Assembly: GCA_016742175.1 (NCBI GenBank)
Contig: JACVCH010000012.1
Span: 1-57,022 of the forward strand
Source: Rhizobiaceae bacterium
GTDB lineage: Bacteria; Pseudomonadota; Alphaproteobacteria; Rhizobiales; Rhizobiaceae
DNA: 57,022 bases
Reading direction: 5' to 3'
Shown here: positions 1-57,022 of the stretch, piece by piece
How positions within the stretch are numbered: position 1 is the stretch's first letter
Layout: every line of letters starts with the position of its first letter
The notes under the pieces: model-generated
Told to the model about the DNA's origin: nothing
Database searches by the model: none
Seen by the model: only the letters and a program-made list of their open reading frames with translations
Translations under genes and position numbers: made by a program

Positions 1-725
1 GTGTAGATGAGTTCGGCCGTGCGCCCCGCGAGATCCTGTCCCGGCCCGGACGACCCGGCCTGCGCGATCACAGGGTAGCCCTGGATCGGCCGCGCGGCGT
101 TCAGCGGGCCGCGTACCGTGAAGTGCTCGCCGCGGTGATGCGGGATGTGCAGCTTCGCCGGATCGAAGTACTGCCCGCTCGCCTTGTCGCGGATGAAGGC
201 GTCGTCCTCCCAGCTGTCCCACAGGCCGAAGACCAGGTCGACGAACTCGCCGGCGCGGCGGTACCGCGCGCCGTGTTCCATGTGCTTCTCCCGGCCGAAG
301 TTCAGCGCCTCCTGCTCGGACCAGGAGGTCACCACGTTCCAGCCGACACGGCCTTCCGTGATGTGGTCCAGCGAAGCGAAGAAACGGGCGAGGTGAAAGG
401 GCTCGTAATAGGTGGTCGAGGCCGTCGCGATGAAGCCCATCCGCTCGGTCACCGCGGACAGGGCCGAGAGCAGGGTCATCGGCTCGAAGACGTCGATGCG
501 GCTGGCGGAGCTCAACTGCGCCTCGTCCTTGGCCGAGGATCGCACCGCGAGCCCATCCGCCCAGAACATGAAGTGGAACTTCGCCTTCTCGGCCTCCTTC
601 GCCAGGCGCTTCCACATCCGGACGTCGATGGCGGCGCCGAGATGCGCATCCGCCATCCGCCACCCGCCGCCATGCGCGCCGTTCGCCACCAGGTTCAGGC
701 CGAGCTTCATCGTCCGCTGGGTCAT
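1..725 (-). CDS. NtaA/SnaA/DszA-family FMN-dependent monooxygenase (3' end cut by window edge)
   Basis: The reverse strand encodes at least 241 residues of a luciferase-like (LLM) flavin-dependent monooxygenase of the nitrilotriacetate/pristinamycin/dibenzothiophene-sulfone type. These enzymes oxidise a substrate with O2 and FMNH2 supplied by a separate reductase. Family hallmarks are visible: MKLGLNLV near the start, STTYYEPFHLAR, GRVGWNVVTSW and, late in the visible part, PVIAQAGSSGPGQ. The ATG at 725 follows the stop of the next gene upstream by 13 bases; an in-frame ATG at 710 (MKLG...) is an equally good start. It is paralogous to the gene at 739-2094 and probably co-transcribed with it. 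The substrate cannot be read from the sequence. The C-terminal part lies left of the window. Confidence 0.88.
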   Translation of the reverse strand, partial: MTQRTMKLGLNLVANGAHGGGWRMADAHLGAAIDVRMWKRLAKEAEKAKFHFMFWADGLAVRSSAKDEAQLSSASRIDVFEPMTLLSALSAVTERMGFIATASTTYYEPFHLARFFASLDHITEGRVGWNVVTSWSEQEALNFGREKHMEHGARYRRAGEFVDLVFGLWDSWEDDAFIRDKASGQYFDPAKLHIPHHRGEHFTVRGPLNAARPIQGYPVIAQAGSSGPGQDLAGRTAELIY

Positions 726-738
726 CGTGGGCTATCCG

Positions 739-2094
739 TCACTCGGCCGCCGCGGAGCGCGCGCGCTCCTCGGCATATCGGTTCACATGCGGCTTCAGGC
801 CGAGATTCTCCCGCAGCGTCTTGCCCTCATAGGCCTTGCGGAACAGGCCGCGGCGCTGGAGCTCGGGCGTGATGAACTCGACGAAGTCGTCGCAGCAGCC
901 CGGCAAATAGGGTGGCAGGATGTTGAAGCCGTCGCAGGCTTCCGCCTCGTACCATTCCTGCAGGCCGTCCACGACGTCGGAGGCCGTCCCGATCAGGTAG
1001 AACCCGCCGCCCACGATCTGCTTGTAGAGTTGCCGGATAGAGAGGTTCTGGGACCGCGCGCGTTGCATGATGCGCTCGGTGCTGCTGCGAACTTCCGCTT
1101 CCCGCTGCGGCTCCGGCCCCGGGCCGTCGATGTCGAAGCCGGTGAGGTCGCCAAGCGCGGCATAGACGCGCGCGAGGCCCACCAGCGGATCCGTCATGTC
1201 CTGCAGCCGATCGAACTTGGCCTGCGCCTCGGCGCGCGTCGCCGCGACGATCGTGCGAACGCCAGGCATGATCTTGAGGTCATCCCAGTCGCGGCCATGC
1301 TTGGCCATGCGGCCCTTCACGTCGTCATAGTAGGTCTTGGCGGCCTGGAGGGAATCCGCCGCCGCGTAGACGACGTCGGCCGTGGCGGCGGCGATCTCGC
1401 GCCCAGGTTCCGATGCGCCTGCCTGCACCAACACCGGCCGTCCCTGCGGCATGCCAGCGACGTTGAGCGGCCCGCGCACCTGGAAATGCTTCCCGCGGTG
1501 ATTCAGCAGGTGCATCCTGCTCTCGTCGTAGAACAGCCCACCTTCCTTGTCATAGACGAGGGAGTCCGGCTCCCAGCAATCCCACAGGCCCTTGACCACT
1601 TCGACGAACTCGGCAGCGCGCTCGTAGCGCGTGTCGTAGTCGAGATGCTCCTCGCGGTTGAAATTCTTCGCTTCCGCCTCGGACCAGGAGGTAACGATGT
1701 TCCAGCCCGCGCGGCCGCCACTGATCAGGTCCAGCGTCGCGAACTTGCGGGCGACGTGATAGGGCTCGTTGTAGGTGGTCGACGCCGTGGTCACGAGGCC
1801 GATGTTCTTGGTCAGGACGGCGAGCGCCGGCAGCAGCGTCAGCGGCTCCATCTCGACCAGCTCGTAGCCCGAACGTGCCAGGGAGCCGCGCGGCTCGTCG
1901 CGTTCGCGCAACCCGATGCCGTCCGCGAAGAAGATCATGTCGAACAGCCCGCGTTCGGCCATCTGCGCGTTGTGCGCGTAATGGTCGAAGCGCAGCGTGC
2001 CGTCCGCCGGCACCTCCGGATGGCGCCACGCGGCGGGGTGATACCCCAGGCCACGCATCGACATCCCGAGCTTCATCATGCCACGCCGAGCCAT
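739..2094 (-). CDS. NtaA/SnaA/DszA-family FMN-dependent monooxygenase
   Basis: A 451-residue LLM-class flavin monooxygenase, the usual full length for the NtaA/SnaA/DszA/EDTA-monooxygenase family. Visible family features are MKLGMSMRGLGYH at the N-terminus, STTYNEPYHVARKFA, GRAGWNIVTSWSE, an EFV..V..LWD segment and PVLVQAGASEPGRE. The start at 2094 is chosen because GGAGGGTGG lies just upstream; the open frame runs on to 2361 but that part does not look like the family. It is oriented with the LysR gene at 2252-3163 and precedes a paralogue by 13 bases. Two such monooxygenases beside a peptide-type ABC transporter suggest oxidation of an imported N- or S-containing organic compound. This role is inference. 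Confidence 0.92.
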   Translation of the reverse strand: MARRGMMKLGMSMRGLGYHPAAWRHPEVPADGTLRFDHYAHNAQMAERGLFDMIFFADGIGLRERDEPRGSLARSGYELVEMEPLTLLPALAVLTKNIGLVTTASTTYNEPYHVARKFATLDLISGGRAGWNIVTSWSEAEAKNFNREEHLDYDTRYERAAEFVEVVKGLWDCWEPDSLVYDKEGGLFYDESRMHLLNHRGKHFQVRGPLNVAGMPQGRPVLVQAGASEPGREIAAATADVVYAAADSLQAAKTYYDDVKGRMAKHGRDWDDLKIMPGVRTIVAATRAEAQAKFDRLQDMTDPLVGLARVYAALGDLTGFDIDGPGPEPQREAEVRSSTERIMQRARSQNLSIRQLYKQIVGGGFYLIGTASDVVDGLQEWYEAEACDGFNILPPYLPGCCDDFVEFITPELQRRGLFRKAYEGKTLRENLGLKPHVNRYAEERARSAAAE

Positions 2095-2251
2095 GCAGAC
2101 CACCCTCCACGCGGCGCCATTGCGCCAAGGGCGACGCCAAGCGCCGCCTGGTTGCCAAACTGAGGCGACGGCCGCCGAAGCGGCCGGAGGGTGAGGCCAC
2201 AAGGATGCATAGGCCGCATCGCAGGCGCAAGGCCCTCGCGCTCCGCGGTCG

Positions 2252-3163
2252 CTAGACCTCGAGCAGCTGATCCATCGTCGCGGCTGCGCGCACGATCTTG
2301 GCGAAGCGCTCGACGGCGCGGGAGCGTGGTACGCCAGCCGGGAAGACCAGGGCCGCGGCATAGTCCACGCGCGGCCGGAAGCGGCGGATCACGACAGCCG
2401 GATCGCGCACCGCGGAGGCGGTGAAGGGATCCACCAACGCGAGGCCGACGCCATGCGCCACCAGCCGGCACAGAACCTCCGAAGCCGTCGATTCCGCCAG
2501 CACGGGCACGGCGATGCCCGCAACCCGCAGCAGGGCATCGAGGCGCGCGGAGATCTGGCTGCTCGACCCGAGACTCAGCAATTGCTGGCCCCGCAGATCC
2601 TCGATCTCGATGGCCGACCTGCGGGCGAGCGCATGCCCGGCCGGGACGGCGCAGACGGCCTCGAGACCGGGCAGCAGTTCAACATCCACCCCGGGATACT
2701 CGGGCCCCGCATAGGCGATGCCGACGTCGAACTGCCGCAGCGACACCCGTTCGAGCGTGGTCGACGAGACGTGGCTGTGCAGGGCGACATAGGTCTCCGG
2801 ATGCTCCCGCAGGAAGCGCGGCAGAAGGGCCGGCAGGAAGCCATGCGCCGGCCCCGCCATGGCCGAGATGCGCAGACTGCCGTGCCAGGCGCGCTTGATC
2901 TCGTGCGCCGTCCGCTCGATGCGGCCGAGGCTGACGAAGCTGCGCTGAACCTCCTCGAACAACAGGCCTGCCTCGGCATTCGGGGCGATCTGATTGCCGC
3001 GGCGCTGGAACAGTCGGAGTTGCAGCGTATCCTGCATGTCGCGCATCAGGCGGCTCACCGCCGGCTGGGTCAGCCCCAGCATCTCGGCGGCGCCGGAGAT
3101 CGATCCGTGCAGCATCACCGCGCGGAATGCCTCGACCTGGCGCTGCGTCAGACGACGTTGCAT
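2252..3163 (-). CDS. LysR-family transcriptional regulator
   Basis: A 303-residue LysR regulator. The N-terminal winged helix-turn-helix is clear: QVEAFRAVMLHGSISGAAEM, then LTQPAVSRLM and a typical LFQRRGNQIAPNAEA wing, at residues 6-65. The rest is the periplasmic-binding-protein-like effector domain. The start at 3163 (MQRRLTQRQ) fits the family; an upstream extension in frame to 3256 looks non-coding. It is transcribed towards the two flavin monooxygenases and divergently from the ABC transporter at 3606, so it may control either or both. The spacing of 157 bases to the monooxygenase gene leaves room for a separate promoter. The effector is unknown. Confidence 0.93.
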   Translation of the reverse strand: MQRRLTQRQVEAFRAVMLHGSISGAAEMLGLTQPAVSRLMRDMQDTLQLRLFQRRGNQIAPNAEAGLLFEEVQRSFVSLGRIERTAHEIKRAWHGSLRISAMAGPAHGFLPALLPRFLREHPETYVALHSHVSSTTLERVSLRQFDVGIAYAGPEYPGVDVELLPGLEAVCAVPAGHALARRSAIEIEDLRGQQLLSLGSSSQISARLDALLRVAGIAVPVLAESTASEVLCRLVAHGVGLALVDPFTASAVRDPAVVIRRFRPRVDYAAALVFPAGVPRSRAVERFAKIVRAAATMDQLLEV

Positions 3164-3605
3164 CGCGGCTTCATAACATCTGCGCATGAAGCATGCTGAA
3201 TATGGCATTTGACCGCAATAGCAGGCGCTTCCTAGGCTCCCGTTGACGTCGGACAACCGGTGTCACGGGAGAAGTGCTTCGCACGCGGCCGAGGCCCCAG
3301 GGGGGACGCGCTGTGACCGACCAGGCGAATTGTCAGGACCCGTCTTTCTTGCCGCTGCCGCAGGCGACGATGCACGCCGGCAGCCCGCGCCTCAACAGCG
3401 ACCAGCACCAACAGATGCGCCGGGAGGATCGCCATCCCCGAGGGTGAGAGCGAGGGGATGGCGGTCCAGCCCGCCGATATGCCGACTGCAAGGAGCAGAG
3501 AGCGGATGACGACACGTCGCACGGCGCCGAGGCCACCACGGTGATGCACCGCTCGGTTCCCCTGCGCGCCGCACCCGCGGACATCGGCTGAAGAGGATCC
3601 GGTCC
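3164..3605. other. Divergent intergenic region with a 13-bp inverted repeat
   Basis: These 442 bases separate the LysR gene from the divergent transporter operon and should contain both promoters. I see no convincing gene: short frames on both strands have neither good ribosome sites nor family similarity. The one clear structure is an inverted repeat with left arm 3427-3439 and right arm 3454-3466. Twelve of 13 base pairs match around a 14-base loop, and no T-run follows, so it is not an ordinary terminator. No peptide-binding protein gene is present here, although such a gene normally starts a dipeptide transporter operon. Confidence 0.5.
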
Positions 3606-4424
3606 TTGGGAACGGTTCGCTACATCCTCCGGCGCCTGATCTTCTCCGCCTTCCTGATCATCGGCGTGAGCATGATCCTCTTCGCCATGATTAACGCGAT
3701 CGGCAATCCGATCGAGATCCTCCTCGCAGAACGCCCAGGCATCACGGACGAGATCATCGAGTCCATCACCCAGTATTACGGCCTCGGCGGCAGCGTGACG
3801 GACCGCTATTTCACCTGGCTGGGTGCGATCATCCGCTTCGATTTCGGCACCAGCATCATCTACAACCTACCCGTCTCCGAGATGCTCCTGACCTACGGGC
3901 TCGAGACGCTGAAGATCCAGATCCCGGCGATCCTGATCGCGCTTTTGATCTTCGGCATCGCGCGGGGCATCATTCCGCCATCGCAGCAGGAGAGCATGGC
4001 GGTCTACGTCCTGATCGTCGCCATCGGCCTTGCCAACTGGGCGCAGTTCGCGCGTACGGTGCGCGGCGCGACGATGGTGGAGCGGCAGAAGGACTACGTC
4101 TCGGCCGCCCGCATCATGGGCGTCCACCCGATCCTGATCCTCGGCCGGCACGTCTTGCCGAACGTCATGGGGCCGGTGATGGTCATCGCGACGATCGGCC
4201 TTGCCCTTGCGATTATCGAGGAGGCGACGCTGTCCTTCCTCGGCGTCGGCGTTCCGCCCACGCAGCCCTCGCTCGGCACGCTGATCCGCATCGGCCAGCA
4301 ATATCTCTTCTCCGGCGAGTGGTGGATCCTGTTCTTCCCCGCCCTGACGCTCGTCCTGCTTGCGCTTTCGGTCAACCTACTGGGCGACTGGCTGCGCGAC
4401 GCGCTCAACCCGCGACTGAGGTAA
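3606..4424 (+). CDS. Chimeric ABC transporter permease: DppB-like N-terminus fused to DppC-like C-terminus
   Basis: This 272-residue frame reads as two different permeases joined in frame. Residues 1 to about 100 match the start of DppB-type permeases: YILRRLIFSAFLI, then a periplasmic part ending in DFGTSIIYNLPV. From about residue 103 the sequence is DppC-type: QIPAILIALLIFGIARG, QFARTVRGATMVE, the EAA-like cytoplasmic loop YVSAARIMGV...GRHVLPN, ATLSFLGVGVPPTQPSLG and the terminal LGDWLRDALNPRLR. Normal DppB and DppC are each near 280-340 residues, so most of dppB and the first third of dppC are missing. The TTG start at 3606 follows an AGAGGA site. It lies 5 bases before dppD. Either this is a decayed transporter or one permease now works as a homodimer. 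Confidence 0.85.
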   Translation: MGTVRYILRRLIFSAFLIIGVSMILFAMINAIGNPIEILLAERPGITDEIIESITQYYGLGGSVTDRYFTWLGAIIRFDFGTSIIYNLPVSEMLLTYGLETLKIQIPAILIALLIFGIARGIIPPSQQESMAVYVLIVAIGLANWAQFARTVRGATMVERQKDYVSAARIMGVHPILILGRHVLPNVMGPVMVIATIGLALAIIEEATLSFLGVGVPPTQPSLGTLIRIGQQYLFSGEWWILFFPALTLVLLALSVNLLGDWLRDALNPRLR

Positions 4425-4429
4425 GCGCC

Positions 4430-5407
4430 ATGCAACCCGTCCTTTCCGTCAAGAACCTGACCGTCCAGTTTCCCACGCGCCGTGGGACGCTGACGGCGGT
4501 CGACAACATCTCCTTCGACATCATGCCGGGCGAAGTGCTCGGCGTGGTGGGCGAATCCGGCGCCGGCAAGTCGATGACCGGTTCGGCCGTCATCGGCCTG
4601 ATCGAGCCGCCCGGCCGCATCTCGAGCGGCGAGATCCTGCTTCAGGGCGAGCGCATCGACAATCTGGGCCCCGACCAGATGCGGCGCTATCGCGGCAAGC
4701 GCATCGGCATGGTCTTCCAGGACCCGCTGACCTCGCTCAATCCGCTCTATACGGTCGCCGAGCAGCTCATCGAGACGATCCGCACCCATATGCCGCTGTC
4801 GCCGGCCGATGCGCGCAAGCGCGCCATCAAACTGCTCGACGACGTCGGCATCCCGGCGGCGGAGCGACGCATCGACGACTATCCGCACCAGTTCTCGGGC
4901 GGCATGCGCCAGCGCGTCGTCATCGCGCTCGCGCTCTGCGCCGACCCGGCGCTGGTCATCGCCGACGAGCCGACAACCGCGCTTGACGTCTCGGTGCAGG
5001 CGCAGATCATCGACGTGATGAAGAACATGTGCGCCGAATACGGCGCGGCGATCATGCTGATCACCCACGACATGGGCGTCATCGCCGAGACGGCCGATCG
5101 CGTGGCGGTCATGTATGCCGGGCGCATCGCCGAGATCGGGCCTGTGCGCGACGTCATCACCGACGCCAAGCACCCCTACACGGCCGGCCTGATGGGTTCG
5201 ATCCCGACGCTCGCCACCAACTCCGACCGCCTGACGCAGATCCCGGGTTCCATGCCGCGCCTGTCGGCCATTCCGAAGGGCTGCGCCTTCAACCCACGCT
5301 GCCCGCATGCCTTCGACCGCTGCTTCGTCGAGCGTCCCGAGCCGATCGCCTCGGGCACCCGCCGCGTCGCCTGCTGGCTGCATGCGCCCGAGGAGCAAGC
5401 CGCATGA
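4430..5407 (+). CDS. dppD: Dipeptide-type ABC transporter ATP-binding protein (DppD-like)
   Basis: A 325-residue ATPase of the oligopeptide/dipeptide importer family, energising uptake at the inner membrane. Walker A is GESGAGKS (residues 40-47), the ABC signature reads FSGGMRQRV and Walker B is [12 protein letters not shown], with the switch segment LITHDMGV. The C-terminal oligopeptide-transporter extension has Cys residues in [15 protein letters not shown], as in DppD/OppD, where it binds an iron-sulfur cluster in some members. The ATG at 4430 comes 5 bases after the permease stop. The frame is open upstream but inside the permease. It overlaps dppF by 4 bases (ATGA). It appears intact although its permease partner is a chimera. 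Confidence 0.93.
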
Positions 5408-6405
5408 CGACCTCCAACCCCCTCGTCGAAGTCAACAAGCTGTCACGCCGGTTCGACGTCTCGAAGCCGTGGCTGAACCGCGTCATCGAGCGGACGGACA
5501 AGGCCTATGTGCGCGCCGTCGACGACGTCACCTTCCGCATCAACAAGGGCGAGACGCTTGCGCTCGTCGGCGAATCCGGCTCGGGCAAGTCGACCATCGC
5601 GCGGCTGATCGTCGGCCTGCTCGATCCGTCTGAAGGCGACATCCATTTCGACGGCAAGTCGCTGAAGAAGGGCCTGAAGGGCGGCGAGGCGCGGCGCCTG
5701 CGCCGCCGCTTCCAGATGATCTTCCAGGACCCGTTCGCCAGCCTCAACCCGCGCTGGCGCGTGACCGACATCATCGGCGAGCCGCTGAAGGTGTTCGAGG
5801 GCGGGCTGTCGTCGCTGGAGCGGCGCAAGCGCGTCGGCGAACTCCTGACGCTGGTCGGGCTGTCGCCGGAGGACGGCGTCAAGTTCCCGCACGAATTCTC
5901 GGGCGGCCAGCGCCAACGCGTGGCGATCGCCCGCGCGCTCGCGGCACGTCCCGACTTCATCGTCTGCGACGAGCCGACCTCGGCGCTCGACGTCTCGGTG
6001 CAGGCGCAGATCCTCAATTTGATGAAGGATCTGCAGGACGAGTTCGGCCTGACGTTCCTCTTCATCAGCCACGATCTTTCGGTCGTGCGACACATGGCGA
6101 ACCGGATCGGCGTCCTCTATCTCGGCCGTCTCGCCGAGGTCGCCGATTCCAAGACGCTCTTCGCCAAGCCGCGCCACCCCTACACGCGCATGCTGCTCGA
6201 CGCCGTGCCGGACCTCGAAATGACCGGGCGCAAGCGCAAGAAGGTCGAGGGTGAGATCCCCAACCCGATCAACCCGCCGCCCGGCTGCGCCTTCCATCCC
6301 CGCTGCCCGTTCGCAAACGAGCGCTGCCGGATGGAAATTCCGCAGCTCCTGTGGAACGGTGAGGGCGAGACGGCTTGTCACGGTGTCGAGGAAGGTCGCA
6401 TCTGA
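5404..6405 (+). CDS. dppF: Dipeptide-type ABC transporter ATP-binding protein (DppF-like)
   Basis: A 333-residue partner ATPase of the dipeptide/oligopeptide importer. Walker A is GESGSGKST, the signature FSGGQRQRVAIARAL, Walker B FIVCDEPTSALD and the switch FISHDLSV. The C-terminal CAFHPRCPFANERC segment is typical of DppF/OppF. It starts with ATG overlapping the dppD stop by 4 bases, so the two ATPases are translationally coupled and probably form the usual heterodimer. Family members import di- and oligopeptides, but many alphaproteobacterial versions carry other small amines, opines or sugars. The neighbouring monooxygenases suggest a xenobiotic or opine-like substrate here (inference). 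Confidence 0.93.
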   Translation: MTTSNPLVEVNKLSRRFDVSKPWLNRVIERTDKAYVRAVDDVTFRINKGETLALVGESGSGKSTIARLIVGLLDPSEGDIHFDGKSLKKGLKGGEARRLRRRFQMIFQDPFASLNPRWRVTDIIGEPLKVFEGGLSSLERRKRVGELLTLVGLSPEDGVKFPHEFSGGQRQRVAIARALAARPDFIVCDEPTSALDVSVQAQILNLMKDLQDEFGLTFLFISHDLSVVRHMANRIGVLYLGRLAEVADSKTLFAKPRHPYTRMLLDAVPDLEMTGRKRKKVEGEIPNPINPPPGCAFHPRCPFANERCRMEIPQLLWNGEGETACHGVEEGRI

Positions 6406-6482
6406 CAAAACGGCTCGGTGCAAGGAGACGATGAAGAGCGGCGCGACCTGCGCCCTCTTCCAAGAAAAAGAGGGAGGACGAG

Positions 6483-7034
6483 ATGAAGCAGGGATGGCAA
6501 GACGATGTCCTGTCTTTCTGGTTCGGCGAACTGACCGCCGAGGACTGGTATTCGGGCAAGCGCGAGGTGGACGAGAAGATCCGCTCGCGCTTTACCGAAC
6601 TCTACGAGCAGTTGAAGACCGGGCTCGACCCGGACAAGGTCGACGACCAGCACACCGCGCTCGCCGCGGTGATCGCGCTCGATCAGTTTCCGCGCAACAT
6701 GTTCCGCGGCGAGGCCGATGCCTTCGGCACCGACAATCTCGCCATCGAGATCGCGCGAAACGCGGCGGAGAAGCGGCTCGATCACGGGCTCACCAACACC
6801 GAGAAGCAGTTTCTCTACATGCCCTTCATGCATTCGGAGATTTCGGCCGACCAGGAGCGTTGCGTCGACCTCTTCCGTTCGCTCGACAACGAGAACAGCC
6901 TGAAATACGCGATCGAACATCGCGACATCATCCAGGAATTCGGACGGTTCCCGCACCGGAACAAGGCACTCGGGCGCCAGACGACGGACGCGGAACGCAA
7001 ATTCATGGAAGGGCATGCTGGTTACGGTCAATGA
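6483..7034 (+). CDS. DUF924 family protein
   Basis: A 183-residue soluble protein of the DUF924 family, recognised by the start WQDDVLSFWFGELT, the central ALDQFPRNMFRG motif, KQFLYMPFMHSE and the C-terminal RFPHRNKALGR. Members are all-alpha, TPR-like proteins common in proteobacteria; their biochemical role is not established. GGAGG lies 7-11 bases upstream of the ATG. It stands alone between the transporter operon and the acyl-CoA ligase and has no obvious functional partner. Confidence 0.92.
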   Translation: MKQGWQDDVLSFWFGELTAEDWYSGKREVDEKIRSRFTELYEQLKTGLDPDKVDDQHTALAAVIALDQFPRNMFRGEADAFGTDNLAIEIARNAAEKRLDHGLTNTEKQFLYMPFMHSEISADQERCVDLFRSLDNENSLKYAIEHRDIIQEFGRFPHRNKALGRQTTDAERKFMEGHAGYGQ

Positions 7035-7238
7035 AGGCAGGGCCGGTCACGGGCAATAGAAGTGCCTTCCGCTGCGGCACGGCTTGCACGGCGGCGAATT
7101 GTGGCCCTAGATAGGCACGAGCAACAAATTCATGGATGCAGGCGGGCATCCGGCGCTGGGTGAGCGGGCAACTCAAGAATCCAGCCGCATCAGTCGACCG
7201 ATCCCGCCTCCATGCACAACATCTTGAGGGAGGACGAA

Positions 7239-9359
7239 TTGGCCAAAGCGACCGAGAAGACGAGCAAGGCTGCGAAGGACGACGCAAAGCCGGCAGCGAA
7301 GAAGCCTGCCGCCAAGAAGGCGCCGGCGGCCAAGGCTGCGACAGCCGAAAAGCCTGCGTCCGCGAAGGCCAGCCCGACCGCCAAGCCGAAATCGGCACCG
7401 GCCAAGACAGCCGCCAAGAAGCCGGTGGCAACCGCCGCTGCCGCACCCGTCGACGCACCGGCGAAGACCGCTGCCGCCAAGGTTTCCACACCGAAGACCA
7501 CGGCAAAGCCGGCCGCCACCAAACCGGCCGCGAAGAAGCCTGCGGCCAAGGCCGCAAAGCCCGCTGCGGAAAAGGCAGCGGAAGCGCCGGCGGCTTCGAA
7601 GACCAAGGCGCCCGTCGCCAAGCCCAAGGCCGCCGCCACGGCGCCGAAGGCTGAGCCTGCCGCGACCCCGGCAGCGGCCAAGCCGTCGGCGGCCAAGGCC
7701 GACAAGCCCTGGATCGCCAACTATCCGAACGGCGTTCCGGCCGAAATCGCGCCGCTCGAATATCAGTCGCTCGGCGATCTGATGGTCGAGTCCTGCCGCA
7801 AATACGGCTCGAAGCCCGCCTTCACCTGCATGGGCAAGTCGATCATCTTCACCGAACTCGAAAAGCAGTCGGCCGCCTTCGCCGCCTATCTGCAGGGCAA
7901 GGGCCTGTCGAAGGGTGCGCGCGTCGCGATCATGATGCCGAACGTGCTGCAGTACCCAATCGCGATGATGGCGGTGCTGCGGGCCGGCTACACGGTCGTC
8001 AACGTCAACCCGCTCTACACACCGCGCGAACTCGAGCACCAGCTCAACGATTCGGGCGCCGAAGCGATCGTCATCCTCGAGAACTTCGCGGCGACGCTGC
8101 AGCAGGTCATCGGCCGCACCAAGGTGAAGCACGTCGTCGTCGCCGCGATGGGAGACCGGCTCGGGCTCAAGGGCATCGTCGTCAACCTCGTCGTGCGCCG
8201 CGTCAAGAAGATGGTGCCGAACTGGTCGCTGCCGGGCCATGTCGCCTTCAACGACGCGCTGAAGGAAGGCGCCAAGAAGACGTTCCGCAAGATCGACGTC
8301 GGCCAGGACGACGTCGCCTTCCTGCAATATACGGGCGGGACGACGGGCGTTTCGAAGGGCGCGACGCTGCTTCACCGCAACGTCCTCGCCAATGTCGCGC
8401 AGAACGCGCTGTGGGTCGAGGCGGCCTATTCGAAGAAGCCGAAGCCGAAGGACGTCGTCTATATCTGCGCGCTGCCGCTCTACCACATCTATGCGCTGAC
8501 GGTGAACGCGCTGATGGGCATGCAGCAGGGCGCGCAGAACATCCTGATCCCCAACCCGCGCGACATTCCGGCCTTCGTCAAGGAACTCCAGAAGACGCCG
8601 TTCCACGTCTTCCCGGGCCTCAACACGCTGTTCAACGCGCTTCTCAACAATGCCGACTTCCAGAAGCTCGACTTCAAGCCGCTGATCCTGACCTTCGGCG
8701 GCGGCATGGCGGTGCAGAAGCCCGTCGCCGACCGTTGGCAGAAGCTCACCGGCATTGTCATTGCCGAAGGCTACGGCCTCTCGGAGACGGCGCCAGTCGC
8801 GACCGCCAACCGCTTCGACGCCGACGAGTTCTCGGGCACGATCGGCATGCCGATCCCGTCGACCGAAATCGTCATCCGCGACGAGGACGGCAAGGACGTG
8901 AAGTTCGGCGAAGTCGGCGAAATCTGCATTCGCGGGCCGCAGGTCATGGCCGGCTACTGGAACCGGCCGGACGAGACCAAGAAGGTCATGACCGACGACG
9001 GCTTCTTCAAGTCCGGTGACATGGGCTTCATCGACGCGCGCGGCTACGTCAAGATCGTCGACCGCAAGAAGGACATGATCCTCGTCTCCGGCTTCAACGT
9101 CTATCCGAACGAGCTCGAAGAGGTCGTCGCCGAGCATCCGGGCGTCCTCGAAGTCGCCGCCGTCGGCGTGCCGGACGAGCATTCGGGCGAAGTGCCGAAG
9201 CTTTTCGTCGTGAAGAAGGACGAGAAGCTGACCGAGCAGGAAATCATCGATTTCACGCGCGACAAGCTGACCGGCTACAAACGCCCGCGCCACGTGGAAT
9301 TCCGCAAGGAACTGCCGAAGACGAATGTCGGGAAGATCCTGCGGCGCGAGCTGCGGTAG
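7239..9359 (+). CDS. fadD: Long-chain acyl-CoA ligase with Ala/Lys/Pro-rich N-terminal tail
   Basis: A 706-residue protein. Residues from about 155 to the end are a full AMP-forming acyl-CoA synthetase: the ATP-binding motif YTGGTTGVSKGA (about residue 363), GYGLSETAPV, the gate/hinge region DRKKDMILVSGFNVYP and the terminal catalytic Lys in KTNVGKILRRELR. It would activate fatty or aromatic acids to CoA thioesters. Residues 1-153 are low-complexity, repeating AAKKPAAKK- and AKPAA-type units like histone H1 or AlgP tails, and are absent from ordinary FadD (about 560 residues). The TTG at 7239 is preferred over an in-frame ATG at 7212 because GAGGGAGGA sits 5-13 bases before it. Confidence 0.88.
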   Translation: MAKATEKTSKAAKDDAKPAAKKPAAKKAPAAKAATAEKPASAKASPTAKPKSAPAKTAAKKPVATAAAAPVDAPAKTAAAKVSTPKTTAKPAATKPAAKKPAAKAAKPAAEKAAEAPAASKTKAPVAKPKAAATAPKAEPAATPAAAKPSAAKADKPWIANYPNGVPAEIAPLEYQSLGDLMVESCRKYGSKPAFTCMGKSIIFTELEKQSAAFAAYLQGKGLSKGARVAIMMPNVLQYPIAMMAVLRAGYTVVNVNPLYTPRELEHQLNDSGAEAIVILENFAATLQQVIGRTKVKHVVVAAMGDRLGLKGIVVNLVVRRVKKMVPNWSLPGHVAFNDALKEGAKKTFRKIDVGQDDVAFLQYTGGTTGVSKGATLLHRNVLANVAQNALWVEAAYSKKPKPKDVVYICALPLYHIYALTVNALMGMQQGAQNILIPNPRDIPAFVKELQKTPFHVFPGLNTLFNALLNNADFQKLDFKPLILTFGGGMAVQKPVADRWQKLTGIVIAEGYGLSETAPVATANRFDADEFSGTIGMPIPSTEIVIRDEDGKDVKFGEVGEICIRGPQVMAGYWNRPDETKKVMTDDGFFKSGDMGFIDARGYVKIVDRKKDMILVSGFNVYPNELEEVVAEHPGVLEVAAVGVPDEHSGEVPKLFVVKKDEKLTEQEIIDFTRDKLTGYKRPRHVEFRKELPKTNVGKILRRELR

Positions 9360-9390
9360 AAGAGCATTTGATGGGACAGCGCTTTGCGGC

Positions 9391-9502
9391 GCCCCCCTCT
9401 GTCCTGCCGGACATCTCCCCCGCGAGGGGGGAGATTAAGCACGGCGAGGACGAGACCGATCTCCCCCCTCGCGGGGGAGATGGGCGGCAGCCCAGAGGGG
9501 GG
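9391..9502. repeat. Palindromic intergenic repeat (family A)
   Basis: A long imperfect inverted repeat after the acyl-CoA ligase stop. The left part reads CCCCTCTGTCCTGCCGGACA followed by CTCCCCCGCGAGGGGGGAG, and the right part repeats this in reverse complement. Each side contains its own small G/C hairpin. Closely related copies occur at 19675-19785 and 24482-24600. It may act as a terminator or mRNA stabiliser between the convergent ligase and HAD genes; no coding capacity is evident. Confidence 0.85.
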
Positions 9503-9519
9503 CGCGACGGATCGCGGCC

Positions 9520-10224
9520 TTACCGGCCGTTCAAATACTCCGGCAACTCCGCAATCGACCCAAGCACCACATGCGCCAGCGGCTCCAGCGTCGCGCGGGT
9601 GCCGGTTCCGCTGAGGACGGCGACGCGCAGGCCGGCGCCGGCCGCCCTGCCCGTTTCCATGTCGTGATTGTTGTCGCCGACCATCGCGATTTCGGACGGT
9701 TTCAGGCCGGCCATGTCGGCGAAGGCGATGATGACGTCGGGGGCGGGCTTGGGATTGGCGACGGCGTCGTAGCCGAAGCAGGCATCGAAGAGCTGCGAGA
9801 CGCCGAGCGTCGCCAGCGTGCGCTCCGCGCCACGGGTGGAATCGTTGGTCGCCACGGCGAGGCGGAAGCCGCGCCCGTGCAGCGCCGATAGCGCATCGAT
9901 GATGCCGGGCAGTGCGACGGCGCGGGCAGCGCCTTCGACAGCGGTCACGGTGTCGAAATGGGCGACGCGCTCGCGCCGTTCCGCCGCGCTCGACAGCGGA
10001 TACCAGCAATCGACGATCTCGGCATTGGTGCCGGCCGCGAACACGGAATCGGCCCGGAACTTCCCTGCCTGATAGTCGTAGCCGGCGCGCCCCATCAGGA
10101 CGTTCGCCTCAGCGCGGTCGCCGCCTGCGGCTTCCAGCGCCAGATGGTCGCCGACCGCGAACCAGGTCGCGTTGAAATCGACCAGCGTGCCGTCCTTGTC
10201 GAACAGGATCGCCTTGATCGCCAT
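9520..10224 (-). CDS. HAD-family hydrolase (phosphoglycolate phosphatase-like)
   Basis: A 234-residue haloacid-dehalogenase-type phosphatase. Motif I is FDKDGTLVD with the nucleophile and acid Asp (residues 8-16), motif II is VATND, motif III Lys lies in NPKPAPD and motif IV is MVGDNNHDM. Size and motifs fit the Gph/PGP-like subgroup that hydrolyses small phosphate esters. The ATG overlaps the stop of pgi by one base (TGATG), so it is translationally coupled to pgi. That suggests repair or turnover of a sugar-phosphate by-product, which is inference. The C-terminal end abuts the family A repeat. Confidence 0.92.
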   Translation of the reverse strand: MAIKAILFDKDGTLVDFNATWFAVGDHLALEAAGGDRAEANVLMGRAGYDYQAGKFRADSVFAAGTNAEIVDCWYPLSSAAERRERVAHFDTVTAVEGAARAVALPGIIDALSALHGRGFRLAVATNDSTRGAERTLATLGVSQLFDACFGYDAVANPKPAPDVIIAFADMAGLKPSEIAMVGDNNHDMETGRAAGAGLRVAVLSGTGTRATLEPLAHVVLGSIAELPEYLNGR

Positions 10225-11846
10225 CAGGCGTCGCCGCGCAGCGCATGGATGCGGGCGACGAGCCCGGCCGTCGACCCGTCGCGGCAGGCCGTCCCTTCCT
10301 TGCCCTCGACGATGGGCAGAAGGCCGGTCGCGAGTTCCTTGCCGAGCTCGACGCCCCATTGGTCGAAGGCGTTGATCCCGAAAAGCTGCGCCTCGACGAA
10401 GACGCGGTGTTCGTAGAGCGCGATCAGCCGGCCGAGCGTGAAGGGGTCGAGGGTACGGTAGAGGATCGTCAACGACGGCCGGTTGCCGGAGAAGACCCGA
10501 TGCGGCGCGATCTTCTCGACCTCGGCGGCGTCCATGCCCTTGGCGAGCATCTGCGCCCGCGCTTCCTCCAGCGTCCGGCCCTTCATCAGCGCTTCCGACT
10601 GCGCGAGGCAATTGGCGAGGAGCAGATCGTGCTGGTGCTTCAGTTCCGGCTCGTGCCCTTCGGCCGCGACGAGGAATTCGACCGGGACAACATCCGTGCC
10701 CTGGTGGAGAAGCTGGAAGAAAGCGTGCTGGCCGTTGGTGCCTGGCTCGCCCCAGACGACCGGGCCGGTGGGCGTCGCGACCGGCTCGCCGTCGACCGTG
10801 ACGCCCTTGCCGTTCGATTCCATGTCGAGTTGCTGCAGATAGGCCGGCAGGCGCGCGAGGCGCTGGTCGTAAGGGATGATCGCGCGCGAGGGGAAGCGGC
10901 AGGCGACGCGGTGGAACCAGCCGATCAGGCCGAGCATGACCGGCAGGTTCTGCGCCAGAGGCGCTTCCGCCAAATGACGGTCGATGGAATGCGCCCCGGC
11001 GAGCAAACTGCGGAAATTTTCGGGACCGATGGCGAGCATGATGGGGAGGCCGATCGCCGACCAGAGCGAATAGCGCCCGCCGACCCAGTCCCAGAAGCCG
11101 AAGATGCGGTCTTCGCGAATGCCGAACGCGCCGACCTTGTCGAGCGCGGTCGAGACGGCGGCGAAGTGGTCGGCGACGGCCGCCTCCCCCAGCGCGTCGG
11201 CGATCCAACGTTTGGCGGTTTGCGCATTCGTCATCGTTTCGATGGTGGTGAAGGTCTTCGAGGCGACGATGAAGAAGGTCGTCGCCGGATCGAGCCCCTG
11301 CAGCGTGTCGGCGATGTGGGCGCCGTCGACATTGGAGACGAAGTGAAGCCGCGGGCCGTCGTGATAGGGCGCGAGCGCCAGCGTCGCCATGGCCGGGCCG
11401 AGATCGGAGCCGCCGATGCCGATATTGACGACGTCCTTGATGGGTCCGCCGCGCAATTCGTCCGCGAAGGCGGCCATCTGGTCCAGCACGCGGTGGATGC
11501 CTGGGACCACATCCTCGCCGTCGACGAGCAGCGAGGCCTCGCGCGGCAGGCGCAGCGCGGTATGGAGGACGGCGCGTCCCTCGGTGATGTTGATCGGCCG
11601 GCCGGAGAGCATGGCGTCGCGCTTGGCCGCAAGATTTGCCGCCTCGGCAAGCGCGACCAGAAGGTCGATCGTCTCAGCGTCCACCGCGCATTTGGAATAG
11701 TCCAGAAGAAGGTCGTCCAACGTCAGCGAGAACGTCTCGAACCGGCCGGGATCAGCGGCGAAAAGGGCGCGCATGTCGACCGGCGCGCGGGTCGCCTGAT
11801 GTGCGATGATCTCGGTACGGGCGGCTTCAAGCGTGGGGTTTTGCAA
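10224..11846 (-). CDS. pgi: Glucose-6-phosphate isomerase
   Basis: A 540-residue phosphoglucose isomerase interconverting glucose 6-phosphate and fructose 6-phosphate in the cytosol. The family features are all present: [11 protein letters not shown] in the N-terminal sugar-phosphate binding domain, the phosphate-binding [10 protein letters not shown], the signature region [14 protein letters not shown], and GVELGKEL in the C-terminal signature. Length is normal. It shares a 198-base divergent control region with the MocR regulator gene and is followed immediately by the HAD phosphatase gene. Confidence 0.97.
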
Positions 11847-11980
11847 GCGGGGAACCTTCAGGCTGACAGGGTCGCGAAGGTTAATCAGCGCCCGCCTGCG
11901 AGCGCAAGGGTAGCCCTTGCGTCAAGGACCAATCACTTTTGCACACTGGATGGATCAATAAATATCATTGGCGCAACCAA

Positions 11981-12008
11981 TTGGACCAGACTTGATCCGG
12001 TTGGACCA
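11981..12008 (+). promoter_or_regulatory. Tandem TTGGACCA operator-like direct repeats
   Basis: Two identical TTGGACCA octamers start at 11981 and 12001, exactly 20 bases (about two helical turns) apart and in the same orientation. They lie 37-64 bases upstream of the MocR gene start. A partial copy, AAGGACCAAT, starts at 11924. MocR/PdxR/TauR regulators are known to bind direct repeats of this kind in their own promoters, so autoregulation is likely. That these are the true sites is inferred from position and repetition. Confidence 0.55.
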
Positions 12009-12044
12009 CAGGCATAGGCTGGTTCGCATGTGAAGGATATCGCC

Positions 12045-13538
12045 ATGGCTGCTCGCACTGATCCCGCAATCTGGTCCGGACTGTTCCGCATCTCGCCCGA
12101 ATCGGGCCAGACGCTGCAGGCGCAAATCCGCCAGGCGATCGTCGCCGCCATTCTCGACCGCCAGATCGCGGCCTCGATGCCCCTGCCCTCCTGCCGGGTG
12201 CTGGCGGAGAAGCTGGGCGTGGCGCGCGGCACCGTGGTCCTCGCCTTCCAGCAGCTCGTCGACCAGGGCTTCCTGATCGCCAAGGAGCGGCGGGGTCATT
12301 TCGTCAATCCGGAAATGCTGACCATGCCGGCGCGCGCGCCCGGCGCGATCCGCAAGAGCGATCCGACGCTCGACTGGAAGAGCCGGCGCAAGGTCGCCGC
12401 CTCCGAAATGCCCGAGCCGTCGAAGCAGGAAAACTGGATCAGGGCCTCCTACCCCTTCGTCTACGGGCAGTTCGATCCGGGCCTGTTCCCGACCGCCGAA
12501 TGGCGCGAGTGCAACCGCATGGCGCTGGCGGTGCTCGAAATCCGCAACTGGGCGTCGGACATGGTCGACCGGGACGACCCGCTTTTGATCGAGCAAATCC
12601 AGGCGCGGCTCCTGCCCCGGCGCGGCATCTTCGCCAATCCGGACGAGATCATCGTCACGCTCGGCGCGCAGCATGCGCTCTACATGCTGGCGACGCTGCT
12701 GATGGGCCGCGGCACCAAGGTCGCGATGGAGAATCCCGGCTATCCGGATGCACGCTCGATCTTCCGGCTCTCCGGCGCCGATGTCGTGCCGGTGTCGGTC
12801 GACCGCGAAGGCATCGACCCCGACGCCATCCCCGACGATTGCGGCTTCGCTTTCGTGACGCCGAGCCATCAGTGCCCGACAATGGTGTCGCTGTCCGAGG
12901 AGCGGCGGCAGAAGCTGATCGCGGACGCGCAGAAGCACGACCGCATCATCATCGAGGACGGCTATGACAGCCAGCTCGTCGACGACGCGCCGCAGCAGGC
13001 GCTGCGCGGGCTCGACCGCTCCGGGCGCGTCATCTATGTCGGCTCGATGTCGAAGACGCTCGCGCCGGGCCTGCGGCTCGGCTACATCGTCGCCTCGGCC
13101 GAGCTGATCGCCGAATTGCGTGCGCTGCGCCGCTTCATGCTACGCCACCCGCCGGCCAACAACCAGCGCGCGGTTGCGCTGTTCCTCTCGCTCGGCCACC
13201 ACGAGGCCCTGGTGCGCCGGCTGTCGACTGCCTTCCAGGAACGGCGCGAGCGGCTGATCGGCGCGGTGTCGTCCTACCTGCCCGAATGGCGGATCACCGA
13301 CACGCCGGGCGGCACCTCGCTCTGGCTCGAAGGCCCGCACGGCACCAGCGGCAAGGCGCTGGCCGAACTCGCCGCCTCGCGCAGCGTGCTGATCGAGCCG
13401 GGCGCGCGCTTCTTCGACCAGCCGGAGAAGAATGGCCGCTTCGTGCGGCTCGGCATCTCGTCGATCGCGCTCCAGCACATCGAGCCCGGCATCCGCGAAC
13501 TTGCGACTGCCGCCGGGCGGCGACCGGCCGCCGCCTGA
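12045..13538 (+). CDS. MocR/PdxR-type regulator (GntR HTH fused to aminotransferase domain)
   Basis: A 497-residue regulator. Residues about 25-95 form a GntR winged helix (LPSCRVLAEKLGVARGTVV). From about residue 120 on is a fold-type I PLP aminotransferase domain, with NPGYPD, the stretch FVTPSHQCPT, and the PLP lysine in YVGSMSKTLAPGLRLGY. In this family the aminotransferase domain senses PLP or an amino compound and does not usually act as an enzyme. ATG 12045 has AAGGAT upstream; a GTG at 12030 is less likely. It precedes an MttB-family gene and matching octamers lie in front of both genes, so it probably regulates that downstream operon. The ligand may be an amine or betaine (inference). 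Confidence 0.9.
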   Translation: MAARTDPAIWSGLFRISPESGQTLQAQIRQAIVAAILDRQIAASMPLPSCRVLAEKLGVARGTVVLAFQQLVDQGFLIAKERRGHFVNPEMLTMPARAPGAIRKSDPTLDWKSRRKVAASEMPEPSKQENWIRASYPFVYGQFDPGLFPTAEWRECNRMALAVLEIRNWASDMVDRDDPLLIEQIQARLLPRRGIFANPDEIIVTLGAQHALYMLATLLMGRGTKVAMENPGYPDARSIFRLSGADVVPVSVDREGIDPDAIPDDCGFAFVTPSHQCPTMVSLSEERRQKLIADAQKHDRIIIEDGYDSQLVDDAPQQALRGLDRSGRVIYVGSMSKTLAPGLRLGYIVASAELIAELRALRRFMLRHPPANNQRAVALFLSLGHHEALVRRLSTAFQERRERLIGAVSSYLPEWRITDTPGGTSLWLEGPHGTSGKALAELAASRSVLIEPGARFFDQPEKNGRFVRLGISSIALQHIEPGIRELATAAGRRPAAA

Positions 13539-13545
13539 GCCGAAA

Positions 13546-13577
13546 TTGGTCCATCGGGCGAAATCCCGGTGGACTAA
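13546..13577 (+). promoter_or_regulatory. TTGGTCCA / TGGACTAA operator-like sites before the MttB-family gene
   Basis: Directly after the MocR stop, TTGGTCCA (13546-13553) is followed by GTGGACTAA (13569-13577). Both resemble the TTGGACCA octamers found upstream of the MocR gene (TGGACCA and TGGTCCA are reverse complements). They lie 60-90 bases before the MttB-family start, where an activator or repressor site would be expected. This is pattern-based inference. Confidence 0.4.
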
Positions 13578-13636
13578 CCGACCGGCATTTTCGGACGCAT
13601 AGTTGAGCCACCAGATCCGCTTGGGTGGAGCGTCAG

Positions 13637-15214
13637 ATGCCGGTCGTTCTCGAAGATCACGAAGCCCAAAGGTCGCGCCGCTCGGGCGGGCGCGAGGCAA
13701 GGCGGGCGATCCGCGCGGCCCCCCTCGCCGAGGATATCCGCCCCGTCCGTGCCGGGCTCGAAGGCGGGCGGTACAAGCCGCTTGACCGCGCCGATCTCGA
13801 CCGCATCCACGAAGCGGTGCTGACCGTCCTGGAGACGGTCGGCTTCGCCAATGCGATCCCGTCCTGCCTCGAGGCGTTGACCCGCGCCGGGGCGATCCAT
13901 GGCCCCGACAAGCGCATCCGGTTCCCGCGCCGGCTGGTGTTCGACACGATCCGCAACGCCGCGCGCGGATTCACGCTGCACGGGCAGGAGCCGCAGCACG
14001 ATCTGGTGCTCCAGGGCACCCGCGTCCATTACGGCACGGCCGGAGCGGCGGTGCATGTCGTCGATGTGGAAAAGCGTGAGTACCGCGAGTCGCTGCTGCA
14101 GGACATCTACGATGCGGCCCGCATCGTCGACCGGATGGACAACATCCATTTCTTCCAGCGACCGATGGTGCCGCGCGACATTCCCGACCCGTTCGAGATG
14201 GATCTGAACACGCTCTATGCCTGCGTGACCGGGACGACCAAGCATGTCGGCACCTCCTTCACCACTGCCGACAATGTGCGCCCGGCGCTCGACATGCTCT
14301 ACGCGATCGCCGGCAGCGAGGAGAAGTTTCGCGCGCGTCCCTTCGTGTCGAACTCCAATTGCTTCGTCGTGCCGCCGATGAAGTTTGCCGAAGACGCCTG
14401 CGGCGTGCTCGAGGAATGCGTCAAGGGCGGCATCCCAATCCTACTGCTTTCGGCCGGACAGGCGGGCGCAACCGCGCCGGCGGCGATTGCCGGCGCGGTC
14501 GTGCAGGCGGTGGCCGAGGTGCTGGCCGGGCTCGTCTATGTCAATGCGCTGAAGCCCGGTCATCCGGCGATCTTCGGCACGTGGCCCTTCGTTTCCGATT
14601 TGCGCACGGGCGCGATGTCTGGCGGCTCGGCCGAGCAAGCACTGCTGACGGCGGCTTGCGCGCAGATGGCGCAATATTACGACCTGCCGGGTGGATCGGC
14701 CGCCGGCATGGCGGATTCCAAGCTGCCGGACATCCAGTCCGGCTTCGAAAAGGGGATTACGGACGTGATGGCGGGTCTCTCCGGGCTCAATCTCGTCTAT
14801 GAGGCCGCCGGCATGCACGCCTCGCTGCTCGGCTTCTGCCTCGAAAGCCTGATCATCGACAACGACATGATCGGCCAGTGCCTGCGCTGCGTGCGCGGCA
14901 TCGACATGTCGGAGGCCGCGCTGTCGATCGACGCAATCAGCGACGTCTGCCTCAACGGGCCAGGCCATTATCTTGGCCATCGGCAGACGCTCGACCTGAT
15001 GCAGCGCGAATATTTCTACCCCGCCATCGCCGACCGGTTCAGCCCCAAGGAATGGGCCGAAAAGGGCAAGCCCGACATTCTCCAGCGCGCCATCGCCGAG
15101 AAGAAACGCGTTCTGGCGACGCACTTCCCGCGCCATGTCTCGCGCGTGCTCGACGACCAGTTGCGTGCGCGGTATCCGGAAATCCGCCTGCCGCGCAGCG
15201 CGATGGGCTACTGA
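13637..15214 (+). CDS. Non-pyrrolysine MttB-superfamily methyltransferase
   Basis: A 525-residue protein of the trimethylamine methyltransferase (MttB, COG5598) superfamily. Recognisable parts are LDRIHEAVLTVLETVGF near the N-terminus, the PMVPRDIPDP segment, GQAGATAPAAIAGAVVQ and GGSAAGMADSKLPD. The frame is unbroken with no in-frame amber codon, so it is the non-pyrrolysine type. Some members of that type demethylate quaternary amines such as glycine betaine or proline betaine and pass the methyl group to a corrinoid protein. No corrinoid protein gene is visible nearby. ATG 13637 has GGTGGAG upstream; a GTG at 13625 is the alternative. It follows its probable MocR regulator. Confidence 0.88.
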   Translation: MPVVLEDHEAQRSRRSGGREARRAIRAAPLAEDIRPVRAGLEGGRYKPLDRADLDRIHEAVLTVLETVGFANAIPSCLEALTRAGAIHGPDKRIRFPRRLVFDTIRNAARGFTLHGQEPQHDLVLQGTRVHYGTAGAAVHVVDVEKREYRESLLQDIYDAARIVDRMDNIHFFQRPMVPRDIPDPFEMDLNTLYACVTGTTKHVGTSFTTADNVRPALDMLYAIAGSEEKFRARPFVSNSNCFVVPPMKFAEDACGVLEECVKGGIPILLLSAGQAGATAPAAIAGAVVQAVAEVLAGLVYVNALKPGHPAIFGTWPFVSDLRTGAMSGGSAEQALLTAACAQMAQYYDLPGGSAAGMADSKLPDIQSGFEKGITDVMAGLSGLNLVYEAAGMHASLLGFCLESLIIDNDMIGQCLRCVRGIDMSEAALSIDAISDVCLNGPGHYLGHRQTLDLMQREYFYPAIADRFSPKEWAEKGKPDILQRAIAEKKRVLATHFPRHVSRVLDDQLRARYPEIRLPRSAMGY

Positions 15215-15287
15215 CCTTGGTGTAATGGACAAGATGACGGCGCTGGGCTAGGCGTTGGCAAGACCAACCGAGGGAGGGATTTCTGCA

Positions 15288-15749
15288 ATGGCGATGATCA
15301 TCGAGGGCGAGGAGAAGATCGAAGCGCCTGTGCAGACGGTCTGGGAAGCGCTCAACGATCCCGAAATCCTGCGCGAATGCATTCCCGGCTGCGAGAGCCT
15401 CGACAAGAAATCCGACACCGAGATGGCCGCGATCGTCTCGCTCAAGATCGGCCCGATCAAGGCGCGTTTCAACGGCGAAGTGCAGCTCGTCAACCTCAAT
15501 CCGCCGCATTCCTACACGATCCAGGGCGAAGGCAAGGGCGGCATCGCCGGCTTCGCCAAGGGCGGCGCGGACGTGTCGCTGAAGGAAGACGGCGACGCCA
15601 CAATCCTGACCTATGCCGCCAAGGCCGATGTCGGCGGCAAGATGGCCCAGCTCGGCTCGCGCCTGATCACCTCGACCTCGAAGAAGCTGGCGGGCGAGTT
15701 CTTCTCGAATTTCAACGCGAAGGTGAGTGGCAGCCGGGCGGAGGCGTGA
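15288..15749 (+). CDS. CoxG-like SRPBCC-family protein
   Basis: A 153-residue protein matching the CO dehydrogenase subunit G (CoxG) family of START/SRPBCC lipid-binding folds: IEAPVQTVWEALNDPEIL, CIPGCESL, KIGPIKARFNGEV and the C-terminal SRLITSTSKKLAGEFFSNF. In the cox system CoxG helps recruit the molybdenum hydroxylase to the membrane, but isolated homologues are widespread and not CO-specific. No coxMSL genes are present. GGGAGGG lies upstream of the ATG. It is 73 bases after the MttB-family gene and may be co-transcribed. Confidence 0.88.
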   Translation: MAMIIEGEEKIEAPVQTVWEALNDPEILRECIPGCESLDKKSDTEMAAIVSLKIGPIKARFNGEVQLVNLNPPHSYTIQGEGKGGIAGFAKGGADVSLKEDGDATILTYAAKADVGGKMAQLGSRLITSTSKKLAGEFFSNFNAKVSGSRAEA

Positions 15750-15769
15750 GCGTTCGCGACACCTGAAAG

Positions 15770-15903
15770 ACGGGCGTCATCCCGGCCGAAGTCCGAGCAT
15801 AGCGAGGCGAGAGCCGGAAGCCATTCCGTGACCTTCGACGGCACGGAATGGATCCCGGATACGCGCCTGTCGCTTCGCGCCATGCGCGTTCCGGGATGAC
15901 GCC
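15770..15903. repeat. Palindromic intergenic repeat (family C)
   Basis: A long inverted repeat between convergent genes. The outer arms are CGTCATCCCGG and its counterpart TTCCGGGATGACG, and an inner palindrome is formed by GCCATTCCGTGACC and CACGGAATGGATCC. The related element at 31407-31533 has the same outer and inner arms. Such mobile palindromes are common between rhizobial genes. Confidence 0.8.
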
Positions 15904-15911
15904 GGACCTAC

Positions 15912-16712
15912 TCAGCCCTTGCGCGCTGCGCGAAAGTCGGCTGGGCGCTTTTGGAGGAAGGCAGCGACGCCTTCCTTGTAGTCGTCCGACATACCCGCCT
16001 CGCGCTGGTATTTGCGTTCTGCATCGAGCTGCGCGTCGAGCGAGTTGGTCGATGCCTCTTGGATCGCCTTCTTGGTCAGCGCGTAGGCGTTGGTCGGGCC
16101 CTTGGCCAAGGTTTCGACCAGCTTGATCGCCTCGTCCATCAGCTTGTCGTCGTCGACGGCCTTCCAGATCAGGCCCCAATTGGCGGCATCCTCGGCGGAG
16201 AGCGGTTCGGCCGTCAGGGCGAGCGCCTTGGCGCGTGCTTCGCCGAGGTGCCGGGTCAGCCAGTAGGTGCCGCCGGCGTCGGGGACGAGCGCTATCTTGG
16301 AGAAGGCCTGGATGAACTTCGCCGACTTCGCGGCCAGCACGATGTCGCAGGAAAAGGCGATGTTCGCACCCGCCCCGGCCGCGACGCCGTTGACCGCGCA
16401 GACGACCGGCTTTTCCATCGCGCGCAGCTTGCGCACCAGCGGATTGTAGAAATTTTCCAGCGTCTTGCCGAGGTCGGGTCGCTCACCCATCATCGCCGGG
16501 TCGCGGTCCGAAAGGTCCTGGCCCGCGCAAAATCCACGGCCGGCGCCGGTCAAGAGGATCGCGCCGCAATCGGCGCTCCTCTCGCATTCATCGAGCGCGG
16601 CGCGCAGCGCATGGTGCTGCGCCTCGTTGAACGAATTCAGCCGGTCCGGCCGGTTGAGCGTGATGACGGAATAGCCGTCCCGCTTCTCGTGAATGACGAC
16701 GTCCTGGCTCAT
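15912..16712 (-). CDS. paaG: Enoyl-CoA hydratase/isomerase, PaaG-like
   Basis: A 266-residue crotonase-fold enzyme. The oxyanion-hole motifs are GAGRGFCAGQDLSDRD (residues about 57-72) and NGVAAGAGANIAFSCDI; GRGFCAGQDL is typical of PaaG, which isomerises ring-1,2-epoxyphenylacetyl-CoA to an oxepin, and of close beta-oxidation relatives. The acidic residue in IALVPDAGGTYWL matches the PaaG catalytic Asp. A strong ribosome site (GGGAGGGGAGG) precedes the ATG. No other phenylacetate genes are near, so a general enoyl-CoA isomerase role is possible. It is followed by a repeat and lies 22 bases downstream of mrp on the same strand. Confidence 0.88.
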   Translation of the reverse strand: MSQDVVIHEKRDGYSVITLNRPDRLNSFNEAQHHALRAALDECERSADCGAILLTGAGRGFCAGQDLSDRDPAMMGERPDLGKTLENFYNPLVRKLRAMEKPVVCAVNGVAAGAGANIAFSCDIVLAAKSAKFIQAFSKIALVPDAGGTYWLTRHLGEARAKALALTAEPLSAEDAANWGLIWKAVDDDKLMDEAIKLVETLAKGPTNAYALTKKAIQEASTNSLDAQLDAERKYQREAGMSDDYKEGVAAFLQKRPADFRAARKG

Positions 16713-16734
16713 GGCCTCCCCTCCCTCTTCCTGC

Positions 16735-17889
16735 TTACTCGAAGACGATCTTCGGCGTCGCCGCTTCGCTTGCGGCCACCTCCGCGCGCAGCCGCTCGAG
16801 CACTTTTCTCGCGATTTCCCGATACACGCCTGCCTGCGGGCCGGTCGGGTTCGAAACCACGACCGGCGTTCCGGCGTCCGACGTCTCGCGCACATCCATC
16901 GTCAGCGGCACGGCGCCGAGGAACGGCACGCCGAGGCGTTCGGCCTCGCGCTCGGCCCCGCCATGGCCGAAGATGTCGTAGCGCGCTCCGGTGTCGGGCG
17001 CGATGAAATAGCTCATATTCTCGACGATGCCGAGCAGCGGCACGTCGACCTTCCTGAACATGTTGAGACCCTTGCGGGCGTCGATCAGGGCGAGGTCCTG
17101 CGGCGTCGAGACGATCACCGCGCCGGCGAGCGGCACGTTCTGCGCCATCGTCAGTTGCGCGTCGCCGGTGCCGGGGGGCATGTCGACCACGAGCACGTCG
17201 AGTTCGCCCCACTGCACTTCGCGCAGCATCTGCGTCAGCGCCGACATGACCATCGGCCCGCGCCAGATCATCGGCGTCTCCTCCTCGACGAGGAAGCCCA
17301 TCGACATGACCTTGACGCCATAATTTTCCATCGGCTTCAGCGTCTTGCCGTCGACCGTCTCCGGCTTCCCCCTGATGCCGAGAAGACGCGGCATGGACGG
17401 GCCATAGATGTCGGCATCGAGAATGCCGATCTTGAGGCCGAGCGCGGCAAGGCCGAGCGCGATGTTGACCGCCGTCGTCGACTTGCCAACGCCGCCCTTG
17501 CCGGAGGCGACCGCGATGATCGAGCCGATGCCCGGCACGCCGCGCTTGCCGGACTGCGTCGACGGCGGGGCCGCCGGAGGCGCGGGACGCGGGGCGGGCT
17601 TTGGCGCGGGACGCGGGGGCGCTGCTTCCATGCCGCCGCCCTTCTTTTCCGCCGTCAGCGCCACGACCGCGCCGGCAACGCCGGGGATCGCCTTGACGAC
17701 ACGCTCGGCGGCCGCGCGCAGCGGCTCCAACTCCTGCGCGCGGGCGGAGGGAACGGTGATCGAGAAGAACACCTTGGAATCGGCGATGAAGATATCCGAA
17801 ACGAGCCCGAGCGAGACCAGATCGCCCTCGAAATCGGGGCCCTTCACGGTCTTGAGCGCTTCGAGGACGGTTTCCTTGGTGACGGTCAT
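16735..17889 (-). CDS. mrp: Mrp/ApbC-family iron-sulfur carrier ATPase
   Basis: A 384-residue protein with an N-terminal MIP18/DUF59 domain (residues 1-90), a Pro/Ala-rich linker (PAPKPAPRPAPPAAPP, about 108-125) and an Mrp/NBP35 P-loop ATPase. The ATPase has the deviant Walker A SGKGGVGKST, DADIYGPSMPR, and VVDMPPGTGDAQLT. Family members deliver Fe-S clusters to apoproteins. The CxxC motif that follows NMSYF in E. coli ApbC is absent here (NMSYFIAPDTGARYDIF), as appears usual in alphaproteobacteria. Placement just before the formate dehydrogenase region, an Fe-S-rich enzyme, is suggestive only. ATG at 17889. Confidence 0.94.
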   Translation of the reverse strand: MTVTKETVLEALKTVKGPDFEGDLVSLGLVSDIFIADSKVFFSITVPSARAQELEPLRAAAERVVKAIPGVAGAVVALTAEKKGGGMEAAPPRPAPKPAPRPAPPAAPPSTQSGKRGVPGIGSIIAVASGKGGVGKSTTAVNIALGLAALGLKIGILDADIYGPSMPRLLGIRGKPETVDGKTLKPMENYGVKVMSMGFLVEEETPMIWRGPMVMSALTQMLREVQWGELDVLVVDMPPGTGDAQLTMAQNVPLAGAVIVSTPQDLALIDARKGLNMFRKVDVPLLGIVENMSYFIAPDTGARYDIFGHGGAEREAERLGVPFLGAVPLTMDVRETSDAGTPVVVSNPTGPQAGVYREIARKVLERLRAEVAASEAATPKIVFE

Positions 17890-18034
17890 GATGCACGTTT
17901 CGCTAAAATGGACTGATGAGCAGATAGGCCATTATCGGCTGCGAACCAAGCGGCGAAGTTTTTCGCACGATCGATGTAGGGGCGCGGGCGGCACCTGCGT
18001 CCTTTGGCAACAACCAACCGGGAAGGAGTTCGAC

Positions 18035-18100
18035 ATGCAGGACAAGCTGACCACGTGGCTCTGGTTCGAGACCGAGGCCGAGGAGGCGGCGCGTGGCTGA
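18035..18100 (+). pseudogene. Remnant of a PhnB/VOC-family gene (first 21 codons)
   Basis: After a good GGAAGGAG ribosome site, a 21-codon frame reads MQDKLTTWLWFETEAEEAAR and then stops. This is the characteristic N-terminus of PhnB-like glyoxalase/VOC proteins (usual form M...ITTFLWFD..AEEAA..Y). The remaining 120 or so codons are missing and the LysR gene begins 38 bases later. The piece therefore looks like the leftover of a deletion. Confidence 0.6.
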
Positions 18101-18138
18101 GGCTTTCGCGGCAGCGTCCCGCGCGATAGGGTCCGGCC

Positions 18139-19038
18139 ATGATCGACCGGCTGGAATTCTTCATCGCGCTGGCGCGGGCGCAGCATTTCGGCCGCGCCGC
18201 CGAGGAACTCGGCATCACCCAGCCGACGCTTTCGGCCGCGATCAAGGCGCTGGAGGACCAGCTTGGCGTGATGCTCGTCAAGCGCGGCTCGCGCTTCCAG
18301 GGGCTGACCGCCGAGGGCGAGCAGGTGCTGGTCTGGGCGCGGCGGATCACCGGCGACGCGCGGACCATGAAGGAGGAGATGCGCGCGGCGCGGCATGGCC
18401 TGTCTGGCCGCATCCGCATAGCGGCGATCCCCACCGCGCTCGCCATGATCCCGCGACTGACGACGCCGTTTCGCGACCATCATCCCGGCGTCACCTTCTC
18501 GGTCCTGTCGCGCACTTCGATCGAGGTTCTGACGCTGCTCGGCAATTTCGATATCGATGTCGGCATTACCTACCTCGACAACGAGCCGCTCGGCCGCGTC
18601 GTCTCGGTGCCGCTTTATTCGGAGCGCTACCAGCTCATCACCGCCGCCGGCACGCAGTTTTCCGATCGTCAATCGGTCACTTGGGCCGAAGTGTCGGGCC
18701 TGCCGCTCTGCCTCCTGACGCCCGACATGCAGAACCGGCGCATCATCGACCAGCATCTGGCCGAGGCCGGCAGCGTCGCCCGGCCGACGCTGGAATCGAA
18801 CTCGATGATCGTGCTGTTTTCGCATATCCGCACCGGCAAATGGTCGTCGATCATGCCGCTGAACCTTGCCGAGACCTTCGGCTTCGCCGAGCCGATCCGC
18901 GCCATCCCCATCGTCGAGCCGGACGCCAGTCACGTCGTCGGTCTGGTGGCCGCCGATCGTAGGCCGCACACGCCGCTCGTGGCGGCGCTTCTGGACGAGG
19001 CGATGACGCTTGCAGGCGACTTCCATGCCGAGCGCTGA
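18139..19038 (+). CDS. LysR-family regulator upstream of formate dehydrogenase
   Basis: A 299-residue LysR regulator: helix-turn-helix at residues 3-60 (FFIALARAQHFGRAAEELG, ITQPTLSAAIKALE) and an effector domain with an LLTPDMQNRR segment. It lies immediately upstream of and co-oriented with fdsGBA, where a LysR gene (often called fdsR) is found in other bacteria carrying this operon. It is thus the likely formate- or metabolite-responsive regulator. A perfect LysR-type palindrome at 19062-19082 lies between it and fdsG. Confidence 0.9.
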   Translation: MIDRLEFFIALARAQHFGRAAEELGITQPTLSAAIKALEDQLGVMLVKRGSRFQGLTAEGEQVLVWARRITGDARTMKEEMRAARHGLSGRIRIAAIPTALAMIPRLTTPFRDHHPGVTFSVLSRTSIEVLTLLGNFDIDVGITYLDNEPLGRVVSVPLYSERYQLITAAGTQFSDRQSVTWAEVSGLPLCLLTPDMQNRRIIDQHLAEAGSVARPTLESNSMIVLFSHIRTGKWSSIMPLNLAETFGFAEPIRAIPIVEPDASHVVGLVAADRRPHTPLVAALLDEAMTLAGDFHAER

Positions 19039-19061
19039 CCTAATGTCATCGTGAGGATCGC

Positions 19062-19082
19062 TTGATAGACTTCTTCTATCAA
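19062..19082. promoter_or_regulatory. LysR-type operator palindrome upstream of fdsG
   Basis: TTGATAGA-CTTCT-TCTATCAA is a perfect 8-bp inverted repeat with a 5-base centre. It contains the classical LysR T-N11-A core (T at 19066, A at 19078). It sits 85-105 bases before the fdsG start, where a LysR activator would bind. The assignment is by motif and position. Confidence 0.55.
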
Positions 19083-19166
19083 ACGACGAGACAGCTTTAT
19101 TGATTCCAGTGCATTTCTGCGGCTTGATCGAAACTGCACACATGCCTTGATCAGGGAGGGCGCTGC

Positions 19167-19646
19167 GTGACGATGCAGCAGGCAAGTACCCAGATCGCAG
19201 CGAAGACCGCTGCCATCATCGCCGAGTATCAGGGGCTGGAAGGCCCGCTGCTGCCCATCCTGCACGGCATTCAGGACGAATTCGGCTTCGTGCCGCAGGA
19301 TGCCCTTCCGGTGATCGCCGATGCGCTGAACATCTCCAATGCCGAGGTGCATGGCGTCGTGACCTTCTATCACGACTACCGTCGCGCCCCTGCGGGCCGC
19401 CACGTCGTCAAGCTGTGCCGCGCGGAAGCGTGCCAGTCGATGGGCGGCGATGCGCTGGCCGCGAGGCTGCAGGCGCTGCTCGGCATCGGCTTCCACGAGA
19501 CGTCGGCCGACGGCGCGGTGACGCTGGAGCCCGTCTACTGCCTCGGCCTGTGCGCCTGCGCGCCCTCCGCCATGGTCGACGGCGAGGTGATCGGCCGGCT
19601 GGACGCAGAGCGGATCGAAGAAATCGCGGCGGAGGTCCGGGCATGA
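19167..19646 (+). CDS. fdsG: NAD-dependent formate dehydrogenase gamma subunit (NuoE-like)
   Basis: A 159-residue thioredoxin-fold [2Fe-2S] subunit of soluble NAD+-dependent formate dehydrogenase, homologous to NuoE. It shows the N-terminal helical part (LPILHGIQDEFGFVP), GVVTFYHDYR, the cluster cysteines in CRAEACQSMGG and YCLGLCACAPSAMVDG. The subunit lies in the electron chain from the Mo-FDH alpha subunit to the NAD site. GTG 19167 is chosen because GGGAGGG lies 6 bases upstream; ATG 19173 is an alternative. It is the first gene of fdsG-fdsB-fdsA-fdhD-fdsD. Confidence 0.95.
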   Translation: MTMQQASTQIAAKTAAIIAEYQGLEGPLLPILHGIQDEFGFVPQDALPVIADALNISNAEVHGVVTFYHDYRRAPAGRHVVKLCRAEACQSMGGDALAARLQALLGIGFHETSADGAVTLEPVYCLGLCACAPSAMVDGEVIGRLDAERIEEIAAEVRA

Positions 19647-19674
19647 TGTCGGCGACTGTTTTCGCGCGTCACAG

Positions 19675-19785
19675 CCCCCTCTGGCCTGCCGGCCATCTCC
19701 CCCTCAAGGGGGGAGATCACGCGGTGTCGACGACGAGACTGATCTCCCCCCTTGAGGGGGAGATGGCCGGCAGGCCAGAGGGGGG
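19675..19785. repeat. Palindromic repeat (family A) inside the fds operon
   Basis: Inverted repeat between fdsG and fdsB. Its arms are CCCCCTCTGGCCTGCCGGCC, then CATCTCCCCCTCAAGGGG, and the exact reverse complement on the right, separated by about 25 bases. It is related to the copies at 9391-9502 and 24482-24600. It separates two genes whose products form one enzyme, so it must be read through or bypassed by an internal promoter. Confidence 0.85.
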
Positions 19786-19809
19786 TAATGCCGGTGGGGA
19801 GGCGTTCGA

Positions 19810-21366
19810 ATGACCGCGATTATCTACATCCCCCGCGATTCCGGGGCGCTGGCGCTCGGCGCCGAAAAGGTCGCGACGACCGTTCAGGCCGAGCTTGCCG
19901 CGCGCAATGTCGATGCGAAGATCGTGCGCACGGGTTCGCGCGGGCTCTACTGGCTGGAGCCGATGGTCGAGGTGGAGACGGCGAATGGCCGTGTCGCCTA
20001 TGGCCCGGTGCGTCCGTCCGACGTCGCTTCGCTGTTCGACGCCGATTTCGTTGCCGGTGGTGAACACGCGAAATCGCTCGGCAAGCCGGAGGAGATTCCG
20101 TTCATCGCCCGCCAGACGCGCCTCACCTTCGCGCGCTGCGGCATCATCGATCCGGTGTCGCTCGACGACTACCGCGCCCTTGGCGGTCTCGCCGGGCTCG
20201 AAAAGGCCGTCGCGATGGAGCCGATCGACATCGTCGCGACCGTGACCGAATCCGGCCTGCGCGGGCGCGGCGGCGCGGGCTTTCCGACCGGCATCAAGTG
20301 GAAGACCGTCCACGACGCGCCGGGCGCGCGCAAATACATCGTCTGCAACGCCGACGAGGGCGACTCGGGCACCTTCGCCGACCGCATGATCATGGAGGGC
20401 GATCCCTTCGTCCTCATCGAGGGCATGGCGATCGCCGGCATCGCCACGGGCGCGACCAAGGGCTACATCTACATCCGTTCGGAATATCCGCACGCCGTCG
20501 CGACCATGAATGTGGCGATCGAGGTCGCGCGCGGCGCGGGCGTCCTCGGGCCGCGCGTGCTCGGCTCGGCGCATGCGTTCGACATGGAAGTTCGCGTCGG
20601 CGCGGGCGCCTATGTCTGCGGCGAGGAGACCTCGCTCCTGAACTCGCTGGAAGGCAAGCGCGGCGTGGTGCGCGCCAAGCCGCCGCTCCCCGCGCTGCAG
20701 GGGCTCTTCGGCAAGCCGACCGTCGTCAACAACGTCATCTCGCTCGCCTCCGTGCCGATCATCCTCGACAAGGGCGCGGCGCATTACAAGGATTTCGGCA
20801 TGGGCCGCTCGCGCGGCACCATCCCGATCCAGATCGCCGGCAACGTCAAGCATGGCGGGCTGTTCGAGGCCGCGTTCGGGCTCAGCCTGGGCGAGATCGT
20901 CGACGAAATCGGCGGCGGGACGGCTTCGGGTCGCCCCGTCAAGGCGGTGCAGGTCGGCGGGCCGCTGGGCGCCTATTTCCCGCGCGCACTGTTCGACACG
21001 CCGTTCGACTACGAGGCGTTCGCCGCAAAGGACGGTCTGATCGGCCATGCCGGCATCGTCGTCTTCGACGACAGCGCCGACATGCTCTCCCAGGCGCGGT
21101 TCGCGATGGAGTTCTGCGCGGTCGAATCCTGCGGCAAATGCACGCCCTGCCGCATCGGCTCAACGCGCGGGGTCGAGACGCTCGACCGGATCGGCGCCGG
21201 CATCGAGCCGGAGGCGAACCTCGCGCTCGTCTCCGACCTCTGCAACACGATGAAATTCGGTTCGCTCTGCGCGCTGGGTGGTTTCACGCCCTATCCGGTG
21301 ATGAGCGCCATCACGCATTTTCCCGATGATTTCAGGCCGCGCGAAGTCGCGCAGGCTGCGGAATAG
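19810..21366 (+). CDS. fdsB: NAD-dependent formate dehydrogenase beta subunit (NuoF-like)
   Basis: A 518-residue flavoprotein subunit that transfers electrons from formate oxidation to NAD+. It has an N-terminal thioredoxin-like segment (residues 1-120) and then the NuoF core. The core has the NADH/FMN site GLRGRGGAGFPTG and NADEGDSGTF, and the [4Fe-4S] cysteines ESCGKCTPCRIG near the C-terminus, with the fourth Cys in SDLCNTMKFGS. Length fits FdsB. GGGGAGG precedes the ATG. The gene is flanked on both sides by palindromic repeats. Confidence 0.96.
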   Translation: MTAIIYIPRDSGALALGAEKVATTVQAELAARNVDAKIVRTGSRGLYWLEPMVEVETANGRVAYGPVRPSDVASLFDADFVAGGEHAKSLGKPEEIPFIARQTRLTFARCGIIDPVSLDDYRALGGLAGLEKAVAMEPIDIVATVTESGLRGRGGAGFPTGIKWKTVHDAPGARKYIVCNADEGDSGTFADRMIMEGDPFVLIEGMAIAGIATGATKGYIYIRSEYPHAVATMNVAIEVARGAGVLGPRVLGSAHAFDMEVRVGAGAYVCGEETSLLNSLEGKRGVVRAKPPLPALQGLFGKPTVVNNVISLASVPIILDKGAAHYKDFGMGRSRGTIPIQIAGNVKHGGLFEAAFGLSLGEIVDEIGGGTASGRPVKAVQVGGPLGAYFPRALFDTPFDYEAFAAKDGLIGHAGIVVFDDSADMLSQARFAMEFCAVESCGKCTPCRIGSTRGVETLDRIGAGIEPEANLALVSDLCNTMKFGSLCALGGFTPYPVMSAITHFPDDFRPREVAQAAE

Positions 21367-21383
21367 AACATGTCTGCGTTTGG

Positions 21384-21534
21384 CGACCCCCACTCCGGCC
21401 CTTCGGGCCACCTCTCCCCCGAACGACGGGGGAGAGGAAAGACTGCCCCAACGCCGGCGCTTTTCCAGCTTGGGTTCCTCTCCCCCGTCGATCGGGGGAG
21501 AGGTGCCGAGCGCAGCGAGGCGGAGTGGGGGTCG
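21384..21534. repeat. Palindromic repeat (family B) inside the fds operon
   Basis: Inverted repeat between fdsB and fdsA. The outer arms are GACCCCCACTCCG and CGGAGTGGGGGTCG. The inner hairpins are CTCTCCCCCGAACGACGGGG-type and CTCTCCCCCGTCGATCGGGG-type. This is another sequence family than the elements in the two neighbouring junctions. No gene lies within it. Confidence 0.85.
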
Positions 21535-21578
21535 ACCGACGCCCGCTGCGGCGCTAATTCTTGTCCAGGAGCCTTCTG

Positions 21579-24452
21579 ATGGGTCTCGTTCACGAAACCG
21601 ACTACGGCACGCCCGCCGCGAAATCCGAACGCCAGGTGACGCTGACGATCGACGGCCGCTCGGTCACCGTGCCCGAAGGCACGTCGATTATGCGGGCGGC
21701 GATGGAGATCGGCACCGAGATTCCGAAGCTGTGCGCGACGGACATGCTGGATTCCTTCGGGTCCTGCCGCGTTTGCGTCGTCGAGATCGAGGGCCGGGGC
21801 GGCACGCCGGCCTCCTGCACGACGCCTGTCGCGGAAGGCATTTCCGTAAGGACGCAATCGGACCGGCTGGGTGCGATCCGGCGCGGCGTCATGGAGCTTT
21901 ACGTTTCGGACCATCCGCTTGGCTGGGACGCAAATTCCGGTCTCGGCGGCAGCGAATTCGATGCTGTGCTGAAAACTGTCGGCTTCACAGAGAACCGCTA
22001 TGGCCATGAGGGCCGCAACCATGTGGCGCCCGGCAATGGCTCCCTCAACATCGACTATATCGCGCGCGATACCTCCAACCCCTACTTCGCGTATGACCCG
22101 GCGCAGTGCATCGTATGCTCGCGCTGCGTTCGCGCGTGTGAGGAGGTTCAGGGCACGTTCGCGCTGACGGTCGAAGGGCGCGGATTTGACTCGCGCATTG
22201 CGGCGGGGCCGACCAATTTTCTTGAATCCGAATGTGTTTCCTGCGGCGCCTGCGTGCAGGCCTGCCCGACCGATGCGCTGCGCGAAAAATCGGTGCTTGA
22301 AAAGGGCATGCCGACGAGCTCGGTCGTCACGACCTGCGCCTATTGCGGTGTCGGCTGCTCGTTCAAGGCGGAAATGCAGGGCGAGGACCTGATCCGCATG
22401 GTGCCGTGGAAGGACGGCAAGGCCAATCGCGGGCATTCGTGCGTCAAAGGCCGCTTTGCCTACGGCTATTCGACCCACAAGGACCGCATCCTCAACCCAA
22501 TGGTCCGCGACAAGATTAGCGATCCCTGGCGCGAGGTGACGTGGGACGAGGCCTTCGCGCATATCGCGAAGGAATTCCGCCGCATCCAGTACCAGTACGG
22601 CAAGGGCGCGATCGGCGGCATCACCTCCTCGCGCTGCACCAACGAGGAGACCTATCTCGTCCAGAAGCTGGTGCGGCAGGGCTTTGGCAACAACAATGTC
22701 GATACCTGCGCGCGCGTCTGCCATTCGCCGACCGGATACGGGCTCGGCCAGACCTACGGTACGTCCGCCGGAACGCAGGATTTCGACTCGGTCGAGCAGA
22801 CCGACGTCGTAATGATCATCGGCGCCAACCCGACCGACGGGCATCCGGTCTTCGCCTCGCGGCTGAAGAAGCGCCTGCGCCAGGGCGCCAAGCTGATCGT
22901 GCTCGACCCGCGCCGCACCGACATCGTGCGCTCGCCGCATATCGAGGCGCAGCACCATCTGCCGCTGAAGCCCGGCACCAATGTCGCGGTCCTGACCGCG
23001 CTTGCCCATGTCGTCGTGACCGAAGGCCTCTTCGACGAGGCGTTCGTGCGCGAGCGCTGCGACTGGTCGGAGTTCGAGGACTGGGCTTCCTTCGTCGCCG
23101 AGGAACAGAACTCGCCGGAAGTCGTCGGCGCACTCGCCGGCATCGATCCGGAAGAGATTCGCGGCGCGGCGCGGCTTTACGCCACCGGCGGCAATGGCGC
23201 GATCTATTACGGGCTCGGCGTGACCGAGCATTCCCAAGGCTCGACCACGGTGATGGCGATCGCCAACCTTGCCATGGCGACCGGCAATATCGGCCGGCCG
23301 GGCGTCGGCGTGAACCCGCTGCGCGGGCAGAACAACGTGCAGGGCTCGTGCGACATGGGCTCGTTCCCGCACGAACTGCCGGGCTACCGCCACGTCTCCG
23401 GCGACGCGGTCCGCGACATCTATGAGAGCCTCTGGGGCACCAGGATCGACAACGAACCGGGCCTGCGCATCCCCAACATGCTGGACGCCGCCGTCGAAGG
23501 CACGTTCATGGGCATCTACATCCAGGGCGAGGACATTCTCCAGTCCGACCCGGATACGAAGCACGTCTCCGCCGGTCTCGCCGCCATGGAATGCGTGGTT
23601 GTCCACGACCTCTTCCTCAACGAGACGGCGAACTACGCCCATGTCTTCCTGCCGGGATCGACCTTCCTCGAGAAGGACGGGACCTTCACCAATGCCGAGC
23701 GCCGCATCAACCGCGTGCGCAAGGTGATGGCGCCGAAGAACGGGCTTGCCGACTGGGAAGTGACGCAGCGGCTCGCGCAGACGATGGGGCTTTCCTGGAC
23801 CTACACGCATCCTTCGCAGATCATGGACGAGGTGGCGAAGACCACGCCGTCCTTCGCGGGCGTCTCGTTCGACCTTCTCGACAAGGTCGGATCGGTGCAG
23901 TGGCCCTGCAACGAAAAGGCCCCGCTCGGCACGCCGATCATGCATGTCGACGGCTTCGTGCGCGGCAAGGGCAAGTTCATCCGCACAGAATATGTCGCGA
24001 CCGACGAGAAGACCGGGCCGCGCTTCCCGCTGCTTTTGACCACCGGGCGCATCCTGTCGCAGTACAATGTCGGCGCGCAGACGCGGCGCACGGAAAACGT
24101 CGTCTGGCACGACGAGGACCGGCTGGAAATTCACCCGCACGACGCCGAACAACGCGGCCTGCGCGACGGCGACTGGGTACGGCTGGCGAGCCGCGCCGGC
24201 GAGACGACGCTGCGTTCGCTGATCACCGAGCGCGTCGCGCCGGGCGTGGTCTACACGACCTTCCACCACCCGAACACGCAGGCCAACGTCATCACCACCG
24301 ACTTCTCCGACTGGGCGACGAACTGTCCGGAATACAAGGTCACGGCGGTTCAGGTGACGCCATCGAACGGTCCTTCAGACTGGCAGGTGGACTACCAGGA
24401 CCAGGCGCGGCAGTCGCGGCGGATCGCGCGGCCGCTGGAGGCGGGGGAGTGA
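21579..24452 (+). CDS. fdsA: NAD-dependent formate dehydrogenase alpha subunit (molybdenum catalytic subunit)
   Basis: A 957-residue catalytic subunit oxidising formate to CO2 at a bis-molybdopterin Mo centre. Domains in order are: an N-terminal [2Fe-2S] domain (residues about 15-95, FGSCRVCVVEIEG); ferredoxin-type clusters (CIVCSRCVRACEE and CVSCGACVQACP); the [4Fe-4S] motif CAYCGVGC; and the molybdopterin oxidoreductase and dinucleotide-binding domains. The Mo ligand is cysteine (DTCARVCHSPTGYG), so no selenocysteine is used. ATG 21579 follows AGGAG at the normal distance; in-frame upstream codons fall in the repeat. Confidence 0.97.
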   Translation: MGLVHETDYGTPAAKSERQVTLTIDGRSVTVPEGTSIMRAAMEIGTEIPKLCATDMLDSFGSCRVCVVEIEGRGGTPASCTTPVAEGISVRTQSDRLGAIRRGVMELYVSDHPLGWDANSGLGGSEFDAVLKTVGFTENRYGHEGRNHVAPGNGSLNIDYIARDTSNPYFAYDPAQCIVCSRCVRACEEVQGTFALTVEGRGFDSRIAAGPTNFLESECVSCGACVQACPTDALREKSVLEKGMPTSSVVTTCAYCGVGCSFKAEMQGEDLIRMVPWKDGKANRGHSCVKGRFAYGYSTHKDRILNPMVRDKISDPWREVTWDEAFAHIAKEFRRIQYQYGKGAIGGITSSRCTNEETYLVQKLVRQGFGNNNVDTCARVCHSPTGYGLGQTYGTSAGTQDFDSVEQTDVVMIIGANPTDGHPVFASRLKKRLRQGAKLIVLDPRRTDIVRSPHIEAQHHLPLKPGTNVAVLTALAHVVVTEGLFDEAFVRERCDWSEFEDWASFVAEEQNSPEVVGALAGIDPEEIRGAARLYATGGNGAIYYGLGVTEHSQGSTTVMAIANLAMATGNIGRPGVGVNPLRGQNNVQGSCDMGSFPHELPGYRHVSGDAVRDIYESLWGTRIDNEPGLRIPNMLDAAVEGTFMGIYIQGEDILQSDPDTKHVSAGLAAMECVVVHDLFLNETANYAHVFLPGSTFLEKDGTFTNAERRINRVRKVMAPKNGLADWEVTQRLAQTMGLSWTYTHPSQIMDEVAKTTPSFAGVSFDLLDKVGSVQWPCNEKAPLGTPIMHVDGFVRGKGKFIRTEYVATDEKTGPRFPLLLTTGRILSQYNVGAQTRRTENVVWHDEDRLEIHPHDAEQRGLRDGDWVRLASRAGETTLRSLITERVAPGVVYTTFHHPNTQANVITTDFSDWATNCPEYKVTAVQVTPSNGPSDWQVDYQDQARQSRRIARPLEAGE

Positions 24453-24481
24453 GGGAAACCTGAGATGGCGAGTTCCTTCGC

Positions 24482-24600
24482 GCCCCCCACTGTCCTGCCG
24501 GACATCTCCCCCGCGAGGGGGGAGATCAGCCAATCGCAAAGGATAACGCGCGTGATCTCCCCCCTCGCGGGGGAGATGTCCGGCAGGACAGAGGGGGGCG
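24482..24600. repeat. Palindromic repeat (family A) inside the fds operon
   Basis: Inverted repeat between fdsA and fdhD with arms CCCCCCACTGTCCTGCCGGA and CATCTCCCCCGCGAGGGGGG, mirrored on the right as CTCCCCCCTCGCGGGGGAG and TGTCCGGCAGGACAGAGGGG. It is nearly identical to the copy at 9391-9502. A separate small hairpin, GGAGCG-GGA-CGCTCC, follows at about 24605-24619, just before fdhD. Confidence 0.85.
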
Positions 24601-24634
24601 CCGTGGAGCGGGACGCTCCCATAGGCTCGCGCCG

Positions 24635-25459
24635 ATGACCCGCCCTCCGACAACCACCCTCCCTCGCCTCGCCCATCGCGCCGCCGGCACCTCCACCGCC
24701 GACCGCAACGTGCCGGAGGAAACGCCGGTCGCGCTGTCTTATGGCGGCACCACCCATGCGGTGATGATGGCCTCGCCGGCCGATCTGGAGGATTTCGCGA
24801 TCGGCTTCTCGCTGACCGAAGGCATCATCGCGTCACCCGACGAGATCGAGGCGATCGACGTCGAGGACCATGGGGCGGGGATCGACATCCAGATCCGCCT
24901 TTTCGACAAGGCGAACACGCGATTCGAGGCGCGGCGGCGGCGTCTTGCCGGGCCGGTGGGCTGCGGGCTGTGCGGCATCGAATCCATCGAGGAGGCGATG
25001 CGTGCCGTGCGCGGCGTATCCGACGCGGCGCTGGCGCTTTCCGCGCACGACATCACGCAAGCAGTCCGGCTCCTGTCCAAGGTGCAGCCGCTCCACAAGG
25101 AAACCGGCGCCGTACACGCTGCAGGATTTTACGTTCCGGGCCGCGGCATCGTCCTCGCCCGCGAGGATGTCGGCCGGCACAATGCGCTCGACAAGCTTGC
25201 CGGTGCGTTGGCGAAGGCCGGCGTCGCCGGCACGTCCGGCGCGGTCGTCGTCACCAGCCGCGTTTCCGTGGAGATGGTGCAGAAGACGGCCGCCATCGGC
25301 GCGTCCTTCATCATCGCCGTCTCCGCACCGACGGCGCTCGCGATCCGGACCGCCGAAGAAGCCGGCATGAGCCTCGTCGCGCTGGTGCGCGGCGACGAAT
25401 TCGACATCTTCACCCACCCCGAACGTCTGACGCCCGAGAGCAGCACCCATGTCGCATGA
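24635..25459 (+). CDS. fdhD: Formate dehydrogenase accessory sulfurtransferase FdhD/FdsC
   Basis: A 274-residue FdhD-family protein (FdsC in fds operons). It binds the bis-MGD cofactor and hands it, sulfurated, to the formate dehydrogenase alpha subunit. Family marks are ETPVALSYGG near the N-terminus, DFAIGFSLTEGII, the conserved CxxC in GPVGCGLCGIES, the AREDVGRHNALDKLAG motif and the C-terminal SAPTALAIRTAE. The start is the ATG at 24635, with only a weak ribosome site. Its 3' end overlaps fdsD by 11 bases. Confidence 0.95.
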   Translation: MTRPPTTTLPRLAHRAAGTSTADRNVPEETPVALSYGGTTHAVMMASPADLEDFAIGFSLTEGIIASPDEIEAIDVEDHGAGIDIQIRLFDKANTRFEARRRRLAGPVGCGLCGIESIEEAMRAVRGVSDAALALSAHDITQAVRLLSKVQPLHKETGAVHAAGFYVPGRGIVLAREDVGRHNALDKLAGALAKAGVAGTSGAVVVTSRVSVEMVQKTAAIGASFIIAVSAPTALAIRTAEEAGMSLVALVRGDEFDIFTHPERLTPESSTHVA

Positions 25460-25787
25460 GGCCTTCAACCCCTATACGAAGCTGATCCGCATGGCGAACC
25501 AGATCGGCACCTTCTTCGAGTCGAAGCCGCACGATCTCGGCGTCGCGGGCGTCGCCGAACACATCAACAAGTTCTGGGAGCCGCGCATGCGCGGGCACTT
25601 CTTCGAGGTCGTCGACAAGGGCGGCGAAGGGCTGAGCCCGATCGTGCTCGAAGCAGCAGCCTCAATCCGCCGTCCCGGCCAGCCGGTGACGCCCGAACAG
25701 TCGCGCCAGGCCAATGCCGGCGTGCCGGGCGACAAGGGCGAGGAATCAGGCGAGACGAAGTCGCGCATCGCCGCATCGCAGGGTTGA
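25449..25787 (+). CDS. fdsD: Formate dehydrogenase delta subunit
   Basis: A 112-residue FdsD protein. The N-terminal half has the conserved LIRMANQIGTFFESKP, VAEHINKFWEPRMRG pattern of the family; the C-terminal 40 residues are polar and poorly conserved. FdsD is needed for full formate dehydrogenase activity in related organisms but has no cofactor of its own. The ATG lies inside the end of fdhD, indicating coupling. A strong bidirectional terminator hairpin follows directly. Confidence 0.93.
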   Translation: MSHEAFNPYTKLIRMANQIGTFFESKPHDLGVAGVAEHINKFWEPRMRGHFFEVVDKGGEGLSPIVLEAAASIRRPGQPVTPEQSRQANAGVPGDKGEESGETKSRIAASQG

Positions 25788-25791
25788 AAAA

Positions 25792-25814
25792 AAGGCCGGG
25801 CAATGCCCGGCCTT
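25792..25814. terminator. Bidirectional rho-independent terminator
   Basis: A perfect stem GGCCGGGC-AAT-GCCCGGCC (25794-25812) is flanked by a run of seven A on the left and TT on the right. On the minus strand the A run becomes a U tract. It sits between the convergent fdsD and aldehyde dehydrogenase genes, so it most clearly terminates the minus-strand liv/aldehyde dehydrogenase operon and may serve both. Confidence 0.8.
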
Positions 25815-25823
25815 CGTTTCGGA

Positions 25824-27284
25824 TCAGAACATCGGCGGATAGGGCCGGCCGCCGCGGTCGAGCGTGATCCAGCGTGTTTCGGTGAAGGTTTCGAGTGACC
25901 AGCGGCCGCCATGCTTGCCGACGCCCGATGCCTTGAAGCCGCCGAAGGGGACGTGCGGCTCGTCGTTCACCGACGAACAGTTGATGTGGCAATTACCGGT
26001 GTCGAGCCTGTTGACGATGGCGAGACCCCTTGCCTCGTCGCGTGTCATGACGCCGGCGGACAGGCCGTACTCGCTGTCGTTGGCGATCTCGATGGCTTCT
26101 TCGTCGGTGCGGAACGGGATCACCGGCACGACGGGGCCGAAGGTCTCGTCCTGGTAGAGCTTCATGTCCGGCGTCACGCCGGTCAGGATCGTCGGCTCGA
26201 CGAAGCGGCCCTCGATCTTGCCGCCGAGCACGACCTTCGCACCTTTTGCAATCGCGTCTTCGAGTTGCTCCTTCACCTTGGCAACCTGCTTGTCGTTGAT
26301 GAGCGGACCGATGATGTGCTCCTTGCTCTTGGTCGGATCACCGACCTTGAGCTTCTTCGCGCGCTCGACGAACTTCGCCAGGAAATCGTCGAAGATCTTC
26401 TCGTGCACGAGCACCTTTTCGACCGACATGCAGATCTGGCCCTGATGCATGAACGAGCCGAAATTGGCGGCCTGCGTGGCGCGCTCCATCTCGGCGTCGT
26501 CGCAGACGATCAGGGAATCCTTGCCGCCGAGTTCGACGCAGCACTTCTTCAGATGCGCGCCGGCCTTGGCCGCGACCTGGCGGCCGACGGCTGTCGAGCC
26601 GGTGAAGGAGATGCCCTTCACGTAAGGATGCTCGATCAGTTCATCGCCGACCTCGGCCACGTTCTCGCGCGAGCAGGTGACGACGTTGAAGACGCCCTTG
26701 GGCAGGCCGGCTTCCTCGAAGATTTCGGCGAAGAGCAGGCCACCGAGATAAGGCGTTTCCTCGGACGGCTTGAGGACGATCGTGTTGCCGGCGACGAGTG
26801 GAAACAGGAAGCCGCGCGCGGTGAGGATGCAGGGGAAATTCCAGGGCGAGATGACCGAGACGACGCCCATCGGGCGGCGCGTCGCCATCGACACCTTGCC
26901 GTATTCCGACGGCATGACCTCGCCGATCGGATTCCAGACCGACGCTGCGGCGGCGTGGAAGACTTCCGTCACGTAGCCTGTCTCGAACATGCCCTTGCCG
27001 AACCAGCCGCCGCCTTCGGCCTGGATCGCGTCGACGATCTCCATCTTGCGGCGCTCCCAGATTTCGGCCGCCTTGTGGAGATAGTGGGCGCGCTTGGAGA
27101 AGGGCAGCGCGGCCCATTCGGGAAACGCCTTGTGCGCGGCCTCGATGGCGGCCGCTGTCTCGGCGCGGCCGGAATCCGGGACTTCGGCCCAGACCGAGCC
27201 ATCGGCCGGGTTCAGATCCTTGAAGGTCTTCTTCGTCGCGGACCAGCCGCCGCCGATATACATGCCTTCGAAAACACGAGCCAT
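25824..27284 (-). CDS. NAD(P)-dependent aldehyde dehydrogenase (vanillin/salicylaldehyde dehydrogenase-like)
   Basis: A 486-residue aldehyde dehydrogenase oxidising an aldehyde to the acid. Motifs: cofactor-binding SPWNFPCILTARGF, ISFTGSTAVGRQV, the general base Glu in CVELGGKDSL, the catalytic Cys in GQICMSVEKVLV and the C-terminal EPHVPFGGFKASGVGKHGG. It resembles the aromatic-aldehyde subgroup. GGAGG lies 7 bases upstream of ATG 27284. It is the last gene of the operon that starts with another aldehyde dehydrogenase at 34244 and includes a Liv-type transporter; the stop of the preceding gene is 2 bases away. The aromatic substrate is inference. Confidence 0.92.
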   Translation of the reverse strand: MARVFEGMYIGGGWSATKKTFKDLNPADGSVWAEVPDSGRAETAAAIEAAHKAFPEWAALPFSKRAHYLHKAAEIWERRKMEIVDAIQAEGGGWFGKGMFETGYVTEVFHAAAASVWNPIGEVMPSEYGKVSMATRRPMGVVSVISPWNFPCILTARGFLFPLVAGNTIVLKPSEETPYLGGLLFAEIFEEAGLPKGVFNVVTCSRENVAEVGDELIEHPYVKGISFTGSTAVGRQVAAKAGAHLKKCCVELGGKDSLIVCDDAEMERATQAANFGSFMHQGQICMSVEKVLVHEKIFDDFLAKFVERAKKLKVGDPTKSKEHIIGPLINDKQVAKVKEQLEDAIAKGAKVVLGGKIEGRFVEPTILTGVTPDMKLYQDETFGPVVPVIPFRTDEEAIEIANDSEYGLSAGVMTRDEARGLAIVNRLDTGNCHINCSSVNDEPHVPFGGFKASGVGKHGGRWSLETFTETRWITLDRGGRPYPPMF

Positions 27285-27286
27285 TC

Positions 27287-28819
27287 TCAAGCCTCCTTAT
27301 GCTTCTTCCGCTTTTTGGGCGATTTCTTCTTCGGGTGGGAATCGGCGTCCAGCTTCGCCGCCGGTTGCGGCGGGATCGTGAACGCGGCGAGGGTCTTGCG
27401 GCGCGCGGCGACGTGCTGCGCCTGGATGGCCGCGGCGCGGGCGACGACGCTGGAAAGATCGATGCGCTGCGGCACCAGGGGCGCCGCCGGCTCGTTATGG
27501 TCGATGTCGAAGCCGGCGCTGTTGTGTCCGACAAGGCCGTGGCCGCCATTGAGCTTTGCGGCCGGCGCTGCGACCTGCTTGCGCGGCAGGACGGGTCGTT
27601 CGACCGGCTTGCGGCGGCCGGCGACGTGGGCAGCGAGCCGCCTGGTCGCGCGGTCGGCGAGCGCGGCTGCATCGAGCGCGAGGTCAGTCCGGCGCGGTTC
27701 AGCCGATGGCGTCACGAAGGCCGGGCGCTTCGGCGGCGGCGGGGTGCCTGCGCCACGCGTCAGGCGGCTCGACGCCACGTGTGCCGCGAGCCGTTCATGC
27801 GCGCGCTGTGCCAGTTCCGCCGCCTGTTCGGACAGACGGTCGGCGTCGACGGAGGCCGGCTTCGGCTGCGCCGTTTCCCTAGCGGCGACCTCCCATGGAT
27901 CGGGACCGGCTTTCGGGTCGTAGCGGCCGGCAAAGGCGCTTGGCGCAGCATTTTCGCGACGCAGATAGCGCACGAAGGCCGTCTGGATCGCGCCGGCGCG
28001 CCGCGCGAGGTCGCCCGCCATCCGCCCCATCGCCTCGAGCGTGGCCGGCAGAGCGAGGAACGGCGGCAGCGCGATGCCACGCCTTGCGGTGCGCCTGGCA
28101 TCGTCCGTCTTGCCGCCGCCGAGATAGGCGTTGGCGACGGCCGGGTCGTTCATCAGATTGACCGCCGTATCCTCGCCGGTGATGAGGCCGTTCTCGATCA
28201 GATAGCCGCGGTCTGCGATCTTGAGGCTGAGCTTGGCGTTCTGCTCAACGAGCAGGATGCCGACGCCGGTGGCGGCAACGGCCTTCAGCGACTTGAACAG
28301 TTCCTTGGACAAGAGCGGCGACAGGCCGAGCGAGGGCTCGTCGAGCATTAGGATGTCGGGCTTGGACATCAGCGCGCGGCCGATCGCCACCATCTGCTGT
28401 TCGCCGCCCGACATGGTGCGCGCGATCTGGCCTTTGCGCTCGCCAAGGCGCGGGAAGAGCTCGTAGATGCGCTTCAGCGTCTCCGCTTCGCCTTGCCGCG
28501 CACGGCCGGCGAAGGCACCGAGCTGGAGGTTCTCCGCCACGGTCAGGTCGCCGAAGATGCCGCGGCCTTCCGGCACGAGCGCGATGCCCTCCTCGACGAT
28601 CCGGTGCGCCTTGACGCCGCGGATCGGCTTGCCGTTCATCGTGATTTCGGTGCCGGGTTCGGTCTTCACGAGGCCGGCGATGGCCTTGAGCAGGCTCGAC
28701 TTGCCGGCGCCATTCGCACCGAGAATGACGCAGATCTCGCCCTTGGCGATTTTCGCGGAGACGCCTTCGAGCGCGAGGTGGCGGCCGTAGCGGACGCCGA
28801 GATTCTTGACCTCAAGCAT
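27287..28819 (-). CDS. livF: LivF-type ABC ATPase with about 270-residue basic C-terminal extension
   Basis: A 510-residue protein. Residues 1-240 are a normal LivF branched-chain amino acid/amide transporter ATPase: Walker A GANGAGKSS, signature MSGGEQQMVAIGRAL, Walker B ILMLDEPSLGLS. LivF usually ends there. The following residues, to 510, are Ala/Arg/Pro-rich, probably disordered and strongly basic. They contain three copies of an AAHVAxxR-like motif (near residues 343, 399 and 470) and end with KKKSPKKRKKHKEA. No frameshift is needed: the frame is continuous and the next gene starts right after the stop. ATG 28819 overlaps livG by 8 bases. Function of the tail is unknown. Confidence 0.87.
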   Translation of the reverse strand: MLEVKNLGVRYGRHLALEGVSAKIAKGEICVILGANGAGKSSLLKAIAGLVKTEPGTEITMNGKPIRGVKAHRIVEEGIALVPEGRGIFGDLTVAENLQLGAFAGRARQGEAETLKRIYELFPRLGERKGQIARTMSGGEQQMVAIGRALMSKPDILMLDEPSLGLSPLLSKELFKSLKAVAATGVGILLVEQNAKLSLKIADRGYLIENGLITGEDTAVNLMNDPAVANAYLGGGKTDDARRTARRGIALPPFLALPATLEAMGRMAGDLARRAGAIQTAFVRYLRRENAAPSAFAGRYDPKAGPDPWEVAARETAQPKPASVDADRLSEQAAELAQRAHERLAAHVASSRLTRGAGTPPPPKRPAFVTPSAEPRRTDLALDAAALADRATRRLAAHVAGRRKPVERPVLPRKQVAAPAAKLNGGHGLVGHNSAGFDIDHNEPAAPLVPQRIDLSSVVARAAAIQAQHVAARRKTLAAFTIPPQPAAKLDADSHPKKKSPKKRKKHKEA

Positions 28820-29543
28820 CGTCGTCGTCCCCGAGATAGGCGCGCACGACTTCCGGGTCGGACAGGACCTTCGCAACGTCGCCCTCGGCGATTTTCGTGC
28901 CGGTGTTCATGACGACGCAGCGGTCGCACAGCGTGCGGATCGCGTCCATCACGTGCTCGACCATGATGATGGTGCGGCCTTCGCGGCGCAGATCGTCGAT
29001 GAGGGCGATGCCGATCTGCAGCTCCGTCGGGTTGAGGCCGGCCAGCCATTCGTCCAGCAGCAGCACGCGCGGATCGGACGCCAGCGCACGCGCCAGTTCG
29101 ATACGCTTCTGGTCGATATAGGTCATCGAAGCGACCGGCATGTCCGCCCTGCCCTCGAGCCCGACGCGGGCGAGAAGCCGGCGGGCAAGTGCATGGGCAT
29201 CCGTGCCCCACAGCCGGTTGCGCGCGAAGACGGCGCCGGCCATGACGTTTCCCTCCGCCGTCATCGACGGCAGGATGCGCACGAGCTGGAAGGTACGCGC
29301 GACGCCCTGTCGGGCGATGTGGTGCGCGGCGTGGCCGGAAATGCGCTCGCCCTTCAGCCGGATTTCGCCGGCGCTGGGGCGCAGCGCGCCGGAGATCAGG
29401 TTGAGCATCGTCGTCTTGCCGGACCCGTTTGGCCCGATCAGCCCGAGAAGTTCGCCTTCGCGGACGTCGAAGGAGACGTCGTTGACGGCGACGAGGCCGC
29501 CGAACTTCTTCTGCGCGCGGTCGACGGAGAGGATGGCGGTCAT
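28812..29543 (-). CDS. livG: Branched-chain amino acid-type ABC transporter ATPase LivG
   Basis: A 243-residue ATPase with Walker A GPNGSGKTT, the LivG-specific ARTFQLVRILP segment, DQKRIELARALASDP around the signature, Walker B VLLLDEWLAGLNPTE and the switch MVEHVM. It pairs with LivF to power uptake of branched amino acids, amides or aromatic compounds. It overlaps livM by 4 bases at its start and livF by 8 bases at its end. Confidence 0.95.
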   Translation of the reverse strand: MTAILSVDRAQKKFGGLVAVNDVSFDVREGELLGLIGPNGSGKTTMLNLISGALRPSAGEIRLKGERISGHAAHHIARQGVARTFQLVRILPSMTAEGNVMAGAVFARNRLWGTDAHALARRLLARVGLEGRADMPVASMTYIDQKRIELARALASDPRVLLLDEWLAGLNPTELQIGIALIDDLRREGRTIIMVEHVMDAIRTLCDRCVVMNTGTKIAEGDVAKVLSDPEVVRAYLGDDDDA

Positions 29544-30499
29544 GCGACCTTCTCCTCGCCCACGGCATTTTCCGTCCGCTTCATCCGCGCACGCAACTGC
29601 TCCAGCCGTCCCGTCACGCCGTCCGGCAGGAGGTAGACGATGGCGAGGAAGGCGAGGCCCATGACGATGGGCGTGTGGTTCGGAAACTGGGCCGAGACCT
29701 GGTCGAACAGGATGGTGAAGGGCACGACGCCGACCAGCGGCCCCCAGAGGCGCTTGGTGCCGCCGAGCAGCGCCATGATGACGACGAGGAACGAGATCAT
29801 CGGGTTGAAGGCGGATGGCGGCTCGATATAGGCGTAGCGCGGGGCGGAGATCGCGCCGGCAATGCCGATGAAGGCGCCGGAGATCATGAAGAGGATGATC
29901 TTGGCCCGCGCGGTGTCGATGCCGACATGGCGCGCCACGGTCTCATCATTGCCGATGATCTTCATGGCGAAGCCGAGCCGCGAGCGGCCGATCAGCCAGC
30001 CGGTGACGAAGACGGCGACGGTCAGCGCCAGCAGCATCCAGTAGATGTGCATCTCAGTGAAGTCGGTGAAGACGTAGAGGCCCATTCGCGTCGAGACCTT
30101 GGTCTGCGTCCACGAGACCAACTGGCGCACGAGTTCGGCCAAGCCCAGCGTGAAGATGACGAAATAGACGCCGGAAAGCCGCAGCGTCGCGAGGCCGACG
30201 AGCCCAGCCAGCACGGCTGCGACCACTCCGCCACCGAGCACGAGGGCGAAGAACGGCACGTGGTCGACCCACAGTCCGACCGTATAGGTGCCAAGGCCGA
30301 AGAAGGCGGCCGTGGCGAGCGAGATGTAGTGTGTCGGGCCGGAGAAGAGCGTCCAGGCCGTGCAAAGCGCGGCGTAGAGCATCAGATTGACGCCGAGCGA
30401 GAGGTAGTAGCCCTGGCTGAAAAGCGGCAGCGTCGCGAGCGCGGCGATGGCGATCGCACCGAGAAGGCCAATGCGGATTTCCGACTGGTCGAGCGTCAT
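29540..30499 (-). CDS. livM: Branched-chain amino acid-type ABC transporter permease LivM
   Basis: A 319-residue permease with about eight to nine hydrophobic segments and the LivM pattern: GLGTYTVGLWVDHV, VYFVIFTLGLAELV, and the cytoplasmic loop GNDETVARHVGIDTARAKI. The C-terminus YLLPDGVTGRLEQLR is typical. It forms the membrane channel with LivH. Four-base overlaps with both neighbouring genes show one transcription and translation unit. Confidence 0.95.
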   Translation of the reverse strand: MTLDQSEIRIGLLGAIAIAALATLPLFSQGYYLSLGVNLMLYAALCTAWTLFSGPTHYISLATAAFFGLGTYTVGLWVDHVPFFALVLGGGVVAAVLAGLVGLATLRLSGVYFVIFTLGLAELVRQLVSWTQTKVSTRMGLYVFTDFTEMHIYWMLLALTVAVFVTGWLIGRSRLGFAMKIIGNDETVARHVGIDTARAKIILFMISGAFIGIAGAISAPRYAYIEPPSAFNPMISFLVVIMALLGGTKRLWGPLVGVVPFTILFDQVSAQFPNHTPIVMGLAFLAIVYLLPDGVTGRLEQLRARMKRTENAVGEEKVA

Positions 30500-31362
30500 G
30501 TCGTCTGCCTCCCGAACATGCCCTGCGGGCGGAAGAGGAGGACGATGATGAAGAGCGCATAGGTCGCGGCGATGGTGAGGCCGGGATCGATCAGGCTCGC
30601 GACCGCCGTCTCGGTGATGCCGAGGATGAGGGCTGCGAGCACCGCGCCGCGGATGTCGCCGACGCCGCCCATGATGACGATGATCAGCGCCTTCATGGTG
30701 AAGACGACGCCCATCGACGCGTTGAACGTGTAGAAGGTCGACAAAAGCGCCCCGCCGCAGGCCGTCAGCGCGCCGCCGAGCGCAAAGGCGAAAGCCGCGG
30801 TCTTGGCGACGTCGATTGCGACGAGTCTGGCCGAATTCGGATCGACGGCGACGGCGCGAACGGCCGTGCCCTGCCGCGTCCGGTAGAGGAAGAAGTAGAG
30901 CCCGATTGCGATGGCGACCGCCGCCCCGAAGGCGACCACGCGGTTGAGGCCAAACGGATTGCCGAGGATCATGAAGCGCTCGGCGAGGAAGGTGTAGGAG
31001 AAGTAGGAACCGCCGAAGACAAGCAGCATCAGTCCCTGCAGCAGGAAGAGCAGGCCGAAGGTCGCGAGGATCGAATCCACCTCCAGCATGCCGCGGTTCT
31101 TCGCGCGGTCGACCAGCGGCTTCAGGAGCACCGAGTAGATCGCCCAGTTGACGGCGAAGGCGGCCGGCGCGATGACGAGCAGCCCGAGAAGCGGGTTGAT
31201 CTGCATGGCCGTGAACAACCAGAAGGCGATGAAGCAGGCCGCGACGAAGGTCTCGCCATTGGCAAGGTTCATGATGCGCGCGACGCCATATTGCAGCGTC
31301 AGCCCCAGCGCGATCAGCGCATAGGTGCCGCCCAGCAATATGCCTGTGACGATGATCTGCAT
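30496..31362 (-). CDS. livH: Branched-chain amino acid-type ABC transporter permease LivH
   Basis: A 288-residue permease of the LivH family: GILLGGTYALIALGLTLQYG at the start, IMNLANGETFVAACFIA, the loop VDPNSARLVAIDV and GVGDIRGAVLAALILGI near the end. It is the second membrane subunit of the Liv-type importer. A palindromic repeat separates it from the binding-protein gene upstream. Confidence 0.95.
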   Translation of the reverse strand: MQIIVTGILLGGTYALIALGLTLQYGVARIMNLANGETFVAACFIAFWLFTAMQINPLLGLLVIAPAAFAVNWAIYSVLLKPLVDRAKNRGMLEVDSILATFGLLFLLQGLMLLVFGGSYFSYTFLAERFMILGNPFGLNRVVAFGAAVAIAIGLYFFLYRTRQGTAVRAVAVDPNSARLVAIDVAKTAAFAFALGGALTACGGALLSTFYTFNASMGVVFTMKALIIVIMGGVGDIRGAVLAALILGITETAVASLIDPGLTIAATYALFIIVLLFRPQGMFGRQTT

Positions 31363-31406
31363 TTCCTAGATTACCACTTCGTCCGTATCACGACAGGCAG
31401 GAAGGG

Positions 31407-31533
31407 CCTCGTCCCGGAAGGGAAATGCCGCGCAGCGGCGTTTGCCTATCCGGGACCCATTCCGTTAAGTCGTCGTCACGGAATGGGTCCCGGCTCTCAT
31501 CTCGCGATGCTCGATTTCGGCCGGGATGACGCG
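31407..31533. repeat. Palindromic intergenic repeat (family C) inside the liv operon
   Basis: Inverted repeat between livK and livH with inner arms GGGACCCATTCCG and CGGAATGGGTCCC and an outer right arm CGGCCGGGATGACG. It corresponds to the element at 15770-15903. A stem of this kind after the binding-protein gene can stabilise its upstream mRNA so that it is made in excess over the membrane parts; this is inference. Confidence 0.8.
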
Positions 31534-31541
31534 CGTCGTTC

Positions 31542-32738
31542 CTATTCCCAGCCGTCCTTCTTGACCGGCTCGATCGCCCCGTCGATGCCGTTGGCGGCGA
31601 CGCCGTAGAAAACGCCGTCCTTCCACTGGCCGACGGTCCAAAGGTTGCGGTTGACGTTGTTCTCGAACTTAACCTCGCCCATGACCGTGTCGAAGGTGCC
31701 GGTCTTGATCGCCTCGACGACGGCCTCGCGGTCCTTGGTGCCGGCGGCTTCGATCGCCTGTTCGAGGACCTGGAGGCCCGAATAGGTCACCGCGCTCGCC
31801 CAGTAGTCAGCGTCCGCGCCCGTCACTTCCTTGTGCTTGGCCCGGTACTCCTTAATCTTCTCGTCGTCCGGATTGGTGCCGCCGGCACCCAGGATGCCGT
31901 TGGCGACGGCTCCGAAACGCCCGGCATAGGCCGGGAAGGACGTGCCGACGCCGACATAGAACGCGCCGACTTCGAGGCCCTGGATCTGCGCCTGCTCCGT
32001 CAGGGCGAAGGTGTCGCCGGGATAGGAGAAACCGACGAAGGCGTCGGGCGCCGCGGCCTTGGCCTGGCTGATGATCGGCGAGACGTCCTGCGTGCCGAGC
32101 GGATAGGACGCCTCGTAGACGATCTCGAAGCCGGCCGCTTCGAGCGCCGGCTTGCCGGCGCCGGCAAGTTCGAGCCCGAAGGCGTCTGCGACGTGGACGA
32201 GCGCGACCTTGTTGCCGATCTCGCCGGCATCCATCAGCTTCTTCAAGGCAGCCGCCGTGCCTTCGGCCAGTTCCTTCGAGGTGCCGAGCATCCAGAACGA
32301 GTTCGGCCAGCGGCCGGCGAACTCCTCGACGCCGTCGGTGATGGCGCTCGTGGTGATGTGCGGATAGCCGTAGCGCGCGATGAGCGGGGCCGTCGCGACG
32401 TTGAGGCCGGTCGAATAGGGCGTGACGATGAAGTCGACATTGTCGACGGTGGCGAGACGCTGGATGTTCTGGACGGCGGTCTCGGCCGAGGTGCGGTCGT
32501 CATATTCGACCAGCTCGATCTTCATCTGCTGGTCGCCGACCTTGAGGCCGCCGCGCTCGTTCACCTCGGATACCCAGAGCTGGATGTTCGGCCAGTGGCT
32601 GACCGTCGCGCCGGCCGCGAGCGGGCCGGTCTTGGGCGCGCTGGCGCCGATCTTGATGGTCTCCTGCGCGGCCGCGTGGCCGATGAAGGCCAGCGACGCG
32701 GCGCCGGCGGCAAGTGCGATGAACGTACGTCTGATCAT
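31542..32738 (-). CDS. livK: Substrate-binding protein of Liv-type ABC transporter
   Basis: A 398-residue periplasmic binding protein (type 1 fold). The N-terminus is a Sec signal peptide (RRTFIALAAGAASLAFIG, cut after AHAAAQ or AAAQ). The mature start ETIKIGASAPKTGPLA is typical of the LivK/amide-binding family. It also has VDFIVTPYSTGLNVATAPLI and DAFVGFSYPGDTFALTEQAQ, closest in style to aromatic/amide-binding members. It is transcribed with the downstream permeases and flanked by aldehyde dehydrogenase genes, suggesting uptake of an aldehyde precursor. Substrate not determinable. Confidence 0.93.
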   Translation of the reverse strand: MIRRTFIALAAGAASLAFIGHAAAQETIKIGASAPKTGPLAAGATVSHWPNIQLWVSEVNERGGLKVGDQQMKIELVEYDDRTSAETAVQNIQRLATVDNVDFIVTPYSTGLNVATAPLIARYGYPHITTSAITDGVEEFAGRWPNSFWMLGTSKELAEGTAAALKKLMDAGEIGNKVALVHVADAFGLELAGAGKPALEAAGFEIVYEASYPLGTQDVSPIISQAKAAAPDAFVGFSYPGDTFALTEQAQIQGLEVGAFYVGVGTSFPAYAGRFGAVANGILGAGGTNPDDEKIKEYRAKHKEVTGADADYWASAVTYSGLQVLEQAIEAAGTKDREAVVEAIKTGTFDTVMGEVKFENNVNRNLWTVGQWKDGVFYGVAANGIDGAIEPVKKDGWE

Positions 32739-32795
32739 TTCCTGTCTCCTCCCAAATGTTGCCGATTTCCGGCGGCGTGCCGCCGGCAGTCCTCC

Positions 32796-34244
32796 TCAGA
32801 TCGGATAGTCTGGCTTTCCGTTCTGTATGGTGATCCACCGCAGTTCGGTGAATTCCTCGATGCCGGCCCGGCCGCCGAACCGCCCGTGGCCGGACGACTT
32901 GACGCCGCCGAATGGCATTTGCGGCTCGTCGTGGATGGTGGCCGAATTGATGTGGCAGATGCCGGTCTCGAGCCGCTGCGCTATCGAGAGCGCGCGGGTG
33001 ACGTCGCGGCTGAAGACTGCCGCCGAGAGGCCGTATTCGGTGTCGTTGGCGATCGAAACGGCTTCGTCGACCTCCGTAAAGCGGACGAGCGATGCGACCG
33101 GGCCGAAGCTTTCCTCGTAGTAGAGGCGCATGTTAGGCGTCACGCCGTCGAGGATCGTCGCGTCGAGCCAGACCGAGCGCTGCTCGCCGCCGATGACGAG
33201 GCGGGCGCCCTTCTGCACGGCATCGTCGACCAGCGCCTTGACGCGCGCGGCGGCCTGCTCGCTGATCATCGGGCCGATCGCGCTTGCGCCATCGCGCGGG
33301 TCGCCGAGCCGCATGCCGGCGACGACGGCGGCGAGCTTCTCGAGGAACGCGTCGGCCACCGTGTCCTGCACCACCAGCCGCTCGGTCGACATGCAGATCT
33401 GGCCCTGGTTGAAGAACGAGCCGAAGGCCGCGGCGCGCGCGGCCTCGTCGAGATCGGCGTCTTCGAGGACGATCAGCGGCGCCTTGCCGCCAAGTTCGAG
33501 CAGCGCCCGCTTCAGGTGGCGCGCGGCCATTTCCGCGATGATGCGGCCCGAGCGCGTCGAGCCGGTGAAGTTGACGCGGCGAACGGCCGCGTGCGCGATC
33601 AGCGCCTCGACGATCTCGGCCGCGTGGTCTTCCTGGTTATGTACGACGGCGATGGCGCCCTCGGGCAGGCCGGCATCGGCGAAGATTTCGCAGACCAGCG
33701 CGTGCGTGCCGGGGCACAGCTCCGACGCCTTGAAGACGACCGTGTTGCCGCAGGCGAGCGGCGTCGCGATCGAACGGACCGAGAGGACGATCGGCGCATT
33801 CCACGGCGCCAGCGAGAGAACGACGCCGCAGGGCTGGCGGATGGCCATGGCGAAGGAGCCGGCGCGATCCGCCGGAACGACTTCGCCGGCGATCTGCGTC
33901 GTCAGCGCCGCCGCCTCGCGCAGGATGGCGGCGCCGAGCCGGCAGTTCAGCTCGCCCCAAGCGCGCGTGCCGCCGGTCTCGGCGCAGATTTTCGCGATCA
34001 GTTCCTCGCTGCGCTCCAACAGGATGTCGGCGGCGCGGTTGAGGATCGCCCGACGCTCGGACGGCGGGGTCTGCGACCATTTCGGGAAGGCGGCGGCGGC
34101 GCGGTTGGCGGCATGGCGGGCCTCGGCGATGCTCGACGCGTGGACGCGCGTGACCACCGTGCCCGTCAGCGGGCCGATCCGCTCCAGATGGGGTGCCTCG
34201 ACGGCCTCCCCGACGGGAGCCGCGAGCCGCGCTGCCTTTGCCAA
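32796..34244 (-). CDS. Aldehyde dehydrogenase (aromatic aldehyde type)
   Basis: A 482-residue aldehyde dehydrogenase: LAPWNAPIVLSVRS in the cofactor site, VNFTGSTRSGRII, the general base in LLELGGKAPLIVL, catalytic Cys in GQICMSTERLVV and the C-terminal PQMPFGGVKSSGHGRFGG. It resembles salicylaldehyde/vanillin-type enzymes and is a paralogue of the gene at 25824-27284. The start is TTG at 34244, with GGGAGG six bases away; an ATG in between is out of frame. It is the first gene of the minus-strand operon, divergent from the AraC regulator. Confidence 0.92.
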   Translation of the reverse strand: MAKAARLAAPVGEAVEAPHLERIGPLTGTVVTRVHASSIAEARHAANRAAAAFPKWSQTPPSERRAILNRAADILLERSEELIAKICAETGGTRAWGELNCRLGAAILREAAALTTQIAGEVVPADRAGSFAMAIRQPCGVVLSLAPWNAPIVLSVRSIATPLACGNTVVFKASELCPGTHALVCEIFADAGLPEGAIAVVHNQEDHAAEIVEALIAHAAVRRVNFTGSTRSGRIIAEMAARHLKRALLELGGKAPLIVLEDADLDEAARAAAFGSFFNQGQICMSTERLVVQDTVADAFLEKLAAVVAGMRLGDPRDGASAIGPMISEQAAARVKALVDDAVQKGARLVIGGEQRSVWLDATILDGVTPNMRLYYEESFGPVASLVRFTEVDEAVSIANDTEYGLSAAVFSRDVTRALSIAQRLETGICHINSATIHDEPQMPFGGVKSSGHGRFGGRAGIEEFTELRWITIQNGKPDYPI

Positions 34245-34324
34245 TTCATCCTCCCGCGAAGCGAACTCGACGCTTCAGCCGCCACGGCTCCTTCGGAGCT
34301 CCGTTCTCCCGGCGACGATGCAAT

Positions 34325-34393
34325 TCAAGCGCAAGCCGTGGGCACTTGATATGAATAAAACTGGCGATCTATTGTAGAAATCGGGCGCTTGAT
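34325..34393. promoter_or_regulatory. Repeated GGCRCTTGAT sites between aldehyde dehydrogenase and araC-type gene
   Basis: GGCACTTGAT (34341-34350) and GGCGCTTGAT (34384-34393) are direct repeats 43 bases apart. TCAAGCGC (34325-34332) is the same core inverted. They occupy the 160-base divergent region, as AraC-family half-sites usually do, and could serve both promoters. Assignment is by repetition and place only. Confidence 0.4.
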
Positions 34394-34404
34394 TGGGTGA
34401 TCAT

Positions 34405-35274
34405 ATGGACGTCGACACGATCGATTGCGGGCTGCATGCGCGCTTCTGGTCCTTCAACGGGGCAGGAAGCGACGTCGCGCGCCAACTCGTGCTGGTGACC
34501 GACGGCGGCGGCGAGGCGGAGGCCGGCGGCCAGAGGTTCACGATCGCGGCCCCTGCCCTCGTCTGGCTTGGCGACCTGAAGCCCGGACGCCTCAGGCTCG
34601 AAGCCGGCGCGACGGGCCTGCGGGCGCGGATCGGCGACGGAACGCTGGTCGAAGCGATCGGCGACGAGGCGCAATCGGTCGGCCTGCGTTATCTGGTCGA
34701 TCGCGACTTCACGCTCTCGCTTGCCGGCCACGCCGATGCAGCGGGCGTCATCGAGCGCTGCCTGACCGCCGTGATTACGGAACGGCGCCAGCCGCAGGAG
34801 GCGTCGGCGCTGCTGCTCTCGGCGCTCCTGCGCATCGTGCTCGTGTCGATGCTGCGCGTTTCCGGCGGGCAGGAATCGCTGCCGGGCATCGGCGAGCGGA
34901 TGAGCCTCCTGCAGCGGTTCCGCCAGCTCGTGGAGATGAACTTCCGCAATCACTGGCCGGTCGCGCGCTATGCCGCTGCGCTTGGCGTCTCGGCTGACCG
35001 GCTGCACGCGATCTGCACTGACGGGGTGGGCAAATCGCCGAAGGCCCTGGTTTCCGAGCGACTTGCGCGCGAGGCGATGTTGCGGCTGGAGCGCTCGTCG
35101 CTGACGATCCAGCAGCTCGGCCATTCGCTCGGGTTTTCCGATCCGGCGCATTTTTCGAGTTTCTTCCGCAAGATGACCGGAACGCCGCCCGGTCGCTATC
35201 GCCGCGCGGTCATCGACGCGCATGCGGATCAGAGCCGCGCCGTGCACGTTCCCAGCTTTGCGGAATGGCCGTGA
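34405..35274 (+). CDS. AraC-family transcriptional regulator
   Basis: A 289-residue regulator. The N-terminal 170 residues are a cupin-like sensing domain with no clear family. Residues about 190-285 are the double helix-turn-helix of the AraC family: YAAALGVSADRLHAICTDG in the first, and LTIQQLGHSLGFSDPAHFSS, FFRKMTGTPPGRYRR in the second. The ATG at 34405 is preferred to a TTG at 34393. It is divergent from the aldehyde dehydrogenase/liv operon and is its likely activator. It ends adjacent to the convergent amidohydrolase gene with no gap. Confidence 0.93.
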   Translation: MDVDTIDCGLHARFWSFNGAGSDVARQLVLVTDGGGEAEAGGQRFTIAAPALVWLGDLKPGRLRLEAGATGLRARIGDGTLVEAIGDEAQSVGLRYLVDRDFTLSLAGHADAAGVIERCLTAVITERRQPQEASALLLSALLRIVLVSMLRVSGGQESLPGIGERMSLLQRFRQLVEMNFRNHWPVARYAAALGVSADRLHAICTDGVGKSPKALVSERLAREAMLRLERSSLTIQQLGHSLGFSDPAHFSSFFRKMTGTPPGRYRRAVIDAHADQSRAVHVPSFAEWP

Positions 35275-36555
35275 TCAGGATGCCGTGTGCCGCCGGCGCA
35301 CGCTTGACGGCCGTCCGTCGATCGTCAGGCGGGAATCGTTGCGCTGCTTGCGCGATACGATTTTGCCCTTCGAGACCACGCAGAGCCGGTTGGGCCGCAG
35401 GCGCAGCGCCTCGATCGGATTGCCGGCGTCGAGCACGACGAGGCTTGCGACGTTCCCGACCTCGAGCCCATAGCCTTCGAGCCCCATGATCGCTGCATTT
35501 TCCGTCGTCACCATGTCGAAACAGCGGCGCATGTCGGCCGGGCTCGTCATTTGGGCCACGTGCAGGCCCATGAAGGCGACGTCCAGCATGTCGGCGGTGC
35601 CGAGCGAATACCACGGGTCGAGGACGCAATCCTGGCCGAAGCCGACGCGGATGCCGGCCTTCAGCATCTCGGGCACGCGGGTCATGCCGCGGCGCTTCGG
35701 ATAGCTGTCGTGGCGGCCCTGGAGGACGATGTTGATGAGCGGGTTCGGCACGGCTGAAACCTCCGCCTCGGCCATCAGCGGCAGGAGCTTGGAGACGTAG
35801 TAATTGTCCATCGAGTGCATCGAGGTCAGGTGCGATCCGTTCACCCGGCCGTGAAGGCCGAGGCGCTGCGTCTCGCAGGCCAGTTGCTCGATATGGCGCG
35901 ACAGCGGATCATCCGTCTCGTCGCAGTGCATGTCGACGCGCAGGCCGCGTTCCGCTGCGATCTCGCAAAGCTCGGTCACCGAGCGGCGGCCGTCCTCCAT
36001 CGTGCGCTCGAAATGCGGAATGCCGCCGACCACGTCCACGCCCATGTCGAGGGCGCGGATGGTGTTTTCGCGCGCGGTGGGGTCGCGGTAGAAGCCGTCC
36101 TGCGGGAAGGCGACGAGTTGCAGGTCGAGATAGGGCGCGACGGTCTTCCTCACATCGAGCAGCGCCTCGACGGCGAGCAGCCGGTCGTCGCAGGTGTCGA
36201 CATGGGTGCGGATGGCGAGGAGCCCCATCGAGACCGCCCAGTCACAATAGGCGAGCGCCCGTTCCTTCACCGCCTCGTGCGTCAGGAGCGGCTTCAGCTC
36301 GCCCCAAAGGCCGATCCCTTCCAGAAGCGTGCCCGAGGCGTTGATGCGCGGCGTGCCGTAGGAAAGCGTCGCGTCCATGTGGAAGTGCGGGTCGACGAAA
36401 GGCGGCGCGACGAGATCGCCGGCGGCATCGATCACCTCGCCCGCCTCGGCATCCAGCTTGGCCTCGATCGCGGCGATGCGCCCGCCGCTGATGCCGATAT
36501 CGGCGACGCGGCCATCCGTCAGCGTGCCGCCCCTCACAATCAAATCGAAACTCAT
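35275..36555 (-). CDS. codA: Cytosine deaminase-like amidohydrolase
   Basis: A 426-residue metal-dependent hydrolase of the cytosine deaminase/isoguanine deaminase group. Metal ligands are visible in the N-terminal PHFHMDATL, in MHCDETDD with its catalytic Glu/Asp region, in NGSHLTSMHSMDN and in VGFGQDCVLDPWYSLG. CodA converts cytosine to uracil and ammonia, but many homologues act on other N-heterocycles, such as creatinine-type or triazine compounds. So cytosine is likely but not certain. The C-terminal residues past about 400 are Arg/Ser-rich and atypical, possibly a read-on extension. It converges on the AraC gene. Confidence 0.85.
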   Translation of the reverse strand: MSFDLIVRGGTLTDGRVADIGISGGRIAAIEAKLDAEAGEVIDAAGDLVAPPFVDPHFHMDATLSYGTPRINASGTLLEGIGLWGELKPLLTHEAVKERALAYCDWAVSMGLLAIRTHVDTCDDRLLAVEALLDVRKTVAPYLDLQLVAFPQDGFYRDPTARENTIRALDMGVDVVGGIPHFERTMEDGRRSVTELCEIAAERGLRVDMHCDETDDPLSRHIEQLACETQRLGLHGRVNGSHLTSMHSMDNYYVSKLLPLMAEAEVSAVPNPLINIVLQGRHDSYPKRRGMTRVPEMLKAGIRVGFGQDCVLDPWYSLGTADMLDVAFMGLHVAQMTSPADMRRCFDMVTTENAAIMGLEGYGLEVGNVASLVVLDAGNPIEALRLRPNRLCVVSKGKIVSRKQRNDSRLTIDGRPSSVRRRHTAS

Positions 36556-36580
36556 CGCCGCCCCTTCATCGCTTCCATCA

Positions 36581-37237
36581 TCAAGTCACGCAGGCAAGCA
36601 TGATCGCCTCGCGCAGCTCTTCGATGCCGCCATTCTTCTCGGAGGTCGTGGCGAGCACGACGGGAAACGCGGCCGGCCGGCGCTTGATCTTCGCCGTCGT
36701 CTCGTCGATCAGCGGCTGGACGCCGGCGGACTTGATCTTGTCGGTCTTGGTCAGCACCACCTGGTAGGAGCAGGCGGCCTTGTCGAGCAGGTCCATCACG
36801 TCGGAATCGATCTGCTTCACGCCGTGGCGGGCGTCGACCAGCAGATAAACGCGCTTCAGCGTCACGCGGCCCTTGAGGTAGTCGAAGACAAGCTTCGTCC
36901 AGGCGTCGACCTGAGCCTTGGGCGCCTTGGCGAAGCCGTAGCCGGGCATGTCGACCAGTGCCATCGGCGGCAGGTCGCCGGGCTGGCCGGAATAGCCGTC
37001 GGGCACGAAATAGTTGAGTTCCTGCGTGCGGCCCGGCGTGTTCGACGTGCGCGCGAGACCCTTCTTGACGACGAGCGCATTGATCAGCGACGACTTGCCG
37101 ACGTTCGAACGGCCGGCAAAGGCGATCTCGGGCGGCCCTTCGGGCGGCAGGAATTTCATCGACGGCACGCCGCGGATGAAGATCCAGTTCTTGGGGAACG
37201 GGATGGCCTCGATCGGCGCCGGGCGGGGGTCTTCCAT
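36581..37237 (-). CDS. engB: Ribosome-biogenesis GTP-binding protein EngB (YihA/YsxC)
   Basis: A 218-residue TRAFAC GTPase required for 50S ribosome assembly. G1 is [12 protein letters not shown]2 lies in [15 protein letters not shown]3 is DMPGYGFAK and G4 is LTKTDKI. The start is set at ATG 37237; TTG codons at 37246 and 37252 are closer to a GGAGAG site and cannot be excluded. In rhizobia engB usually follows yidC; here a fasciclin gene lies in between. Confidence 0.95.
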
Positions 37238-37324
37238 GTCGCTCAACGTCAACTCTCCGTGGCCATGATCGCCACGGATGGCATTGAGCTTTCGCGCCGG
37301 CTTGTCAACCGCAAGTCGGGAAAC

Positions 37325-37351
37325 GCCCGGCCGGCTCTGCGTCGGCCGGGC
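37325..37351 (-). terminator. Hairpin after the fasciclin gene
   Basis: GCCCGGCCG (37325-37333) pairs perfectly with CGGCCGGGC (37343-37351) around a 9-base loop. It begins 9 bases after the fasciclin stop on the minus strand and is followed by only a short T stretch, so it is a moderate terminator candidate. Confidence 0.5.
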
Positions 37352-37359
37352 CGTGCGCC

Positions 37360-37911
37360 TTACGGCAGGAGCACGCGATTGACGACGTGAATGACGCCGT
37401 TCGACTGGTTGACGTCCGCCGTGGTCACGACGCTCGTCGTGCCCTTGCCGTCCATGACGGCGACGCCGCGGCCGGACGGGACGACGGTCAGCGTGCCGCC
37501 CTGGACGGTGGTGAGCTGCGCTTCGCCGCCGCCGGCATTGGCGCGGCGCAGAAGCTCGGGGCCGCTGAGCTTGCCCGGAACGACGTGATAGGTCAGCACG
37601 CCGGTGAGTTGGTCCTTGTTCTCGGGCATCAGGAGCGTATCGACTGTGCCGGCCGGCAGCATGGTGAAGGCGTCGTTCACTGGCGCGAAAACCGTGAATG
37701 GGCCGGGGCCGGACAGGGTGCCGGCGAGGTCGGCGGCCTGCACGGCCGCGACCAGCGTGGTGTGGACGGGCGAATTCACCGCGTTCTCGACGATGTTGCG
37801 CTCGACGAGCATCGGCGCGCCGCCGACGGTCGGATTTTCCTGCGCGCCCGCGGGCGCGGCCAGCGCGATAGCCGCGGAAACCAAAAGGGTCGTGATCGAA
37901 AGTTTCTTCAT
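37360..37911 (-). CDS. Secreted fasciclin-domain protein
   Basis: A 183-residue protein with a signal peptide ([20 protein letters not shown], predicted cut near GAQE) and one FAS1 domain. The FAS1 H1 and H2 boxes are visible as [19 protein letters not shown] and [14 protein letters not shown], with [11 protein letters not shown] between. Such proteins are exported and associated with adhesion or the cell surface; in rhizobia some are symbiosis-related. It interrupts the usual yidC-engB order and is enclosed by terminator-like hairpins on both sides, so it is probably transcribed alone. Confidence 0.92.
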
Positions 37912-38004
37912 GATGCCTCTCCCAAGGAAATGTCTTCGTTGACGGTTCCAGTTACGGACAAGTCCGGGAGACAGTTTCGGTCTTCACCGAAGCGTGAAAA
38001 CGAA

Positions 38005-38029
38005 AAAGCCCCGCGCGAGGCGGGGCTTT
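38005..38029 (-). terminator. Rho-independent terminator of yidC
   Basis: AAAGCCCCGC (38005-38014) pairs with GCGGGGCTTT (38020-38029) around a 5-base loop. Read on the minus strand, the stem ends in a run of five T. It lies 15 bases after the yidC stop and is the end of the rpmH-rnpA-yidC operon. Confidence 0.85.
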
Positions 38030-38043
38030 CAAGGCGAGGTCTG

Positions 38044-39873
38044 CTATTCGGCAGGTTCCTTCGATTTCTTGCGGAACATGCCGGTCAAATTGTCCCAGAG
38101 TTCGATCTTGGCGCCCTGGCGCTTCATGATCACGCCCTGCTGGAGCACCGACAGGGTGTTGTTCCATGCCCAGTAGATCACCAGGCCGGCCGGGAACGTC
38201 GCCAGCATGAAGGTGAAAACCACCGGCATCCAGTTGAAGATCATCGCCTGCGTCGGATCGGGCGGCGTCGGGTTCATGCGCATCTGCACGAACATCGTGA
38301 TGCCCATGATCAACGGCCAGACGCCGATCATCAGGAAGGACGGCACGTCGTAGGGCAGAAGGCCGAACAGGTTGAACAGCGAGGTCGGGTCGGGCGCCGA
38401 CAGATCCTCGATCCAGCCAAAGAACGGCGCATGGCGCATTTCGATGGTGACGTAGATGACCTTGTAGAGCGCGAAGAAGACGGGAATCTGCAGAAGGATC
38501 GGCCAGCAGCCTGCGATCGGATTGATCTTTTCCTTCTTGTAGAGCTCCATCATCTCCTGCTGCTGCTTCATCCGGTCGTCCGCATATTTCTCGCGGATTT
38601 CCATCAGCTTGGGCTGCACCTTCTTCATGTTCGCCATCGACACGTAGGACTTGTTGGCGAGCGGGAAGAAGATGAGCTTGACCAGAACGGTCGTGGCGAG
38701 GATCGCGACGCCGAAATTGCCGAACAGGCGGAAGAACCAGTCGATGACGAAGAACATCGGCTTGGTGATGAAATAGAACCAGCCCCAGTCGATCAGCAGC
38801 TCGAACTGGCGGATGCCGTATTCGTCCTGGTAGCCGTCGATGACGTCGACCACCTTGGCGCCGGCGAAGACGCGGGTCTCGATGTCGGCCGACTGGCCGG
38901 GCGCGAGGGACACCGCATCGGACAAATAGTCCGCCTGATAGCGCACGCGGCCGTCGTCGAAATAGGAATAGCGCGGCTGGAACGCCTGGCCGGCCGCCGG
39001 CACCATCGCCACCGCCCAATACTTGTCGGTGATGCCGAGCCAGCCATCATTGCTCTTGCCGGGCGTGATCTGGCGATCCTCGGCGAGCGTCGAATAGTCG
39101 ATCTCCTGCAGCCCCTCTTCGCCCGTCACCCCGATCAGGCCTTCGTGAAGCACGAAGATGCCTTCGATGTCGGGTGTGCCGACGCGCGTGATGCGGCCGT
39201 AATTCATCAGCTCGACCTGCTCGCCGCCGGCGTTCGTGACGCTGTCGGCGATGGTGAACATATAGTCCGCATCGACCGCAATCGTGCGCTCGAAGGTCAG
39301 GCCTGCATCGTTGGTGTAGGTCAGCGTGACGGGGCTGTCCTGCGTCAGTTGCGGATTGCCCTCGACGCTCCAGACCGTCTGCGGGCCCGGCACCGTGCCG
39401 GCATTGCCCCCAGCGACATAGCCGGTCTCGGCATAGTAGCCGTCGGCAAGGGCCGACGGATTCAGGAGCGAGATGTTCGGCGAATTCGGCTCGACCGTGA
39501 CGCGGTAGTCCTTGAGGAGAAGGTCGTCGATGCGCGCGCCGGTCAGGTTGATCGAGCCGGAAAGGCGCGGCGTGTCGATCGCAATGCGGCCCGATCCGGC
39601 GATCGCGGCCTCGCGCGTCTGGGGAACGGCGCCGGCCGCTCCGCTGCCGGGAACCTCGGCCGCCGTGCCCGGCGCCGTCGGCACGTCTCCATCACCAGCC
39701 GCGCCGCCGGCGGCCTGACCCTGAGGGGTCGTCGCCTGCTGCTGCTGCGCCTGGATCTCGGCTGCCTCGCGCTGCGCTTCGATGCGGGGGTTCATGTAGA
39801 ACACCTGCCAGAGCGTCAGGATCACGACGGAAAGCGCGATCGTGATGAAGAAGTTGCGGTTGTTTTCCATCAA
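38044..39873 (-). CDS. yidC: Membrane protein insertase YidC
   Basis: A 609-residue inner-membrane insertase/chaperone. It has the N-terminal membrane anchor (FFITIALSVVILTLWQVFYM), a Gln/Ala/Pro-rich linker (residues 36-75), the large periplasmic beta domain (about 80-370) and the conserved five-helix insertase core from WGWFYFITKPMFFVIDWFFR. The core also has QPKLMEIREKYADD and PVFFALYKVIYVTIEMRH. Length and layout are those of Gram-negative YidC. It follows rnpA by 17 bases. Confidence 0.97.
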   Translation of the reverse strand: MMENNRNFFITIALSVVILTLWQVFYMNPRIEAQREAAEIQAQQQQATTPQGQAAGGAAGDGDVPTAPGTAAEVPGSGAAGAVPQTREAAIAGSGRIAIDTPRLSGSINLTGARIDDLLLKDYRVTVEPNSPNISLLNPSALADGYYAETGYVAGGNAGTVPGPQTVWSVEGNPQLTQDSPVTLTYTNDAGLTFERTIAVDADYMFTIADSVTNAGGEQVELMNYGRITRVGTPDIEGIFVLHEGLIGVTGEEGLQEIDYSTLAEDRQITPGKSNDGWLGITDKYWAVAMVPAAGQAFQPRYSYFDDGRVRYQADYLSDAVSLAPGQSADIETRVFAGAKVVDVIDGYQDEYGIRQFELLIDWGWFYFITKPMFFVIDWFFRLFGNFGVAILATTVLVKLIFFPLANKSYVSMANMKKVQPKLMEIREKYADDRMKQQQEMMELYKKEKINPIAGCWPILLQIPVFFALYKVIYVTIEMRHAPFFGWIEDLSAPDPTSLFNLFGLLPYDVPSFLMIGVWPLIMGITMFVQMRMNPTPPDPTQAMIFNWMPVVFTFMLATFPAGLVIYWAWNNTLSVLQQGVIMKRQGAKIELWDNLTGMFRKKSKEPAE

Positions 39874-39890
39874 GGAATCCCTATCCCCGC

Positions 39891-40229
39891 TCAGCGAAAT
39901 CGGCGGGAGAGCTCTGCCTTCAATTCGTCGAACGGCGTCTTGAGCAGTTCGCGGCGGCCGACGATGACATAGTCGGTGCCAGGCGCCATGTCACGCGCCG
40001 CATGGACGCGAACGGCTTCTTTCAGACGACGGCGGATGCGGTTACGGACCACCGCATTGCCGACTTTCTTGGTGACGGTGAAGCCGACGCGCGGTTCGCC
40101 CGCGTCGTCACGCCGCAGCGCCTCCAACAGAAAAAGCCGCCCCCGGCGCTTCTCGCCCCGGCGAACGGCCAGAAACTGGGCGCGCTTCTTCAAGCGCGCC
40201 GGTGCATTCTCTTGCGGCCGGTCGGTCAA
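39891..40229 (-). CDS. rnpA: Ribonuclease P protein component
   Basis: About 112 residues of the RNase P protein, which helps the catalytic RNA process tRNA 5' ends. The core [20 protein letters not shown] matches the family's RNR motif, followed by [21 protein letters not shown]. The start is uncertain: TTG 40229 ([19 protein letters not shown]) gives the normal length, while the frame stays open upstream through rpmH. It lies 34 bases after rpmH. Confidence 0.92.
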
Positions 40230-40263
40230 TACCTTCGCCCTTCGGCATCCGGCGTCGCGAGGA

Positions 40264-40398
40264 TTATGCGGACAGACGCTTGCGGCCGCGGGCGCGGCGG
40301 GCAGCGATGACCTTCTGACCACCCTTGGTGGCCATGCGCGCACGGAAACCATGGCGGCGCTTGCGGACGAGTTTGGACGGCTGATAAGTACGCTTCAT
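40264..40398 (-). CDS. rpmH: 50S ribosomal protein L34
   Basis: A 44-residue L34: [20 protein letters not shown] at the start and [16 protein letters not shown] at the end, identical in layout to other alphaproteobacterial L34. It is the first gene of rpmH-rnpA-yidC and has a clear promoter at 40512-40540. Confidence 0.97.
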
Positions 40399-40511
40399 TT
40401 ATTTAATACCGCGGCGTGCGGCCCTTCTTGGTAGCTGTCTCATAGGACGAGAGCTTCGGCCGGCCATGCGCAACATAAGTCGCGCCAGAACCTGGGCCCG
40501 AGCGTGCGCGG

Positions 40512-40540
40512 CTTATAGAAAGAACGATGGCCCGAGTCAA
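40512..40540 (-). promoter_or_regulatory. Sigma-70 promoter of rpmH-rnpA-yidC
   Basis: On the minus strand TTGACT (-35, complement of 40535-40540) and TATAAG (-10, complement of 40512-40517) are separated by 17 bases, close to the housekeeping consensus. The leader to the rpmH start is about 105 bases. The rest of the 380-base gap 40399-40778 holds only the leader and the upstream region of the next, divergent gene; I see no further gene in it. Confidence 0.75.
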
Positions 40541-40778
40541 TAAATGCCGAAGCGGCAGTCACGGTGCGGTGATGCGCACGCAAGCCCGTGTCAATAGAGC
40601 TTGAAACGGGCCCTGCGGCATTGCTGCAGCGTCGCGGCTGGGCCATGTGTAACTGCGTCAACCGCAGGAGCAGTCCTTGCCAGCCAAACTCGCCGATGCC
40701 AAAGCCATGCGCGACATGCCGCGATCTCCCCTTCGCGCCGTGGCATCCGACCCGCGCGAGCGGACAAAGGACGTCGCC

Positions 40779-41528
40779 ATGACCGCCGGCCGGCCGCGAT
40801 CCATCTGGCGCTTCGTTCCACTGGCGATCATCGCCGGCGGCCTTGCGCTCGGCTACGGGCTCGGCTGGCACGAATATCTGAGCCTCGGCGAACTGGCCGC
40901 GCGCAAGGATGATTTGCAGGCCTATGCCGCGTCCTTCGGCGTGCTCGCCCCCGTGCTGTTCGGCCTTCTATACATGGTGGCGACGGCCTTCGCCTTTCCG
41001 GCCGCCGGCGCGCTGACCGTCTTCGGCGGCTTCCTGTTCGGCTGGGCGGTCGCGGGCACGGTGGTCGCGGTCTCGGCGACGATCGGGGCGACACTGATCT
41101 TCCTTGCCGCCCGCTCCGCGCTCGGCGATGCGCTGAGGAGCCGCGTCAGGGGCCGCGCCGAGGCGCTGTCGAAGGGCTTCGAGGACAATGCCTTCGGCTA
41201 TCTCCTTGTCCTGCGCATGACCCCCGTCCTGCCCTTCTTCGTCGTCAACGTCGCCCCTGCCCTCTTCAAGGTGCGGCTGTCGACCTATGTCGCGACGACC
41301 TTCTTCGGCATCCTGCCGGGCACATTCGTGCTCGCCTATCTCGGCGCCGGGGTCGACAGCGTGCTGACCGCGGCGAACGAAGCGGGCGAGACGCCGACCC
41401 TTGCCGACATCGTCACGCCCGAAATCACTCTTGCCCTTGCCGGCTTGGCGCTGCTCGCCGTTTCGGCCATGCTGATCAAGACCTACTGGACCCGCAGGAC
41501 CGCTTCGAAGGCGTCCGCTGCCGACTGA
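40779..41528 (+). CDS. TVP38/TMEM64 (DedA-like) membrane protein
   Basis: A 249-residue inner-membrane protein with about five hydrophobic segments and the SNARE-associated/VTT domain signature: FAFPAAGALTVFGGFLFG, the re-entrant part ATIGATLIFLAARSALGD, and VLRMTPVLPFFVVNVAPALF. Related DedA-superfamily proteins flip lipids or affect membrane homeostasis. ATG 40779 has AAAGGA at the right distance; in-frame starts at 40677 and 40707 would add a polar N-terminus. It is followed after 10 bases by a flavoprotein disulfide reductase, a recurrent pairing for this family. Confidence 0.88.
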   Translation: MTAGRPRSIWRFVPLAIIAGGLALGYGLGWHEYLSLGELAARKDDLQAYAASFGVLAPVLFGLLYMVATAFAFPAAGALTVFGGFLFGWAVAGTVVAVSATIGATLIFLAARSALGDALRSRVRGRAEALSKGFEDNAFGYLLVLRMTPVLPFFVVNVAPALFKVRLSTYVATTFFGILPGTFVLAYLGAGVDSVLTAANEAGETPTLADIVTPEITLALAGLALLAVSAMLIKTYWTRRTASKASAAD

Positions 41529-41538
41529 ACGGACGCCC

Positions 41539-42966
41539 ATGCCGAAACATCTTTCGCCCGACATCTGCGTCATCGGCGCCGGTTCCGGCGGCCTGTCGGT
41601 CGCGGCGGCCGCGGCCGCCTTCGGCGTCGAGGTGGTGCTGGTCGAACGCGGAAAGATGGGCGGCGACTGCCTCAACTATGGCTGCGTGCCGTCGAAGGCG
41701 CTGATTGCCGCGGGCAAGCGGGCGCACGCCATGCGCACCGCCTCGATCTTCGGCATCGGCGCGGTCGAGCCGGCGATCGATTTCACCGCCGTCCACACGC
41801 ATGTGCGCAAGGTCATCGACGCAATCGCGCCCAACGATTCCATCGAACGCTTCGAAGGACTCGGCGTCACTGTCCTCCAGGCGGAAGGCCGGTTCGTCGA
41901 CGAAAAGACGCTGGCGGCGGGCGATCATCTGATCACCGCCCGGCGCTTCGTCATCGCGACCGGTTCCTCGCCCGTCATCCCGCCGATCCCCGGCATCGAC
42001 ACGGTCGACGCGCTGACCAACGAGACCATCTTCGACCTCGAGGAACTGCCCGCGCAGCTCATCATCATCGGCGGCGGCCCGATCGGGCTCGAACTTGCGC
42101 AGGCGCATCGCCGGCTCGGCGCGCGCGTCACGGTCGTCGAGGCACAGGCCTGCCTGTCGCGCGAGGACCCGGAGCTTGCCGCCATCGCGCTCGATACGCT
42201 TCGCGAAGAAGGCATCGCGCTCCACGACCACCATGCCGTCACGCGGATCGAGCGGACGGGCTCCGGCCTTCGCCTCTTCGCCAAGCCTTCGAATGGCGAC
42301 GAAATCGCGATCGAAGGCTCGCATCTCCTGGTCGCCGCCGGCCGCGCCCCGAACCTCGCCTCGCTCGACCTCGACGCGGCAAAGGTGCGCTTCGACAAGA
42401 AGGGCATCAGCGTCGACGCCGGCCTGCGCAGTTCCAACCGGCGCGTCTATGCGATCGGCGACGTCGCCGGCGGGCCGCAATTCACCCATGTCGCCAATTA
42501 CCACGCGGGCATCGTGATCCGCGCGCTCCTGTTCCGCCTGCCGGCGAAAATCGACTATTCGGCGCTGCCGCGCGCGACCTTTCTCGACCCCGAACTCGTT
42601 CAGGTCGGCCTGACGGAGGCCGAAGCGCGCAAGGCGCATGGCGACATCCGCACCCTCGCCTGGCCGGTCCACGACAACGACCGCGCGCAGGCCGAGCGCG
42701 AGACGAAGGGCGTGATCAAGCTGATGGCGGACCGGCGCGGGCGCATCGTCGGCGTCTCAATCCTCGCCAAGGGCGCATCCGAGATGGGGAACTTCTGGTC
42801 GCTGGCGCTGTCGAAGAAGATGCGGCTGCGCGACCTCACCGGCTTCGTCTCGCCCTATCCGACCGTTGGGGAAATTGGCAAACGCGCCGCCATGTCCTAT
42901 TTTGGAGGCATGGCCCGTAAGCCCCTGATCCGGCGAATCGTCCGCCTGCTTCGGGTGTTCGGCTAG
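41539..42966 (+). CDS. Dihydrolipoamide dehydrogenase/mercuric reductase-like FAD-dependent oxidoreductase
   Basis: A 475-residue class I pyridine nucleotide disulfide oxidoreductase. It has an FAD GxGxxG (VIGAGSGGLSVA), the redox disulfide GGDCLNYGCVPSKAL, an NAD(P) fold (IIGGGPIGLELAQ), the second FAD motif YAIGDVAGGPQFTHVANYHAG and the dimerisation domain. In true lipoamide dehydrogenases the end carries the HPTxxE pair; here the segment is FVSPYPTVGE, so the catalytic His is replaced. The physiological disulfide substrate is thus open. It is coupled to the TVP38 gene upstream and the histidine kinase gene 18 bases downstream. Confidence 0.87.
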   Translation: MPKHLSPDICVIGAGSGGLSVAAAAAAFGVEVVLVERGKMGGDCLNYGCVPSKALIAAGKRAHAMRTASIFGIGAVEPAIDFTAVHTHVRKVIDAIAPNDSIERFEGLGVTVLQAEGRFVDEKTLAAGDHLITARRFVIATGSSPVIPPIPGIDTVDALTNETIFDLEELPAQLIIIGGGPIGLELAQAHRRLGARVTVVEAQACLSREDPELAAIALDTLREEGIALHDHHAVTRIERTGSGLRLFAKPSNGDEIAIEGSHLLVAAGRAPNLASLDLDAAKVRFDKKGISVDAGLRSSNRRVYAIGDVAGGPQFTHVANYHAGIVIRALLFRLPAKIDYSALPRATFLDPELVQVGLTEAEARKAHGDIRTLAWPVHDNDRAQAERETKGVIKLMADRRGRIVGVSILAKGASEMGNFWSLALSKKMRLRDLTGFVSPYPTVGEIGKRAAMSYFGGMARKPLIRRIVRLLRVFG

Positions 42967-42984
42967 GGGCCGGGGAGACGCGGC

Positions 42985-44472
42985 GTGAGGGACAGCGAAA
43001 CCGACGGCAGGCCCGAGACGCTCGACAGGCGCGCAAGCGTCGCGCTCGGGCGCGGGTTGTCGATGAAGCTGTTGGTCCTGACCATGCTTTTCGTGCTCAT
43101 CGCCGAAGTGCTGATCTTCATCCCCTCGATCGCCAATTTCCGCCTGCGCTGGCTGGAAGAGAGACTGAGCACGGCGGCCGCCGTCGCCACGGTGCTCGTC
43201 GGCGAGGACGCCTCGACACTTTCGCGCGCCACGCAGGACGAGGTGCTCGCCTCCCTTGGCGCCAAGGCGGTCGCGGTGCGCGACGAGGGCATGTCGCAGT
43301 TGCTCGTCGCAGCCGAAATGCCGCCGCAGGTCGACGAGCACATCGCGCTCGCCGCAACGTCGCCATTGACCGCCGTGCGCGACGCCCTCTCGACGGCGCT
43401 GTGGGGCGGCGAGCGCATGCTGCGCGTCTTCGGGCCGGTCGGCGACAGCGCGAAGGAATTCGAGCTGATCATCCCCGACAAGGACCTTCGCACGGCGATG
43501 ATGGTCTATGCCCGCAACGTCGCCGTCCTGTCGCTCATCATCTCGGTGATCACGGCCGGCCTCGTCTTCTGGGCGATCAACCGCATGATGATCCGCCCCG
43601 TCCGGCGCATGACGCATTCCATGCTCGCCTTTTCGGCCGCGCCGGACGATCCCGCACGCGTCATCCGACCGGAACGGCGCACGGACGAAATCGGCATCGC
43701 GCAGCGCGAACTCGCTTCCATGCAGGGCGAATTGCAGCGCACGCTCGGCGAGCAGCGGCACTTGGCCGAACTCGGCCTCGCCGTCTCCAAGATCAACCAC
43801 GACATGCGCAACATGCTGGCGGCCGCGCAACTGATGTCCGACCGGTTGCGCCTCATCGACAATCCGACCGTCCAGTCCTTCGTGCCGAAGCTGGTGCGCA
43901 CGCTCGACCGTGCCGTCTCCTATTCCGAGGGCGTGCTCGCCTATGGCCGCACGCAGGAGGCGCCCCCCTCGCGCCGCAAGCTGCGTCTGACGCAAATGGT
44001 CGACGATGTCGGCGAAATCCTTGGCCTCGCTCCCGAGGGCGATATCGAGTTCGTGAATGCGGTGGACCCGGGGCTCGAGGTCGAGGCGGACGCCGATCAC
44101 CTGTTCCGCGTTCTCGCCAATCTGGCGCGCAATGCCGTCCAGGCCATGCAGACGGATACGGAAAGCGCCGTCGTCAAGCGGCTGACCATCGGCGCGATGC
44201 GGGAAGGAACGGTCTCGAAGATCACGATCGAGGATACCGGCCCCGGCCTGCCCAAGCGGGCCCGCGAAAATCTCTTCGCCGCCTTCCGCGGCGCGGCGCG
44301 CAGCGGCGGCACCGGCCTCGGGCTTGCCATCGCGTACGAATTGGTGCGCGCCCATGCCGGGACGCTGGAACTGGTCGAGACGCGCGGCGGGCGCACGGTC
44401 TTCGAGATCTGCATCCCCGACCAGCCGATCGCGCTCGACGAGGCGCGCAAGACCATCCGCCGCCCCGCCTGA
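42985..44472 (+). CDS. Membrane sensor histidine kinase (orphan)
   Basis: A 495-residue histidine kinase. Two transmembrane segments (residues about 30-50 and 175-197) enclose a periplasmic sensor region. A HAMP domain follows, then a dimerisation helix with the phospho-accepting His in KINHDMRNMLAAAQ, an N-box VLANLARNAVQAM, G1 EDTGPGLPKRAR and G2 GGTGLGLAIAYELV. GTG 42985 has GGGGAG at the proper distance. No response regulator gene lies adjacent; it shares an operon with the TVP38 protein and the disulfide reductase, so it may sense envelope or redox state (inference). Confidence 0.9.
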   Translation: MRDSETDGRPETLDRRASVALGRGLSMKLLVLTMLFVLIAEVLIFIPSIANFRLRWLEERLSTAAAVATVLVGEDASTLSRATQDEVLASLGAKAVAVRDEGMSQLLVAAEMPPQVDEHIALAATSPLTAVRDALSTALWGGERMLRVFGPVGDSAKEFELIIPDKDLRTAMMVYARNVAVLSLIISVITAGLVFWAINRMMIRPVRRMTHSMLAFSAAPDDPARVIRPERRTDEIGIAQRELASMQGELQRTLGEQRHLAELGLAVSKINHDMRNMLAAAQLMSDRLRLIDNPTVQSFVPKLVRTLDRAVSYSEGVLAYGRTQEAPPSRRKLRLTQMVDDVGEILGLAPEGDIEFVNAVDPGLEVEADADHLFRVLANLARNAVQAMQTDTESAVVKRLTIGAMREGTVSKITIEDTGPGLPKRARENLFAAFRGAARSGGTGLGLAIAYELVRAHAGTLELVETRGGRTVFEICIPDQPIALDEARKTIRRPA

Positions 44473-44595
44473 GCTCGACCATGCCGCGCCGGCGTATCGT
44501 CGAACGACTGCCCAAACGGAATGATCGGGCCGCGCATTTTTCTCGAAACGCCGCTTGCTTTTCGACGGCTCAATGGCTAGGTAACGGCCACTTCA

Positions 44596-44615
44596 GGTGC
44601 CGGTTCACCGGCACC
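44596..44615. terminator. Hairpin between histidine kinase and tRNA-Arg
   Basis: GGTGCCGG-TTCA-CCGGCACC is a perfect 8-bp hairpin about 120 bases after the kinase stop and 22 bases before the tRNA. No T run follows. It may end the kinase operon or belong to the tRNA leader. Confidence 0.4.
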
Positions 44616-44637
44616 GCGATCGCATCGTGATCGCTGC

Positions 44638-44714
44638 GCGCCCGTAGCTCAGCTGGATAGAGCACCAGACTACGAATCTGGGGGTCAGAGGTTCGAATCC
44701 TTTCGGGCGCGCCA
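44638..44714 (+). tRNA. tRNA-Arg (anticodon ACG)
   Basis: A 77-base cloverleaf. The acceptor stem is GCGCCCG paired with CGGGCGC, with discriminator G and encoded CCA (44712-44714). The D arm contains AGCTGGATAGAGC, the anticodon arm is CAGACT-ACG-AATCTG and the T arm GGTTCGAATCC. The ACG anticodon reads CGN arginine codons. A T run follows the CCA. Accessory DNA begins directly downstream, so the 3' end of this gene is a candidate attachment site. Confidence 0.97.
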
Positions 44715-45058
44715 TTTTTTTCAATTTAATCAACCAGCTACATAAAGTCTCGTTTATTTGAGCGACGAGGAACTCACGAGTCACCACCGAGTCGCCACCG
44801 TGATCTCTCAACGTGTTTGAGAGAAGCGTCATGTCCGATGGACAAGCCAGTGACTTATCGACTCAGTGACCGCCTCGACGGCTACGGCGGCGTTCGGGCA
44901 CACGTTCGCGAATCTCTGGGCTAGGCGGCTTTGCGCCCCATGCACGAACCCGCTTCGCGGGAGGGGCGCCTTGGCTGAGATGGCGTAGTATTCGTAGCCT
45001 TTGAGCGGGTAGCGGCGGACGCCGACCATAGAGTTCCCTTCAACGAGAGGAACTCGCC
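44715..45058. other. Junction between tRNA-Arg and the IS91-type element
   Basis: No gene is supported here. The segment starts with a T run after the tRNA. It holds a short direct repeat (GAGTCACCACC / GAGTCGCCACC near 44779-44801), a palindrome TCTCTCAA-CGTGT-TTGAGAGA (44804-44824) and a small hairpin CCCGC-TTC-GCGGG (44949-44961). It should contain the left end of the IS91-type element, which I cannot place exactly, and possibly an island attachment site. Confidence 0.5.
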
Positions 45059-45964
45059 ATGGCTACCCCATCGACCGATGCACCCGTTTCGCCGCTTCGT
45101 CAGCGCATGCAGCACGACATGCTCATGCGGGGCCTCGGCTCCCACACGCGGCAGGACTACGTCCGTCACGTCCGGCGCTTCGCCGCGTTTATCGGCCGCT
45201 CGCCCGACACCGCGACGCCAGAGGATATCCGCCGCTTCCAGCTTGATCAGCATGAGAAGGGCGTCGGACCTGCGACCATCAACGGCACGGTCTCGGCGCT
45301 GCGGTTCCTGTTTCTGGTGACACTGCAGCGGCGGGATCTGTCGCGGGCACTGGTGATCACGCGCTATCGCCGCAAGCTGCCGGATGTGCTCAGCGTTGAG
45401 GAAGCGGGGCGGCTGCTCGAAGCTGCACCAGGCCTCAAGTACAAGGCCGCGCTCGGCGTCGCCTATGGCGCAGGCCTGCGCGTGTCCGAGGTCGCGCACC
45501 TCAAGGTCGATGACGTCGACTCGGGGCGCATGCTCCTCCGTGTCGAGCAGGGCAAGGGCCGCAAGGATCGCAACGCGATGCTCTCGCCGCAGCTCCTCGA
45601 ACTGCTGCGTCTGTGGTGGCGCGAAGGCAGGCGACGCGGGGTCATGCTTCCGCATGGCTGGCTGTTCCCGGGCCGCGGCCGCACCGATCCGATCTCGTCG
45701 CGGCAACTGCATCGCGCGGTCCAGGAGGCCGCCGAAGTCGCTGGCATCCGCAAGCGCGTCAGCCCGCACACGCTGCGTCACAGCTTCGCCACTCACCTGC
45801 TCGAACAGGACGTCGACATCCGCGTCATCCAGGTGCTGCTCGGCCACAGCAAGCTTGAGACGACCGCGCTCTACGCCAAGGTCTCGACCCGGACGATCCA
45901 TGCTGTCACCGGGCCGCTCGACCGCCTGATGGCGCTGATGGAGGGCAAGACGCCGCCCGGCTGA
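45059..45964 (+). CDS. Tyrosine recombinase of IS91-type element
   Basis: A 301-residue tyrosine recombinase. It has an N-terminal SAM-like DNA-binding domain (residues about 8-90, LRQRMQHDMLMRGLGSHTR) and a catalytic domain with the Arg in YGAGLRVSEVAHLK. The HxxR box is HTLRHSFATHLLE, and LGHSKLETTALYAKV contains the nucleophilic Tyr. All catalytic residues appear present. GAGAGGAA precedes the ATG. The transposase gene starts 3 bases after its stop, so it is part of the IS91-type element and not a dedicated island integrase. Confidence 0.92.
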   Translation: MATPSTDAPVSPLRQRMQHDMLMRGLGSHTRQDYVRHVRRFAAFIGRSPDTATPEDIRRFQLDQHEKGVGPATINGTVSALRFLFLVTLQRRDLSRALVITRYRRKLPDVLSVEEAGRLLEAAPGLKYKAALGVAYGAGLRVSEVAHLKVDDVDSGRMLLRVEQGKGRKDRNAMLSPQLLELLRLWWREGRRRGVMLPHGWLFPGRGRTDPISSRQLHRAVQEAAEVAGIRKRVSPHTLRHSFATHLLEQDVDIRVIQVLLGHSKLETTALYAKVSTRTIHAVTGPLDRLMALMEGKTPPG

Positions 45965-45967
45965 GCC

Positions 45968-47161
45968 GTGCGCGCCTCGGTCGAGGTCGCCGACATCTTC
46001 CGCGCAGCAGGGCCTGCCTACCGGGCCGCCCATGCCGGGCACCTAAGCCTCGCCCAGCTCAAGGTCATGTCGGCGATCGAGAACTGCCGCACCGCGGCTC
46101 TCGGCGGTCACGTCGAGGCCTGCGAGGACTGCGGCCAGTGGCGCATCGCCTACAACTCCTGCCGCAACCGGCACTGCCCGAAGTGCCAGGGCGCGGCGGC
46201 GTGGACGTGGCTTGCCGAGCGCGAGGCCGACCTGCTGCCGGTCGGCTACTTCCACGTCGTGTTCACGCTGCCAGCCGAGGTCGCCGACATCGCGCTCCAG
46301 AACAAGGCGCTCGTCTACGACCTGCTGTTCAAGACGGCGTCGGAGACGATGCTGACGATTGCCGCCGATCCGAAGCATCTCGGCGCGCGCATCGGCATCA
46401 CCGCCGTGCTCCACACCTGGGGATCGGCGATGATCCACCATCCGCACGTGCACATGATCGTGCCGGGCGGCGGCATCGCGCCCGATGGAAGTCGATGGAT
46501 CTCCTCGCGGCCGGCATTCCTGCTTCCGGTGCGCGTGCTTGGCAAGCTGTTCCGACGGCTCTTCCTCACGCGGCTGCTCGCTCTGCGCGACGCCGGGCAA
46601 CTCGGCTTCTTCGGGACCATGGCGCACCTCACCGAGCGACGCGCCTTCCTGCGCCACCTTGCTCGTGTCCGGACAAAGCGTTGGGTGGTTTACGCCAAAG
46701 CGCCGTTCGCCGGACCGGAGGCTGTGCTCGCCTACCTGTCGCGCTACACCCACCGGGTCGCGATCTCGAACCGCCGCCTCATCGCGTTCGATGATCGCGG
46801 CGTCACCTTCCGCTACAAGGATTACCGTCGTGACGGCGAGGACCGGCAGCAGGTGATGACGCTAGCGGTCGATGAGTTCATCCGCCGCTTCCTGATCCAT
46901 GTCCTGCCGCGCGGCTTCCATCGCATCCGGCACTACGGTCTGCTCGCCGGCTCCGCCCGCAAGGCCAGCCTCGCGCTCGCCCGCGAACTCCTGGATGTCG
47001 CCACGCCGCCCGATGTCGACACACCAGTCGAACCGGACGACCACCGCCCGCCATGCCCCTGCTGCGGCGGGCGCATGACCATCATCGAGACGCTTGAGCG
47101 CTGGAGGCAACCGCGCGGACCGCCGCGCGCATCGGCGACGAACCGGGAGACCGACGCGTGA
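45968..47161 (+). CDS. IS91-family transposase
   Basis: A 397-residue rolling-circle (HUH-type) transposase. The N-terminal zinc-binding domain has CEDCGQWRIAYNSCRNRHCP and the following Cys; the metal-binding HUH motif is in IHHPHVHMIVPGGG; the catalytic Tyr is in YLSRYTHRVAISN. A C-terminal zinc pair (PCPCCGGRM) is present. The GTG start at 45968 follows the recombinase stop closely. The frame is intact, so the element may be active. Confidence 0.93.
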   Translation: MRASVEVADIFRAAGPAYRAAHAGHLSLAQLKVMSAIENCRTAALGGHVEACEDCGQWRIAYNSCRNRHCPKCQGAAAWTWLAEREADLLPVGYFHVVFTLPAEVADIALQNKALVYDLLFKTASETMLTIAADPKHLGARIGITAVLHTWGSAMIHHPHVHMIVPGGGIAPDGSRWISSRPAFLLPVRVLGKLFRRLFLTRLLALRDAGQLGFFGTMAHLTERRAFLRHLARVRTKRWVVYAKAPFAGPEAVLAYLSRYTHRVAISNRRLIAFDDRGVTFRYKDYRRDGEDRQQVMTLAVDEFIRRFLIHVLPRGFHRIRHYGLLAGSARKASLALARELLDVATPPDVDTPVEPDDHRPPCPCCGGRMTIIETLERWRQPRGPPRASATNRETDA

Positions 47162-47758
47162 CCCGGCATGGCATGGTCCTGGCATCAGCCGCAGACGTTC
47201 CGCCTCCGGCAACGAACCCGCGCGCGCCTGCGGTGACTGTCGCCGCCGACAGGCCCACGACGAGCAACCTGCGGGGCCGACAATACCGCGCCGAGGCGCA
47301 ACGAAGTGGCCTGTCCGCATCCACCACCGCGCTTCCCAGCGTCGGTCGCACCATCGCCGACATCGGCCGCAGATCGAAATCCCCATAGCCATCGACTGTG
47401 GCCCGCGGGTTCCTGCATGAGAGGCTTTCGTACGCCTGCCGGCACCCGAAACCCTTATATGGGGATCGTCAACTACAAAACGGCCTCACATTAGCATTGT
47501 CAGGTGTCTCCGGGGTAAATCGCAGATCCATTTGGTGGGTCCGATTGCGTGACGCGGTTCGCGAACGAACCCAGTCCACCTTATATTCGGTCAGGTCGCA
47601 TGCGCCTGTTCCATGATCCCGCTTGCGGCGGATTTGGACCCAAGAGACGATACCATTCTTCAACGGCGGCTGTTTGAGGCCATGAGTTTCGTCGGTTCGT
47701 CTACCGAGGATCTGCCAGGCCCGATCGGCCCTGGGAGATTGCTGAAGTCGAGCGGCGT
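47162..47758. other. Non-coding stretch between the two insertion elements
   Basis: About 600 bases with no supported gene. The left part (to about 47490) should hold the right end of the IS91-type element. The right part (about 47500-47758) is the 3' flank of the IS110-type transposase gene. It contains a near-perfect palindrome, CCAGGCCCGATCGGCCCTGG, at 47715-47734 (two mismatching pairs). In some IS110-family elements this flank encodes the structured bridge RNA that guides target choice. Confidence 0.5.
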
Positions 47759-49000
47759 TTACGCTGATGGTGTCGTCAGGGCCGCCCCTTCTATGACAAC
47801 TCCAGCGTTCACGTATTTCCACAGCGCGACAAGCAGTTTACGGGCAAGCGCGACGATCGCCGTCTTCTTATACCGGCCACCATTCTGGGTGACTCGCGCC
47901 CTGAACCACTGACTGAGCGCGGAATTGGGTTGATGGCGCACCCAGAGCCACGCAACCTGGACAAGTGTCGATCGGAGCCTGGGGTTGCCGGACTTCGAGA
48001 CCCCCTGCTCGCAATTTACCTGCCCACTTTGCCAAGGCGTTGGCACCAAACCAGCGTAGGCGGCAACCTGTCGTCGATTGTCAAACTTGCGCGATAATCC
48101 CTCAGACCACAGGACGGCGGCAAATTCCGGACCGATGCCCTTGAGGTTGAGCAGGAGGGCCGGTGTTGGTACATCTGCCGCGACGAGCATGGCGTCGCGT
48201 GCCTCTTCAACATCCTTGATCTGCTGGATCAGCAACTCGAGGCGATCAAGTTCGCGGCTGATCTGCGCCTTGAGCGCTGGCGGCAATGGCCGTCCATCTC
48301 CGGTGACAAGAGCGTCGAGACATTTGCGTCGATCGCCCTTCAACGGTTCGTATCCGGACACACCTTGGCTGAACAAAAGGCCCTTTATCCTGTTGACGTG
48401 CCTGATCCGCTCGTTCGTCAGCGCCTTCCGCTCCCGCACCAACCGGCGGCGGTCTTCCTCCTCCGGCGTTGGCACTCGCAACATCGCGCAAACCCGAGGC
48501 TCGCCGCGGTTGTAGGCCAACAACGCTCGAACCAGTGCTTCCCCATCTATCCTGTCGGTCTTGGCCCGCCGACGGCGACGCGATGTGGCAATGGATGCCG
48601 GGTCAACGACATAACTCTCGATGCCTTCGCGTTCGAGGACCCGATGAATCCAGAATCCATCCAGACCAGCTTCCTGAATTGATATGACGCGGAAGCTCCG
48701 CCCTGTCCGCACTTCCGCCTTTCGTTGCAGTTCCGCGACGTGATCGAGCAAACCCGGAATGTCGCCCCCTAACACGGTGTGTCTCGACATCCTCTCGCCC
48801 CCACCAGGCGAAAGCGAGGTCACAAGCCATTTCGAACGAGACAGTTCTAATGAGACAAATATTGCGGCAAGATCGACGCGGATAGCGGCCGGTGCTTTGG
48901 TGCTGTTGGCGTGCATGCTGACCTCCAGGTGATGTTTGGCGACCTTACTCTGGCAGAGCGTTGGTCGCTTTCCATCCCCATAGGATCTTCACCATGCCGG
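47500..49000 (-). mobile_element. IS110-family insertion element
   Basis: One intact DEDD transposase gene (47759-48916, minus strand) with non-coding flanks of roughly 250 bases at its 3' side and 80 or more at its 5' side. IS110 elements lack clear terminal repeats, so ends are estimates. The longer non-coding part after the transposase suggests the IS1111-like layout. It lies between the IS91-type element and the dpd-like operon. Confidence 0.6.
47759..48916 (-). CDS. IS110-family transposase
   Basis: A 385-residue transposase of the IS110 family. The N-terminal RuvC-like domain supplies the DEDD residues (for example VDLAAIFVSLELSRSKW, ISIQEAGLDGFW and KTDRIDGEALVRALLAY). The C-terminal Transposase_20 domain has LKGIGPEFAAVLWSEG, YAGLVPTPWQSG and the conserved Ser in GVSKSGNPRLRSTLVQVAW. 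GGAGG precedes the ATG. The gene is complete. Members use a bridge RNA transcribed from the element's own non-coding end to choose target and donor sites. Confidence 0.93.
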   Translation of the reverse strand: MHANSTKAPAAIRVDLAAIFVSLELSRSKWLVTSLSPGGGERMSRHTVLGGDIPGLLDHVAELQRKAEVRTGRSFRVISIQEAGLDGFWIHRVLEREGIESYVVDPASIATSRRRRRAKTDRIDGEALVRALLAYNRGEPRVCAMLRVPTPEEEDRRRLVRERKALTNERIRHVNRIKGLLFSQGVSGYEPLKGDRRKCLDALVTGDGRPLPPALKAQISRELDRLELLIQQIKDVEEARDAMLVAADVPTPALLLNLKGIGPEFAAVLWSEGLSRKFDNRRQVAAYAGLVPTPWQSGQVNCEQGVSKSGNPRLRSTLVQVAWLWVRHQPNSALSQWFRARVTQNGGRYKKTAIVALARKLLVALWKYVNAGVVIEGAALTTPSA

Positions 49001-49207
49001 ACGTTCGGGCTTTAATAAACGATCCCCAAAAGCGGACATGCAATAAGTCTGACACTGACAGGCTTTTCCTGGAGATAAATAAGACATGTCCGGAGATGCG
49101 ACGGACGCATTCACCATCGATTAAGGGACGGGATAACATAATACTTTTTGAGCCTGAGAGATCCAGTCGCCTAAACGTCCAACTTATACGGGGAGCAGCA
49201 GCGAGCA
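48917..49207. other. Upstream region of the dpd-like operon
   Basis: These 291 bases carry the 5' end of the IS110 element and the control region of the helicase operon. From about 49000 the base composition falls visibly: 49321-49380, just inside the next gene, has 22 G+C in 60. An imperfect hairpin lies at about 48941-48971 (GCGACC...GGTCGC), and GGACATG (49034) is mirrored by CATGTCC (49085). GGGGAG near 49192 may be the ribosome site of the first gene. No gene is supported here. Confidence 0.45.
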
Positions 49208-52200
49208 GTGTTTGTTAAAGCGACCGGGGGCCATTGTGCGACTCTAGGAATTGGAAAGCAAATCGGCCATCATGAAGCGTTCTGTATGGTCGAATATTTT
49301 GATTCTCCTACTTCCGAAAGCGTGGTTTACAATATTGACCGAAAGTTTATAGAGCGCATTAGTATTGCTAAACAAACTCGCGTCTATTGCTTCGATTCAA
49401 AAAACGCGAAGTGGGAAATTGGCCACTTACTGGACGATAGTGGCGATAGCCAACTAATCCAGTTCGCCGAGAACAGAACAAGACGCTTGAGTTGTGATTC
49501 GGTGTTCGTCAGATGCAGTCTCCCAATCGGGGATCCTACATCATTTCTAGCCAATTTGATAACCGAAAGCCCTCGATTTTCAACCGGGCGAAGCGCTTTC
49601 GTACGCTCTCAAACGTACCAACGCGCAGCGTCGAAGGGTATGTCTGCACTGCTTGCATGCGCTGTGGAACTCGAACCGCATCAGGTTGAGATTGTGCGAC
49701 GCATCTTACAAGATCCGGTGCAGCGTTACCTGCTCGCCGACGAAGTAGGGCTCGGAAAGACAATCGAAGCCGGCGTCCTCATCCGTCAATGCGTCCTCGA
49801 TATGGGACCGGGCTGTACGGTTCTAGTGACCGTCCCTGCGCCGCTGGTAAACCAGTGGCGCACAGAGCTTTCCGACAAGTTCTTTCTTGGACATCACCTC
49901 AATCGCAGCGTTCATGTGATTTCACATGACGACGATGAACACATTCGAGCGATCCTGCCGAAGGCGACGATGCTCGTCATCGATGAGGCGCACCACTTGA
50001 TCGATCTCGGTATCGCAAATGCAACTGGTGTGTACCAAGACATCGCCGCCGTTGCACAAGAAATTGAGCGAGTCCTTTTGTTGTCGGCAACACCTGCGCT
50101 GCATAACGAGCGCGGATTTTTGAGGATGCTCCATCTCCTCGATCCGCTGACATATCCGCTCGATGGCGAGGATTCGTTCCGACGCAAGGTGGAGAGCCGA
50201 CAGGAGGTGGCAGAAATCATCGCCGGCTTAACATCGGAAAATGTGTTGTTTCTCGATCATGTGCTTGATCAATTGCGCCAGCTTTTTCCACGAGACGAAA
50301 TACTTCAGGAACACGTTGCGAAACTCGCTGACATTGTAGACACGATGCCTGACGGTAGCGACCCAGTTCTGAATAGGGCGATCGACGAATTGCATGCCCA
50401 TCTGAGCGAAGTTTACAGACTGCACCGGCGCATCTTGCGTCATCGTCGTCGGACCCTTGGTGCACTCGTTCCAGGTAGATCAGGGGCCGAAGTCGTGCAT
50501 TACCGCAGCAGCGATCGGGCAGCCCTTAGCGATGCAATGGCAAATTGGCAGTTTCGGGAGGCGACAAAGATCGACGAAGCCGGCGAAGCCCTCTGGGCGG
50601 ATCGCGCGAAAACCTTTTGGCGCGTGCTTGATCGCGGATCGCAATATCCGAGTTCCGGGGCCGGAATAGTTAGTCTTCTGGCGCAGCGACCCGGCAAGAT
50701 TAGTGATACAGCACGGTTCGATGCGGTCCGCCAGTGTCTGGGTCGCTCCGGTCTATTCGAAGATCGCGCCGACGCGCTCATCAAGGCGCTTGAGCCGTTA
50801 GTGAGTACGGACACGAAATGCATCGTGTTTTGTTCCGATACCAAGTCTGCCGATCGTCTAGCAAAGAGGATCGCTGACCGACTGGGTATAAAGGTCGACC
50901 GCCATGATCCCGGCAGCGACCGTTGGACGGCCTTTAATGACGACATCAACCGACTCGTTCTTGTTTGCGATCGACGGGCGGAAGAGGGCCTCAATCTCCA
51001 AGGCGGCAAGAAGACTGTGGTCCACTACGACGTTCCGTTCAATCCGAATCGAATCGAACAACGTTTAGGCCGTGCCGATCGCTACGGATCTGAACACGCC
51101 GTGCGCTCTGTCGTGCTCGCTTGCGAGGACGATCCGTTTGAGATGGCTTGGATCGACTATCTCGATTCGGCGCTTAGAGTATTCGACCGATCCGTGGCGA
51201 GCCTTCAATACTTGTTAGAAAACACTATGCGAAACCTAGCGCTTCCTCTGTTGATCGAAGGCCCAGAAGGGATCACTGAACTCACGGCGAAGAGCAAAGG
51301 AGAGCATGGGGAGATCGAGCGAGAAATCTCGGCGATTGATCAGCAGGATGGCCTCGACGCCCTCGGCACCCCCCCGGAAACTCTCTTCGACGATCTTTCC
51401 GCAGTCGAGGAGAACTGGCTCACGATAGCAGGAGATACAAATACGTGGGTTGAACACACGCTGCAATTTGAGCGTCTGGAGGAGCCGCGCCTCGCCCCGA
51501 GCATTGGTGAAGCGACGCCCTTCCGATATACTTACTCCACCGTTCCTCGGCGCCATACGCTCATTCCGCTCCAAACTTTTTTGGCACATAGCGACGCTGT
51601 CAGTGGCCCCGCTCGGAGTCATCCGCGAGAAAACACGACGATCAGAACTATGCCCTACACGTATCGCCGGCGAACCGCGCTGCATCCGCGTGCGCGCGCC
51701 AATGGTGTGGGGTTGCTTCGCTATGGCGATGACCTAATCGGCGGAATCTCGGCTTTCACAGAGTCGGATGATCGCGGCCGATGTTTTGCCATGTGGCGTT
51801 TCGCCCCCGATTACTCTGGTGACCCTGTTGCGGACATCTACTTTCGGTTCGACTTCGTTATTGAAACCGACATCAACGCTGCTGCCTGCGTACTGGTGGA
51901 TCATGATCGCGACACGCGCGCCGCGCGAGCTGCGGTGCGTCGACGTGGCGATATGGCGCTCGCGCCTTTCTACCGATCCATTTGGCTCGACCGGGAGCTT
52001 ACGCGCGTGCGTGACGCATCGCTGCTTTCGCGTCTAGAGCGCCCTTATTCAGTCGAACCGGATCGCAGCGGATCGTTTGATCTCGACCTTGATGCGCGGC
52101 GGTGGCGGCGGTTGTTTGCACTGCAGGTTCCCGAGTTGTCATATTGGTCTGAGCTTTGCCATAAAGCGCGTACGAAAGCCGAGGATACGCTGAGGACTGA

Positions 52201-52456
52201 GCCAGATTTAATCGTCAGTCTTGCGCATGCCGAGGAACGCGCTGCCCGCATTGATCGCGGACATATTGGCCAATTACGCGCGCGTGCCTGCGCCGATGCT
52301 ACTGTTCTGAAAGACGACGAACTAGTTTTCGAGGGGCTACTTGCTGCGGCCTTACGAAGTGGCATACGTGTCCCTCAGGTCCGGCTCGATACGATTGGTG
52401 TAGTCTTCGTCTCCGATAGTTCTGCCGCGACCGATCGAATTTCGGGTGGCACCTAG
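49208..52456 (+). CDS. dpdE: SNF2-type helicase, DpdE-like (7-deazapurine DNA modification system)
   Basis: A 1082-residue superfamily 2 helicase of the SNF2/RapA type. Residues 1-150 form a small N-terminal domain (GIGKQIG, MVEYFDSP, QTRVYCFD). Helicase motifs follow: I LLADEVGLGKTIEAGV (about 175-190), Ia VTVPAPLVNQWRTEL, II VIDEAHHLID (about 258-267), III LLLSATPALHNERG, V DRRAEEGLNLQGG and VI NRIEQRLGRADRYG (about 613-626). The C-terminal 400 residues match nothing I know. Size, N-terminal style and the three genes that follow fit DpdE. GTG 49208 is the likely start; base composition at the start is AT-richer than the chromosome. Its stop overlaps the next start by one base (TAGTG). Confidence 0.78.
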   Translation: MFVKATGGHCATLGIGKQIGHHEAFCMVEYFDSPTSESVVYNIDRKFIERISIAKQTRVYCFDSKNAKWEIGHLLDDSGDSQLIQFAENRTRRLSCDSVFVRCSLPIGDPTSFLANLITESPRFSTGRSAFVRSQTYQRAASKGMSALLACAVELEPHQVEIVRRILQDPVQRYLLADEVGLGKTIEAGVLIRQCVLDMGPGCTVLVTVPAPLVNQWRTELSDKFFLGHHLNRSVHVISHDDDEHIRAILPKATMLVIDEAHHLIDLGIANATGVYQDIAAVAQEIERVLLLSATPALHNERGFLRMLHLLDPLTYPLDGEDSFRRKVESRQEVAEIIAGLTSENVLFLDHVLDQLRQLFPRDEILQEHVAKLADIVDTMPDGSDPVLNRAIDELHAHLSEVYRLHRRILRHRRRTLGALVPGRSGAEVVHYRSSDRAALSDAMANWQFREATKIDEAGEALWADRAKTFWRVLDRGSQYPSSGAGIVSLLAQRPGKISDTARFDAVRQCLGRSGLFEDRADALIKALEPLVSTDTKCIVFCSDTKSADRLAKRIADRLGIKVDRHDPGSDRWTAFNDDINRLVLVCDRRAEEGLNLQGGKKTVVHYDVPFNPNRIEQRLGRADRYGSEHAVRSVVLACEDDPFEMAWIDYLDSALRVFDRSVASLQYLLENTMRNLALPLLIEGPEGITELTAKSKGEHGEIEREISAIDQQDGLDALGTPPETLFDDLSAVEENWLTIAGDTNTWVEHTLQFERLEEPRLAPSIGEATPFRYTYSTVPRRHTLIPLQTFLAHSDAVSGPARSHPRENTTIRTMPYTYRRRTALHPRARANGVGLLRYGDDLIGGISAFTESDDRGRCFAMWRFAPDYSGDPVADIYFRFDFVIETDINAAACVLVDHDRDTRAARAAVRRRGDMALAPFYRSIWLDRELTRVRDASLLSRLERPYSVEPDRSGSFDLDLDARRWRRLFALQVPELSYWSELCHKARTKAEDTLRTEPDLIVSLAHAEERAARIDRGHIGQLRARACADATVLKDDELVFEGLLAAALRSGIRVPQVRLDTIGVVFVSDSSAATDRISGGT

Positions 52457-55041
52457 TGGCGGAGCTTGACTTCGGCAGTTTGCAAGATGTCCTGCTGGAC
52501 CTCAAAAAGCTGGAATGCCAGTTTTCCATGTCGGACGGCGTGTTTGACAGACTTGCGCAGATTCTGCGCGCGTCGCAGGGGGCCAGTCGGCTCCAGAGCC
52601 CGCAGGATGCGATGGCGCTCTTTAGGCACGTGCTGCGGCGGCAGTCGCTACGCTCCGGCCAACAAGCCCAACTGCGAGTCCCTTCGGGCGCCGGTTGGCC
52701 AGACCGCACGGAGTGGGCCGGTTGTGGTATCCGCGCCCATAGCGAAGCGAACGGCCATTTCCTTATCGAAGCTCGACCGTGGCGCGCTGATTGGCTTGAA
52801 GAAAGCGACAATCCCGTCTTTGAGGATATCTTCGCGGAGCGGAACGTCCGGCTCGACTGGCAACGACCGATCGATCCATTTCTCGGCGAGGCGAGCGGCT
52901 TCGACAGTTATGTGTCGCCCGGTCAGCGCGAGGCCGTGCGGAGCGCCTTCTTGTTGCCGGCCGGAGAGACACTCGTCATTTCCTTGCCGACCGGGTCAGG
53001 CAAAAGCTTCGTTGCCCAGGCCCCCGTGCTCGCTCGTGGTTTGGAAGGCGGTCTATCGCTTTGTGTCGTGCCCACGACCGCGCTGGGGCTTGATCAGGCG
53101 CGGCAGATGCTTCAGATGCTCAAGCGCCGCTTTCCACGCCGAGAGGTGCCCGCGCTTGCGTGGCACGCGGGCCTCGGCGCGGCAGATCGCGCCGGAATCA
53201 AGGCCGCGATCCGCGAGGGTCGCCAAGGCATTCTTTACTGTTCGCCGGAGGCCGTGACGGGCGCGCTTCTGCCCTCGCTCTACGATGCGGCGCGCGCTGG
53301 CCTGCTTTCTTACCTCATCGTCGATGAGGCTCATCTGGTCAGCCAGTGGGGCGACGGTTTTCGTCCTGCCTTTCAAATGCTTGCTGGCGTGCGGCGCGGG
53401 TTGCTGGATGCTTGTCCCGACGCTCGCCGCTTCAGGACGCTGCTGATGTCGGCGACCCTGACGCCCGACACGTTGCAAACGATCGACGCGCTGTTCGGCC
53501 CGGCGCGCACTGTACAAATGGTCGCCTCGGTCCATCTTCGGCCAGAGCCGCAGTATTGGGTGCACCGCGAGGACGATCCAGAGGAGAAGGATCGGAAGGT
53601 TCTTGAACTGCTGAGACACGCGCCGCGACCCTTCATTCTTTACGTGACGAAGCGAAACGATGCAAAACGATGGGCGAGACTGCTACGTGGCAAGGGCTAT
53701 GCGCGGATCGATTGCTTTCATGGCGAGACAGCAGATGCCGACCGTCGTCGCATCATAGACCAATGGTCCGAAAACCGCCTCGATGGGATCGTCGCTACGT
53801 CTGCCTTCGGAGTGGGTATCGACAAGCGCGACGTTCGCACCGTCATCCACGCTGCCGTGCCCGAGACGCTCGATCGCTTCTACCAGGAGGTGGGACGCGG
53901 CGGACGCGATGGCTCTCCCTCGGCTTCATTCTTGATCTACTCGCGCGAAGACCAAGAGACCGCCAACCAAATTGCGTCGCCGTCCCTGATCAGCGACGAC
54001 CTTGCGTTTGAGCGGTGGTCGACAATGTACGGTCACAGCACGCAACTGGACACGATCGGGCAGTTGCTCGAGGTGGATCTGGCGGTGGTTCCCCCACGGC
54101 TTCGGCGACAGTCGGACTACAATCAATCCTGGAACATGCGCACGCTGATCATGATGGCTCGAGCCGGCATGCTCGGATTGGAATCACAACCGCCAGCCCG
54201 CATTGCCCAGCAGGAGGAAGAGAGCGGAGCAGCCTTCGAACTTCGCAGCGAAGAGCATTGGTCGGAATATTTTCAGCGGACCGTCGTGGGCATGTCTGAG
54301 TTGGGGCATCTGAGTCGCGAACGGTTCGACGCGCGGATCGGTCAGGAACGGCAGCGTTCGTTCGATGCTGCGACCGAAAATCGTGAAATGCTCGCCAGAC
54401 TGCTGAGCGGGTCGACCGAAATTTCGTTGCTGCTGGACCTGCTCTATCGCAGCAACGCGCCGGGGCGCTCGGTAATTGTGTCGCGCGCGTGCGGCGGATG
54501 CCCGGCCCATCGGCGCGAGGGAACGGTCAATACCGATTATTCGGCGCCTCCCGCCTACGGGATCGAGCAGGTCGGCCATTTCGACCTCAGTTTGTTCGTC
54601 GATCGTTTCCCGCAGCTTGATTTGAGCGAGCCGATCATCATGCCCATCGACGACCCGACCGATGATGTTTCGCTTGTAGGCCTGCTACGCGATTTTGTCG
54701 CGATGTTCGGCGTTCGGGAGATCGCTACCTCCGCCACGTTCCGTCAGCAAAATCCCGCGTTGTCGAGCCTTCACAAGCAGAGCAGCGAACATGTACTGCT
54801 TCTGCAGATGCTCGAAGAGGAAGCAATTCGTCCCTCGTCCTATGAACTCCCGCGTGTCACGGTTTGGACTGGTCCGCCCGCTACGACCCTGCCAAAGCAC
54901 CTGTTCACCATCAACCGCCCGCTGCATGTAATCATGGCGCCGGCCTCGACGCCGGACCCCTGGAACTACGCGCGCCGCATCGCCGACACCGGTTCCAATG
55001 TGCTAGCGGTCGATCAATTCAAGATCGGAGCACGCCTGTGA
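52456..55041 (+). CDS. dpdF: RecQ-like DNA helicase, DpdF-like
   Basis: An 861-residue superfamily 2 helicase. After about 150 N-terminal residues come motif I SLPTGSGKSFVAQ (about residue 175), motif II with the RecQ hallmark VDEAHLVSQWGDGFRPAF (about 288), motif III LLMSATLTPDT, motif V VATSAFGVGIDKRDV and motif VI RFYQEVGRGGRDG (about 472). The C-terminal 380 residues lack a clear RecQ HRDC domain but have a short Cys cluster, SRACGGCPAH. DpdF of the Dpd system is described as a RecQ-family helicase of this size. GTG 52456 overlaps the upstream stop; translation is probably coupled. It overlaps the next gene by 4 bases (GTGA). Confidence 0.78.
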   Translation: MAELDFGSLQDVLLDLKKLECQFSMSDGVFDRLAQILRASQGASRLQSPQDAMALFRHVLRRQSLRSGQQAQLRVPSGAGWPDRTEWAGCGIRAHSEANGHFLIEARPWRADWLEESDNPVFEDIFAERNVRLDWQRPIDPFLGEASGFDSYVSPGQREAVRSAFLLPAGETLVISLPTGSGKSFVAQAPVLARGLEGGLSLCVVPTTALGLDQARQMLQMLKRRFPRREVPALAWHAGLGAADRAGIKAAIREGRQGILYCSPEAVTGALLPSLYDAARAGLLSYLIVDEAHLVSQWGDGFRPAFQMLAGVRRGLLDACPDARRFRTLLMSATLTPDTLQTIDALFGPARTVQMVASVHLRPEPQYWVHREDDPEEKDRKVLELLRHAPRPFILYVTKRNDAKRWARLLRGKGYARIDCFHGETADADRRRIIDQWSENRLDGIVATSAFGVGIDKRDVRTVIHAAVPETLDRFYQEVGRGGRDGSPSASFLIYSREDQETANQIASPSLISDDLAFERWSTMYGHSTQLDTIGQLLEVDLAVVPPRLRRQSDYNQSWNMRTLIMMARAGMLGLESQPPARIAQQEEESGAAFELRSEEHWSEYFQRTVVGMSELGHLSRERFDARIGQERQRSFDAATENREMLARLLSGSTEISLLLDLLYRSNAPGRSVIVSRACGGCPAHRREGTVNTDYSAPPAYGIEQVGHFDLSLFVDRFPQLDLSEPIIMPIDDPTDDVSLVGLLRDFVAMFGVREIATSATFRQQNPALSSLHKQSSEHVLLLQMLEEEAIRPSSYELPRVTVWTGPPATTLPKHLFTINRPLHVIMAPASTPDPWNYARRIADTGSNVLAVDQFKIGARL

Positions 55042-55940
55042 GTATCCTCAACCAAGCCAGTGACGGGCTGTTCAACGTGCTGATCGTGTTGGTTCGCGCA
55101 CTTGTCCGTTTCGGTCCAAAGGGTCGCGAGGATCTGATCCTCGCATGCGGCGGCGCGATCGACGCCTTCGACACCAGTCAGTTGACTAGAACCCTGAATC
55201 GCTGGACCGAACTTGGTCTTTTCGACGAGGAAGGCGGGTCCGTCGTCATCACCGAACCCTACCGTTCTGCGCTCGGCAAGAGCGCCGACGAAGCCGAAGC
55301 ACGCCTGCCGAAGGTGGCTCGGACAGTGGTATTGCAGCCGACGAACAACACGCGTTTCTGGGAAAGCGAGGGTGCCAAGAGCGCGGACCTGTCGCGCGGC
55401 GTGGCGTGGATGCTCGCTCAGGACGTCTATGCGCTAGACGTCAATTCCGACCGACTGGCTGAGCTTGAAGGGCGCCAGTTGATTGACAGCGGAACGCAGA
55501 AGATCGCCCAGAACAATACGCGCTGGAATGGCCTTAAGACGTGGATGCTGTATCTCGGGTTCGCGCGCGATGGCATGCAGTGGGCAGTCGATCCCACGCA
55601 GGCGCTGCGCGAGGCACTTCCAGACATTTACGGGTCGTACCGCGAATTATCCGCGCCTGCGTTCGTAGAGCGTGCAGCCTCGGTTCTTCCGGTCCTCGAC
55701 GGGGGCGCCTACCGGATTCAGGTTGAGGGCGCCTTAAAGGAAAGCGTTTGGCCCCGCCGCCGTGCCGGCATCGCCTCATCGTCACTGTCGCGAGCAATCC
55801 AGCGTCTCGATCGTGAGGGCTTTGTCACAATTTCGAACAGGAGCGACACTGAAGGCGTCGTGTCGCTCACCGGCAGCAATGCGCGAACCTGGCGGGATGT
55901 ATCGCATGTGGCCCTGGTCCAAGCAGGAAAGGCGCGCTAA
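55038..55940 (+). CDS. dpdG: DpdG-like protein
   Basis: A 300-residue protein with no catalytic motif that I can see. The N-terminal 75 residues (GLFNVLIVLVRALVRFGPKG, LTRTLNRWTELGLFDEEGG) and the C-terminal region (SSLSRAIQRLDREGFVTISN) both look like winged helix-turn-helix folds, suggesting DNA or protein binding. By order and length it corresponds to DpdG, a protein of unknown function found between DpdF and DpdH. GTG 55038 overlaps the upstream stop by four bases and its own TAA overlaps the next ATG by one (TAATG). Confidence 0.72.
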   Translation: MSILNQASDGLFNVLIVLVRALVRFGPKGREDLILACGGAIDAFDTSQLTRTLNRWTELGLFDEEGGSVVITEPYRSALGKSADEAEARLPKVARTVVLQPTNNTRFWESEGAKSADLSRGVAWMLAQDVYALDVNSDRLAELEGRQLIDSGTQKIAQNNTRWNGLKTWMLYLGFARDGMQWAVDPTQALREALPDIYGSYRELSAPAFVERAASVLPVLDGGAYRIQVEGALKESVWPRRRAGIASSSLSRAIQRLDREGFVTISNRSDTEGVVSLTGSNARTWRDVSHVALVQAGKAR

Positions 55941-57022
55941 TGCTCGAGAGATATTGGCCGGAAGCGGATGAGGTCAACGCGTGCATCAAGAACGAAGCCG
56001 AGACGGCGGACGTATCAGTGCTGCTGGCGGTTCATCAACCCACTCCGCTCTCGACGCGAAATGCCGGCACAAATATTGAGACTGCGGCATCCGAGCAGGA
56101 GTTGCTCGATGCCTTTCTTTCCGACGACGTGCCGGGCGGATATCTGCTTTTTCCGATCACCGGCCCTTCCGGCGTGGGCAAGTCGCACATCATCCGTTGG
56201 CTCGACGCGCAGCTTCAGCGTTTGCCCCAGCGCGAACGTCTTCACATCATCCGTATTCCCAAAAGCGCAAGTCTCCGACGCGTCGTCGAACTTATCTTGG
56301 AGCCCCTAGAAGGCGACATACGGTTCGAAAAACCGCGTTCGGAACTTTCGCGCGCAGTCGCGGAAGTCGACAAGCGCAAGGCCGTAGTGCTGTTCCGCGC
56401 GCAGATCGAGAATGCGTTGGCGAGCCGCGAGGAAGCTCTGCTGCTGGAGATTCGTGAACATTCGGATCGGGCGGCAGAGTTGAGGCCGCTGCTTGGCCAT
56501 GCTCGGATGCTGCCGAAGCTATTCGGCGACGCGGCGCTGAAGGACCATTTTGACGAGACCGTCCTCGCCCGGGTGATCGCACGCGCCCTCCGTGGCCGGG
56601 ACGACGATGCTGAAGGTGACGAGACCCAATCGCAGTTCTTTGCTGAGGATCTGCTCCTTCCCGACACGGTAAATCTCAACGAAGCGGCGCTACCGGTAAA
56701 GACCTATTATCAGACCCAACTTGCGGTCCAGGACACCCGCCGCCGCCAAGGCGCGGCCGACCTTCTTAACACGATAGTCGATGCGGCGATCGGCAACGTC
56801 TTTCAACTCGAGCAGAGCACTGGCGGCATTACCTTGCAGGACATCATCCTCGGGATCCGCGAGATCCTGCTGAAGGATGATATGGACCTGATCCTCCTCG
56901 TCGAGGACTTCGCCGCGCTGTCGGGCATTCAAGACGTGCTGCTCAAGGTCTGCGTGCAGGAGGGCACTCATGACGGCAAGAAGGTGCGCGCCACGATGCG
57001 CACGGCGCTCGCGCTCACCGAC
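55940..57022 (+). CDS. dpdH: P-loop ATPase, DpdH-like (3' end cut by window edge)
   Basis: At least 361 residues of a large P-loop ATPase, cut by the right edge of the window. The N-terminal 60 residues (MLERYWPEADEV) are unclassified. Walker A is ITGPSGVGKSHIIRWLDA (about residues 73-90) and a Walker B-like LILLVEDFAALSG follows near residue 316, as in STAND/AAA-type ATPases. By order after DpdG it matches DpdH, a protein near 1000 residues. AGGAAAGG lies upstream of the ATG. The rest of this gene, and any dpdA-D, I-K genes, must be to the right of the window. Confidence 0.75.
   Translation, partial: MLERYWPEADEVNACIKNEAETADVSVLLAVHQPTPLSTRNAGTNIETAASEQELLDAFLSDDVPGGYLLFPITGPSGVGKSHIIRWLDAQLQRLPQRERLHIIRIPKSASLRRVVELILEPLEGDIRFEKPRSELSRAVAEVDKRKAVVLFRAQIENALASREEALLLEIREHSDRAAELRPLLGHARMLPKLFGDAALKDHFDETVLARVIARALRGRDDDAEGDETQSQFFAEDLLLPDTVNLNEAALPVKTYYQTQLAVQDTRRRQGAADLLNTIVDAAIGNVFQLEQSTGGITLQDIILGIREILLKDDMDLILLVEDFAALSGIQDVLLKVCVQEGTHDGKKVRATMRTALALTD

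Follow-up and report, generated by a model that had tools for sequence, protein, structure and literature searches.

A complete 16-gene Dpd modification-restriction island whose two arms appear to have different parents

In Dpd-type systems, some guanines in the cell's DNA are replaced by a 7-deazaguanine base, and DNA without the base is thought to be attacked. A system of this type was reportedly first described in 2016. DpdA-type transglycosylases are not known from DISARM and Druantia, which are other helicase-rich systems. According to the excerpted text of PMC12458937, DISARM and Druantia have a YprA-type helicase in common with Dpd, and both DISARM and Dpd accompany PLD nucleases. In the excerpt of PMC12707154, genes associated with an ADG cluster lowered transformation; the restriction activity is said there not to have been explored in more depth.

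The locus described here begins in the window, the whole stretch of 57,022 nucleotides that was analysed (C22:1-57022), and was extended rightward on the same contig. The initial annotation had taken the right end of the window for a partial Dpd cluster. The Dpd assignment was right, but the cluster is complete once it is read past the edge, with 16 genes at C22 49208-73944. The four genes at the right end of the window open the restriction half of a mobile Dpd island that is complete. Our main reading, a complete and horizontally acquired Dpd modification-restriction island, has a probability of about 0.87. Because the restriction genes are already named as families by NCBI and PADLOC, their biochemistry, not their existence, is the undescribed part, and the island as such is an ordinary complete example of Dpd.

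Gene content of the island

The genes are as follows.
49208..52456, + strand: dpdE, SNF2-type helicase, 1082 aa (PADLOC DpdE 3e-248; NCBIfam NF041062 940 bits, cut-off 500)
52456..55041, + strand: dpdF, RecQ-like helicase, 861 aa (PADLOC 2.4e-217; NF041063 936 bits, cut-off 550)
55038..55940, + strand: dpdG, 300 aa (PADLOC 1.1e-56; NF041064 309 bits, cut-off 80)
55940..57022, + strand, gene end C22 59053: dpdH, P-loop ATPase, codons 1-361 of 1037 in the window (NF041065 842 bits, cut-off 450)
C22 59050-73944, beyond the window: the 12 remaining island genes, dpdI, dpdJ, dpdK, dpdD, dpdC, dpdB1, dpdA, dpdB2, queE, queD, queC and VUT

The plus-strand arm runs dpdE-F-G-H-I-J-K-D, starting with the four genes in the window. 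Convergent with it, the minus-strand arm reads dpdC-dpdB1-dpdA-dpdB2-queE-queD-queC-VUT transporter. Neighbours among dpdE, F, G and H abut or overlap; dpdG starts with GTG and overlaps the stop of dpdF, the listed ORF being longer than the 300-aa gene. The four ORFs (1082, 861 and 300 aa, then one running over the edge) lie where the initial annotation had placed them, and its naming of the products as DpdE, F, G and H was borne out by the same families in two libraries, PADLOC and NCBIfam. For DpdH, PADLOC gave 4.2e-70 with the part in the window and 7e-136 with the full 1037-aa protein (L003).

The helicase motifs, QWG and GPSGVGKS reported earlier from the window were all located. DpdE carries GLGKT, DEAH, SAT and QRLGRADR, DpdF carries GSGKS, DEAH, QWG, SAT and QEVGRGGR, and DpdH carries GPSGVGKS. 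The winged-helix-like character that the initial annotation gave to DpdG is a possible one: Pfam HTH matches were below cut-off only (E 0.003-0.009), and a search by sequence for a solved relative found none. The families of dpdD, E, F, G, H, J and K were all matched in the island, DpdJ by PADLOC only. NCBIfam cut-offs were passed by DpdE, F, G, H, K, D and both DpdB proteins; DpdI matched in PADLOC at 1.6e-6 and reached 118 bits in NCBIfam, below the cut-off of 150. The first ORF list seemed to lack dpdK, but the gene was located in an ORF that overlaps dpdJ at its end. The PLD motif is HxKx4D. Its aspartate was not seen in the island's DpdK (HIKGVLLK), nor at the same place in DpdK of A. vitis, Shinella, Devosia and Enterobacter; among the 8 relatives listed, M. 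norvegicum and Pararoseomonas have it there.

The modification genes predicted to lie right of the edge are indeed there: dpdC, two dpdB genes, dpdA, queE, queD and queC. DpdA (PADLOC 2.3e-153) contains DCGAF, GGTV and CxCxxC and matches a solved relative, 7UI4 (1.1e-87), which is the S. Montevideo DpdA according to the excerpt of PMC12137116. DpdC was matched by PADLOC (9.9e-78), with no NCBIfam match at 1e-3. A broken queC had been suspected from overlapping ORFs; one ORF encodes a full QueC and the other the VUT transporter. Among the downstream genes that the initial annotation had listed for a check, dpdA, B, C and D and queC, D and E were found, but folE is absent from the island and lies on contig C5. 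Besides FolE, the genome outside the island encodes QueF, QueA and a tRNA-type TGT.

By analogy with their families, QueD, QueE and QueC, with FolE supplied from outside the island, would make preQ0, which the VUT protein may import. DpdA would swap guanine for preQ0 in DNA, assisted by DpdB1 and DpdB2, and DpdC would convert the preQ0 in DNA to ADG. A restriction machine composed of helicases DpdE, F and J, ATPase DpdH, DpdG, DpdI, DpdD and the PLD-type DpdK would detect DNA without the base and cut it. DpdK as the cutter is a guess, as is the identity of the sensing protein.

The two dpdB paralogues that flank dpdA score 377 and 444 bits against the NCBIfam DpdB cut-off of 300. Redundant copies doing one job could well share what DpdB1 and DpdB2 share, namely 35% identity, scores above the family cut-off and the stretch DGQQR, but such redundancy is improbable. 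In a quick tree the two form separate clades (23 rows each, SH-aLRT 98 and 100), which are paired in this island and in 22 of the 25 compared islands. All 23 islands having one clade have the other too (one second copy is frame-broken), and at 16 alignment columns each clade has an invariant residue of its own (12 sequences per clade). Matches from cyanobacteria, Paenibacillus and haloarchaeal plasmids (rows H13-H33) were excluded from the island counts. With DpdB1 and DpdB2 as queries, no match at 1e-4 was obtained in the excluded loci H13, H14 and H17; a gene annotated as DGQHR or DndB is nevertheless present in H13 and H14. Distant homologues of DpdB1 (27-30% identity) are present in 5 of the 385 genomes of the class sample besides the host's own. 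The role of DpdB is poorly understood, and the conservation of DpdB1 and DpdB2 as a pair offers a specific claim about it that can be tested.

Origin of the two arms

The two arms have different nearest relatives. The restriction arm is nearest to Agrobacterium vitis and Shinella (79-93% identity for DpdF to DpdD, 63-64% for DpdE), and the modification arm to Devosia and Mesorhizobium (81-91% for DpdA, B1 and B2). At the nucleotide level, the nearest relative switches in the stretch of about 113 bp that separates the convergent 3' ends. The modification-arm tree joins the island with Devosia (support 100/99), and the restriction-arm tree joins it with A. vitis and Shinella (100/100). The opposing groupings were rejected in each arm's tree (p-AU 0.0025; 8e-7, 2e-11 and 4e-125), the tested groupings having been picked after the identities were known. 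From these comparisons, the two halves of the island appear to derive from different parent islands, which would have been joined in the gap between the convergent 3' ends.

The arms could also differ with no recombination between them, if their rates are unequal or if two old islands underwent differential loss. The arms do differ in rate (A. vitis vs. Shinella, 74-78% in DpdB1, A and B2 and 87-95% in the restriction arm), the AU tests used post hoc groupings, and one Mesorhizobium MAG has two DpdA loci, so co-resident islands exist. However, the conflict between the arms is topological, and the nearest relative changes within 113 bp. Differential loss following co-residence is itself a form of reassortment. 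We consider an origin without recombination unlikely.

A mosaic dpdE with a swapped specificity segment was rejected; over 60-residue stretches, DpdE identity to A. vitis and Shinella ranged from 43 to 87%, and no long block came up to the 85-90% of DpdF to DpdD. The difference in identity between DpdE and the rest of the arm only suggests that dpdE as a whole was exchanged separately from dpdF to dpdD.

Arms joined from two parents at their convergent 3' ends suggest that what the restriction arm recognises is the mark, not a dedicated partner protein. The DpdA and DpdB of the modification arm paired with it here share only about half of their residues with those of the restriction arm's closest relatives, and this suggests that the arms communicate via the mark. 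The hybrid island is a handle on how Dpd restriction distinguishes self from non-self, and natural hybrids of this sort are ready-made swap experiments. A wider model is tentative and, taken whole, rather doubtful. Dpd islands would consist of two parts, one marking and one cutting, each exchanged as a whole; the conserved dpdC-dpdB1-dpdA-dpdB2-que operon would offer at its 3' end a socket for varied restriction arms (the canonical E-D arm, the F-G-H-long-J type, or none in view), placed in either direction; the cutting half would recognise the base alone, within a shared sequence context, and no partner proteins; and DpdB1 and DpdB2 would form a heteromeric loader determining where the base is placed.

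Mobile element and integrity

The island is carried by an element with the following marks.
44638..44714, + strand: tRNA-Arg(ACG), left attachment site of the element, where homology to same-genus genomes ends
44670..44718, + strand: left copy of a 49-bp direct repeat
C22 106260-106308, beyond the window: right copy of the repeat, adjoining an integrase gene

Nucleotide homology to all four same-genus genomes ends at 44716-44717, and DpdA was not found in any of the four. The repeats bracket the island 61.6 kb apart. Past the tRNA, the 20-kb stretches of the same-genus genomes compared had no more C22 match longer than 120 bp, so the right boundary of the element is drawn from the repeats alone. 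For the alphaproteobacterial host named in the initial annotation, the 12 loci found with DpdA are at most suggestive: they are of alphaproteobacterial taxa, but the island itself is mobile.

A decayed or silent island, performing modification only or nothing, would fit the IS110 transposase gene 291 bp upstream of dpdE. Further grounds come from related islands: the Shinella dpdF is interrupted, one Mesorhizobium dpdB2 is frame-broken, and no restriction arm was seen in the available flanks of 6 of the 23 two-DpdB islands. In the present island none of the 16 reading frames is interrupted, and every helicase motif searched for is intact; decay is a poor bet.

Comparison with known systems

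That the island is another helicase-rich system (DISARM, BREX, Druantia or BRIGADE) merely resembling Dpd can be practically dismissed, for although DpdE also matches DrmD (121 bits) and BrxH (117 bits), DpdJ also matches SngC (73 bits), DruE (70) and DrmA (47), and YprA helicases are shared as above, the Dpd models are ahead by hundreds of bits (DpdE 825 vs. 121, DpdJ 1627 vs. 73), which rules out the first three by score, and the presence of dpdA, B and C and queC, D and E refutes such an identity in essence. The NCBIfam DrmD model scores 147 against its own cut-off of 610, and a DrmD-type helicase is not the best match. The initial annotation would have counted as a refutation better matches to other defence families together with a lack of tgt-like or preQ0 synthesis genes over the next 30 kb; this did not come about, and dpdA is found 13.6-14.8 kb past the edge. 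A single protein among the 16 island genes scanned best matches the YprA-type DpdJ, whereas BRIGADE, in the excerpt of PMC12458937, has been reported in halophilic archaea only and, alongside a 7-deazaguanine cluster, usually has two YprA helicases.

The DpdA, B, D, E, F, G, H, J and K families of the S. Montevideo or enterobacterial type are also in this island. It differs from that type in a modification operon that includes queE-queD-queC and VUT, and in a weak DpdI. Enterobacter plasmid pPOL9A has the same order, E-F-G-H-(unnamed)-J-K-D, but one DpdB where this island has two. The plasmid-type Dpd of Caulobacter sp. S6 (F, G, H and long DpdJ) has the same kind of modification arm as here. 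In it, the DpdF and DpdH models match, a 2102-aa protein corresponds to the long DpdJ model PDLC02895, DpdE, D and K have no match, and an extra 762-aa protein has no PADLOC or Pfam family. A. vitis pUnnamed2 and Shinella zoogloeoides p1_Teo12 have convergent arms (about 7.5 kb apart in A. vitis) and two DpdB, as here, with only 51-55% identity in DpdA, B1 and B2. Devosia sp. CJK-A8-3 likewise has E-F-G-H-I-J-K-D and is close in DpdB1, A and B2 (90, 82 and 91%), with 63% in DpdC and 43-78% in the restriction arm; its two arms run in the same direction, unlike those of this island.

Gene content of the Dpd island

Contig C22 (112,554 bases, in a 4.3-Mb genome) begins with the 57,022 bases of the window and continues past its right edge, so that window and C22 positions share one numbering. 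The Dpd genes on this contig form two convergent arms, a restriction arm (dpdE to dpdD) on the + strand and a modification arm (dpdC to a VUT-family gene) on the - strand. The start codons of dpdJ, dpdK, dpdD, dpdA, queE, queC and the VUT gene are uncertain or were picked by eye. The NCBIfam comparison covered the Dpd proteins other than DpdA and DpdJ.

Dpd genes of C22 and their family matches
49208-52456, +, dpdE; PADLOC, NCBIfam above cut-off
52456-55041, +, dpdF; PADLOC, NCBIfam above cut-off
55038-55940, +, dpdG; PADLOC, NCBIfam above cut-off
55940-59053, +, dpdH; PADLOC 7e-136, NCBIfam above cut-off
59050-59784, +, dpdI; PADLOC 1.6e-6, NCBIfam 118 against a cut-off of 150 (below)
59729-64324, +, dpdJ; PADLOC E = 0, 1627 bits
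64321-64860, +, dpdK; PADLOC 1.5e-47, NCBIfam 195 bits (cut-off 100), Pfam PLDc_2
64857-67130, +, dpdD; PADLOC 1.3e-72, NCBIfam 619.5 bits (cut-off 300)
67206-67778, -, VUT-family gene; Pfam Vut_1 4.3e-10
67765-68484, -, queC; Pfam QueC 1.2e-68
68481-68855, -, queD; Pfam PTPS 2.5e-28
68855-69487, -, queE; Pfam Radical_SAM 5.5e-8
69490-70578, -, dpdB2; PADLOC 8.7e-118, NCBIfam 377 bits
70575-71864, -, dpdA; PADLOC 2.3e-153, PDB 7ui4 1.1e-87
71864-73003, -, dpdB1; PADLOC 8.7e-130, NCBIfam 444 bits (cut-off 300)
73000-73944, -, dpdC; PADLOC 9.9e-78, Pfam

The initial annotation had placed four open reading frames at the right edge of the window, and the ORF listing gave the same positions. Their proposed identities as DpdE, DpdF, DpdG and DpdH agree with PADLOC and with NCBIfam equivalog models above cut-off. 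The modification genes predicted past the edge were located there (dpdC, dpdB1, dpdA, dpdB2, queE, queD and queC). The Dpd cluster is therefore complete, the window genes are part of it, and this gene content, together with the PADLOC and NCBIfam matches, supports the overall Dpd interpretation. No NCBIfam model matches DpdC, although PADLOC and Pfam recognise it.

FolE, QueF, QueA and a full-length tRNA-type TGT are encoded on contigs other than C22, and a second Vut_1 protein on contig C32. The only full-length QueC in the genome is the island copy; three further matches stop by position 73 of 210. Either the island or salvage may supply the preQ0 needed for tRNA queuosine, and because the genome is 96.1% complete a housekeeping queC may have been missed.

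Boundaries and neighbouring elements

Homology to same-genus genomes ended at 44716-44717 in all four, at the end of a tRNA-Arg gene (C22 coordinates):
44638-44714, tRNA-Arg(ACG) gene, its end coinciding with the loss of homology
44670-44718 and 106260-106308, 49-bp exact repeat of the tRNA end
104721-106133, open frame coding for an Arm-domain tyrosine integrase, close to the right repeat on its inner side
112385-112419, third copy of the tRNA-end repeat, 35 bp exact

A VapE-like protein is encoded further inward than the integrase. The same-genus genomes yielded no right flank for the empty site. DpdA was missing from all four of those sampled; in 56 other relatives it gave two weak partial matches (30-31% identity) and otherwise none at 0.001. 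Dpd at a tRNA hotspot is already known, at leuX in Enterobacteriaceae (PMC12707154).

Between the tRNA-Arg site and dpdE (window 45059-47161) a tyrosine recombinase is followed by an IS91-type Y2 transposase. An IS110-family transposase gene (window 47759-48916, -) lies 291 bp upstream of the dpdE start and may affect dpdE expression. Metabolic cargo lies between dpdC and the VapE-like gene (C22 75948-95248, stretches L004 and L005) and includes, among the proteins scanned, an FAD-binding oxidoreductase, a TctA transporter, an aldehyde dehydrogenase, a dehydrogenase and a TPP enzyme. From the second to the third tRNA-end repeat (C22 106308-112385, stretch L081), a second short element carries an integrase, an IS1595 transposase and a protein of the abortive-infection family AIPR; a tandem array is possible.

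Paired DpdB paralogues around DpdA

DpdB1 and DpdB2 share 35% identity, and both score above the NCBIfam DpdB cut-off. The comparison set was 25 further islands. Twelve are loci of named genomes, found by a DpdA scan that reaches close relatives only; one is an additional DpdA locus in one of those genomes; and twelve are on plasmids (rows H1-H12 of the plasmid match list). The order dpdC-dpdB-dpdA-dpdB was kept in 22 of the 25; the Enterobacter island has one DpdB, and neither Acetobacter nor M. extorquens AM1 yielded a DpdB match. A quick tree of 49 DpdB-like rows separated first and second copies into two clades, each with 23 rows (SH-aLRT 98 and 100). Outside both fell the DpdB of Enterobacter and two extra, distant copies, in a region where the program warns of long branches. 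The motif DGQQR was present in 47/49 rows overall and in 45/46 clade rows, the exception being a fragment of a frame-broken gene. An alignment of 24 sequences had 66 columns invariant in all and 16 fixed to differing residues in first and second copies. We found no description of two old DpdB paralogues paired around DpdA in sources that did not include the key Dpd papers, and claim no priority.

A Mesorhizobium MAG carries a second modification arm (stretch L037, 6237-12964) besides an island with both arms; its dpdB2 is frame-broken, and no restriction genes were seen within that stretch.

Probable parentage and possible exchange of the two arms

The islands of Devosia and Mesorhizobium norvegicum resemble that of the window in the modification arm but are distant in the restriction arm, whereas the reverse holds for A. 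vitis and Shinella. DpdB1, DpdA, DpdB2 and DpdC are 90, 82, 91 and 63% identical to those of Devosia CJK and 89, 81, 88 and 62% to those of M. norvegicum, against 55, 51-53, 52-53 and 35-37% for A. vitis/Shinella, where QueC is most conserved (69-70%). Restriction proteins match A. vitis/Shinella at 85-86 (F), 86-89 (G), 85-86 (H), 83-84 (I), 88-89 (J), 93 (K) and 79-80% (D), with E at 63-64% only; values were 43-78% for Devosia and 28-41% for M. norvegicum, whose island gave no DpdI match.

Trees were built for all eight islands at hand with canonical (dpdE-D) restriction arms. The modification arm (B1+A+B2+queC) grouped the window with Devosia (100/99), and the restriction arm (F+G+H+J+K+D) grouped it with A. 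vitis and Shinella (100/100). Forcing the latter grouping on the modification arm was rejected (p-AU 0.0025), as was forcing the restriction arm to join the window with Devosia (2e-11), M. norvegicum (8e-7) or Devosia and both Mesorhizobium (4e-125), these values being weakened because the groupings were named only once the identities were known. At the nucleotide level, Shinella matches 53088-67105 (82.3% over 14,038 aligned positions) and Devosia 67218-73911 (75.6% over 6,702); each side also has weaker, scattered matches to the other partner at about 65-71%, with one short piece at 75%. The nearest relative therefore changes within 67105-67218, which contains the stop codons of dpdD and the VUT gene. 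These data suggest a hybrid origin, with arms from two parents.

Among 23 two-DpdB islands (the window's and 22 others), eight have the canonical arm, eight an F-G-H-I arm with a long DpdJ, and six no restriction arm seen in the sides covered (flanks roughly 8-30 kb); one stops at a contig end. The long protein matches the PADLOC long DpdJ model, so this arm is a known variant. The modification-arm tree requires at least 7 changes among three arm states (22 labelled islands) and at least 4 between the two arm types alone (16 islands). Downstream of queC/VUT the restriction arm occurs in both orientations, and in Azospirillum brasilense it lies upstream of dpdC. Restriction arms appear to be exchangeable.

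A protein of 762 aa that falls in no PADLOC or Pfam family (stretch L025, 38612-40897) occurs in 8/8 long-DpdJ-arm islands, that of L025 included. The Shinella dpdF is split into two matching parts about 2.2 kb apart (stretch L032, 6549-11457).

The Dpd literature describes DpdA acting with DpdB to put preQ0 into DNA and DpdC converting preQ0 to ADG. The other Dpd genes lower transformation, an activity described as not further explored (PMC12707154). DpdE, F, J and H with G, I and D would form a helicase-ATPase surveillance machine that would pass unmarked DNA on to DpdK, a PLD-type protein; the PLD aspartate was not seen at its usual place in the DpdK of this island. A hybrid origin suggests that the restriction arm relies on the mark together with its sequence context rather than on a matched partner.

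Clusters on cyanobacterial plasmids (stretches L051, 9077-17594, and L052, 1074-9403), each combining two genes annotated as transglycosylases with two DEAD/DEAH helicases, represent a Dpd-like locus of another kind. The island belongs to an already known type of system, its points of interest being the apparent hybrid origin and the conserved DpdB pair.
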